Shown piece by piece: positions 1-38,687 of a stretch of DNA of 38,687 nucleotides. Where the stretch lies: positions 1 through 38,687 of the forward strand of contig VBEO01000005.1 in assembly GCA_005881825.1 (NCBI GenBank), given 5' to 3'. The stretch is from Chloroflexota bacterium (GTDB lineage: Bacteria; Chloroflexota; Dormibacteria; Dormibacterales; Dormibacteraceae). Numbering within the stretch: the stretch's first letter is position 1; the number at the start of each line of letters is the position of its first letter. The position numbers and the translations under genes were made by a program. The notes below the pieces were generated by a model. That model had not been told where the DNA came from, did not search any database, and was given only the letters and a program-made list of their open reading frames with translations.

Positions 1-1
1 G

Positions 2-607
2 GCCGACGAGCTGCTGCCCGAGCAGCTGACGATCCCCAACCTGGCGGCCGCCGCCGAGGACTGCGAGGCCTGCGACCTGCACGCTAGGGCCACCCAGACC
101 GTGTTCGGCGAGGGCGGCGCGCCCTCTACCGTGATGCTGGTCGGGGAACAGCCGGGGGACCGGGAGGACGTCGAGGGGCGGCCCTTCGTGGGGCCGGCCG
201 GTCGGTTCCTGGACAGCGCGCTGGAGGCGGCCGGCATCGACCGCAAGCGCGTCTACGTGACGAACATCGTCAAGCACTTCAAGTGGGTGGCCCGTGGCAA
301 GCGCCGCATACACCAGTCCCCCAACCAGACCGAGGTGCTGGCCTGCCGGCCCTGGCTGCAGGCGGAGATCCTGGTCGTCAAACCGAAGGTCATCGTGGCC
401 CTGGGGGCGACCGCGGCCAAAGCGCTGATCGGCTCCAAGTTCAAGGTCACACTGGACCGGGGCCGGGTCATTGAAGTGCCGCGCCTGGGAGCCCCGGTGG
501 TGGCCACTGTGCACCCGGCCTCCATTCTGCGCTCGGAGGATCGGGAAGCCGGGACGGCCGCCTTCATCGCCGACCTGAAGGCGGTCGCCCGCTATTTGAA
601 GGCCTAG
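2..607 (+). CDS. UdgX-type uracil-DNA glycosylase (5' end outside window)
   Basis: Removes uracil from DNA; the UdgX subgroup of family 4-like glycosylases is known to stay covalently bonded to the abasic site through a loop histidine. The frame is open from base 2, so the true start lies upstream. Visible: a DCEACDLH Cys pair near 60-85 (iron-sulfur ligands in the family), motif GEQPGD followed by ED, the UdgX-specific KRRIHQSPNQ insertion near 298-327 carrying the reactive His, a third Cys in VLACRPW, and the C-terminal HPASILR motif. The Arg-Arg-Ile-His loop is what separates UdgX from ordinary Udg4. It ends 3 bp from the stop of the convergent neighbour. Family assignment is firm; covalent chemistry is inferred from the motif. 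Confidence 0.9.
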   Translation, partial: ADELLPEQLTIPNLAAAAEDCEACDLHARATQTVFGEGGAPSTVMLVGEQPGDREDVEGRPFVGPAGRFLDSALEAAGIDRKRVYVTNIVKHFKWVARGKRRIHQSPNQTEVLACRPWLQAEILVVKPKVIVALGATAAKALIGSKFKVTLDRGRVIEVPRLGAPVVATVHPASILRSEDREAGTAAFIADLKAVARYLKA

Positions 608-610
608 AGC

Positions 611-967
611 CTAGAGCTCTTCGGGTTCCTCGGCCTCGGGCTCCTCGATGGCCGCCAGGGCCTCGGGAGTCGGCTCCGCCGGCGCGGCGGCCGGTGGCGG
701 GGTCTTGGATGCGATGACCTTGCCTCGGCTGCGCCAGCTGGCGGTGTTGGCGACGGGTCGCATCTCGATGATCCGGGGATCGACGAACACGTTTTCCCGC
801 CGGGTGAGCTTCTTCTCGTTACCGTCGACGTAAACGACGGTGCGCTCGAGCACGGCGGTCACGAAGACCTTCTCGCCGTCGATCTCGCCCCAGAAATCGG
901 GCATGATCATCTGGCCTTCGTCATCGAGTGCGCTGAGCGGAACGAGGGGTGGGGTGGTCGCGGGCAA
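611..967 (-). CDS. Unknown 118-aa protein with acidic C-terminal tail
   Basis: I do not recognise a family. The N-terminal two thirds looks like a small folded domain (MPDFWGEIDGEKVFVTAV, then VYVDGNEKKLTRRENVFVD), and the last 35 residues are Pro/Ala followed by Glu-rich (EEPEAEEPEEL), likely disordered. I chose the TTG start at 967 because a perfect AGGAGG (973-978 on this strand) lies 5 nt upstream; the frame stays open to 1081 but has no comparable ribosome site there. No signal peptide or membrane segment. Divergent from the iron transporter at 1086 and convergent with udgX, so probably its own transcription unit. Confidence 0.6.
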   Translation of the reverse strand: MPATTPPLVPLSALDDEGQMIMPDFWGEIDGEKVFVTAVLERTVVYVDGNEKKLTRRENVFVDPRIIEMRPVANTASWRSRGKVIASKTPPPAAAPAEPTPEALAAIEEPEAEEPEEL

Positions 968-972
968 AGTTT

Positions 973-978
973 CCTCCT
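973..978 (-). promoter_or_regulatory. Shine-Dalgarno AGGAGG deciding a TTG start
   Basis: AGGAGG on the minus strand, 5 nt before TTG at 967. It is one of the few strong ribosome sites in the window and fixes the start of the 118-aa gene. Confidence 0.65.
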
Positions 979-1072
979 GCGTCTGGACTAGGGGGTCGAA
1001 GCCCCAAATTACGCGGATACGAAGATCGAGTGCACCCAATCCGGTTAACGGAATGGCCACTCCAGCCGTCTG

Positions 1073-1078
1073 TAGGAT
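1073..1078 (+). promoter_or_regulatory. -10 element TAGGAT for a leaderless transcript
   Basis: TAGGAT ends 7 nt before the GTG at 1086 and no ribosome site precedes that GTG, so transcription probably starts at or next to the start codon. No convincing -35. Confidence 0.45.
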
Positions 1079-1085
1079 CAACCGA

Positions 1086-2243
1086 GTGAAAGCCGCCCCC
1101 GATTCCGACGCGGTCGCCCGCCTGCTCGGATCCTGGCGCGGCGAGATCGAGGCCGGGGCCGTCTACGCGCTCCTCGCCGAGCGCGAGAAAGACCCCCGCA
1201 GAGTCGAGATCCTGCGCCGCCTGGCCGAGGCCGAGGCCGGCCACCGGCGCCGCATCGAGGCGCGGCTCAAAGAGCTGGGAGTCGAAATCCCCGATCCGGC
1301 CGGCGTGCGGCTGTCGCCCTGGACGCGGCTCCAGGTCCGCTTGGCGCCACTAGGCACGGTGCTGGCTTCCCGCGAGGCCGCCGAGGATGCGGAGGTGGAC
1401 GGCCCCTACAAGAAGCCCACCGGAGATGAGGGCACCGACCGCCTGCTGCGCGAGATCCGGCGCGACGAGCAGTCCCACTCGCGCGAGGTGGCGGCCATGC
1501 GCGCGGGCCAGGACCCGGTCACCCAGAATCCCGCCGAGTCGCGCCTGCAGCGCCTGCTCTCGCGGGAGACCTGGCACCGCACGGGCACAGGCTGGATCTC
1601 GGGCGCCATCTACGGCGCCAACGACGGGCTGGCGGCTGTCTTCGGGATCGTTTCCGGTGTCTCCGGGGCTACCGGCGGTTCCTCCTTCGTGCTCACGGCC
1701 GGTTTGGCCGGCGCCCTGGCCTCCGCGCTTTCCATGGCCACGGGCGCCTACCTCGCCGAGCGCTCGGAGGCCGAGGTGGCGGCCGCCAACCTGGCCCGCG
1801 AGCGGCGCGAGATCGAAGAGCACCCGGAGGAGGAGAAGGAGGAGCTGTCGCTCTTCTACCAGCTCAAGGGCTTGAGCAAAGCCGACGGTGACCTCCTGGC
1901 CGAGAAGCTGGCATCCAACCCCGACGCCATGGCCCAGATCCTGGCGTCAGAGGAACTGGGCGCGGGTGGGGGAGGGGGGAACCCGGTGCAGGCGGCCCTG
2001 GCCGCCGGCATCAGCACCGGTCTGGGCGCTCTCATCCCGGTCATCCCCTTCTTCTGGCTGCGTGGCCTCACGGCCGTGATCGTGGCGGCCGCGGTCTCGC
2101 TGGTGGCCCATTTCGCAGTCGGCGCTTCCAAGTCGCTTTTCACGCTGCGCACCTGGTGGGCCGCGGGGGCGGAGATGACGGTGGCGGGCATCATCGTGGG
2201 CAGCGTCACCTACGCCTTCGGGCTCCTCTTCAAAATTCACTGA
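1086..2243 (+). CDS. Ferritin-like/VIT1 fusion iron transporter (Er-VIT, MbfA-like)
   Basis: Predicted membrane Fe(II)/Mn(II) exporter of the VIT1/CCC1 family with an N-terminal rubrerythrin-like domain; the known member MbfA exports iron under iron or peroxide stress. Residues about 10-135 form the ferritin-like helices with Glu/His ligand candidates (WRGEIEAGAVYALLAEREKD, EAEAGHRRRIEARL, RDEQSHSREV). From about residue 170 comes the VIT part: GAIYGANDGLAAVFGIVSG, the cytoplasmic Glu-rich stretch EHPEEEKEELSLFYQLKGLS, then several hydrophobic helices. 385 aa from GTG 1086, preferred because the domain begins there and a -10 lies just upstream; an open extension back to 840 overlaps the divergent gene and has no family similarity. 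The stop overlaps the next gene. Confidence 0.88.
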   Translation: MKAAPDSDAVARLLGSWRGEIEAGAVYALLAEREKDPRRVEILRRLAEAEAGHRRRIEARLKELGVEIPDPAGVRLSPWTRLQVRLAPLGTVLASREAAEDAEVDGPYKKPTGDEGTDRLLREIRRDEQSHSREVAAMRAGQDPVTQNPAESRLQRLLSRETWHRTGTGWISGAIYGANDGLAAVFGIVSGVSGATGGSSFVLTAGLAGALASALSMATGAYLAERSEAEVAAANLARERREIEEHPEEEKEELSLFYQLKGLSKADGDLLAEKLASNPDAMAQILASEELGAGGGGGNPVQAALAAGISTGLGALIPVIPFFWLRGLTAVIVAAAVSLVAHFAVGASKSLFTLRTWWAAGAEMTVAGIIVGSVTYAFGLLFKIH

Positions 2244-3035
2244 ACTTCGACCTCGACGCCGTCCGGGCCGCCTGCGCCGAGGTCGCGCGGCGCTCACGCT
2301 GGGTGCGGATCGACCGCGAAGCGATCCCCGCCTACGCCGCGGCGCTACCGCTCGCCGAGTTCAGGCCCGCCCTCGATCCGGACACCCACGTGCTCGGCGA
2401 CGCCGGCTTCATCCTGGCTCTGGACGCCGTCAACTTCGGCTCCGGTTACTTCCCGCACCTGCGCAATCTTCGGCCAGCCCGCCGAAGGTCCGACCGCCGA
2501 GCTGATGGAGCTCTTCGCACAAGCCTGGAACGCCTTCGGCCGCCATCTCCTCGAGCACCATCGCGGCAGCTACGAGGCCCTCTTGGAGGCGAGCGGATTC
2601 GAGGCCGAAGCGCTGGCTGGGTTGCTGGCGGAGGTGCCCTTCTTCGATGACGTGCATCCGTATCGCGGCCTCACGGTGCCCATCTACAAGCGGGCCCAGA
2701 TCGCTCCTGCCGACCTGGAACTCTCGATCGGGGGCTTCCGCGGCCTGGAGCGCCTTACCCTGTTCGCCGACAACCTGGTTCCGCACGTCCTGCACCTGGA
2801 CGGCGTCCTGGCCTTCGACGAGGTGGTGGCCGAGCGCATCGAGCGTGAGGAGCTGCTCAGTTCGGGCTCGGAGGAGGAGGTCGAGATGCGGGCCTGCGCC
2901 GTGCAGGCCGTGGAGCTGATCAAGGCCGAGACGGGCCGCACGGCGATGGAGCTCGACCATCTGCTGTGGAACCGCGGCCAGGGCGCCGAGTACAAAGCGC
3001 GGCCGCGGCCCCGTTGCCGCAGCGTTTTTTATTAG
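2240..3035 (+). pseudogene. qng1: Queuosine salvage protein Qng1/DUF2419, internally deleted and frameshifted
   Basis: Qng1 family proteins hydrolyse queuosine 5'-phosphate to release queuine for tRNA modification. The N-terminal part is in one frame to about 2464 (HVLGDAGFILALDAVNFGSG then YFPHLR). The C-terminal part is in the next frame from about 2466 (IFGQPAEGPTAELMELF, DVHPYRGLTVPIYKRAQI, LTLFADNLVPHVLHLDGVL, GSEEEVEMRACAVQAVELI, ending CRSVFY). From memory, relatives have about 40 residues between PHLR and the FGQ segment, so the break looks like a deletion of more than 100 bp rather than one indel. The likely start is CTG at 2240, overlapping the previous stop as CTGA; no ATG/GTG/TTG is available apart from GTG 2156 inside the transporter. 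Its stop overlaps the convergent gene's stop. Confidence 0.78.
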
Positions 3036-3616
3036 CGGTCGAGGTGGTAGTTGGCCTGGAGGCCCTCGATCGAGTAATCGGCCACCAGGTCACCGAACCG
3101 CATCCGCAGGCCGAAGCGCGTGCGCTCGGCTTGCACCTTGCCCTCGTATACGACCTCGACCACCCGATCGCCGTCCATCCGCACGATCGCGCCGCCGGGA
3201 GCCAGGAAGACGTTCTCAGAGAACTTCTTGAGGCCGCCGGTCTCCAGCTCTCCGATCCGGGCCGGCAGCTTGGGCTCGGGCGGCGGCGCCGGAGGCGCGG
3301 CGGGCTTCTTGGGGGCCGGCGGGGTAGCAGGCTTGGCGGTCGCCCGCTCCTCGCGGCGCTGGCGCGCCTGCTCCAGCGACAGCTCGAGCAGCCGGGAGCC
3401 GGCGTCGCCGGTGAAGTAGGCGCCGCTCACCAGAGCGGGGTCCTTCTGGCGGCGCAGGCAGATGCTGCAGTCGGCCTCCTCGGCCACCACCTCGTAACTG
3501 CCGGCCGGCAAAGTCTGGCCGCACAGCGTGCGCACCTCGCCCGCCCCCGCGCCAGGCGCCGTGAGGTGGGTCCGGCCCTTGCCCTTGCGGACGCGGTCCA
3601 GGTCGAGGCCTATCAC
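3032..3616 (-). CDS. Small protein with Cys/His zinc-ribbon-like N terminus, coupled to the sigma factor gene
   Basis: 194 aa, no named family that I can assign. The first 60 residues carry THLT, then TLCGQ, then DCSICLRRQ: a His plus three Cys arrangement resembling short zinc-binding domains common in high-GC Gram-positives. The middle is a charged helix ([20 protein letters not shown]) and a Pro/Ala linker (about residues 100-130). The C-terminal 65 residues ([20 protein letters not shown], ending [14 protein letters not shown]) look like a beta-rich domain. The GTG start at 3616 overlaps the sigma factor stop as GTGA, so translation is probably coupled and the two are co-transcribed; a role as a sigma accessory factor is only a guess. 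Confidence 0.65.
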
Positions 3617-4536
3617 GCGGCCGGGGTTGCGAACTCCCGGAGGCGGTCGGCCGCCCCTGCCTTGAGGCGCCCCAGGGCCGCCCGCTCGATCTCGCGCACC
3701 GCCTGGCGGCTGACGCCCAGCCGGCCGGCGACCTCGTCCAGGCTGCGCTGGTGGCCGTCGATGAGGCCGAAGCGCAGCTGCATGACCCGGCGTTCGCGGG
3801 CGGGCAGGCTGTCGAGCACGTCCTCGACCTCCTCCCGCATGAGCTGTCGCGCGGCTTCCTCGTGCGGCGAGGGCGTGCTGCGGTCCTCGATGAACTGGCC
3901 CAGCTCCGAGTCGCCGTCCTCGCCCACGGGGGTTTCCAGTGAGACCGGCTCCTGGGCGACCTGGAACAGCCAGCTGACCCGCTCCTTGTCGAGCCCCATC
4001 TCGAGGGCGATCTCGTCCTCGTCGGGCTGGCGCCCGAGCTCGGCGCGCAGGCGGTCGGCGACGCGGACCATCTTGCCGATGAGCTCGGCCTGGTGGACGG
4101 GGATGCGGACGGTGCGGCCGCGATCGGCGATCGCGCGCTGGACCGCCTGCCGGATCCACCAGGTGGCGTAGGTCGAGAACTTGAAGCCGCGCCGGTAGTC
4201 GAACTTGTCGACGGCGCGGATCAGGCCCAGGTTGCCCTCCTGGATGAGGTCGAGCAGCGGCAGCCCGCGGTTGGCGTACTTCTTGGCGATGGAGACGACG
4301 AGGCGCAGGTTGGCCTCCATCAGGTGGTGCCGGGCCTCGACCGAGCCTCCCTCCATGGCCTGGGCCAGCTCGACCTCCTGGGCGGCGGTCAGCAGTCGAA
4401 CCTTGCCGATCTCGCGCAGGTAGGCACGAACGGCGTCGTCGAGCGCGGCCGCCTCTTCGGCGGGGCGATCGCGGCCGGCCTGGTCGAGGTCCAGGTCGGC
4501 GGGCAGCAGAGAACGGTCGAGGGAGACTTCAGTCAT
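3613..4536 (-). CDS. RNA polymerase sigma-70 factor, primary-like (group 1/2)
   Basis: 307 aa. Region 1.2 ([20 protein letters not shown], about residues 32-55), region 2 with core-binding and -10 recognition ([40 protein letters not shown]), region 3 ([20 protein letters not shown]) and region 4 ([15 protein letters not shown] then a helix-turn-helix, [20 protein letters not shown]). No acidic region 1.1, and shorter than a housekeeping RpoD, so a group 2 or compact SigA-like factor. The 4.2 helix reads SRQAVREIE instead of the usual TRERIRQIE, so -35 recognition may differ. Last gene but one of a minus-strand pair; divergent from a lipoprotein gene. Confidence 0.92.
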
Positions 4537-4601
4537 GGCCTGAGATCACTTTGATACCCGCATGCAGGAATCCGGAAACTTGCGGCAAACTTCCGCTCGC
4601 A

Positions 4602-5075
4602 ATGTTGAAACGGTCGGTGCTGGCAATTGGTATCAGTCTGCTCCTGGCCGGCTGCGGCGCGCCTGCCATAGGTGGGTCGGGTGACGGCGCCTCCGAATCC
4701 AGCTCTCTGGTGCTCACCGGCCCGGTCAAGGCCGATTTCTCCAACGACAAGGGCGGCTCCTGCGTCTGGACCCCGGCCGCTTTCCTGCTCACCTTCACCA
4801 CGGGCTCGGTCCAGAACGGCGTCAAGCTCGACTTCGTGGCGCAGGTCGGCGTGAACGCGGTGGGCGACCCCGATGCCGCCACCCCGCCGCGGGCGGACGG
4901 CCTCACGCCACTGGTTGTACGCGCCGGCGGCCAGGCGATCAAGGCGGCGTCGGGCACGATCCACGTGACGGACGGCGACGTTAGCACGCACGCCTTCAAA
5001 GGCACAGTGGAGGCCACCATGGAGGACGGGACCAAGGTGACCGGCAGCTGGAGCTGCACCGCCGTCTTCGGATAG
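4602..5075 (+). CDS. Putative secreted lipoprotein, unknown function
   Basis: 157 aa from ATG 4602. Type II signal peptide: MLKRSVLAIGISLLLAGC, a Lys-Arg n-region, hydrophobic core and lipobox LAGC with the acylated Cys at residue 18. The mature part is beta-rich (VLTGPVKADFS, SGTIHVTDGDVSTHAFKGTV) with two Cys, in GGSCVWTP and near the C terminus in SWSCTAVF, that may form a disulfide. An upstream in-frame codon at 4551 would bury the signal peptide and was rejected. No family recognised. Divergent from the sigma factor gene; no clear promoter in the 65-bp gap. Confidence 0.72.
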   Translation: MLKRSVLAIGISLLLAGCGAPAIGGSGDGASESSSLVLTGPVKADFSNDKGGSCVWTPAAFLLTFTTGSVQNGVKLDFVAQVGVNAVGDPDAATPPRADGLTPLVVRAGGQAIKAASGTIHVTDGDVSTHAFKGTVEATMEDGTKVTGSWSCTAVFG

Positions 5076-5085
5076 GCCCTGCACG

Positions 5086-5091
5086 TATCCT
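5086..5091 (+). promoter_or_regulatory. -10 element TATCCT, leaderless-type
   Basis: TATCCT followed by exactly 6 nt and the ATG at 5098; no ribosome site. The same geometry recurs at six other starts in the window. Confidence 0.5.
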
Positions 5092-5097
5092 CCGGCC

Positions 5098-5811
5098 ATG
5101 ACTACGACGCGCACGGAGAGGATCCAGGCTCACGACGGGGGTTGGTTCGCAGGCTACCTGGCGGTTCCCGACAGCGGCTCGGGACCCGGCATGGTGGTCA
5201 TCCAGGAGATCTTCGGTGTCAACGCTTATATCAAGGGCACCTGCGAGCGTTTGGCGAAGCTGGGCTACGTGGCCATGGCGCCGGACCTCTTTTGGCGGAT
5301 CGAGCCGGGCATCGCGGTCGACGAGCGCTCGGCGGACTTCCTGGAGCGCGGCTTCGGGTACATGTCCAAGTTCGACTTCCAGAAGGGTGCCGACGACGCC
5401 GTGGCGGCCCTCGAGCACCTGCGGAAGGTGCCCGAGGTCGAGGGAGGCAAGGCAGGCATCCTCGGCTTCTGCCTGGGCGGCGGCATCAGCTACATGGTGG
5501 CCGCGCTGGCCTCGCCCGAGGTGTGCGTCTCTTACTACGGATCGGCGGTGCCGGATGCTTTGGGCATGGCCCCGCAGGTGGAGTGCCCGGTCCTCTTCCA
5601 CTTCGGCACTGCCGACGAATACATCCCGCCGGCCAAGCAGGAACAGGTGAGGGCGGCCTTCGCGGGTCGCCGCGACGTGGAGTTCCACGTGCACCAGGGG
5701 GCCAACCACGCCTTCGACAACAACGTAGCCACGGTTTTCCACCATCCGCAGGCGGCCGCCGATGCCTGGCGCCAGACCGCCGACTTCCTGCGCCGCAACC
5801 TGCCGGCCTGA
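5098..5811 (+). CDS. Dienelactone hydrolase family protein
   Basis: 237-aa alpha/beta hydrolase of the dienelactone hydrolase (DLH/carboxymethylenebutenolidase) family, cytoplasmic (no signal peptide). Catalytic triad visible: nucleophile Cys in GILGFCLGGG (about residue 125), Asp in GTADEYIPP, His in HQGANHAFDN. The N-terminal GMVVIQEIFGVNAYIKG carries the family's conserved Glu. Cys rather than Ser in the nucleophile elbow is typical of true DLH. The natural substrate cannot be told: no aromatic-degradation genes lie nearby. Full length for the family. Confidence 0.9.
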   Translation: MTTTRTERIQAHDGGWFAGYLAVPDSGSGPGMVVIQEIFGVNAYIKGTCERLAKLGYVAMAPDLFWRIEPGIAVDERSADFLERGFGYMSKFDFQKGADDAVAALEHLRKVPEVEGGKAGILGFCLGGGISYMVAALASPEVCVSYYGSAVPDALGMAPQVECPVLFHFGTADEYIPPAKQEQVRAAFAGRRDVEFHVHQGANHAFDNNVATVFHHPQAAADAWRQTADFLRRNLPA

Positions 5812-5844
5812 GGCAGGACGCGAATAGTTGCCGCCGCAATCGGG

Positions 5845-5850
5845 TATGGC
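5845..5850 (+). promoter_or_regulatory. Weak -10 TATGGC, leaderless-type
   Basis: TATGGC lies exactly 6 nt before GTG 5857, the geometry of the other leaderless starts, but its last base is not T. It supports GTG 5857 over TTG 5851. Confidence 0.35.
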
Positions 5851-5856
5851 TTGAAC

Positions 5857-6282
5857 GTGAGCACAACGTTCAGTGACTTCAACCGGAACCTGATCAAGGA
5901 CCTCCGCGCAAACGGAGGCCGAGCCACGTCGGGGCCTTTCATGGGCCGCGATGTCCTGATCCTCACGACCCGCGGCAAGCGCAGCGGCGAGACCCGTGAG
6001 AACCCCCTTGCCTTCAGCCGTAAGGGCGACGACCTGGTGGTGATCGCTTCCAAGGGAGGCGCTCCCACCAACCCGGCCTGGTACCACAACCTGCGCGAGA
6101 ACTCGCGGGTCACCGTCGAAGTCCTGGGCGAGAAGTTCGACGCCGAGGCCTCTCCCGTCGACGATGAGGACGAGTACGAGACCCTCTATGCCGCGCACGC
6201 GGCAAAGATGCCGGCCTTCAACGAGTACCGCACCAAAACCAGCCGCCGGATACCGGTCGTGATCCTCAAGCGCGTGAGCTGA
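5857..6282 (+). CDS. Deazaflavin (F420)-dependent nitroreductase family protein
   Basis: 141 aa, DUF385/Ddn fold: small split-barrel proteins that use F420H2 or bind related cofactors. Signature segments: FMGRDVLILTTRGKRSGETR, then ENPLAFSRKGDDLVVIASKG, GGAPTNPAWYHNL and NSRVTVEVLGEKFDAEA, ending RRIPVVILKR. The N-terminal FNRNLIKDLRANGGRA is the helix that closes the cofactor site. Start GTG 5857 is preferred because of the -10 six bases before it; TTG 5851 is the alternative. F420 use is a family inference, and no F420 biosynthesis gene is in the window. Confidence 0.85.
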   Translation: MSTTFSDFNRNLIKDLRANGGRATSGPFMGRDVLILTTRGKRSGETRENPLAFSRKGDDLVVIASKGGAPTNPAWYHNLRENSRVTVEVLGEKFDAEASPVDDEDEYETLYAAHAAKMPAFNEYRTKTSRRIPVVILKRVS

Positions 6283-6290
6283 ACCCCTCC

Positions 6291-6353
6291 GGCGGCTCCG
6301 CCGCCACCTCTCCGCCCCAGGGAGGAGAGAGCCGGCCCTCGGCGGACCGGCTC
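6291..6353. terminator. Two hairpins between convergent genes
   Basis: GGCGG-CTCCG-CCGCC (6291-6305) and GAGCCGG/CCGGCTC with an 11-nt loop (6329-6353) lie between the convergent ddn-like and nrdJ genes. No long U tract on either side; probably a bidirectional or Rho-assisted terminator. Confidence 0.45.
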
Positions 6354-6390
6354 CCTCGGGGCTGGGGGAGGGAGATTCAGTTTTCGCGGA

Positions 6391-9195
6391 TCAACTGCAG
6401 CCGGTGGTGGCTCCGCAGTTGAGGCACTTGTAACAAGCACCGCTGCGCACGGTGATGGCGCCGCAGTCGGAGCAGGCGGGGGCGTCGGCGTTGACCACGA
6501 AGGCCAGCTTCTGGCCGGCGTGCCCGTTGCCGTTGCCGTTACCGCTGCCGTTGGGTATGACCTTGATCGGCGCCTTGGGCTCGGTCTCGGGTTCGGGCAG
6601 CTCGAGGGCCGGCGGCTCCCGCCGCACCACGCCCACCGCGTCCTGGTCCTCCTGGTCCAGGAAGCGGCTGGCCAGCCAGCGGAAGACGTAGTCCATCAGC
6701 GACTTGGCGATCGGCAGCTCCGGGTTCTTAGTGAACCCGCTGGGCTCGAAGCGCATGTGGCTGAACTTGTTGACCATCACGCGCAGCGGCACGCCGTACT
6801 GCAGCGCGAGGGAGGTCTGAGTGGCGAAGGCATCCATCATCCCGGAGATGGTCGAGCCCTCCTTGGCCATGGTCAGGAAGATCTCGCCGGGGGTGCCGTC
6901 GTCGTAGAGGCCGACGTGGATGTAGCCCTCGTGGCCCTGGATGTCGAACTTGTGGGTGATCGAGTTGCGCTCGTCGGGCAGGCGCCGGCGCACCGCCCGA
7001 GCCTCGCCGACCACGGCCGGCGCCGCGCCCTCTGCCTTTTCCTTGTCCTTGTCGCGCGAGGTCGACAGCGGCTGGGAGCGCTTGCACCCATCACGGTAGA
7101 TCGCGATGCACTTGAGGCCGAGCTTCCAGGACTCCAGGTAGATGTTCCCGATCTCCTCGACGGTGGCCTCGGTCGGCAGGTTGACGGTCTTGGACTGAGA
7201 GCCGGAGATGAACGGCTGGACCGCGGCCATCATGCGCACGTGCCCCATCGGAGCGATCGAGCGTGAGCCCTTGATCGGCTTGAAGGCGCAGTCGAACACC
7301 TTGAGGTCGTCGTCCTTGAGGTAACGCGCGCCCTCGATGGTGTCGTTCTCGTCGATGTACTCGACGATCGCCTTGACCTGCTCCTCCCTATAGCCGAGCT
7401 TGCGCAGCGCCGAGGGCACGGTGCCGTTGACGATCTTGAAGAGCCCGCCGCCGACCAGCTTCTTGTACTTGACCAGCGCCAGGTCGGGCTCGATCCCGGT
7501 GGTGTCGCAGTCCATCATCAGGCCGATCGTGCCGGTGGGCGCCAGCACCGTCGCCTGCGCGTTTCGGTAGCCGTGCTTCTGGCCGAGGGCGACTGCGTCG
7601 TCCCACGTTTCCCGGGCCGCCGCCACCACCGGACCCGCGGCACCGCCGGTGGGTAGCTCGTAGGCGGCGGCGCGGTGCTTGCTCATGACCCGCAGCATCG
7701 GCTCGCGGTTGGCCTCGAACTCGGCGAACGCGCCCTTGACCTCGGCCATCCGCGCCGACTGCGCATAGGCGCGTCCGGTCATGATCGCGGTGATGGCGCC
7801 CGCGTAGCGCCGGCCCTCGTCGGAGTCGTAGGCCAGGCCCATCGACATCAGGAGGGCGCCCAAATTGGCGTAGCCCAAACCCAGCGGGCGCAGCCGCTCG
7901 GAGTTGCGGGCGATCGCCGGCGTCGGGTAGGAGGCGCTGCTGACGATGATCTCCTGGGCGGTGAAGCAGACATCGATCGCCTTGCGGACCCGGTCGACGT
8001 CGAAGCTGCCGTCGGCGGCCTGGAACTTGAGCAGGTTGAGGCTCAAGAGGTTGCAGGCGGTGTCGTCCAGGAACACGAACTCGCTGCAAGGGTTGGTGGC
8101 GTTGATGCGGCCCGTGTTGGGAACGCAGTTCCAGTCCTGGATCGTGGTGTCGAACTGAAGGCCGGGGTCGCCGCAGATCCAGGCGGCCTCGGCGATCTCC
8201 TTCCAGAGCTCGCGGGCGGGATAGGTGTCGACCACCTGGCCGCCCACCACCGCCTTCGTGCTCCACCCGCCATCGTTCTCGACCGCCTTCATGAACTCGT
8301 CCGAAGCGCGGACCGAGTGGTTGGCGTTCTGGAACTGGACGGAGTCGTAGGCGCCGCCAGTGACGTTGAAGCCGGCGTCGTAGCCGGCCTCGATCAGCGC
8401 CCAGGCCTTCTTCTCCTCCTCGGCCTTGCACTTGATGAACTCGACGACGTCGGGGTGGTCGGCGTTGAGGATCACCATCTTGGCCGCGCGCCGGGTGGTG
8501 CCGCCGGACTTGATCGAGCCCGCGAAGGAGTCGTAGCCGCGCATGAACGAGACCGGGCCGCTGGCGGTGCCGCCGCCGCTGAGGCGCTCCTTGCTGGAGC
8601 GCAGGATGCTGAGGTTGGTGCCCGTTCCGGAGCCGAACTTGAAGAGCATGCCCTCGGTTTTGGCGAGGTCGAGGATCGACTCCATCGAGTCCTGGACGCT
8701 GTTGATGAAGCAGGCCGAACCCTGCTGGGCACGGCCGGGGACGCCCAGGTTGAACCAGACCGGACTGTTGAAGGAAGCGTGCTGGGTCACCAGCAGCCAG
8801 CGCAGCTCCTGGGTCCAGTTGGCCGCATCCTCCTCGCTCGCGAAGTAGCCACCTTCCCGCCCCCAGCGGGCGAGGGTTTCGACGACACGGTCGATGAGCT
8901 GGCGGACGCTGGTCTCCCGCTCCGGGGTGCCCTGGTTGCCGCGAAAGTACTTCTGGGCGACCACATTGAGCGCGAGCTGGGACCAGGCGCTGGGGACCTC
9001 GACCTCCTTCTGCTCGAAGATCAGCTGGCCCTTCTCACCAGTGATGGCGGCGGTGCGCCGTTCCCACTCGACCAGGTCGTAGGCGTGGGCTCCGGGCGGC
9101 GTGAAGTAGCGGTCGAAGTGGAGGCCCTTACCGCCGGGTGGCTTGCGTGTAGATGCGGATGCGGTTGCTGCGACGTCGGCTACGTTCTTGGCCAT
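6391..9195 (-). CDS. nrdJ: Adenosylcobalamin-dependent (class II) ribonucleotide reductase
   Basis: 934 aa. Reduces ribonucleotides to deoxyribonucleotides with a thiyl radical made from coenzyme B12, without oxygen or a second subunit. Visible: SAWSQLALNVVAQKYFRGN and HASFNSPVWFNLG near the N terminus, FKFGSGTGTNLS, the active-site loop ATNPCSEFVFLDDTACNLLS around residue 369 (Asn/Cys/Glu), APTGTIGLMMDCDTTGIEPD, a Gly/Asn-rich linker (GSGNGNGNGHAG) and a C-terminal Cys-rich tail (CSDCG, CYKCLNCG, TTGCS) that in relatives binds zinc and re-reduces the active site. ATG 9195 has AAGGAGG 16 nt upstream, a long spacing, but no other start is in frame. No other RNR gene in the window. Confidence 0.96.
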   Translation of the reverse strand: MAKNVADVAATASASTRKPPGGKGLHFDRYFTPPGAHAYDLVEWERRTAAITGEKGQLIFEQKEVEVPSAWSQLALNVVAQKYFRGNQGTPERETSVRQLIDRVVETLARWGREGGYFASEEDAANWTQELRWLLVTQHASFNSPVWFNLGVPGRAQQGSACFINSVQDSMESILDLAKTEGMLFKFGSGTGTNLSILRSSKERLSGGGTASGPVSFMRGYDSFAGSIKSGGTTRRAAKMVILNADHPDVVEFIKCKAEEEKKAWALIEAGYDAGFNVTGGAYDSVQFQNANHSVRASDEFMKAVENDGGWSTKAVVGGQVVDTYPARELWKEIAEAAWICGDPGLQFDTTIQDWNCVPNTGRINATNPCSEFVFLDDTACNLLSLNLLKFQAADGSFDVDRVRKAIDVCFTAQEIIVSSASYPTPAIARNSERLRPLGLGYANLGALLMSMGLAYDSDEGRRYAGAITAIMTGRAYAQSARMAEVKGAFAEFEANREPMLRVMSKHRAAAYELPTGGAAGPVVAAARETWDDAVALGQKHGYRNAQATVLAPTGTIGLMMDCDTTGIEPDLALVKYKKLVGGGLFKIVNGTVPSALRKLGYREEQVKAIVEYIDENDTIEGARYLKDDDLKVFDCAFKPIKGSRSIAPMGHVRMMAAVQPFISGSQSKTVNLPTEATVEEIGNIYLESWKLGLKCIAIYRDGCKRSQPLSTSRDKDKEKAEGAAPAVVGEARAVRRRLPDERNSITHKFDIQGHEGYIHVGLYDDGTPGEIFLTMAKEGSTISGMMDAFATQTSLALQYGVPLRVMVNKFSHMRFEPSGFTKNPELPIAKSLMDYVFRWLASRFLDQEDQDAVGVVRREPPALELPEPETEPKAPIKVIPNGSGNGNGNGHAGQKLAFVVNADAPACSDCGAITVRSGACYKCLNCGATTGCS

Positions 9196-9322
9196 CTTCT
9201 GGTGCGAGAAGCCTCCTTGGGTGGGATGCGGTCGCGCTGCTTAAACGGCGATCGGGAGAGATGAGAGAGGCCCCAGAGCATGCCCGCCACGTATGCCCCA
9301 GGGCCTCGAACGACTGTCCTGA

Positions 9323-9351
9323 ACTATACGAGCCCGAACCGCGCCTGTCAA
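9323..9351 (-). promoter_or_regulatory. nrdJ promoter TTGACA-17 nt-TATAGT
   Basis: On the minus strand, TTGACA (9346-9351) and TATAGT (9323-9328) are separated by exactly 17 bp, the best -35/-10 pair seen in the window. Transcription would start near 9316, giving a leader of about 120 nt before ATG 9195. The leader shows no recognisable cobalamin riboswitch. Confidence 0.75.
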
Positions 9352-9358
9352 GGCTCAA

Positions 9359-9374
9359 ACACAAGATGTTCGGG
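9359..9374 (-). promoter_or_regulatory. NrdR-like box 1
   Basis: ACACAAGATGTTCGGG (plus strand) resembles the NrdR box ACACWATATWTWGTGT in its left half and core. It lies directly upstream of the nrdJ -35 and shares CAAGATGT with box 2, centre to centre 32 bp. Confidence 0.55.
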
Positions 9375-9390
9375 TTTCAGATGGGGGTAA

Positions 9391-9406
9391 GCCCAAGATG
9401 TAGGTG
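9391..9406 (-). promoter_or_regulatory. NrdR-like box 2
   Basis: GCCCAAGATGTAGGTG shares the CAAGATGT core with box 1 at a distance of 32 bp, three helical turns. Paired boxes about 31-32 bp apart are the established NrdR pattern before RNR genes. Confidence 0.55.
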
Positions 9407-9455
9407 GATAGACTGTGGAAAACCCCGCCAGACCATCGGGAGAAACTGGGGATAA
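9403..9455 (+). promoter_or_regulatory. Three DnaA-box-like 9-mers upstream of nrdJ
   Basis: GGTGGATAG (9403), TGTGGAAAA (9414) and TGGGGATAA (9447) differ from TGTGGATAA by 2, 1 and 1 bases, all in one orientation and 11 and 33 bp apart. DnaA regulates nrdAB in E. coli; here it is only a suggestion. Confidence 0.3.
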
Positions 9456-9490
9456 GCGCGCCGTTCTTGCACAGAGGCCGCCAGTACCGC

Positions 9491-10561
9491 CTAGGGCCGG
9501 CCGGCAGCGGCGGATTGGGGCTCCTCCGCCTCCAGGAGCAAGAGGCTGTGCTGCGCCCCCCTCCCCCGGTCGGCTTCGCCGTCCGGGACCTGCCCGCGAA
9601 GCGGGGAGGAGGCCAGGTGCTCAGAGGTCTGGATGCCGTGGACCGAACCGCGGATGCGCGAGGTGATGCGCTTGCCGTCGTCGAAGACGTTGCTCAGCAT
9701 CTTGACGGCCTTCTCCAACCGGTTTTCGAGAGCGTCGTCGAGCGCGGTCAGCTGGCGGTCGATGTCCATCAGGGCAGCCTGGAGGTTGTCGAGGTCGACG
9801 GTCCGGCCGAACTGCAGGTGCATCTGATAGAGCGCCAGCAGGTAGGGCATGGTCATCGAGTAGCCGACGATGATCACGTGCTGCCGGTGCGCCTCGGCGA
9901 AGGCGTGGCGGCAGACCATGTAGGCCGCATCCGGGACCGAGGCCAGCGCCCAAGGCGTGGTGGTGTTGGGATCGATGTACTGGGCGACCTCCCGCACACG
10001 CTTCTCGACCTCGCGCTCGGCCTGCTGCGCCAGCACCACCTGGCGCTCGGGCGGGCAGGCCGCTTCGGCCAGCTCGGCCAGGGCGGAGCTGGAGGGCCAC
10101 TTCGAGTCGATCGGCATCACCTTGCCGCCCGGCATCCGGATCGCGAACTCGACCACCTTCCCGCGCACGTGATGGTTGCGGACCACCATCTCGGGCGGCA
10201 GGTGACGCAGCGCCTCTTCGAGGATGTTCTCGCCGGCCACGCCGCGCGTGGAGCTGCCGGCGATCACCGCCTCCAGCTTGCGGAGGCTCTGGCGCGCCTC
10301 GTCGTCGACTCGCTCCCGGGAAGCCAGCGCCGCCCGCATGGCCTCGAAAGCCGACTGGGTCGCGATCAGCCGCTCGCGCACGTCGGCCGCGCTGGAGTCA
10401 TGCCCCTGGCCGGCGGCGGCCAGCGCGCCGCGCAGGTCGGCGAGCTCGCGGGCCTGGGCGTCGGAGCGCCGCGCCACACCCGCAACCAGGGCGACGGCGG
10501 CGGCGACCCCGCCCATGATGAGCACAAGCAGCAGCGCGAACAGAAGTTCGGTGAGCGACAT
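9491..10561 (-). CDS. rmuC: DNA recombination protein RmuC
   Basis: 356 aa. RmuC proteins limit recombination between inverted repeats and carry a nuclease-like fold. Order: N-terminal membrane anchor (LLFALLLVLIMGGVAAAVAL), a coiled-coil stretch (SDAQARELADLRGALAAAG, VDDEARQSLRKLEAVIAG), then the RmuC domain with GVAGENILEEALRHLPPEMV, FAIRMPGGKVMPIDSKWP and YIDPNTTTPWALASVPDAAY. ATG 10561 follows a -10-like TACGAT by 7 nt; a GTG 36 bases upstream is less likely. The last 45 residues after GIQTSEHL are encoded by palindromic DNA and look like a recent extension into intergenic repeats. Divergent from the dCMP deaminase gene. Confidence 0.9.
   Translation of the reverse strand: MSLTELLFALLLVLIMGGVAAAVALVAGVARRSDAQARELADLRGALAAAGQGHDSSAADVRERLIATQSAFEAMRAALASRERVDDEARQSLRKLEAVIAGSSTRGVAGENILEEALRHLPPEMVVRNHHVRGKVVEFAIRMPGGKVMPIDSKWPSSSALAELAEAACPPERQVVLAQQAEREVEKRVREVAQYIDPNTTTPWALASVPDAAYMVCRHAFAEAHRQHVIIVGYSMTMPYLLALYQMHLQFGRTVDLDNLQAALMDIDRQLTALDDALENRLEKAVKMLSNVFDDGKRITSRIRGSVHGIQTSEHLASSPLRGQVPDGEADRGRGAQHSLLLLEAEEPQSAAAGRP
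9565..9605 (-). repeat. Two adjacent hairpins inside the 3' end of rmuC
   Basis: CCCGGTCGGC-TTC-GCCGTCCGGG (9565-9587, one mismatch) and CCCGC-GAA-GCGGG (9593-9605). Such GC palindromes are normally intergenic; here they encode the RmuC tail. Confidence 0.6.
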
Positions 10562-10568
10562 GTGGTGG

Positions 10569-10574
10569 ATCGTA
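10569..10574 (-). promoter_or_regulatory. -10 element TACGAT for rmuC
   Basis: TACGAT on the minus strand ends 7 nt before ATG 10561, consistent with a leaderless or nearly leaderless mRNA. Confidence 0.4.
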
Positions 10575-10613
10575 CTCCCCCGGCCGCGACCGCGCAACCT
10601 GCAGACCCGGGAT

Positions 10614-10619
10614 TAACAT
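10614..10619 (+). promoter_or_regulatory. -10 element TAACAT, leaderless-type
   Basis: TAACAT followed by 6 nt and GTG 10626; no ribosome site. Confidence 0.5.
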
Positions 10620-10625
10620 GGCCGC

Positions 10626-11081
10626 GTGCTGGCGTCCCAGGCCGATCCGGTTCCCGACCGGATCCCGCTCCAAGAGGTGTTCATGCGCATGGCCGAAGAG
10701 CTGGCCAAGCGGTCGACCTGCGCCCGCAACCAGGTGGGCAGCGTTATCACCACCGCCGACCTCACGCAGGTGCTCGGTATCGGCTTCAACGGCAACGCCC
10801 GGGGTCTTCCCAACCGCTGCGACAGCAGCGAGCCCGGCCGCTGCGGCTGCATCCACTCGGAGGCCAACGCGCTCATCAAGGCCGGCGCCCAGACCCCCGG
10901 CAAGGTCATGTTCGTGACCTGTTCGCCCTGCGTGATGTGCGCCAAGATGGTGGTCAACTCCAACGTGGAGCGCGTCTACTACCGCCAGGCCTACCGCGAC
11001 CCCGCGGGCGTGGAGGTGCTCCGCCGAGGTGGGGTGGAAGCGGAGCAGTACGACCGCTGGCGCGACCATTGGCGCGGCTGA
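10626..11081 (+). CDS. Deoxycytidylate (dCMP) deaminase family protein
   Basis: 151 aa. Predicted to convert dCMP to dUMP, the precursor of dTMP. Zinc-deaminase motifs: HSEANAL (zinc His and proton-shuttle Glu) and CSPCVMCAK (two zinc Cys). The extra Cys/His-rich loop RCDSSEPGRCGCIHSE between the N-terminal VGSVI strand and the first motif is typical of dCMP deaminases. Starts at GTG 10626. The following DHFR-like gene overlaps its end by 13 nt, and class II RNR and RmuC are close by, so the block serves deoxynucleotide supply. The riboflavin deaminase RibD is the other zinc-deaminase option but the loop argues against it. Confidence 0.87.
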   Translation: MLASQADPVPDRIPLQEVFMRMAEELAKRSTCARNQVGSVITTADLTQVLGIGFNGNARGLPNRCDSSEPGRCGCIHSEANALIKAGAQTPGKVMFVTCSPCVMCAKMVVNSNVERVYYRQAYRDPAGVEVLRRGGVEAEQYDRWRDHWRG

Positions 11082-11626
11082 TCTACTCGGCGATCGCATC
11101 GCTCGACGGCTACACCGCCGACGAGAACGGCAACTTCGACTGGGCCGCGCCGGACGAGGAGCTGCACCGCTTCGTGAACGATCTCGAGCGTCCGGTCGGC
11201 ATGTACCTCTACGGCCGCCGGATGTACGAGACCATGCTCTTCTGGGAGACTCCAGAGTCGGTCGCCGGCGAGCCTGAAGTGATGCGAGATTTCGCGCAGA
11301 TCTGGCGGGCGGCGGACAAGGTCGTCTTCTCACGGACCCTGGACACGGCATCTAGCGCCCGAACGCGGATCGAGCGCGAGTTCAGCCCGGACTGGGTCGA
11401 GCGGTTGAAGGCATCCAGCGACCGCGACCTGGCGATAGGCGGCCCGGAGCTCGCCGGCCAGGCGATCGCCGCCGGGCTGGTCGATGAATTCCAGCTCTTC
11501 CTGGTGCCCGTGCTGGTTGGGGGAGGCACGGCGTTTCTGCCGGAGGGCGTGCGAACGCGGCTCGAGCTGGTCGACGAGCACCGCTTCGAGAGCGGTGTTG
11601 TCTACCTCCAGTACCGGAAGGCCTAG
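11069..11626 (+). CDS. Dihydrofolate reductase-like (RibD C-terminal) reductase
   Basis: 185 aa, NADPH-binding DHFR fold of the RibD_C family. Signatures: LIYSAIASLDGYTADENGNF at the N terminus, MYLYGRRMYETM, KVVFSRTLD, LAIGGPELAGQAI and the closing DEFQLFLVPVLVGGGTAFLP. Many members are uncharacterised reductases; it need not be the thymidylate-cycle DHFR. Start taken as TTG 11069, inside the dCMP deaminase end, because the fold begins at once; no ATG/GTG is available. Its TAG stop shares CTAG with the convergent Nudix stop. Confidence 0.85.
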   Translation: MARLIYSAIASLDGYTADENGNFDWAAPDEELHRFVNDLERPVGMYLYGRRMYETMLFWETPESVAGEPEVMRDFAQIWRAADKVVFSRTLDTASSARTRIEREFSPDWVERLKASSDRDLAIGGPELAGQAIAAGLVDEFQLFLVPVLVGGGTAFLPEGVRTRLELVDEHRFESGVVYLQYRKA

Positions 11627-12309
11627 ACCCGCACCGGCTCCGGGATCACCTCGAAGCCGCCGTCCTTGCGCACGATCCGCGGCAGGATGGCGGGACCTTC
11701 CCGGCGCCGGCGCAGCTTGCGGATCAGGCGCGCGGCGTCCGGCTCGGGAGCGATCGACTCCAGGATGCGGCGGGTGGCGAACACCATCTCCAGGGATTCC
11801 AGCGCGGCGGCGGGACTGGTCCAGCGCCACTCCACGACCTCGCCCGCCTGCGGGTGCTCGACCTGGCCGGCCGGCAGCCGGCACACGAAGAAGCGGGCGT
11901 CGAAGCGACGCCGCAGCGGCTCGGGCGTGATCCAGCGTGCCAGGAAAGCCAGCCGGTCCAGGGCCGGCCGCAAGCTCAGTCGCTCCAGGGCGGCTCCCCA
12001 GGCTTCGCCCAAGCCCAGCAGCTCGCGCAGCGCCAGGCAGTCGCGGTTGCGCGCAAAACGGCCGCCCGGCCGCCGCGCCATCAGGACGCCCAGCTCCTCG
12101 AAGAGCTCGCGCACGGCGGCGGCTCGCGAGAAGTCGCCGAAGGCGTGGTCCTCGGCATGCACGCTGCCACCGGGGAAGACGTAGGCGTTGGGCGCGAACT
12201 CCGCGCCGCCCGGCCGCCGCATCATCAGGACTTCGAACGGTGAGCGCCCGCGCAGCACGATCACTGTGGCCGAGGGGCGGGGCTCGACGGGCGGTCCGTC
12301 CTGGAGCAT
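11623..12309 (-). CDS. Nudix hydrolase
   Basis: 228 aa. Hydrolyses a nucleoside diphosphate linked to another group; substrate unknown. Nudix box: FPGGSVHAEDH with RAAAVRELFEELGVL (REL-EELG core, about residues 50-80). The N-terminal strand SATVIVLRGRSPFEVLMMRR and the C-terminal RWITPEPLRRRFDARFFVCR plus GEVVEWRW match the longer Nudix proteins that carry an inserted helical region between the box and the last strand. ATG 12309 is the first standard start. A -10-like TACACT lies 6 nt before an in-frame ATC at 12336, so a non-standard upstream start is possible. Divergent from the SDR gene. Confidence 0.85.
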   Translation of the reverse strand: MLQDGPPVEPRPSATVIVLRGRSPFEVLMMRRPGGAEFAPNAYVFPGGSVHAEDHAFGDFSRAAAVRELFEELGVLMARRPGGRFARNRDCLALRELLGLGEAWGAALERLSLRPALDRLAFLARWITPEPLRRRFDARFFVCRLPAGQVEHPQAGEVVEWRWTSPAAALESLEMVFATRRILESIAPEPDAARLIRKLRRRREGPAILPRIVRKDGGFEVIPEPVRV

Positions 12310-12342
12310 GCCGGCGAGGCCCGGCGGTATCTCGATTCTTGG

Positions 12343-12356
12343 AGTGTAGTTAGCTT
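12343..12356. promoter_or_regulatory. Divergent -10 region between Nudix and SDR genes
   Basis: Minus strand TACACT (12343-12348) and plus strand TAGCTT (12351-12356, 5 nt before GTG 12362) are back to back, with a further TA shared at 12347-12348. Confidence 0.35.
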
Positions 12357-12361
12357 CGGGC

Positions 12362-13117
12362 GTGGACCTGGGGCTGGCCGGGAAGATCGCGCTGGTGACC
12401 GGCGGCACCCGCGGCATCGGCCTTGCCATCGCCCGCGCGCTGGCGGCGGAAGGAGCGCGGATCGCCGTCGCCGCCCGCACCGCGACTGACGTGGAGAAGG
12501 TCGCAGAAGAGCTCCGGGGACATGGCGTGGCCGCCGACCTCACCACCGAGGCGGGCTGCGCCCGCGCCTTGGAGGAGACCCGCCGGGCGCTCGGCCCGGT
12601 GAGCGTGCTTGTCAACAACCTCGGCCTGCGGGCGGGCTCGAGCTGGGAGGACACCGGCGTCGCCGAGGTGGAGCAGGCGATGGCCGGCAACCTGCTGCCG
12701 GCCGTCCGCCTGAGCCGGGCGGCGCTGCCGGACATGGAGCGGGGGCGCTGGGGCCGGATCGTGGTCGTGTCGTCGCTGTTCGGCCGCGAGGCCGGTGGCG
12801 CACCCGCCTACAACGCGGCCAAGGCGGCCGAGAACAGCTTCGTGACCTCTATGGGCCGGGCGGTGGCGGCGCGCGGCATCACCGTCAACGCGGTGGCACC
12901 CGGCTCCATCCTCTTCGAGGGCGGCTCCTGGTGGCGGCGCCGGCGCGAAGACCCGGAGGGCATCGACCAGTTCGTGCGCCGTGAGCTGCCCCTGGGCCGG
13001 TTCGGGACGCCCGAAGAGGTGGCCGCGGTGGTGGCCTTCCTGTCCTCGGTGCAAGCCGGGCTCGTGAACGCAGCCGTGATCGCCGTCGACGGCGGTCAAG
13101 GCCGATCCATAACCTGA
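12362..13117 (+). CDS. Short-chain dehydrogenase/reductase (SDR)
   Basis: 251 aa classical SDR with a Rossmann fold. Cofactor motif TGGTRGIG (residues about 14-21), NADP-preferring AARTATD after beta-2, structural NNLG, catalytic Ser in VVVSSLFG, YNAAK (Tyr and Lys) and NAVAPGSI after beta-6; the C terminus has the usual AVIAVDGGQ. An insertion rich in Trp/Arg (SWWRRRRED) sits in the substrate lid. Substrate unknown. Followed after 5 nt by the gamma-glutamyltransferase-like gene, so probably one operon. Confidence 0.9.
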   Translation: MDLGLAGKIALVTGGTRGIGLAIARALAAEGARIAVAARTATDVEKVAEELRGHGVAADLTTEAGCARALEETRRALGPVSVLVNNLGLRAGSSWEDTGVAEVEQAMAGNLLPAVRLSRAALPDMERGRWGRIVVVSSLFGREAGGAPAYNAAKAAENSFVTSMGRAVAARGITVNAVAPGSILFEGGSWWRRRREDPEGIDQFVRRELPLGRFGTPEEVAAVVAFLSSVQAGLVNAAVIAVDGGQGRSIT

Positions 13118-13122
13118 GCCAG

Positions 13123-14767
13123 ATGCCGCCTCCGTTCACGACCCGCCCGGAGCTGGCCGGGACCTTCGGCATGGTCGCCTCGACGCACTGGCTCGCCAGC
13201 GCGGCCGGCATGTCCATGCTGGAGCGCGGTGGCAACGCCTTCGACGCCGCCGTCGCCGCCGGCTTCGTGCTCCAGGTCGTGGAGCCGCATCTGAACGGGC
13301 CTGGCGGCGACCTGCCGGTGGTCCTCTACAGCGCCCGCGACCAGCGCGTCCAGGTGGTTTGCGGTCAGGGAGTGGCTCCGGCCGTGGCCAGCATCGAGGC
13401 TGTCCGCGCGCTGGGCCTGGACATGATCCCCGGCACCGGCCTGCTTGCCCCCTGCGTGCCGGGCGCCTTCGGTGGCTGGCTGCTGCTGCTGGAGCGGTTC
13501 GGCACCAGGCGTCTCCGCGAGGTCATGGAGCCGGCCCTGGGCTACGCCGAGCACGGCTGGCCGGTGGTGCCCCGCATCACCGACACCATCGCCGGTGTGG
13601 AGGCGATGTTCCGCGAGCACTGGCCGGAGTCGCGAGGCCGAGATCGAGGCGGCCCGCCGGGCCTGGTACGAGGGCTTCGTGGCCGACGCGATCGATCGCT
13701 TCTTCACCGCGGCGGAGCGGTTTGACGTCAGCGGACACGTTCACCGCGGCTTCCTGCGCGGCGCCGACCTGGCCGCCTGGCGGGCCACCGTTGAAGACAG
13801 CGTCGCCGGCGACTACCACCGCTACACGGTGCACAAGCCCGGGCCCTGGAGCCAGGGGCCGGTCTTCCTGCAGCAGCTGCGGCTGCTGGAGGCCTCAGGG
13901 CTGCGGCTGCAGGACGTGCCGAGCGCGGAGTTCGTGCACCAGGTCGTGGAGGCGGCCAAGCTGGCCTTCGCCGACCGCGAGGCCTGGTACGGCGACCCTG
14001 GCTTCGCCGACGTGCCCCTGGCCCAGCTGCTGGCCGGCCGATACACCGATCAGCGGCGGCGCCTGCTGGGCGCCCAAGCGTCCCTGGAGCTCCGGCCGGG
14101 AAGCCCTGATGGGCGCCCGCCGCGGATTCCCTGGGGCGCCGCGACGGCGGCCGTGGCCCAAGCCGGCGTCGGCGATCCGACGGTCGGCACCTGTCACGTC
14201 GACGTCGCCGACCGGGAGGGCAACCTGGTCTCCTGCACCCCCAGCGGGGGCTGGCTGCAGAGCTCGCCGGCGGTGCCGGCCCTCGGCTTTGCCCTGGGCA
14301 CGCGCGCTCAGATCTTCAACCTCGAGCCGGGCCATCCCAACGCGCTGGAGCCGGGCAAGCGGCCGCGCACCACACTCAGCCCCTCGCTGGCCTTCCGCGA
14401 CGGCGAGCCCTGGCTGGCTTTCGGCACGCCGGGCGCCGACCAGCAGGACCAGTGGTCGCTCAACTTCTTCGTGATGGTGGCTGCCTCTGAGATGAACCTG
14501 CAGCAGGCCATCGACGCGCCGATGTGGCACACCAACCACTTCCCGCGCTCCTTCTATCCCCACGACGCGCTGCCGGGCTCTCTCTTCGTCGAGGAACGCA
14601 TTGGCGCCGAATCGGTGTCGGAGCTGGAGCGCCGCGGCCATCGCGTGAGCGTGGTGGGGCCGTGGTCGCAGGGGCGCCTGTCGGCCACTGCCCGGGAGCC
14701 GGGCCGGGGCCTGCTGCTGGCGGCGGCCAACCCCCGCGGGATGCAGGGCTACGCTATCGGCCGCTGA
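13123..14767 (+). pseudogene. Gamma-glutamyltransferase family protein, frameshifted
   Basis: N-terminal nucleophile hydrolase family that transfers or hydrolyses gamma-glutamyl groups. The first frame runs from ATG 13123 (MVASTHWLASAAGMSMLERG, GGNAFDAAVAAGFVLQVVEP, NGPGGDLPVV, PGAFGGWLLLLERFG) to MFREHWPES near 13630. The next frame continues (REAEIEAARRAWYEGFVADA, FADREAWYGDPGFADVPLAQ, GTCHVDVADREGN with the presumed nucleophile Thr, PSGGWLQSSPAVPALGF, GKRPRTTLSPSLAFRDG) to 14767. Compared with the family as I recall it, about 40 residues rich in Pro/Gly are missing at the break, so it is probably a deletion. No signal peptide, unlike periplasmic GGT. The end overlaps the convergent nuoN stop by 14 bp. 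Confidence 0.82.
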
Positions 14768-16250
14768 GCAGGGGCGCCGCTCCGTTCAGCCCGACCTGGA
14801 GCAGGAAGCCCGAGAGCGGCCCCAGCGCCACCGCGAACACGCCGGCCAGCAGCACCACCGTGACCGGCCCCCGCACCGGCCCGAACGCGAAACGCACGGG
14901 CGCCTCCGGCAGCGGCGACCAGACGTGGAAGAGCACGCGGAAGTAGTAGTAGACGGAGACCACGCTGGTCAGCACCGCCAGCACCACCAGCCAGGTCCAG
15001 CCGGCCGAGATGCCGGCCGTGAACAGGAAAACCTTGCCGAAAAAGCCGACCATGGGTGGGAAGCCGGCCAGCGAGAGCATGAACACGCTCATCAGCACAC
15101 CCAGCGTCGGGTTGCGATAGGCGAGGCCGTTGAGGTCCTCGTAGAGGTCGCCGTCGCCGGCGGGTCCGGAAAGCGTGGAGACGACCGCGAATGCCCCGAA
15201 GTTCATGAACACGTAGCCGAACAGGTAGAAGAGAACGGCCGCCACCCCGGCCCGGCCGCCCGCCAGCACGCCGACCAGGATGTAGCCGGCGTGCGCCACG
15301 CCCGAGTACGCGAGCATGCGCTTGAGCGAGGCCTGGACGATCGCCATCAGGTTGCCGACCACCATCGACGCCGCCGCCGTGAACGCGAGCAGCACCTGCC
15401 ACTCCGGTCCCAGGTGACCGAGGCCGTAGTTGAAGACGCGCAGGATCATGGCGAAGGCGGCGGCCTTGGTCGCCACCGACATGAAGGCGGTGACCGGAAG
15501 CGGCGCGCCCTGGTACACGTCGGGCGTCCACATGTGAAAGGGCGCGGCCGAGACCTTGAAGGCGAATCCGACGCCCATCAAGAGAACACCCAGCAGGAGC
15601 AGCGGGTTGCCCGCGCTGTCGGAGGTGACACGGGTGGCGATGTCCGAGAGCACCGTCGTTCCGGTGGCGCCGTAGATCAGCGCCATCCCGTACAGCACGA
15701 AGGCGCTGGCGAAGCCGCCGATGATCAGGTACTTGGCGGCCGATTCCTGCGACGGCAGCTCGATGCGGTTGTAGCCGCAGGATACGTAGAGCGCGATCGA
15801 GAGCAGCTCCAGGCCGAGAAAAACGGTGACCAGTGAGCCCGCCGCGGCCAGCGACATCATGCCCACGATGGCGGCCAGCGTGAGCACCTGCAGCTCGGCC
15901 TCGTAAAGACCGCGGCGGCGCACGTAGGACGAGCTCACGATCACCGCCAGCACGCCGATCAGCGCGAACAGCATCTCGAAGAAGAGCGCGAAAGCGTCGC
16001 CGCTGACGAAGCGGAAGTAGGCAGGTCCGCCGTAACCGTTGACGAGCCGGTAGGCGGCGATCGCCAGCGCGCTGACCAGGCCCACGATCGCGATCACCGT
16101 CACCACCGGCCCTCGCAGGCCCCGCGGCAGCAGCAGATCGACGACCACGGCGACCAGCAGCGCCACGGTGACGGCGACGATCGGCCCGATCTGCGCCAGG
16201 TCCGACCAGGCCTGCGCAGCGGTGTAGGTGACCTGCGCGGCGGCTATCAC
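14754..16250 (-). CDS. nuoN: NADH-quinone oxidoreductase subunit N
   Basis: 498 aa integral membrane antiporter-like subunit of complex I. Proton-channel residues are visible in MLFALIGVLAVIVSSSYVRR, LGLELLSIALYVSCGYNR (the channel Glu) and VGFAFKVSAAPFHMWTPDVY (Lys and His), and MLAYSGVAHAGYILVGVLAG. GTG 16250 overlaps the nuoM stop as GTGA. Last gene of the operon; its stop lies within the end of the convergent GGT-like gene. Confidence 0.94.
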   Translation of the reverse strand: MIAAAQVTYTAAQAWSDLAQIGPIVAVTVALLVAVVVDLLLPRGLRGPVVTVIAIVGLVSALAIAAYRLVNGYGGPAYFRFVSGDAFALFFEMLFALIGVLAVIVSSSYVRRRGLYEAELQVLTLAAIVGMMSLAAAGSLVTVFLGLELLSIALYVSCGYNRIELPSQESAAKYLIIGGFASAFVLYGMALIYGATGTTVLSDIATRVTSDSAGNPLLLLGVLLMGVGFAFKVSAAPFHMWTPDVYQGAPLPVTAFMSVATKAAAFAMILRVFNYGLGHLGPEWQVLLAFTAAASMVVGNLMAIVQASLKRMLAYSGVAHAGYILVGVLAGGRAGVAAVLFYLFGYVFMNFGAFAVVSTLSGPAGDGDLYEDLNGLAYRNPTLGVLMSVFMLSLAGFPPMVGFFGKVFLFTAGISAGWTWLVVLAVLTSVVSVYYYFRVLFHVWSPLPEAPVRFAFGPVRGPVTVVLLAGVFAVALGPLSGFLLQVGLNGAAPLLSGR

Positions 16251-17713
16251 CAGTGCAGCACCTGCATGCCCTGGCCGAGCGCCGGCAGCGCGTGCACGAC
16301 CAGGTACGGGTAGAGCCCGAGCACGAACATCAGCGCCAGCAGCGGCGCGATCAGCGCCAGCTCGCCGCGTGCCATGTCTTTACGCACGACGCCTTCGGCC
16401 GGATGGTCGGGCGGGCCGGCGACCTCGGTGTACATGGCTCCCTGGAAGAGCCGGAGCATGTAGATGGGCGCCAGGATCAGGCCGATGCAGCCGGCCACTG
16501 CCAGCCACGGCGACAGCTGCCAGGCGCCGAGCAGCGTCATGAATTCGCCGACGAAGCTGTTGAGCCCTGGCAGGCCCAGCGCGGCCATCGTCACCACCAG
16601 GAAGACGCCCGCCAGGACCGGCATCGCCGGCGCCAGCCCGGTCAGCACCGAGCGGTCGCGCGACCCGGTGCGCGCGTAGATCCAGGCCACGATCAGGAAG
16701 AGCGCGGGCACGATGATGCCGTGGTTCAGCATCTGCACCAGGGCGCCCTCCTGGCCCTGCGCATTCAGCGCGAAGATGCCGAGCACGATGAAGCCCATGT
16801 GGCTGATCGACGAGTAGGCGACCAGCGCCTTGAGGTCGCGCTGGGCCAGCGCCAGCAGGGCGCCCCAGGCGATGCCGATCACGGCCAGCACCGGCAGCAC
16901 CCAGTTCCAGTCCCACCAGTTGACGGGGTGGGGGTTTAGCGGCAGCAGCACGCGCAGCATCCCGTAGGCGCCCGTCTTGCCCATCACGCCGGCCAGCAGC
17001 AGCAGGAAAGGCGTGGGCGCCGACATGTAGGCGTCGGGCAGCCAGGAATGCAGCGGCCAGACCGGGATCTTGACCGCGAACGCGGCCGCGAAGAGTGCGA
17101 AGAGGCCGAACTGGATGGCCGGCGACGGCGGCTGTGCGGCCAGCGCCGGCAGGTCGAAGGTATGCGCGCTCGAGAACACGTACTCTCCGAGCACGCCGAC
17201 CAGCATCAGCAGCGACCCGACCAGTGTGAAGAGCACGAACTTGAGCGCGGCGTAGTTCGGCCGCTCACCTTCGCCCCACAGCCAGAGCAGGAAGTAGGCC
17301 GGGATCAGCATCGCCTCCCAGAAGACGTAGAAGAGCAGCAGGTCCACGGACAGAAAAACCCCGGCCATCCCCGATTCCATCAGCAGCATCAGGCCCAGGA
17401 ATGCGCTTGCGCGGGGCCACGCCGCGGGGGTGGCCAGCACCGCCAGCGCGCCGATCAGCGCGTTCAGCACCAGCAGCCAAACGCTGAGCCCGTCCACGCC
17501 GAGGTGGTAGGAGACGTTGAACTGCGCGATCCAGCTGGCCTGCTCGGCGTACTGATAGCCGTGGTGCGAGGCGTCGAAGGTAGCCGCCACCACCAGCGTC
17601 AGCGCCAGCTCCGCCAGCGCCACCAGGATGGCGCCGACGCGCGCCGCTCCGCGCGGCAGGAAGCAGACGATGAGGCCGCCGAGCGCGGGCAGGATCCAGA
17701 TCGCGCTCAGCAT
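16247..17713 (-). CDS. nuoM: NADH-quinone oxidoreductase subunit M
   Basis: 488 aa, membrane antiporter-like subunit of complex I. Hallmarks: YHLGVDGLSVWLLVLNALIG, LFYVFWEAMLIPAYFLLWLW (channel Glu), KIPVWPLHSWLPDAYMSAPT (Lys, His), LKALVAYSSISHMGFIVLGI and NHGIIVPALFLIVAW. ATG 17713 overlaps the nuoL stop as TGATG. Complete for the family. Confidence 0.95.
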   Translation of the reverse strand: MLSAIWILPALGGLIVCFLPRGAARVGAILVALAELALTLVVAATFDASHHGYQYAEQASWIAQFNVSYHLGVDGLSVWLLVLNALIGALAVLATPAAWPRASAFLGLMLLMESGMAGVFLSVDLLLFYVFWEAMLIPAYFLLWLWGEGERPNYAALKFVLFTLVGSLLMLVGVLGEYVFSSAHTFDLPALAAQPPSPAIQFGLFALFAAAFAVKIPVWPLHSWLPDAYMSAPTPFLLLLAGVMGKTGAYGMLRVLLPLNPHPVNWWDWNWVLPVLAVIGIAWGALLALAQRDLKALVAYSSISHMGFIVLGIFALNAQGQEGALVQMLNHGIIVPALFLIVAWIYARTGSRDRSVLTGLAPAMPVLAGVFLVVTMAALGLPGLNSFVGEFMTLLGAWQLSPWLAVAGCIGLILAPIYMLRLFQGAMYTEVAGPPDHPAEGVVRKDMARGELALIAPLLALMFVLGLYPYLVVHALPALGQGMQVLHW

Positions 17714-19599
17714 CAGCTCGAAGCTCTCCAGAGCACCAGCACGGCCGCGATCACCACACCCGCCACGAACACCAGCACGTAGCTGCGCAGGAAGCCGGTC
17801 TGGGTGAGCGATAGTGCGCCGGCACCGCGCTCCGTGTAGGCGCCGACGTCGACCGCGCCGGTGTCGATTAGGGAACGGTCCTCGCGGTCGGTGAAACCGG
17901 CGAGCCGGTCGAGCGGGCGCACGAAGGCCCAGTCGTACAGCTCGTCGAAGTAGTACTTGCGCTCCAGCACCCGCGCGCCCCAGCCGTAGCGCGCGCGCCA
18001 GCCGGCCGGGCTCCAGGTGCCGCGGATCCAGAAGTTGTAGGCGGCCGCGAACGCCAGCGCCGCCAGCACCAGCGTGAGCACCGTGGCGAGATACTCGAGG
18101 CCGTTGGTGCGGATGCGCTCCTCCCCCAGCACCGGCTTCAGGAAGTCGTCGACGAGTGCCCAGCCGCCGATGGCCTTGATCTGCAGAAACCCGCCGACGG
18201 TGGTCAGCACGGCCAGGACGGCGACCGGCACCAGCATGACCAGCGGCGCCTCGTGCAGGTGGCCCGCGACCGGGCGCTCCTCCGAGGCCGGGCGCCAGAA
18301 AGCGAACCACCACATGCGGCCGGTGTAAAAGCCGGTGAGCACCGCGGTGACGAAGCCGATGAACCAGACGGCGTAGCCCAGCCCGTCGCCGCGGCTGAAG
18401 GCCTCGCCGAGCACGTTCTCCTTGGAGAAGAAACCGACGAAGGGGATGATCCCGGCCAGCGACAGCGAACCGGCGAGGAATGTGACCGAGCTCCGGCGCA
18501 TGTCGTGCCAGAGACCGCCGTAGTGGCGCATGTCCTGGTCGTCGTGGAGCGCGTGGATGACGTTGCCGGCGGCCATGAAGAGCAGCGCCTTGAAGAACGC
18601 ATGCGAGAGCAGGTGAAACAGCCCGGCGCTGTAGGCGCCGATGCCCACGGCGAGGAACATGTAGCCGATCTGGCTCATGGTCGAGTAGGCGAGCACGCGC
18701 TTGATGTCGGTCTGCACCAGCGCGATCGAGGCCGCAAACAGTGCTGTGACGGCGCCGATGATCGCCACGGCGGCGTGCGCATAGATGGTGGCGTCGTACA
18801 GCGGATGGAAGCGCGCCACCAGGTACACGCCGGCGGTGACCATGGTGGCCGCGTGTATGAGTGCCGAGACCGGCGTCGGTCCTTCCATGGCGTCCGGCAG
18901 CCAGGTGTGCAGCGGCAGCTGGGCCGACTTGGCGATGCCACCGACCAGGAGCAGGAAGGCCGCCAGCTCGGTGGTGGCGTCCGGCGTGTGCGGAAGCGCC
19001 GGGAACAGCTTCAGGTAGACGACCTGGTGGTAGCTCACGAAGAGCACGAAGGCGCCCAGGATCATCCCGATGTCGCCGATCACGTTCATCACGAACGCCT
19101 TGCGAGCGGCGATCACCGCCGAGCGCCGCCAGTAGTAGAAGCCGATCAGCAGGTAGGAGCTGAGGCCGACGCCGGCCCAGCCCACGATCAGGAAGACCGT
19201 GTTGCCGGCCAGGACCAGGATCAGCATGGCCAGGACGAAGACGTCCATGTAGCAGAAGAAGCGCGCGTAGCTGCCGTCGGTCTCGTGCTCCATGTAGCCG
19301 ACTGCGTAGGTGACGATCAGCCCGCCGACGCCCGTGATCACCAGGCACATGAACAGGGAGAGGTGGTCGATCAGGATGTCGAAGGGCACTTCGAAGCTGC
19401 CGGCGCGAATCCAGGTCCAGTAGGTGAAGTCCTGGTCGACGTTGTTGCCCAGCAGGATCAGCACGCACACGAACGCGGCCCAGATCACGCCCGGTCCCAC
19501 CATGGCCGTGAGCAGGCGCGAGCCGCGCCAGTTGAAGACGCCGAGGAAGATCCCACCGGCGGCGGGGAAGAGGAGGATGGCGAGCGCGAGCGCCTGCAC
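17713..19599 (-). CDS. nuoL: NADH-quinone oxidoreductase subunit L
   Basis: 628 aa, the distal antiporter-like subunit with the long lateral helix. Hallmarks: FDILIDHLSLFMCLVITGVG, YMDVFVLAMLILVLAGNTVF, KSAQLPLHTWLPDAMEGPTP, IKRVLAYSTMSQIGYMFLAV and FKALLFMAAGNVIHAL. The C-terminal part ends in the piston region and a last membrane helix (SYVLVFVAGVVIAAVLVLW). Start GTG 19599 is preferred because AAAGG lies 5 nt before it; GTG 19617, inside nuoK, would add six residues. Confidence 0.94.
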   Translation of the reverse strand: MQALALAILLFPAAGGIFLGVFNWRGSRLLTAMVGPGVIWAAFVCVLILLGNNVDQDFTYWTWIRAGSFEVPFDILIDHLSLFMCLVITGVGGLIVTYAVGYMEHETDGSYARFFCYMDVFVLAMLILVLAGNTVFLIVGWAGVGLSSYLLIGFYYWRRSAVIAARKAFVMNVIGDIGMILGAFVLFVSYHQVVYLKLFPALPHTPDATTELAAFLLLVGGIAKSAQLPLHTWLPDAMEGPTPVSALIHAATMVTAGVYLVARFHPLYDATIYAHAAVAIIGAVTALFAASIALVQTDIKRVLAYSTMSQIGYMFLAVGIGAYSAGLFHLLSHAFFKALLFMAAGNVIHALHDDQDMRHYGGLWHDMRRSSVTFLAGSLSLAGIIPFVGFFSKENVLGEAFSRGDGLGYAVWFIGFVTAVLTGFYTGRMWWFAFWRPASEERPVAGHLHEAPLVMLVPVAVLAVLTTVGGFLQIKAIGGWALVDDFLKPVLGEERIRTNGLEYLATVLTLVLAALAFAAAYNFWIRGTWSPAGWRARYGWGARVLERKYYFDELYDWAFVRPLDRLAGFTDREDRSLIDTGAVDVGAYTERGAGALSLTQTGFLRSYVLVFVAGVVIAAVLVLWRASS

Positions 19600-19600
19600 G

Positions 19601-19840
19601 CTAGCCTTTGAGCTCACTCAGGTCGTCGACGTCCTCCAGGTCACGCACTCGGAAGATGTCGACCAGGATCGCCAGCCCGACCACCGCCTCGGCCGCCGCC
19701 ACAGTCATCGTCATCAGCGCGAAGAGCTGGCCTTCGCGGTTGTTGAGCTGGCGAGAAAAGGCCACCAGCGTGAGGTTGACGGCGTTGAGCATGAGCTCGA
19801 TGCAGATCAGCATCACCAGCGGGTTGCGGCGGATCAGCAC
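19601..19840 (-). CDS. nuoK: NADH-quinone oxidoreductase subunit K, N-terminally truncated
   Basis: 79 aa; NuoK is usually about 100 aa with three membrane helices. The visible part starts at [20 protein letters not shown] (helix 2 with the conserved Glu), then [13 protein letters not shown] and helix 3 ([20 protein letters not shown]). The first helix and its start codon are absent. The upstream frame runs straight into the end of nuoJ, so about 20-25 residues of NuoK and the tail of NuoJ appear to have been lost together. The acidic C-terminal tail ([15 protein letters not shown]) is longer than usual. As it stands GTG 19840 would give a protein without helix 1. Confidence 0.82.
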
Positions 19841-20307
19841 CCCACGGCCGCGACCAGGAGCAGGATCGAGGTGAGCTCGAAGGGGAAGAGGTAGTCGGTG
19901 AAGAGCCCGACGCCGATGGACTGCACGCTGCCGAAGATGGGGTCGGCCGCATCCGGCGTGCGGTAGCTGACACCCCTCAGCATCGCCACCAGGAACCCGG
20001 CGAATGCCGCGATCACCACGGCCGAGATGAAGATCTGCCAGGGCAGGCGCACGGTGCCCTGCTCGCGAACCGGGCCCAAGAGCGTGATCACGAACAGAAA
20101 CAGCACCATCACCGCGCCCGCGTACACGATCACCTGCACCGCGAAGACGAACTGCGCCGAGAGCAGTAGAAAGAGCACCGCCAGTGAGAGCATCACCAGC
20201 ACCAGGGAGAGCACGTTGCGGATCGGCTCCTTGAAGAGCACCACGCCCAGGCCGCCGGCGAGGGCGACCGCGGACGCGAGCCAGAACACGATGGTGGCCG
20301 GGCCCAT
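19834..20307 (-). CDS. nuoJ: NADH-quinone oxidoreductase subunit J, C-terminally truncated
   Basis: 157 aa. Membrane subunit of complex I with the pi-bulge helix. Seen: [40 protein letters not shown] (key helix), a cytoplasmic loop, and [19 protein letters not shown], followed at once by Cys and stop. Relatives continue about 5-15 residues further before stopping. ATG 20307 lies 2 nt after the nuoI stop. The junction with nuoK at 19838-19850 shows a frame change of 2 and missing sequence. Confidence 0.85.
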
Positions 20308-20309
20308 GG

Positions 20310-20786
20310 TTAGTGCTGGCTCTTTTTGCCGGCGTACAGCGGCGGCTGCTGAGGCGACGGCTCCAGCAGCATCTCCTTGGTGTAGATGAACTGCTCGCGG
20401 CTGACGTTGGAGAGCTCGTACTCCGGACCCAGCACGATCGCCTGCACGGGGCACGCCTCCTCGCAGTAGCCGCAGAAGATGCAGCGCAGCATGTTGATCT
20501 CGTAGACCTTGGCGTAGCGCTCGCCGGGACTGACGCGGTTCTCAGCGGTGTTCTCGGCCGCGATCACCAGGATGCATCCCACCGGACACGCGGCCGCGCA
20601 CAGCTCGCATCCGATGCAGCGCTCGAGGCCGTTGTCGTAGCGGCGCAGGTAGTGGCGGCCCCGGTACCGCTCGGACCGCACCGACTTCTCCTCCGGCCAC
20701 TGCACGGTGACGTGCGGCTTGAACGTTTCACCAAGCGTGGTCTTCAGGCCGACGAGCAGCGCGGCGACGTCGCTGAAGACGCTCAA
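20310..20786 (-). CDS. nuoI: NADH-quinone oxidoreductase subunit I (two 4Fe-4S)
   Basis: 158 aa ferredoxin-like peripheral-arm subunit. Two complete cluster motifs: [15 protein letters not shown] and [15 protein letters not shown], which bind N6a and N6b. N-terminal amphipathic helix [16 protein letters not shown] start at 20786 overlaps the nuoH stop as TTGA, the 4-nt coupling seen throughout this operon. Confidence 0.95.
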
Positions 20787-21817
20787 CTCAGAAGCACCAC
20801 GAGAATGGACGTCACGAGCACGTTGGCGATGCCCAATGGCAGCAGGGCCTTCCAGCCCAGGCGCATCAGCATGTCGTAGCGCAGCCGGGGCAAGGTGCCG
20901 CGCAGCCAGATGAAGATGAACACCAGCAGCACGACCTTTATGAAGAGCGCGATCGCGCCCGGGATCAAGGGCAGGTACCAGCCGCCGAAGAAGAGCAGCG
21001 CGATCAGCGTCGACTGCGTGAGCACGCCCAGGTATTCGGCGAGATAGAACATGAAGAACCGGAACCCCGAGTACTCGGTGAGAAAGCCTCCGATCAGCTC
21101 CTGCTCTGCCTCCGGGAGGTCGAACGGTGCGCGGTTGGTCTCGGCCACGGCGGCCACCAGGTAGATCAGGAAGCTGACCGGCGCCAGCAGCAGCAGCGGA
21201 ATGGGACCGCTGTACGGACCCCAATGCACAGTGAATCCGACGATGTCCTGCAGCCGCAGCGAGCCCACGATCAGGAAGACCGGCACCAGCGAGAGGCCCA
21301 TCGCCATCTCGTAGCTGATCAGCTGGGCGGCCGCGCGCATGCCGCCCAGCAGCGAGTACTTGTTGTTGGAGGCCCAGCCGCCGAGCATGATCGCGTACAC
21401 GTTCATCGAGCTCACGGCGAGCACGAGCAGAATCCCGATGTTGAGGTCGGAGATCCAGTAGGTGATGCTGCCCCAGATCCCGACGGGGATCACCGCCCAG
21501 CCCAGCAGCACGGACGCCACCGCAATGCCGGGCGCGACCACGAACAGCACGCGGTCGACGCCGACCGGCGCGAAGCCCTCCTTGAAGAGGCCTTTCACGC
21601 CGTCCGCCGCGAGCTGTAGGAACCCGCCCGGACCCACCCGGTTCGGGCCCGGCCGCCGCTGCATCCAGCCCAGCGCGATGCGCTCGAAGAACACGACGTA
21701 AGCCGTCGCGGTGATCAGCACGAACGCCAGCAGCAGCATGGCGATGACCACCACGAACCAGTGCCCGACCGGGTTGCTGTAGATGCCGAAAGGATCCGGC
21801 GTGTCGAGCCGGATCAC
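20783..21817 (-). CDS. nuoH: NADH-quinone oxidoreductase subunit H
   Basis: 344 aa integral membrane subunit that forms the quinone chamber entrance. Hallmarks: FFERIALGWMQRRPGPNRVG, GFLQLAADGVKGLFKEG, LLGGMRAAAQLISYEMAMGL, AETNRAPFDLPEAEQELIGG and YSGFRFFMFYLAEY. GTG 21817 overlaps the nuoG stop (GTGA). Confidence 0.95.
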   Translation of the reverse strand: MIRLDTPDPFGIYSNPVGHWFVVVIAMLLLAFVLITATAYVVFFERIALGWMQRRPGPNRVGPGGFLQLAADGVKGLFKEGFAPVGVDRVLFVVAPGIAVASVLLGWAVIPVGIWGSITYWISDLNIGILLVLAVSSMNVYAIMLGGWASNNKYSLLGGMRAAAQLISYEMAMGLSLVPVFLIVGSLRLQDIVGFTVHWGPYSGPIPLLLLAPVSFLIYLVAAVAETNRAPFDLPEAEQELIGGFLTEYSGFRFFMFYLAEYLGVLTQSTLIALLFFGGWYLPLIPGAIALFIKVVLLVFIFIWLRGTLPRLRYDMLMRLGWKALLPLGIANVLVTSILVVLLS

Positions 21818-23669
21818 GGCCGCGCGGGCCCGTAGAGGACGGTGGTGGGTGCGAGCGCGGTGGCCGGCGGGTCGGCCAGCGCCGCCAGGGCGGGAACCGC
21901 CTCGGCGACAGCCTTCTGGATCTGAGCGATGCCCAGGAACTCGACGTCGGCGTTGAGCCGGTGGCCGATGTCGAGCAGGACGTCCCAGCCTTCCCGCAGC
22001 GGCGGCTCGACGTGCAGCGGCGGCCGCAGGAACTGCACGCGCCCCTCGAGATTGGTGTAGCTGCCCTGGTCCTCGGCGAAGGAGGCGGCCGGCAGCAAGA
22101 CATCGGGCTCGCCGTGCTCGGGCCGGAGCAGAAAGTCCCAGACCGCGGTGAAGCGGGCGGAGGCCGGCGGGGCGCCGGGGCCCATGATCAGCACGGCGTC
22201 GCAGCCCTCCAGGTCGGCCTCCTCGCCGAGCAGGCCCAGCGCGAGGGCGCCGCGCTCGTTGGTGCCGCGGTATAGGGGCATCAGCGTTCCGCCGGCGGCG
22301 CTGGCCAGCTCGGCGGCGGCGGCTGAGATGGCGGTCCCATCCTCGGTGCCGTGGCCATCCCCGTAAAGCACGGCTACCGGACCTTCCTGCAGGTACTCGT
22401 GTTTGCGCAGCGCGCGGACGGCTTCGGGATAGCCCCCGGCCTGCGGGCGGACATGGTGAACGGCGTGAGGCCAGCGATCAAGGTCGAGGTCGTCCGGGTG
22501 GACGAGCACCAGGCGCGCGCCGTGCCGGCTCACGGCCTTCTTGATCCGAAGGTTGACGACCGGAACATCGTCAGCGGTGTCCGATGCGATCACGACGATG
22601 CAGCGCGCGCGTTCCAGGTCGGCGATGGCGAGTGTGTCGCCCGCGGCCGCGGGGATGCGCGTACGCCGCGGCATCACCACGCGCGCGCCCTTCCAGGGCC
22701 CGTCCACCAGGCGCTTCAGCAAGAACGCCTCTTCGTTGGTGAGGTCCTGGCGCACCGAGATGCCCAGCTTCTTGCCGCGCAGGTTGTACAGCAGCCTTTC
22801 CAGGGCATCGTTCCAGGTCGCGTGCTTGCCACCCACCCGCGGTGTGCGCACGCGCTCCGCCGCGTTGACCTCGGCGTAGTCGAGCCCACCGCGCACTTGG
22901 AGCAGACCGACGCGGTGTGGTCCATGTCCCAGGGCCGCGACTCGAAGCGCCACACGCGCGAGGTCAGCGCGCCCACCGGGCAGAGATCGATGATGTTGCC
23001 GCTGAAGATCGACTGCAGCGGGCGGTCGAACTGGTTGGTGATGTAGCTCTGCACGCCGCGCTGGTCAGTGGTCAGCTCCTGCTCCCAGGCGATCTCGTCG
23101 TAGTAGCGCGTGCAGCGGTAGCAGAGCACGCAGCGCTCACGGTCGAGCGCGATCTTGTCCGAAAGTGGGATCGGCTTCTCGAAGTGCAGCCGGGGGGCGT
23201 CGATACGGCTGGTGGGATAGCCGTGCCGGAACGTGTAGTCCTGCAGCGGGCACTCGCCGCCTTTGTCGCAGACCGGGCAGTCGAGCGGGTGGTTGAGCAG
23301 CTCGTACTCCAGGATGTCGGCGCGCGCCGCCACCGCGCCGGCGGTGTTGGTGCGCACCACCATGCCTTCGGCCACGGGCGTCGTACACGCCGTCTGGGGT
23401 TTGGGGGGACCCGGGCTGATCTCGACCAGGCAGAGCCGGCAGGCTCCGACCGGGTTGAGCTTGTGGTGGTAGCAGAAAACCGGGACCTCGATCGAGAGCA
23501 GCTTGGCCGCTTCCACCAGCAGCGTGCCTTTGGGCACGGTCACGGTGCGGCCGTCGATGCTGAGCGTGATCCCCGTCGAGTCTGGTGACTCGCCGGGGGC
23601 CCCTGGCTGCTTGGCCGTTTGCGGGGGGTTCCCCCGCCGCCCCAGGTCCGGTGCGGTCTGGTCAGGCAC
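21814..23669 (-). pseudogene. nuoG: NADH-quinone oxidoreductase subunit G, internally deleted and frameshifted
   Basis: Largest peripheral-arm subunit, carrying one 2Fe-2S and several 4Fe-4S clusters. The 5' frame from GTG 23669 is intact through all N-terminal clusters: CYHHKLNPVGACRLCLVEI, HPLDCPVCDKGGECPLQD (His-Cys3 cluster), CVLCYRCTRYYDEIAWEQ, NIIDLCPVGAL, and reaches CSKCAVG near 22890. The other frame then takes over (LDYAEVNAAERVRTPRVG, ATWNDALERLL, RGTNERGALALG, LLPAASFAEDQGSYTNLEG) and runs to 21814. Between CAVG and the DYAEVN segment relatives have about 30-35 residues including a further Cys (CDRGR-like), so more than 100 bp seem missing at 22876-22895. The 8 bases GGTGGGCT at the junction suit both flanks. 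Confidence 0.85.
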
Positions 23670-24981
23670 TGGCGGCGGCCCTCTCGCGCTTGACCGAGCA
23701 GGTGTGGCGCACGGCGTGCTCCTCGAACTCCTCGGGGAAGTGGTTCATGGCCGACTGCACCACCCAGCCCGCGGAGTCGCCGAGTCCGCACAGGCAGCGG
23801 CCGTCCTGGAGGCCCGCCTGGATCTTGTCCAGTATCTGCAGGTCGAGGCGCGAGCCTTCGCCGGCCAGGATCTTGGCCACCGTGCGCACCGCCCAGTTGC
23901 CGCCCACGCGGCACGGGGTGCACTTACCGCACGACTCGTAGGCGTAAAACTTGAGCAGCCGGTAGGTGGTCTCGACCATGCAGGCGCTGTTGTCGGCGAC
24001 CATGCAGCCTCCCGAGCCGGCCATGGAGTCGGCCGCCGCCAGCGCCTCGGCGTCGGTGGTGACGTCCATGCGCGAGGCGGGCAGCACCTTCGCCGAGGAG
24101 CCACCGGGCCAGAAAGCTTTGATCTGGCGGCCTTCGAAGGGACCGCCCGCCAGCTCCATGATCACGTGCGTGAAGGGCACGCCGATCTCGATCTCGTAGA
24201 CGCCCGGCTTGCGCACGTTGCCGCTCACGCTGAGGAGGCGGGTGCCCCGGTTCTTCTCGGTGCCGAACTTCGTGTACTCGGCCGCGCCGTGCTTGATGAT
24301 CCACGGCACCGTGGCCAGGGTTTCGATGTTGTTTAGCAGCGTCGGCCGCGCCCAGGCGCCTTTGACCGCCGGATAGGGAGGACGCGAGCGCGGCTGCGCG
24401 CGCTTGCCCTCCAGCGATTCCAGCAGCGCGGTCTCCTCGCCGCAGATGTAAGCGCCGTGGCCGCGATACATCTGAATGTCGAGCGGGTAATCCTTGCCGA
24501 ACGGTTTGGGGCCCAGGATCTTGGCCTCGCGCAGCTCCCCGATGGCATCCATCAGCATCCGGTAGGGCCGGTCGTACTCGCCGCGGATGTAGATCCAGGC
24601 CTGGTGCGACTGCACGGCGAAGGCCGCGATCAGGATCCCCTCCAGGACCATGTGCGGCGAGTTCTCGATGATGTAACGGTCCTTGCTGGTTCCCGGTTCG
24701 GATTCATCGGCGTTGACCACCACGTAGCGCGGACCGCCGTCGGGTGGCGGCATGAAGCCCCACTTCACGCCGGTGGCGAAGCCCGCGCCGCCGCGGCCCC
24801 GCAGCCCCGAAGCCTTGACCTCGTCGACCAGTGCCTTGGGCTCCATGGCCAGCGCCTTCTCGAGCGTGTCGTAGCCGCCCAGCTTCTGGTAGCCCTTGAG
24901 GGTGGCCAGGCCGGCGGCGCCGAAGTGCTGGGTGAGCAGGTGGTGGCGGGCCTTGCCGTGACTGCCGCGCAGCTCAGCCAC
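23662..24981 (-). CDS. nuoF: NADH-quinone oxidoreductase subunit F (FMN, NADH site)
   Basis: 439 aa; oxidises NADH at FMN and passes electrons to cluster N3. Motifs: SGLRGRGGAGFATGVKWGF (NADH/FMN Gly-rich loop), YVVVNADESEPGTSKDRYI, RGHGAYICGEETALLESLEG, SVSGNVRKPGVYE, and the 4Fe-4S ligands ESCGKCTPCRVG plus Cys in GRCLCGLG. GTG 24981 overlaps nuoE by 8 nt. Confidence 0.95.
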   Translation of the reverse strand: MAELRGSHGKARHHLLTQHFGAAGLATLKGYQKLGGYDTLEKALAMEPKALVDEVKASGLRGRGGAGFATGVKWGFMPPPDGGPRYVVVNADESEPGTSKDRYIIENSPHMVLEGILIAAFAVQSHQAWIYIRGEYDRPYRMLMDAIGELREAKILGPKPFGKDYPLDIQMYRGHGAYICGEETALLESLEGKRAQPRSRPPYPAVKGAWARPTLLNNIETLATVPWIIKHGAAEYTKFGTEKNRGTRLLSVSGNVRKPGVYEIEIGVPFTHVIMELAGGPFEGRQIKAFWPGGSSAKVLPASRMDVTTDAEALAAADSMAGSGGCMVADNSACMVETTYRLLKFYAYESCGKCTPCRVGGNWAVRTVAKILAGEGSRLDLQILDKIQAGLQDGRCLCGLGDSAGWVVQSAMNHFPEEFEEHAVRHTCSVKRERAAASA

Positions 24982-25467
24982 GATGCTTCGTCCGCTTGCC
25001 CTGGCGTCGCTCGGCCACCAGGGCGTCGATCTTCTCGGGCGTCAGGTCGTAGTGGTAAGCGTGGTCGAGTCGCATCATGGGCGCGTACTCGCAGGCGCCC
25101 AGGCATTCGACCTCCTCGGTGCTGAACAGCTCGTCCGACGAGACCTCGCCGGTCTCCGCAACGCCGATCGCGTGGTTGGCATGGGCGAGGATGTCGTAAG
25201 CGCCACGCAGCATGCAGGCGAGGTTGGTGCAGATGTACATGCGGTGCTTGCCGACCGGCTCGAGGTGGAACAGCGAGTAGAAGGTGGCGACGCCCTCCAC
25301 ATAGCCGGGGTCGAGGTTGAGCGCGTGCGCAACCTCGGTCATCGCTTCAGGCGTCAGGTAGCCCTCTTGCTCCTGCGCGATGTCGAGCGCCGGCATCACC
25401 GCCGAGCGCGGCTCAGGAAACCGCTTGGGCAGCTCCTTGATCTCGTGCAGCGCGTGCTCGGAAAGGG

Positions 25468-25471
<4 letters not shown>
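24974..25471 (-). CDS. nuoE: NADH-quinone oxidoreductase subunit E (2Fe-2S), apparent ATA start
   Basis: 165 aa if started at ATA 25471. Binds cluster N1a: Cys ligands in CTNLAC and CLGAC. The stretch ALSEHALHEIKELPKRFPEP, then RSAVMPALDIAQEQEGYLTP, is the normal NuoE N terminus, but the frame has no ATG, GTG or TTG before GTG 25399, which would cut off 24 conserved-looking residues. ATA 25471 overlaps the nuoD stop as ATAG, matching the 4-nt GTGA/ATGA/TTGA overlaps of this operon. A rare ATA start, or one wrong base, are the options; the conventional fallback is GTG 25399 (141 aa). Confidence 0.85.
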
Positions 25472-26687
<1,216 letters not shown>

Positions 26688-26691
<4 letters not shown>

Positions 26692-27200
26692 GCTTCCTCG
26701 GGCGCCGTCTGCCAGACCTCGTGGTCCTCGGAGAAGTCGACGGTCTCGCCGCCGACCGGAAAGTCGCGGCGCAAGGGATGCCCCTCCCAGTCCTCCGGCA
26801 TCAGGATCCGGACCAGGTCTTTGTGGCCGTCGAAACGGATCCCGAACATGTCCCAGGTCTCCCGCTCGTCCCACCCGGCTGGCGCGTAGATCTCGCTGGC
26901 CGTGGGCGCCACCGGGTCGTCCTCGGGCACCCAGACGCGTACCCGCAGCTCCTCGCGGGTATCCAGGTTGCGCAGCTGGTAGATGAGCTCGAAGCGCTCC
27001 GGTGGCGAAGGGCGCACGGGCGTGGCCAGGTGGTCGACCGCGCTCATGAAGAGCAGGCTCTTGTAACCCTCCGCCTGGAGCGCGCGCAGCGTTGCCACCA
27101 GGTGCTCGCGGCTGACCCTGATCCAGCGGTCGCCGGCGCTGACGCCCTCCTCCTCGACGTGCTTGTGTGAGGTCGCGGCGCGGCTTTTGGCCTTGGTCAT
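26688..27200 (-). CDS. nuoC: NADH-quinone oxidoreductase subunit C
   Basis: 170 aa, 30-kDa subunit. The family signature [20 protein letters not shown], then [18 protein letters not shown], is complete. The N-terminal 25 residues are charged and poorly conserved. ATG 27200 overlaps the nuoB stop (ATGA). Separate from nuoD, not a CD fusion. Confidence 0.95.
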
Positions 27201-27685
27201 ACCCTGGGCTTGATGCCCTGCGCCTTGATCCGCTCCTGCAGGATCATCAGGGCGTTCAGCAGGTCTTCGGGACGCGGCGGGCAGCCCGGGACGTACACGT
27301 CGACCGGCACCACCTTGTCGACGCCCTGGAGGATCGCGTAGTTGTTGAAGATGCCCCCGGTGGAGGCGCAGGCGCCCATCGAGATGACCCACTTGGGTTC
27401 GGGCATCTGGTCGTAGATCTGGCGCAGGACCGGCGCCATCTTCTGGGAGACGCGCCCCGCCACGATCATCAGGTCAGACTGGCGCGGCGAGGCGCGCATG
27501 GCCTCGCTGCCGAAGCGGCCGATGTCGAAGCCGGGTCCCGCGGTGTGCATCATCTCGATGGCGCAGCAGGCGAGGCCGAACTGTGCGGGCCAGACGGAGT
27601 TGGCCCGACCCCAGCCCACGATCTTGCCGATGGTGGTGGTGAGGACGTTGTCGCCCAGGGTCTCGGCCAGCGCGTCTATTCCCAC
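27197..27685 (-). CDS. nuoB: NADH-quinone oxidoreductase subunit B (4Fe-4S N2)
   Basis: 162 aa. Ligands of cluster N2 visible: the tandem Cys in [15 protein letters not shown], Cys in [16 protein letters not shown] and Cys in [37 protein letters not shown] is conserved. GTG 27685 overlaps the end of nuoA by 10 nt; it gives the usual N-terminal length, whereas an open extension upstream lies within nuoA. Confidence 0.95.
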
Positions 27686-28032
27686 TCCAGGCCGCCCTTG
27701 CGCCAGATGTGGGCGAGCGCGACCAGCAGGATCAGCATGAACACGAACATCTCGATCACGCCGTACCAGCGCAGCTGGTGCAGGATCACCGCCCATGGGT
27801 AGAAGAAGACCGCTTCGACGTCGAAGATGATGAAGAGCATCGCCGTCAGGTAGAAGCGCACCGACATGCGCTTGCGCGCCGGATCGGTGGGCACGATGCC
27901 GGACTCATAGGGCAGCAGCTTGGAGCGGTAGCGCTTGACTGGGGCGAGCACGAACGACAGCGTCAGCATCAGCCCGACCACGGCCAGCACGATGACCGCG
28001 TAGATGGCCAGGGGGGCGTAGTCGCTCAGCAC
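27676..28032 (-). CDS. nuoA: NADH-quinone oxidoreductase subunit A
   Basis: 118 aa, three membrane helices. Conserved [20 protein letters not shown] loop and [18 protein letters not shown] with the acidic residues. First gene of the operon; GTG 28032 has no clear ribosome site. Confidence 0.94.
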
Positions 28033-28083
28033 GTCGGCGGCTCTTCGCTCCGTAGGTGTACGACCGGGAGGGGAACGCTCCTC

Positions 28084-28089
28084 ATTCTA
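28084..28089 (-). promoter_or_regulatory. Candidate -10 (TAGAAT) for the nuo operon
   Basis: TAGAAT on the minus strand would start transcription near 28077, leaving a leader of about 45 nt before nuoA. No clear -35; the palindromic repeat array lies just upstream. Confidence 0.35.
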
Positions 28090-28106
28090 GGGACGGCCTT
28101 TGGCCG

Positions 28107-28398
28107 GCGTAGGGGCGAGGGCTTGCCTCGCCCGGGAGGGGCGAGCCCCTCCCCTACGGGTCAGGGCGTAGGGGCGAGGCTTGCCTCGCCCGGGAGGGGC
28201 AAGCCCCTCCCTTGCGGTCAGGGCGTAGGGGCGAGGCTCGCCTCGCCCTGGGAGGGGCAAGCCCCTCCCCTACGGGTCAGGGGCGTAGGGGCGAGGCCTG
28301 CCTCGCCCGGGAGGGGCAAGCCCCTCCCCTACGGGTCAGAGCGTAGGGGCGAGGCTTGCCTCGCCCGGGAGGGGCAAGCCCCTCCCCTACGGGTCAGG
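28107..28398. repeat. Five tandem copies of a ~58-bp palindromic repeat
   Basis: Units start at 28107, 28166, 28223, 28283 and 28341 (57-60 bp each). Each unit has an outer stem GTAGGGG/CCCCTAC enclosing two hairpins, GGCGAGGC-TT-GCCTCGCC and GGGAGGGGC-AA-GCCCCTCCC, then a GGTCAGG spacer; copies differ by a few substitutions, some compensatory. The array fills the gap between the Lrp gene and nuoA, and the Lrp stop codon (28394-28396) lies inside the last unit. No spacers, so not CRISPR. It could act as a transcription barrier between two same-strand units. Confidence 0.9.
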
Positions 28399-28903
28399 CG
28401 ACGTGGTCGCGGCCGGGCGCAGGGGGTGCTCCCTCCACCAATTCCCGCGTCACCACCTTGGACGGCACCGGCGTGGACAGGATCATGGCCGTGATGGTGT
28501 CGCCCGAGTGGGGGGCCATCCGGTTCAGCAGGTCCTCCAGGTGCTCCATCGACCGCACCGCCACCCGGACGATGTAGCTGTCCGTGCCGGTGACCCGCTG
28601 CGCTTCCAGGACCTCGTCGACGTCCTCCAGGCGGCGAGCGTAGTTGGTGCACTCGGCGGCGTTGCTGGTCGTGATCCGCACCATCGCCTGCATGGGCAGG
28701 CCGAGGGCGGCCAGGTCGAGTTCGGCGTGGTAGCCGCGCAGGACGCCCGCATCCTCCAGCCGACGGACCCGCTCGGCGACCGCCGGCGGGCTCAGATTTA
28801 CCCGCCTTCCAAGCTCGGCGAAGGTCATCCGAGCGTCCTCCTGGAGTGCCTCCAGGAGACCCCAGTCGGTTGGGTCGAGATTCGGCGTTGAAACAAAGGC
28901 CAT
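28394..28903 (-). CDS. Lrp/AsnC family transcriptional regulator
   Basis: 169 aa. N-terminal winged helix-turn-helix (DWGLLEALQEDARMTFAELG, RRVNLSPPAVAERVRRLEDA, residues about 10-60), then the RAM/AsnC_trans_reg ligand and oligomerisation domain (AMVRITTSNAAECTNYARRL, VTGTDSYIVRVAVRSMEHLE). ATG 28903 is preferred over an upstream TTG because a -10-like TAAGAT ends 7 nt before it. The effector is probably an amino acid, but nothing local tells which. The last residues (DHVA) are encoded in the repeat array. Confidence 0.9.
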   Translation of the reverse strand: MAFVSTPNLDPTDWGLLEALQEDARMTFAELGRRVNLSPPAVAERVRRLEDAGVLRGYHAELDLAALGLPMQAMVRITTSNAAECTNYARRLEDVDEVLEAQRVTGTDSYIVRVAVRSMEHLEDLLNRMAPHSGDTITAMILSTPVPSKVVTRELVEGAPPAPGRDHVA

Positions 28904-28910
28904 GTGGCAG

Positions 28911-28916
28911 ATCTTA
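28911..28916 (-). promoter_or_regulatory. -10 element TAAGAT for the Lrp-type gene
   Basis: TAAGAT ends 7 nt before ATG 28903 with no ribosome site, consistent with leaderless transcription. Confidence 0.4.
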
Positions 28917-28983
28917 CCCCGAAACCACGGCCGCACGTGCGCACAGCCGTTGAAAAGGCATAGATTTCGAAGCTGGGGCGGCA

Positions 28984-28989
28984 TATTCT
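28984..28989 (+). promoter_or_regulatory. -10 element TATTCT, leaderless-type
   Basis: TATTCT, 6 nt, then ATG 28996: the standard leaderless geometry of this window, and the main support that the 44-codon gene is real. Confidence 0.5.
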
Positions 28990-28995
28990 TCGGTC

Positions 28996-29130
28996 ATGGA
29001 AGGCATCATCTTCGTGATCGGAATGGCCGCTCTCGGGGTGGCTTCCCAGCTCTGGGGAGCCGACACCCGGCAAGGGCTGGGCGACACTCGCACGGACCGC
29101 GGCGAGCGCTGGTTTATCGAGCAGCCTTAA
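28996..29130 (+). CDS. Small 44-aa membrane-anchored protein, unknown
   Basis: Reads MEGIIFVIGMAALGVASQLW then a polar tail GADTRQGLGDTRTDRGERW and FIEQP. One N-terminal membrane helix (or signal anchor) followed by a charged cytoplasmic or outer segment. Coding support: ATG preceded by a leaderless -10, clean ORF ending TAA, soluble-like charged tail without low-complexity sequence. The stop overlaps the 3' end of the convergent OsmC-like gene by 17 bp. No family recognised. Confidence 0.55.
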   Translation: MEGIIFVIGMAALGVASQLWGADTRQGLGDTRTDRGERWFIEQP

Positions 29131-29563
29131 GGTCTCGGCGCTTGACGTCGATCCGCGTTCCGTGGGTCAGGGTTGCGTCGACGGGACAGTACTTGTTGCA
29201 GGCCTGATCGAGGGCATCGTCGACCACCTTGCCCTCGATCTCGCCGTCCCACTCGACCGCAAACGTGATCCGGACCTGCGTGAAGGCGTGCGGCCAGTCG
29301 GGCTGCTGATCGCCCTCCACCTCGACCTGGAGTGAGCGGAGGGGCTGCTTGTACTTGCGGAGCAGCAGCACCGCGTTCACGCCGGTGCAGGCTCCCAGGG
29401 CACCCAGGAGCATCTCGGTGGGACGCATCCCGAGGTCGTCACCGAAGGCCGGCGGCTCGTCGACCATCGCCGTGTGGCCGGAGGCGCCCTGCACCTCGAA
29501 GGTCGTGATCGGCGTCCCATTGCTGCGCGTTTTCCCCTGCCAGACCGCGGTCACCCGTTGCAC
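29114..29563 (-). CDS. OsmC/Ohr family protein
   Basis: 149 aa. OsmC-like proteins are cytoplasmic thiol peroxidases acting on organic hydroperoxides. The two redox Cys are in LGALGACTGVNAVLLLRKY (about residue 60) and NKYCPVDATLTHG (about 125). GMRPTEMLLGALG is the usual run before the first Cys. GTG 29563 follows TACGAT by 6 nt. Divergent from trmI through a shared promoter core. OsmC rather than Ohr is likely from the CPV context, but the subgroup is not certain. Confidence 0.87.
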   Translation of the reverse strand: MQRVTAVWQGKTRSNGTPITTFEVQGASGHTAMVDEPPAFGDDLGMRPTEMLLGALGACTGVNAVLLLRKYKQPLRSLQVEVEGDQQPDWPHAFTQVRITFAVEWDGEIEGKVVDDALDQACNKYCPVDATLTHGTRIDVKRRDLKAAR

Positions 29564-29569
29564 CGGCCG

Positions 29570-29579
29570 ATCGTAGACT
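29570..29579. promoter_or_regulatory. Symmetric divergent promoter core ATCGTAGACT
   Basis: The plus strand -10 TAGACT (29574-29579) and minus strand -10 TACGAT (29575-29570) share one TA. Each is exactly 6 nt from its start codon, GTG 29586 (trmI) and GTG 29563 (OsmC-like), so a 22-bp gap serves two leaderless genes. Confidence 0.6.
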
Positions 29580-29585
29580 GCCGGC

Positions 29586-30401
29586 GTGGCCGAGGCGCTG
29601 GCCGAGGGTGACCTGGTCCTCCTCCACGACCGCTCCGGCCGCCGCTACCGGGTGGTCCTGAAAGCCGGCGAGAAAACCTCTCTGCACACCGGGACGGTCG
29701 CGCACGACGACCTGTTGGGGAAACCGGACGGCAGCCTGGTGACCACCGCGCGAGGCGCCATCCTGCTCGCCCTGCGCCCGACGTTTGCCGAGTCGATCAC
29801 GGAGCGGCGCCGGCAGGCTCAGCCCATCTATCCCAAGGACCTGGGCGCGATCCTGGTCTTCGCCGATCTCTTCCCGGGAGCCCGGGTCCTGGAGGCCGGC
29901 ACCGGCACCGGCGCGCTCACCATCGCCGCCCTGCGCGCGGTGGGGAATGGGGGGCGCGTGGTCTCGATCGAAGCGCGGGAAGAGTTCCTGGACGCCGCCC
30001 GACAGGCGATCGCGGACGCGTTCCAGGGTTTGCCGGCAAACCTCGAGCTCAGGACCGGCGACGCCTACCAGGACCCCGGCGAGCGTGAGCTCGACCGCGT
30101 GCTGCTCGACCTCCCGGAGCCCTGGCAGGCGGTGCCCTGGGTGCGCGAGGCGCTGGTCCCCGGCGGCATCGTATTCGCCCACTGCCCCAACGTGAGCCAG
30201 GTCCAGCGCTTCGGCGAGGCGCTGCGTGAGGCCGGCGGCTTCGGGCTGGTGGAGACGATGGAGCTCCTGCAGCGGGGTTGGACCATCCGCGGGCGCTCGC
30301 TGCGTCCCGCCCACCGCATGGTGGCGCACACCGGATTCCTGACCTTCGCTCGCCGCCTGGCCGGCGATCGCTTCTTCGAGGCAGAGGGAGAGGGCTTCTA
30401 G
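29586..30401 (+). CDS. trmI: tRNA (adenine-58-N1)-methyltransferase TrmI
   Basis: 271 aa. Makes m1A58 in the T loop of tRNA with SAM. N-terminal beta domain (LAEGDLVLLHDRSGRRYRVV) then Rossmann methyltransferase: RRRQAQPIYPKDLGAILVFA, SAM loop VLEAGTGTGALT, acidic end of beta-2 (VVSIEAREEF), DRVLLDLPEPWQAVP (catalytic DxPEPW) and the C-terminal RPAHRMVAHTGFLTFARR. Full length, GTG start, leaderless. Confidence 0.94.
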   Translation: MAEALAEGDLVLLHDRSGRRYRVVLKAGEKTSLHTGTVAHDDLLGKPDGSLVTTARGAILLALRPTFAESITERRRQAQPIYPKDLGAILVFADLFPGARVLEAGTGTGALTIAALRAVGNGGRVVSIEAREEFLDAARQAIADAFQGLPANLELRTGDAYQDPGERELDRVLLDLPEPWQAVPWVREALVPGGIVFAHCPNVSQVQRFGEALREAGGFGLVETMELLQRGWTIRGRSLRPAHRMVAHTGFLTFARRLAGDRFFEAEGEGF

Positions 30402-30480
30402 GCCCGTTTGCCCGCGGGTTGCCGCTGGGCGGCCGGCCCGGCGTTAACCACACGTAAATACCTACCCGCCCCAGGCGGTG

Positions 30481-30487
30481 AAGGAGG
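30481..30487 (+). promoter_or_regulatory. Shine-Dalgarno AAGGAGG
   Basis: AAGGAGG, 7 nt before ATG 30495, which fixes the start of the surface protein gene in a frame that is open further upstream. A TAAATA-like AT patch at 30454-30459 may be its -10. Confidence 0.65.
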
Positions 30488-30494
30488 CACGTTG

Positions 30495-31148
30495 ATGGAC
30501 TTCGAGTTCGAAAGCCTCGACCGGTCGAGGCCCTTGTTGGTGAAGGTCGTCCTCTGGGCGTTCGTGCTGGCCTGCGTGGTCATCCTGGTCATGTTCCGGG
30601 TGCAGCCGGTCCGGGCGGACGACGGCCATGACGGCGGCGGCCATGGCGGCGACAAGAGCGGCAGCCATGCGGTGGTCACCCAGCGCAGCGACGGCGAGCC
30701 GGAGACCAGCGATGGCGGTGACGGCGACCAGCCGCGTACCGGCGACGGTGGCGGCGACGACGGCGCGGGCGCCGGCGCCGGCGAGGCCGAGAACGAACAG
30801 AGCGCCGGCTCGGCCGCGGCCTCAGCCGCCAGCGCGAATGGAACCGAGGCTGCCGTGGCGGCGCAGCCGACAAGTGCCGACAGCGTCGCGGCCAGCGCGG
30901 CCAGCGCCACCGGCACCGGAGAGGCGGTGGCGGCTCAGCCCACCAGCGCCGACAGCGTCGCGGCCAGCGCGGCCAGCGCCAACGGCAGCGAGCCCGAACC
31001 GGAGGGCGCCGCGCCGGTGGCCGCGGTCCACCACGGCGCCAGCACCCCCACCATCGGGCTCCTGGGCCTGATCGGCGCGGGAGCGCTCGGCCTCAGCCTC
31101 GCATTGGCGGGCGGCGCCCGGGCCTGGAGGCGCCGGACGACCAGCTAA
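30495..31148 (+). CDS. Repeat-rich surface protein with C-terminal sorting-like signal
   Basis: 217 aa. N terminus: short cytoplasmic start, hydrophobic LLVKVVLWAFVLACVVILVM, then PVRADD with a plausible signal peptidase site after Ala. The middle (residues about 45-180) is low complexity: Gly/Asp-rich, then Ala/Ser-rich with a tandem repeat of about 25 residues (AAQPTSADSVAASAAS occurs twice, a partial copy before them). The C terminus is TPTIGLLGLIGAGALGLSLA, a hydrophobic helix and ARAWRRRTTS: a Gly-rich motif, membrane helix and basic tail, like LPXTG or other CTERM sorting signals, though without LPXTG. No family recognised; a surface-displayed or cell-wall spacer protein is inferred. 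Confidence 0.7.
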   Translation: MDFEFESLDRSRPLLVKVVLWAFVLACVVILVMFRVQPVRADDGHDGGGHGGDKSGSHAVVTQRSDGEPETSDGGDGDQPRTGDGGGDDGAGAGAGEAENEQSAGSAAASAASANGTEAAVAAQPTSADSVAASAASATGTGEAVAAQPTSADSVAASAASANGSEPEPEGAAPVAAVHHGASTPTIGLLGLIGAGALGLSLALAGGARAWRRRTTS

Positions 31149-31166
31149 AAGCACCCCGGGCAATGG

Positions 31167-31197
31167 GAGCGGGCGGGCGCCGGGCGCCCGTCCGCTC
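31167..31197. terminator. Strong hairpin between convergent genes
   Basis: GAGCGGGCGGGCGCC pairs with GGCGCCCGTCCGCTC around a one-base turn, so the fold has a short loop. It sits between the surface protein gene and mdh, which converge; no T run on either side worth noting. Confidence 0.6.
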
Positions 31198-31205
31198 TTC
31201 AGCTC

Positions 31206-32195
31206 TCAGACGGGCAGGAGGTGCTGGACCTCGGCGCGCTCCCCTTCCAGCTCTTCAGTCGTGACCTTGATCTTCTGCCGGGCTTTCTCGTCCAGCGAGA
31301 TCCCCTCCACGACCTCCCAGCCGCGGCCGTCGCTGCGCACCGGGAAGCCGAACTGGAGGCCCTCGGGGATCTCGTATTCGCCGTGGCTGACCACGGCCAG
31401 TGACGTCCAGTCGCCATCCGGCGTGCGGTCGACGATGCTGCGCACGGAGTCGATTGCGGCATTGGCCGCCGATGCGGCCGAGGAGGCGCCGCGAGCCTTG
31501 ATCACGGCTGCGCCGCGCTGCTGCACGGTGGTCACGAACTCGCCCAGGAGCCATTCCTCGTCGTCGATGGCCTCGGGGACCGGCCGTCCCCCGATGCGGG
31601 CGTTGCGCGCGTCGGGGAACTGGGTGGCGGAGTGGTTGCCCCAGATGCCCAGGTTGCTGATCTCGGAAACGTCCACTCGGGCCCGGGAGGCGAGCAGGCT
31701 CTTGCCCCGGTTCTCGTCCAGCCGGGTCATCGCGAACCAGCGCTCGGCCGGGATGTCGGGCGCGTTGCCGCGCGCGATCAGGCAGTTGGTGTTGCAGGGG
31801 TTGCCGACCACCAGGACGCGGACGTCGCGGCCCGCAACCGCGTTCAAGGCTTTGCCCTGCTCGGAGAAGATGCCGGCGTTGGCGCTCAGCAGGTCGCGCC
31901 GTTCCATGCCCTCCTTGCGGGGCATTGCGCCCACCATCAGGGCCCAGCCGGCGCCGTCGAACGCCTGGCGGGGGTCGCTGGTGGTGACCACGTCGCGGAG
32001 CAGCGGGAAGGCGCAGTCCTGCAGCTCCATCACCACCCCGTCCAGGGCCTTAAGGGCCGCTTCGACCTCGAGCAGGCGCAGCACGAGCGGCTGGTCTGGC
32101 CCCAGGGCCTGGCCGGATGCGAGCCGGAAGAGGAGCTGATACCCGATCTGCCCGGCCGCGCCGGTGACCGCGACGTGGACCGGCTGCTCAGCCAC
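31206..32195 (-). CDS. mdh: Malate dehydrogenase
   Basis: 329 aa, NAD-dependent malate/oxaloacetate interconversion in the TCA cycle. Rossmann motif [19 protein letters not shown], then [20 protein letters not shown] (substrate Arg), [37 protein letters not shown] and catalytic His in [13 protein letters not shown]. Belongs to the cytosolic-type (type 2) MDH family of about 325-330 aa. Cys replaces the usual Ala in the NPANTN motif. GTG 32195; TAGACT lies 8 nt upstream. Confidence 0.95.
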
Positions 32196-32203
32196 GGAGG
32201 TTC

Positions 32204-32209
32204 AGTCTA
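32204..32209 (-). promoter_or_regulatory. -10 element TAGACT for mdh
   Basis: TAGACT ends 8 nt before GTG 32195, slightly wider than the other leaderless sites; transcript probably begins within 1-2 nt of the start codon. Confidence 0.4.
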
Positions 32210-32218
32210 GAAAGGAAA

Positions 32219-32243
32219 GAGGCTCCCGCGCGGCGAGAGCCTC
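32219..32243 (-). terminator. Terminator after the ECF sigma/partner operon
   Basis: On the minus strand GAGGCTC and its complement form a 7-bp stem with an 11-nt loop, followed by the pyrimidine run TCTTTCCTTT. It lies between the partner gene and the mdh promoter. The 80 bp between it and the partner gene's stop hold nothing recognisable. Confidence 0.55.
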
Positions 32244-32325
32244 CGGACCGATGGTGTTGGCTTCCCTAGCCGGCGGTCGGACTTGAGCTGAAGTCTGCGA
32301 AAGTCCCAATTCCCATGCTGTTCTG

Positions 32326-32817
32326 TTAACGCCCGGGGGGCGAGGAGTCGGAAGTCGCGGGCTCATGCCCAGCGCGGCCGCTCGGGCTGGGGCTGGGCCG
32401 CTCCTCGGGCCGGCCGCCGTGGCCGTTGCGGGAGTTGTCGATGGGTTCCGGGCGCCCGGGGGCCTTGGGCGCGGACGTGGCCGCCTGGGTCGGTGTGTCC
32501 TGCGCCGCCGGGGCGCCGAGCGGCGCCGGCGGCGTCGGCTGCGGGGCTGCCGGCGGCGGGGAGGGCTCCTGCAGGCGCTGCAGCTCGCCGGCGACAGTGC
32601 CCGTCCAGACCCTCGGGTTGGGACTGCCCGTGGCCAGGGTGGCCAGCGCGACCAGGGACAGGGCCGCAACCGCCGCCGCCGTGGCCAGGCCGCCGAGCCG
32701 GCGCCGGGGCGCGCGCGCGGCCGAAGCCCGGCGATAGCGGGCCTGCGCGATCCGGGGATGCCGGGGCCGGACAGCGTCCAGCTCGGCGGCCAGCCGGGCG
32801 ACCAGGCGGTCAGGCAT
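32326..32817 (-). CDS. Membrane protein with Pro-rich tail, probable ECF sigma partner
   Basis: 163 aa. Basic cytoplasmic N terminus (MPDRLVARLAAELDAVRPRH), one membrane helix (LGGLATAAAVAALSLVALAT, about residues 42-62), and an outer tail of Pro/Ala/Ser-rich sequence. Its start overlaps the end of the ECF sigma gene, the usual position of an anti-sigma factor. No zinc anti-sigma HxxxCxxC motif is present, so the assignment rests on position and topology. GTG 32823 is an alternative start two codons upstream. Confidence 0.6.
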   Translation of the reverse strand: MPDRLVARLAAELDAVRPRHPRIAQARYRRASAARAPRRRLGGLATAAAVAALSLVALATLATGSPNPRVWTGTVAGELQRLQEPSPPPAAPQPTPPAPLGAPAAQDTPTQAATSAPKAPGRPEPIDNSRNGHGGRPEERPSPSPSGRAGHEPATSDSSPPGR

Positions 32818-33361
32818 CTCCACTCTCGCTCAACGGAACGCGTGGGGAGGCCGAATTCGGAAGCCGCCCGGGCTCCAGGTCGCCGGCCAGCCGCTCACGG
32901 GCCTGGGCCAGCCGCATGCCGACCATGCGCTCGGAAACCCCGGTGGCAGCGGCGATCTCGCGGTTGCTGTAGCCGTGGTAGTGGCGCAGGACGAACGCGG
33001 CGGCCAGCTTGACGGGCAGCCTGGAGAGCGCCGTGACCACCTCGCCGGCCACGACTGACGTGGAGGGGTCGGGCTCCTCGCCCGGCCGCCCGAGCCGGCG
33101 CAGCAGCTCGCCGACCTGGCGCAGCCGCATCTTGCGCCGGTAGGAGATGGCGCCGTTCAGCGCGATCTGGTGCAGCCAGGCCTCAGGCGGCCGGTCGGGC
33201 CGGAAGCGAGGCCAGGCCTGAAAGGCGCGCACGAAGGCGTCCTGCACGCAGTCCTCGGCGGCGCCCTGGTCGCCCAGGACCGCGTAAACGGTCCGCAGGA
33301 GGCGGGGATAGGCGGCCCGGTACAGGCGGTCGAAGTCCTCGGCGTTGCCGGGCCGGTACAC
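32810..33361 (-). CDS. ECF-type RNA polymerase sigma factor
   Basis: 183 aa. Region 2: FDRLYRAAYPRLLRTVYAVL, GDQGAAEDCVQDAFVRAFQA, FRPDRPPEAWLHQIALNGAI. Region 4: LPVKLAAAFVLRHYHGYSNR, then EIAAATGVSERMVGMRLAQA. These are the two domains of a SigE/SigK-like extracytoplasmic function factor. Start GTG 33361 gives the normal N terminus; the open frame upstream is a shadow of the chelatase gene. Divergent from that gene through a symmetric promoter core; the leader would be about 38 nt. Confidence 0.92.
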   Translation of the reverse strand: MYRPGNAEDFDRLYRAAYPRLLRTVYAVLGDQGAAEDCVQDAFVRAFQAWPRFRPDRPPEAWLHQIALNGAISYRRKMRLRQVGELLRRLGRPGEEPDPSTSVVAGEVVTALSRLPVKLAAAFVLRHYHGYSNREIAAATGVSERMVGMRLAQARERLAGDLEPGRLPNSASPRVPLSESGDA

Positions 33362-33405
33362 GTCAGGTAAGACGCGCGGAGGGTACGAAGTACCCGCCGG
33401 AGCCG

Positions 33406-33415
33406 AACCTATGCT
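33406..33415. promoter_or_regulatory. Symmetric divergent promoter core AACCTATGCT
   Basis: Plus strand TATGCT (33410-33415) is 6 nt before GTG 33422 of the chelatase gene; minus strand TAGGTT (33411-33406) points to the ECF sigma gene. They share one TA exactly as at 29570-29579. Confidence 0.5.
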
Positions 33416-33421
33416 TGGGCC

Positions 33422-34144
33422 GTGGCCCTGGCCCCGGCTCGGCACAGCTTCCCCTTCACCGCGATCGTCGGGCAGGAGCGCATGAAGCTGGCGCTGCTGC
33501 TCAACGCGGTGCACCCGGGCATCGGGGGCGTGCTCATCCGCGGCGAGCGCGGCACCGGAAAGTCGACCGCGGTGCGGGCGCTCGCCCGTTTGCTGCCGCC
33601 CCAGCGGATTGTTGAAGGCTGCCACTACGGCTGCGACCCCGACGACCGGGCCTCGCTCTGCGCCGACTGCATCGAGCGCTCGCACGATGGCCCGCTGCCG
33701 GCGGGCGAGCGCCGGATGCGGGTCGTCGACCTGCCCATCAACGCTTCCGAGGACCGTGTGGTGGGCACCATCGACATCGAGTCGGCCCTGCAGCACGGCG
33801 AGCGCCGCTACGAGCCGGGCGTGCTGGCGGAGGCCAACCGCAACATCCTCTACGTCGACGAGGTGAACCTCCTCGACGACCACATCGTCGACGTGCTCCT
33901 CGACGCCGCCGCGATGGGCGTCAACGTGGTCGAGCGGGAGGGCGTCTCGGTGATGCACCCGAGCCGCTTCATCCTGGTCGGGACCATGAACCCCGAGGAG
34001 GGCGAGCTGCGGCCGCAGCTGCTGGACCGCTTCGGGCTCTGCGTGGACGTGGAGGGCATCCGCGACCTCGACCAGCGTGTCGCGATCGTCGAGAAGCGCG
34101 CCAAATGGGAGAGCGACCCCAACGGGTTCTATCAGCAGCACGCT
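33422..34144 (+). pseudogene. chlI: Magnesium/cobalt chelatase ChlI-like AAA+ domain, broken before its C-terminal part
   Basis: AAA+ ATPase of metal chelatases. Intact up to residue about 240: [20 protein letters not shown], Walker [30 protein letters not shown], Walker [21 protein letters not shown], sensor [18 protein letters not shown]. After FYQQH (34139) the frame runs on as non-family sequence to 34357, while the ChlI helical part resumes in the next frame at GHRGDVV (34149). Aligning to the intact paralogue at 35589 shows 116 nt missing here. Without the break this would be one ChlI-ChlD fusion. Leaderless GTG start. Confidence 0.85.
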
Positions 34145-34145
34145 C

Positions 34146-35390
34146 CAGGGGCACCGGGGCGATGTGGTGACCGGCCGCGCCGCGCGGGCTATGGCGGCCC
34201 TGCGCGCCCACCACGCGCCCGGCCGTGGCGACGTCTACGACGCCGCAGAGCTGGCGCTGGCCCACCGGGCCCGGGCGCCGATCCAGCGGGACCGGTCCGA
34301 GGAGCAGACGCCGGAGAGCGCCGAGAACCAGGAAGCCGGCAACGAGCAGCCGCCTGAGGGCACGCCCGACCAGCCGGCGGGCGGCGAGGGCGATCAGGAG
34401 GCGGAGGCCGAACCCCAGGCCAGCGAGGGGGAGTCCGGCCAGCAGTCGGCAGGCAGCGACCAGGGGCAGACGAGCGGGGCTTCAGGCGGCTCCGAGGCCG
34501 GGATCGAGCCCGAGGAGATCTTCAACGTGCGCCGAATCGAGCTGCCGCGCCAGCGCCGGCAGCGCAAGCAGGGCGGCAAGCGCGCCTCCAGCCAGTCCGC
34601 CGACCGCCGCGGCCGGTACGTGCGGGCCACACCGCAGGAGAAGGTCACCGACCTCGCCCTGGACGCCACCGTGCGGGCGGCGGCGCCGCACCAGGTCGAG
34701 CGGGGCCGGGAAACCGGCGACCGCTTGCGGCTGGAGCGCCAGGACCTGCACCAGAAGGTGCGCGAGCGCAAGGTCGGCAACCTGATCGTGTTCGTTGTCG
34801 ACGCCTCGGCCTCGATGGACGCCGAGCAGCGCATGGCCGCCACCAAGGGCGCCATTCTGTCCCTGCTGCAGGACGCCTACGTGCGCCGGGACCGGGTGGC
34901 GGTGGTCATCTTCAAGAACCGTTCGGCGGAGGTCGTGCTGCGGCCGACTTCCTCGGTGTCGCTGGCCCAACGCCGGCTGGAGCGGCTTTCGGTGGGTGGG
35001 ACCACACCGCTGACGCACGGGCTGATGGCCGGCTTCAAGGTCGTCAAGACGGAGCTCATGCGCGACCCCACGGTGCGGCCGCTGCTGGTACTCATCTCCG
35101 ACGGCCGCGGCAACATCTCGATGTTCAAGGAAGAGCCGCTGGTGGAGGCCCAGAAGGTCGCGCAGCTGATCCTCTCGGAGAAGATCGACGCGCTGGTGAT
35201 CGATTCCGCGCGCGACTTCTCACACCTGCCCTCGGTCCAGCACCTGGCCCGGGTGGCGCCGATGTACCAGACCTACGCGATCAACGCCTGCGCCGACCTG
35301 GCCGAGCGCATGGGCGCCCGCTACTACGGCCTCTACGACCTCTCCCGGGATGAGATCGCCTCGGCCGTGGAGCGAGAACTGCGCCGGTAA
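34146..35390 (+). pseudogene. chlD: ChlD-like part: linker and VWA domain of the chelatase fusion
   Basis: Continuation of the gene above in frame +1. It begins with the end of the ChlI helical domain ([35 protein letters not shown]), then an acidic Gln/Glu/Pro-rich linker (about 34280-34520), then the integrin-I-like domain with MIDAS: FVVDASASMDAEQRMAAT (DxSxS), GGTTPLTHG and LVLISDGRGNISMF, ending YYGLYDLSRDEIASAVEREL. ChlD with ChlI powers metal insertion by ChlH or CobN. No bacteriochlorophyll genes are seen, and nrdJ needs B12, so cobaltochelatase is the more likely partner; that is inference. Cannot be translated with ChlI as read. Confidence 0.82.
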
Positions 35391-35403
35391 AATCGGGAGC
35401 TCC

Positions 35404-35423
35404 GATGGCCGTCGATCGCTACT
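35404..35423 (+). repeat. 20-bp direct repeat, copy 1 (copied start of chlI2)
   Basis: Identical to 35588-35607, the first bases of the intact chlI gene; five further bases agree with two mismatches. Copy 1 opens a 13-codon frame ending at 35449 and is not a gene. Confidence 0.85.
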
Positions 35424-35449
35424 TTTTCAAGGACGGGCGAGGCAGGTGA

Positions 35450-35468
35450 GGCCCGGCTGCGCCGGGCC
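35450..35468 (+). terminator. Hairpin after the chlD part
   Basis: GGCCCGGC-TGC-GCCGGGCC, perfect 8-bp stem, followed by GTTTGAGT. It is 60 bp after the chlD stop; short T run, so a modest intrinsic terminator. The block 35424-35587 also holds a second hairpin and no gene. Confidence 0.5.
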
Positions 35469-35529
35469 GTTTGAGTCCGTCTTCCAGGCGTTGGGGACCG
35501 TGCGCGGCGGCGAGCGGCGGAAGGGGGCA

Positions 35530-35561
35530 GGCGGGGGGAACCGGCACGGTTCCAGCCCGCC
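35530..35561. repeat. Inverted repeat in the chlD-chlI2 spacer
   Basis: GGCGGG/CCCGCC outer stem and GAACCG-GCA-CGGTTC inner stem. Part of the 184-bp spacer flanked by the 20-bp direct repeats. Confidence 0.6.
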
Positions 35562-35587
35562 AAGCGAAGCGCGAGCGAGCGTCTTCT

Positions 35588-35607
35588 GATGGCCGTCGAT
35601 CGCTACT
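35588..35607 (+). repeat. 20-bp direct repeat, copy 2
   Basis: Covers the ATG and first codons of the intact chlI gene; copy 1 is 184 bp upstream. Confidence 0.85.
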
Positions 35608-36626
35608 CCTTCCCGTTCACCGCGATCGTGGGCCAGGAGCGGATGAAGCTGGCGCTGGTGCTCAACGCCATCCACCCGGCCATCGGCGGTGTGCTGATCC
35701 GGGGCGAGAAGGGCACCGCCAAATCGACCGCGGTGCGCGCCCTGGCGCGCCTCCTACCCGAGCAGCAGGTGGTCACCGGCTGCCACTTCGGCTGCCACCC
35801 CGCCGACCGCGACACGCTCTGCAGCGACTGCCGCGAGCGGGTGGAGGCGGGCGAGGACCCGCTGCCCACCAGCACGCGGCGAATGCGCGTCGTGGAGCTG
35901 CCCATCAACGCCTCAGAGGACCGAGTGGTGGGCACCATCGACCTGGAGGCCGCGTTGAAGGAGGGCTCGCGGCGCTTCGAACCCGGCGTGCTGGCCGAGG
36001 CCAACCGCAACATCCTCTACGTCGACGAGGTCAACCTCCTCGACGACCACATCGTCGACGTGCTGCTGGACGCCGCGGCGATGGGTGTCAACACGGTGGA
36101 GCGGGAGGGGGTGTCGGTCAGCCACCCGGCGCGCTTCATCCTGGTCGGCACCATGAACCCGGAGGAGGGCGAGCTGCGGCCGCAGCTGCTCGACCGCTTC
36201 GGGCTCTGCGTCGACGTGGAGGGGATCCGCGATCTCGAGCAGCGGGTCGCCATCGTCGAGCAGCGCGCGCACTGGGAGGACGACCCGGGCGCCTTCTACG
36301 CCTCCCATCAGGACGGCGAGGACGAGGTCAAGAACCGGATCTCGGAAGCCATCAACACCTTCCCCGAGGTCGAGCTCCCGCGCGCCATCCTGCGCCTGGT
36401 GGCCCAGCTCAGCGTGGCCCTGGAGGTCGACGGCCACCGCTCCGACCTGGTCTGCGCCCGGGCCGCGCAGGCGAAGGCCGCCTACGACCGCGCCGAGGAG
36501 GTCGGCCTCAACCACGTCACCGAGGTGGCTGAGATGGTCTTCGCCCACCGGCTGCGGACGGTCCCCTTCGGCAAGGGGGGTCCCAATCTGGGCGAGGTCA
36601 TCAACCGCGTGGTCGGGGTTGCCTAG
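35589..36626 (+). CDS. chlI: Magnesium/cobalt chelatase ATPase subunit ChlI (intact)
   Basis: 345 aa AAA+ subunit. [20 protein letters not shown], Walker [10 protein letters not shown], Cys pair in [11 protein letters not shown], Walker [35 protein letters not shown] with the arginine finger region, and the C-terminal helical domain ([40 protein letters not shown]) that is cut in the upstream paralogue. About 70 percent alike by eye to the first copy, so a tandem duplication. ATG 35589 lacks a ribosome site; its first 20 bp are duplicated 184 bp upstream. Partner of the ChlD-type protein; metal uncertain (Mg or Co). Confidence 0.93.
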
Positions 36627-36636
36627 AACATAAAAA

Positions 36637-36661
36637 GACCCGCCCCGGAGGGGGGCGGGTC
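36637..36661 (-). terminator. Intrinsic terminator for the GlsB-type gene
   Basis: GACCCGCCCC pairs with GGGGCGGGTC (36652-36661) around 5 nt; on the minus strand it is followed by TTTTTATG. A textbook intrinsic terminator for the minus-strand gene and a likely stop for the convergent chlI. Confidence 0.85.
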
Positions 36662-36687
36662 CATGTCCCTCCCTGCGATCTGAGGGT

Positions 36688-36966
36688 CTAGTACACCCGG
36701 CGCCGGCCGAAGCGACCGCCGCTGAACAGGCGCACAATCCCGATCAGGATGCAAGCGCCGATGAAGGCGATCACGATCTGGCCGAGCAGGCCGCTGGCGG
36801 TGATGTTCAGCACGTGCAGGAAGAGCCAAGCGCCGACGAGCGCGCCCACGATGCCGACCAGGATGTCGCCGAGCAGCCCGAAGCCGCGTCCGGCCATCAG
36901 GTGGCTGGCCAGGAAGCCGGCCACCAGGCCGACCAGAAGGATGACGAGTAGCTGATCCAGGGTCAT
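36688..36966 (-). CDS. GlsB/YeaQ/YmgE family membrane stress protein
   Basis: 92 aa, transglycosylase-associated protein family: three hydrophobic helices with Gly-rich turns (LLVGLVAGFLASHLMAGRGF, GLLGDILVGIVGALVGAWLF, GLLGQIVIAFIGACILIGIV) and a basic C terminus. Members are often under stress sigma factors; here the 50 bp upstream are unusually AT-rich. ATG 36966 has GGGGGTG 8 nt before it. Confidence 0.88.
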   Translation of the reverse strand: MTLDQLLVILLVGLVAGFLASHLMAGRGFGLLGDILVGIVGALVGAWLFLHVLNITASGLLGQIVIAFIGACILIGIVRLFSGGRFGRRRVY

Positions 36967-36974
36967 TGGGATTT

Positions 36975-36981
36975 CACCCCC
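36975..36981 (-). promoter_or_regulatory. Shine-Dalgarno GGGGGTG
   Basis: GGGGGTG on the minus strand, 8 nt before ATG 36966. The adjoining 36985-37020 is the most AT-rich stretch of the window and should hold the promoter, but I cannot fix the hexamers. Confidence 0.5.
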
Positions 36982-37067
36982 TAAGTAATTGCAAAATAAC
37001 TGACAGCATCAATATAACTATCACCGCCGGGTGAATTTGGCAAGGCTGCGATCTGGCGGCCGCTACC

Positions 37068-37073
37068 TAGAAT
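37068..37073 (+). promoter_or_regulatory. -10 element TAGAAT for the MoxR gene
   Basis: TAGAAT ends 9 nt before ATG 37083, giving at most a 2-3 nt leader. No ribosome site. Confidence 0.4.
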
Positions 37074-37082
37074 CGCTTCGCG

Positions 37083-38036
37083 ATGGCCTCCCCGGCCCTC
37101 CAGCCCGAGCGGGCGGCCGAGCTCCTGGCCCGGCTGGAGGCGAGCGTCCACCAGGTGATCGTGGGCAAGCGGCGCAGCGTCCGGCTGGCGGCCGCGGCCC
37201 TGGTGGGCGGCGGCCACGTGCTCCTCCAGGACCTGCCCGGCACCGGCAAGACCATGCTCGCCCGAGCCCTGGCCACGACCATCGGCGGCGAGTTCCGGCG
37301 CATCCAGTGCACCCCCGACCTGCTGCCGGCCGACATCACCGGCGCCAGCGTCTTCAACCAGCGCGACGCCACTTTCGAGTTCCTGCCCGGGCCTATCTTC
37401 GCCAACGTGGTGCTGGCGGACGAGGTCAACCGCGCCACGCCGCGCACCCAGTCGGCCCTGCTGGAGGCGATGGCCGAGGCCCAGGTCACCGTCGAGGGCG
37501 TGACCCACCGCCTGGAACAGCCCTTCTTCGTGATCGCGACCCAGAACCCGGCCGAGTTCCAGGGCACCTACCCGCTGCCCGAGTCGCAGCTCGACCGCTT
37601 CCTATGCGCGATCGAGATGGGAGCTCCCACGTCCGAGGAAGCCGCCGAGGTGCTGGCCCGGCGCGAGCATGGCGATCCCATCGCGGACCTCCGGCCGGTC
37701 CTCGGCGCCGGCGACGTTCTCGAGCTGCAGGCCTCGGCGCTGGCGGTGGTGGTGGCGCCCGCCATCCGCACCTACCTGGTCGGGCTCCTGGAAGCGATCC
37801 GCGCCCGCCCGGAGGTGGTGCTACCCGCCTCCATGCGCGCCGGGCTTTACCTGCAACGCGCTGCGCAGGCATGGGCGCTCTTCGAGGGGCGCGACTTCGT
37901 GCTGCCCGACGACGTGAAGTCCCTGGCGCTGCCGGTCCTCGCCCACCGCCTGGCCCTAAGGGGCCGCGTGCGGGCGGAGGACCTGGTCGCGGAGGTGGTC
38001 GCGGCCACGCCGATCCCCCCGCTGCGCCGGGAGTAG
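37083..38036 (+). CDS. MoxR family AAA+ ATPase
   Basis: 317 aa chaperone-like ATPase. Walker A DLPGTGKTMLARALA, Walker B VVLADEVNRATPRTQSALLE, sensor 1 FFVIATQNPAEFQGTYPLPE, arginine finger region SQLDRFLC and a C-terminal lid helix bundle (SMRAGLYLQRAAQAWALFEG, DDVKSLALPVLAHRLAL). MoxR ATPases act with DUF58 and VWA proteins in maturation of membrane or periplasmic complexes; the DUF58 gene follows after 6 nt. Confidence 0.94.
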   Translation: MASPALQPERAAELLARLEASVHQVIVGKRRSVRLAAAALVGGGHVLLQDLPGTGKTMLARALATTIGGEFRRIQCTPDLLPADITGASVFNQRDATFEFLPGPIFANVVLADEVNRATPRTQSALLEAMAEAQVTVEGVTHRLEQPFFVIATQNPAEFQGTYPLPESQLDRFLCAIEMGAPTSEEAAEVLARREHGDPIADLRPVLGAGDVLELQASALAVVVAPAIRTYLVGLLEAIRARPEVVLPASMRAGLYLQRAAQAWALFEGRDFVLPDDVKSLALPVLAHRLALRGRVRAEDLVAEVVAATPIPPLRRE

Positions 38037-38042
38037 CTGGCG

Positions 38043-38687
38043 GTGCCTCGCGCCCGGGTCATAGGGGTCGTGCTGTTGGGCGTGGTCGTCTACGCCTACG
38101 GGAGCACCTCTGAAGTGGCCTGGCTCTTCCTGCTGGCGTACTGGCTCTGGGCCCTGGCCATCGCGGGCGGCCTATACGCTGCGTGGAACGCGCGCGGACT
38201 GGAAGCCACGGCCGAGCTGCGGCCGGCAGAGGCGCTGTTCGAAGGCGACGAGGCAGACCTGCTCGTGGGACTGCGCTCAGTGCGCGGGACCCGTGGCCCG
38301 GCCCGGGTGAGCGGGCTGGTCGCGGGACGCAGCGCCGGCGCCGGCGCCGGCAGGGTGCCGGAAGACGGGGTGGAGGAGCTGCGCGGGCTGGGTACGCTGC
38401 GGCGCGGGGTCGTGCGCACCTCCGGCTTTGTGCAGGAGTCGGGCGATCCGCTGGGACTATTCGCCAGCCGGCGCGCGCTCCCGGACCGCGAGCTGGCGCT
38501 GGTCTATCCGCGCTACGCCTCGCTGGGGGCGCTGAGGCGCCAGCGCGAGGTGGAAGCGGCGCTGGCGGCGCCGCGCGCCGGCTCCGGCAACGAGATCTTC
38601 GGGGTGCGCGAGTACCAGCGCGGAGATCCACTGCGCCGCATCCACTGGCGGACCAGCGCCCGCCGCGGCGAGCTGGTGGTGCGCGAG
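38043..38687 (+). CDS. DUF58 domain protein (3' end outside window)
   Basis: 215 codons visible, no stop before the window end. GTG 38043 follows the MoxR stop by 6 nt. Two N-terminal membrane segments (VIGVVLLGVVVYAYG and VAWLFLLAYWLWALAIAGGL), a beta-rich middle domain (AELRPAEALFEGDEADLLVG, GFVQESGDPLGLFASRR), and the DUF58 hallmark GVREYQRGDPLRRIHWRTSA, then RRGELVVRE. Adjacent moxR and DUF58 genes are a widespread pair; further genes (transglutaminase, VWA) would be expected beyond the window. Confidence 0.9.
   Translation, partial: MPRARVIGVVLLGVVVYAYGSTSEVAWLFLLAYWLWALAIAGGLYAAWNARGLEATAELRPAEALFEGDEADLLVGLRSVRGTRGPARVSGLVAGRSAGAGAGRVPEDGVEELRGLGTLRRGVVRTSGFVQESGDPLGLFASRRALPDRELALVYPRYASLGALRRQREVEAALAAPRAGSGNEIFGVREYQRGDPLRRIHWRTSARRGELVVRE

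Follow-up and report, generated by a model that had tools for sequence, protein, structure and literature searches.

In the genome of an uncultured soil bacterium of Candidatus Dormibacterota, a group of Chloroflexi AD3-like MAGs, an osmC-like gene and a trmI-like gene are divergent neighbours. The window, which is the whole stretch of 38,687 nucleotides analysed here, leaves only 22 bp between their start codons. This raises the question of how two genes can be transcribed from so short a gap. It is likely that the gap is a bidirectional promoter without -35 elements, belonging to the class with 23 bp between the start sites, that trmI obtained its -10 hexamer TAGACT through the loss of a methyltransferase gene (MT), and that the two directions have little effect on each other. 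The features concerned are the following:

29114 to 29563, minus strand: osmC-like gene with a GTG start codon at 29563 (PF02566 OsmC, E 4e-18)
29564 to 29585, no strand assigned: 22-bp intergenic region, a putative overlapping promoter core, delimited by its sequence and by geometry counts
29570 to 29575, minus strand: TACGAT, -10 hexamer of the putative osmC promoter, 6 nt from the GTG at 29563
29574 to 29579, plus strand: TAGACT, -10 hexamer of the putative trmI promoter, 6 nt from the GTG at 29586
29586 to 30401, plus strand: trmI-like tRNA (m1A58-type) methyltransferase gene with a GTG start codon at 29586 (GCD14, E 1.4e-26; TrmI-like_N, E 2.8e-14)

Positions 29561-29588 read CAC CGGCCG ATCGTAGACT GCCGGC GTG. 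The TA at 29574-29575 is common to TAGACT on the plus strand and TACGAT on the minus strand, and the shared TA, the 6 nt to each GTG and the 22-bp gap, all of which had been pointed out in the preliminary description, are borne out by the sequence. The core had also been called a symmetric 10-bp element; this holds for the A...TA...T skeleton, whereas the 10-mer itself is no palindrome. From this geometry, the predicted start sites of osmC and trmI lie 23 bp apart. Both start codons are supported by the conservation of aligned starts in relatives: the osmC GTG aligns with ATG or GTG starts, and the trmI GTG is located at the same residue as a GTG in several genomes. In several relatives the TG of the trmI GTG overlaps the TGA stop codon of a preceding methyltransferase gene.

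The hexamers were compared with the signals before other genes of the window genome (G000). In about 1.07 Mb of this genome, 952 starts were predicted by a simple purpose-built gene finder, and TANNNT was found before them 23 times at 6 nt, 40 times at 7 nt, 28 times at 8 nt and 24 times at 9 nt. With a background of 2.2 per position in the same sequence, this corresponds to an approximately tenfold or higher enrichment at 6-9 nt, and the peak was seen likewise in three further genomes (G010, G006 and G016). TAGACT is the most frequent hexamer at 6-9 nt in the window genome (n = 13) and TACGAT the fourth (n = 5). A -35 signal was not found across 178 leaderless promoters. At the locus itself, sequences 15-19 bp upstream of the -10 hexamers showed at most three of six matches to TTGACA at any spacing and in both directions; a canonical sigma-70 promoter with a -35 element is not present in the gap, and no Shine-Dalgarno (SD) sequence was found within its 22 bp. 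On both sides, the distance of the -10 hexamer from the start codon falls within the roughly 6-9 nt of the leaderless TANNNT type, which likewise has no SD sequence. Promoters of this -10-only type have been described for high-GC bacteria (PMC3160421) and in M. tuberculosis (PMC3898074), and the signal of the window genome matches this type.

RNA polymerase would be expected to recognise the -10 core in either orientation. TANNNT on each strand, with the TA in common, would direct one transcript each way, and each transcript would begin at the GTG or no more than two bases from it, so that osmC and trmI would both be expressed from leaderless mRNAs.

Beside this locus, further features were observed in the window. 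A 44-codon open reading frame, MEGIIFVIGMAALGVASQLWGADTRQGLGDTRTDRGERWFIEQP, is located at 28996-29130 on the plus strand. TATTCT precedes its ATG by 6 nt, and it terminates within the 3' end of osmC, which lies on the opposite strand. Similar reading frames were detected in nine other genomes of the family (53% identity in G013), and it probably encodes an unannotated leaderless small protein. Divergent from it, across a 92-bp gap, lies an Lrp/AsnC-type regulator gene (28394-28903, minus strand) with the leaderless-type -10 hexamer TAAGAT 7 nt before its ATG. At 28106-28398, between a nuoA-like gene and the Lrp-like gene, a G+C-rich and partly self-complementary unit of 58 bp is repeated five times in tandem.

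The pairing of osmC with trmI is specific to the window genome. The two genes are not adjacent in most of the relatives where both were visible; a class I methyltransferase gene precedes and overlaps trmI, osmC adjoins MT or other genes, and a DedA-like gene is inserted between osmC and MT in some genomes. MT was at first taken for a RecB-like exonuclease gene. A domain search ruled this out and identified class I SAM methyltransferase domains (Methyltransf_11/UbiE-like). Of 33 family loci, 23 have TANNNT 5-8 nt and 17 have TAGACT 6-8 nt before the start codon of MT, which opens the trmI operon; the backgrounds before RTG codons are 0.5% and 0.04%, respectively. By this comparison of orthologous loci, TAGACT at 6-8 nt before MT is a conserved putative leaderless promoter of the trmI operon in the relatives.

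In the window genome, MT was not found at E ≤ 1e-20. In G013 (L017, contig C93), an N-terminal MT stub of 26 amino acids, MGEDVQARFEQVAENHARSAFYADST, remains between osmC and trmI; an SD-like AGGAGG follows the stub ahead of trmI. In G011, where MT does not precede trmI either, trmI has a TACAGT of its own at 7 nt from the GTG. Deletion of MT in the lineage of the window genome would have placed trmI directly on the former TAGACT promoter of the operon, and the gap to the leaderless promoter of osmC itself would have shrunk until both -10 hexamers overlapped. The ancestral operon promoter is most likely the source of TAGACT, which is the parsimonious reading of these loci, although a clear TANNNT was not found at this junction in the closest MT-bearing relatives (G012, G005, G009 and G019).

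On the other side of the gap, a leaderless-type -10 hexamer precedes osmC in 17 of 25 loci, and osmC of G013 possesses the same TACGAT at the same spacing of 6 nt. Judged from these loci, the putative leaderless -10 hexamer of osmC is also ancestral. The arrangement of the two hexamers relative to each other is variable. In G008 and G002 two -10 hexamers are located side by side, 8 bp apart and without overlap, and in G036 the gap between osmC and MT contains a shared TA in the identical 6+10+6 arrangement with other middle bases. Since both G036 and the window genome have the overlap, it is present at this junction in at least two separate branches. A shared-TA core between MT and a different gene was found in G018, G026 and G063. 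Conservation in relatives, which the preliminary description had proposed as a check, thus applies to the -10 hexamers of osmC and of the trmI operon, but not to the gene pairing, and the overlap of the hexamers is not constant. The claim that one core drives two leaderless genes gains from the genome-wide signal, from TAGACT in the relatives and from the osmC loci, all of which are comparative sequence evidence.

The shared-TA geometry was evaluated against several expectations. Three of 31 short divergent gaps (10-35 bp), sampled in four genomes of the family, showed this geometry, all of them in the window genome; shuffling of the short gaps gave an expectation of 0.073 cases and a maximum of 2 in 2000 shuffles. 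A count of the pattern over the whole window genome yielded 8 matches versus 1 for a reversed-pattern control, in which AT replaces TA. AT is usually the commoner step in such genomes, and the control is therefore probably conservative. Seven of the 8 matches are flanked on both sides by divergent open reading frames with good coding scores (luciferase-like/SDR, catalase/DUF2752, SDR/DAO oxidase, peptidase M20/S58, TfoX_N/HisS, MnmA/unknown and osmC/trmI). In the six further pairs the A...TA...T core recurs, with both start codons 6-7 nt away from it, and the genes and middle bases differ from those of osmC/trmI; no functional theme common to the seven pairs was found. In 41 genomes of the family, the geometry occurred 188 times versus 116 times for the control (Wilcoxon p 1.4e-4), a modest enrichment of 1.6-fold. 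The 18-bp geometry (TANNNTA), which was considered as an alternative, was not enriched in the family genomes (95 versus 111 for the control). Outside the family, a scan of the phylum for the TAGNCT form of the core gave counts not visibly above the control, and for this reason nothing is claimed beyond the family. The shared-TA geometry at osmC/trmI is not due to chance.

Another shared-TA divergent leaderless core, AGGTTACGAT, was observed between genes for a DUF255 thioredoxin-like protein and an M20 peptidase (L190, G023:C91:9771-9799; L206, G028). Matching sites occur in many family genomes. This core is a conserved example and lends itself more readily to functional work than the core between osmC and trmI.

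Other explanations of the gap have to be considered. If only one direction were served by a true promoter, the other hexamer would be a chance TANNNT and its gene would be transcribed from a promoter that lies within the adjacent gene. TANNNT is indeed a short motif, and the expected leaderless-type -10 hexamer is absent at 8 of the 25 osmC loci and at 10 of the 33 MT genes. However, a hexamer of this kind stands 5-8 nt before so few RTG codons in the background that its presence at the favoured distance on both sides, each time with conserved counterparts in relatives, makes this explanation improbable, and neither a -35 element nor an SD sequence for a conventional alternative was seen in the gap. 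That the overlapping AT-containing positions have no promoter function at all is more improbable still, to the point of being hardly credible. About one control match is expected per genome of this size, which would allow for an isolated coincidence, but the window genome contains eight, seven of them between open reading frames, and TAGACT is conserved in the relatives.

The preliminary description had gone further and suggested that RNA polymerase may choose one side at a time and thereby link osmC and trmI inversely, the gap leaving no room for regulators. The latter statement is too strong, because the beginning of each coding sequence could itself be covered by a regulator. Two polymerases probably cannot occupy both sides of the core together, and the steric considerations published for bidirectional promoters (PMC12825309) would lead one to expect that only one orientation is occupied at any moment. 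Interference between the directions has been published once one of them was strongly activated (PMC12825309), and this, together with the overlap of the two hexamers, would speak for a regulatory switch. On the other hand, at all five bidirectional promoters tested in E. coli the basal activity did not suffice for competition (PMC12825309), and at ordinary weak activity exclusion would have little effect on either gene. The divergent leaderless pair prpD/Rv1129c of M. tuberculosis is induced together (PMC3898074). Neither the pairing of osmC with trmI nor the overlap of their hexamers is constant among relatives, as the separate hexamers of G008 and G002 illustrate, and the other shared-core pairs of the window genome encode unrelated enzymes. 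Inverse coupling is not accepted as a function of the locus, since osmC and trmI are paired in this genome alone and the hexamers do not always overlap in relatives; a role as a regulatory device appears unlikely.

A bidirectional promoter with largely independent directions is thus preferred, and the gap probably belongs to a bacterial promoter type that is already known, with its activity predicted from the sequence. Like the bidirectional promoters of bacteria and archaea described by Warman, Grainger and colleagues (PMC12825309, PMC10268837), it is short, has -10 elements on both strands with TANNNT core positions, and is located between mRNA genes, as is usual for them. The start sites of such promoters are preferentially separated by 18, 10 or 23 bp (PMC12825309), and the shared TA between osmC and trmI, with a predicted distance of 23 bp, corresponds to one of these offsets. 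The published promoters are commonest at 18 bp, whereas the family studied here is enriched for the 23-bp and not for the 18-bp class. In contrast to the published examples, two leaderless transcripts are predicted, the core makes up the whole intergenic region, and the start sites are predicted ones. In the available parts of PMC3898074 and PMC3160421, the leaderless promoters of high-GC bacteria, M. tuberculosis among them, likewise carry TANNNT a few nt before GTG or ATG and lack a -35 element; a -10 core shared by two leaderless genes is not described in those parts. For prpD/Rv1129c, start sites have been mapped (PMC3898074), whereas those of osmC and trmI are predicted.

It is conceivable, although rather doubtful, that Ca. 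Dormibacterota use a distinct form of leaderless bidirectional promoter, which favours a shared TA at 23 bp rather than the 18-bp geometry and manages without a -35 element or untranslated DNA. It would constitute a minimal cassette of 22-25 bp, employed repeatedly for gene pairs unrelated to each other and passed on when a neighbouring gene is deleted. The locus would illustrate such promoter inheritance, in which the loss of a gene brings the next one in the operon directly under the former leaderless promoter. With two genes, 22 bp and no untranslated leader, it indicates how little DNA a working divergent regulatory region may need, and the phylum may provide natural examples for studying overlapping -10 elements without activators or -35 elements.
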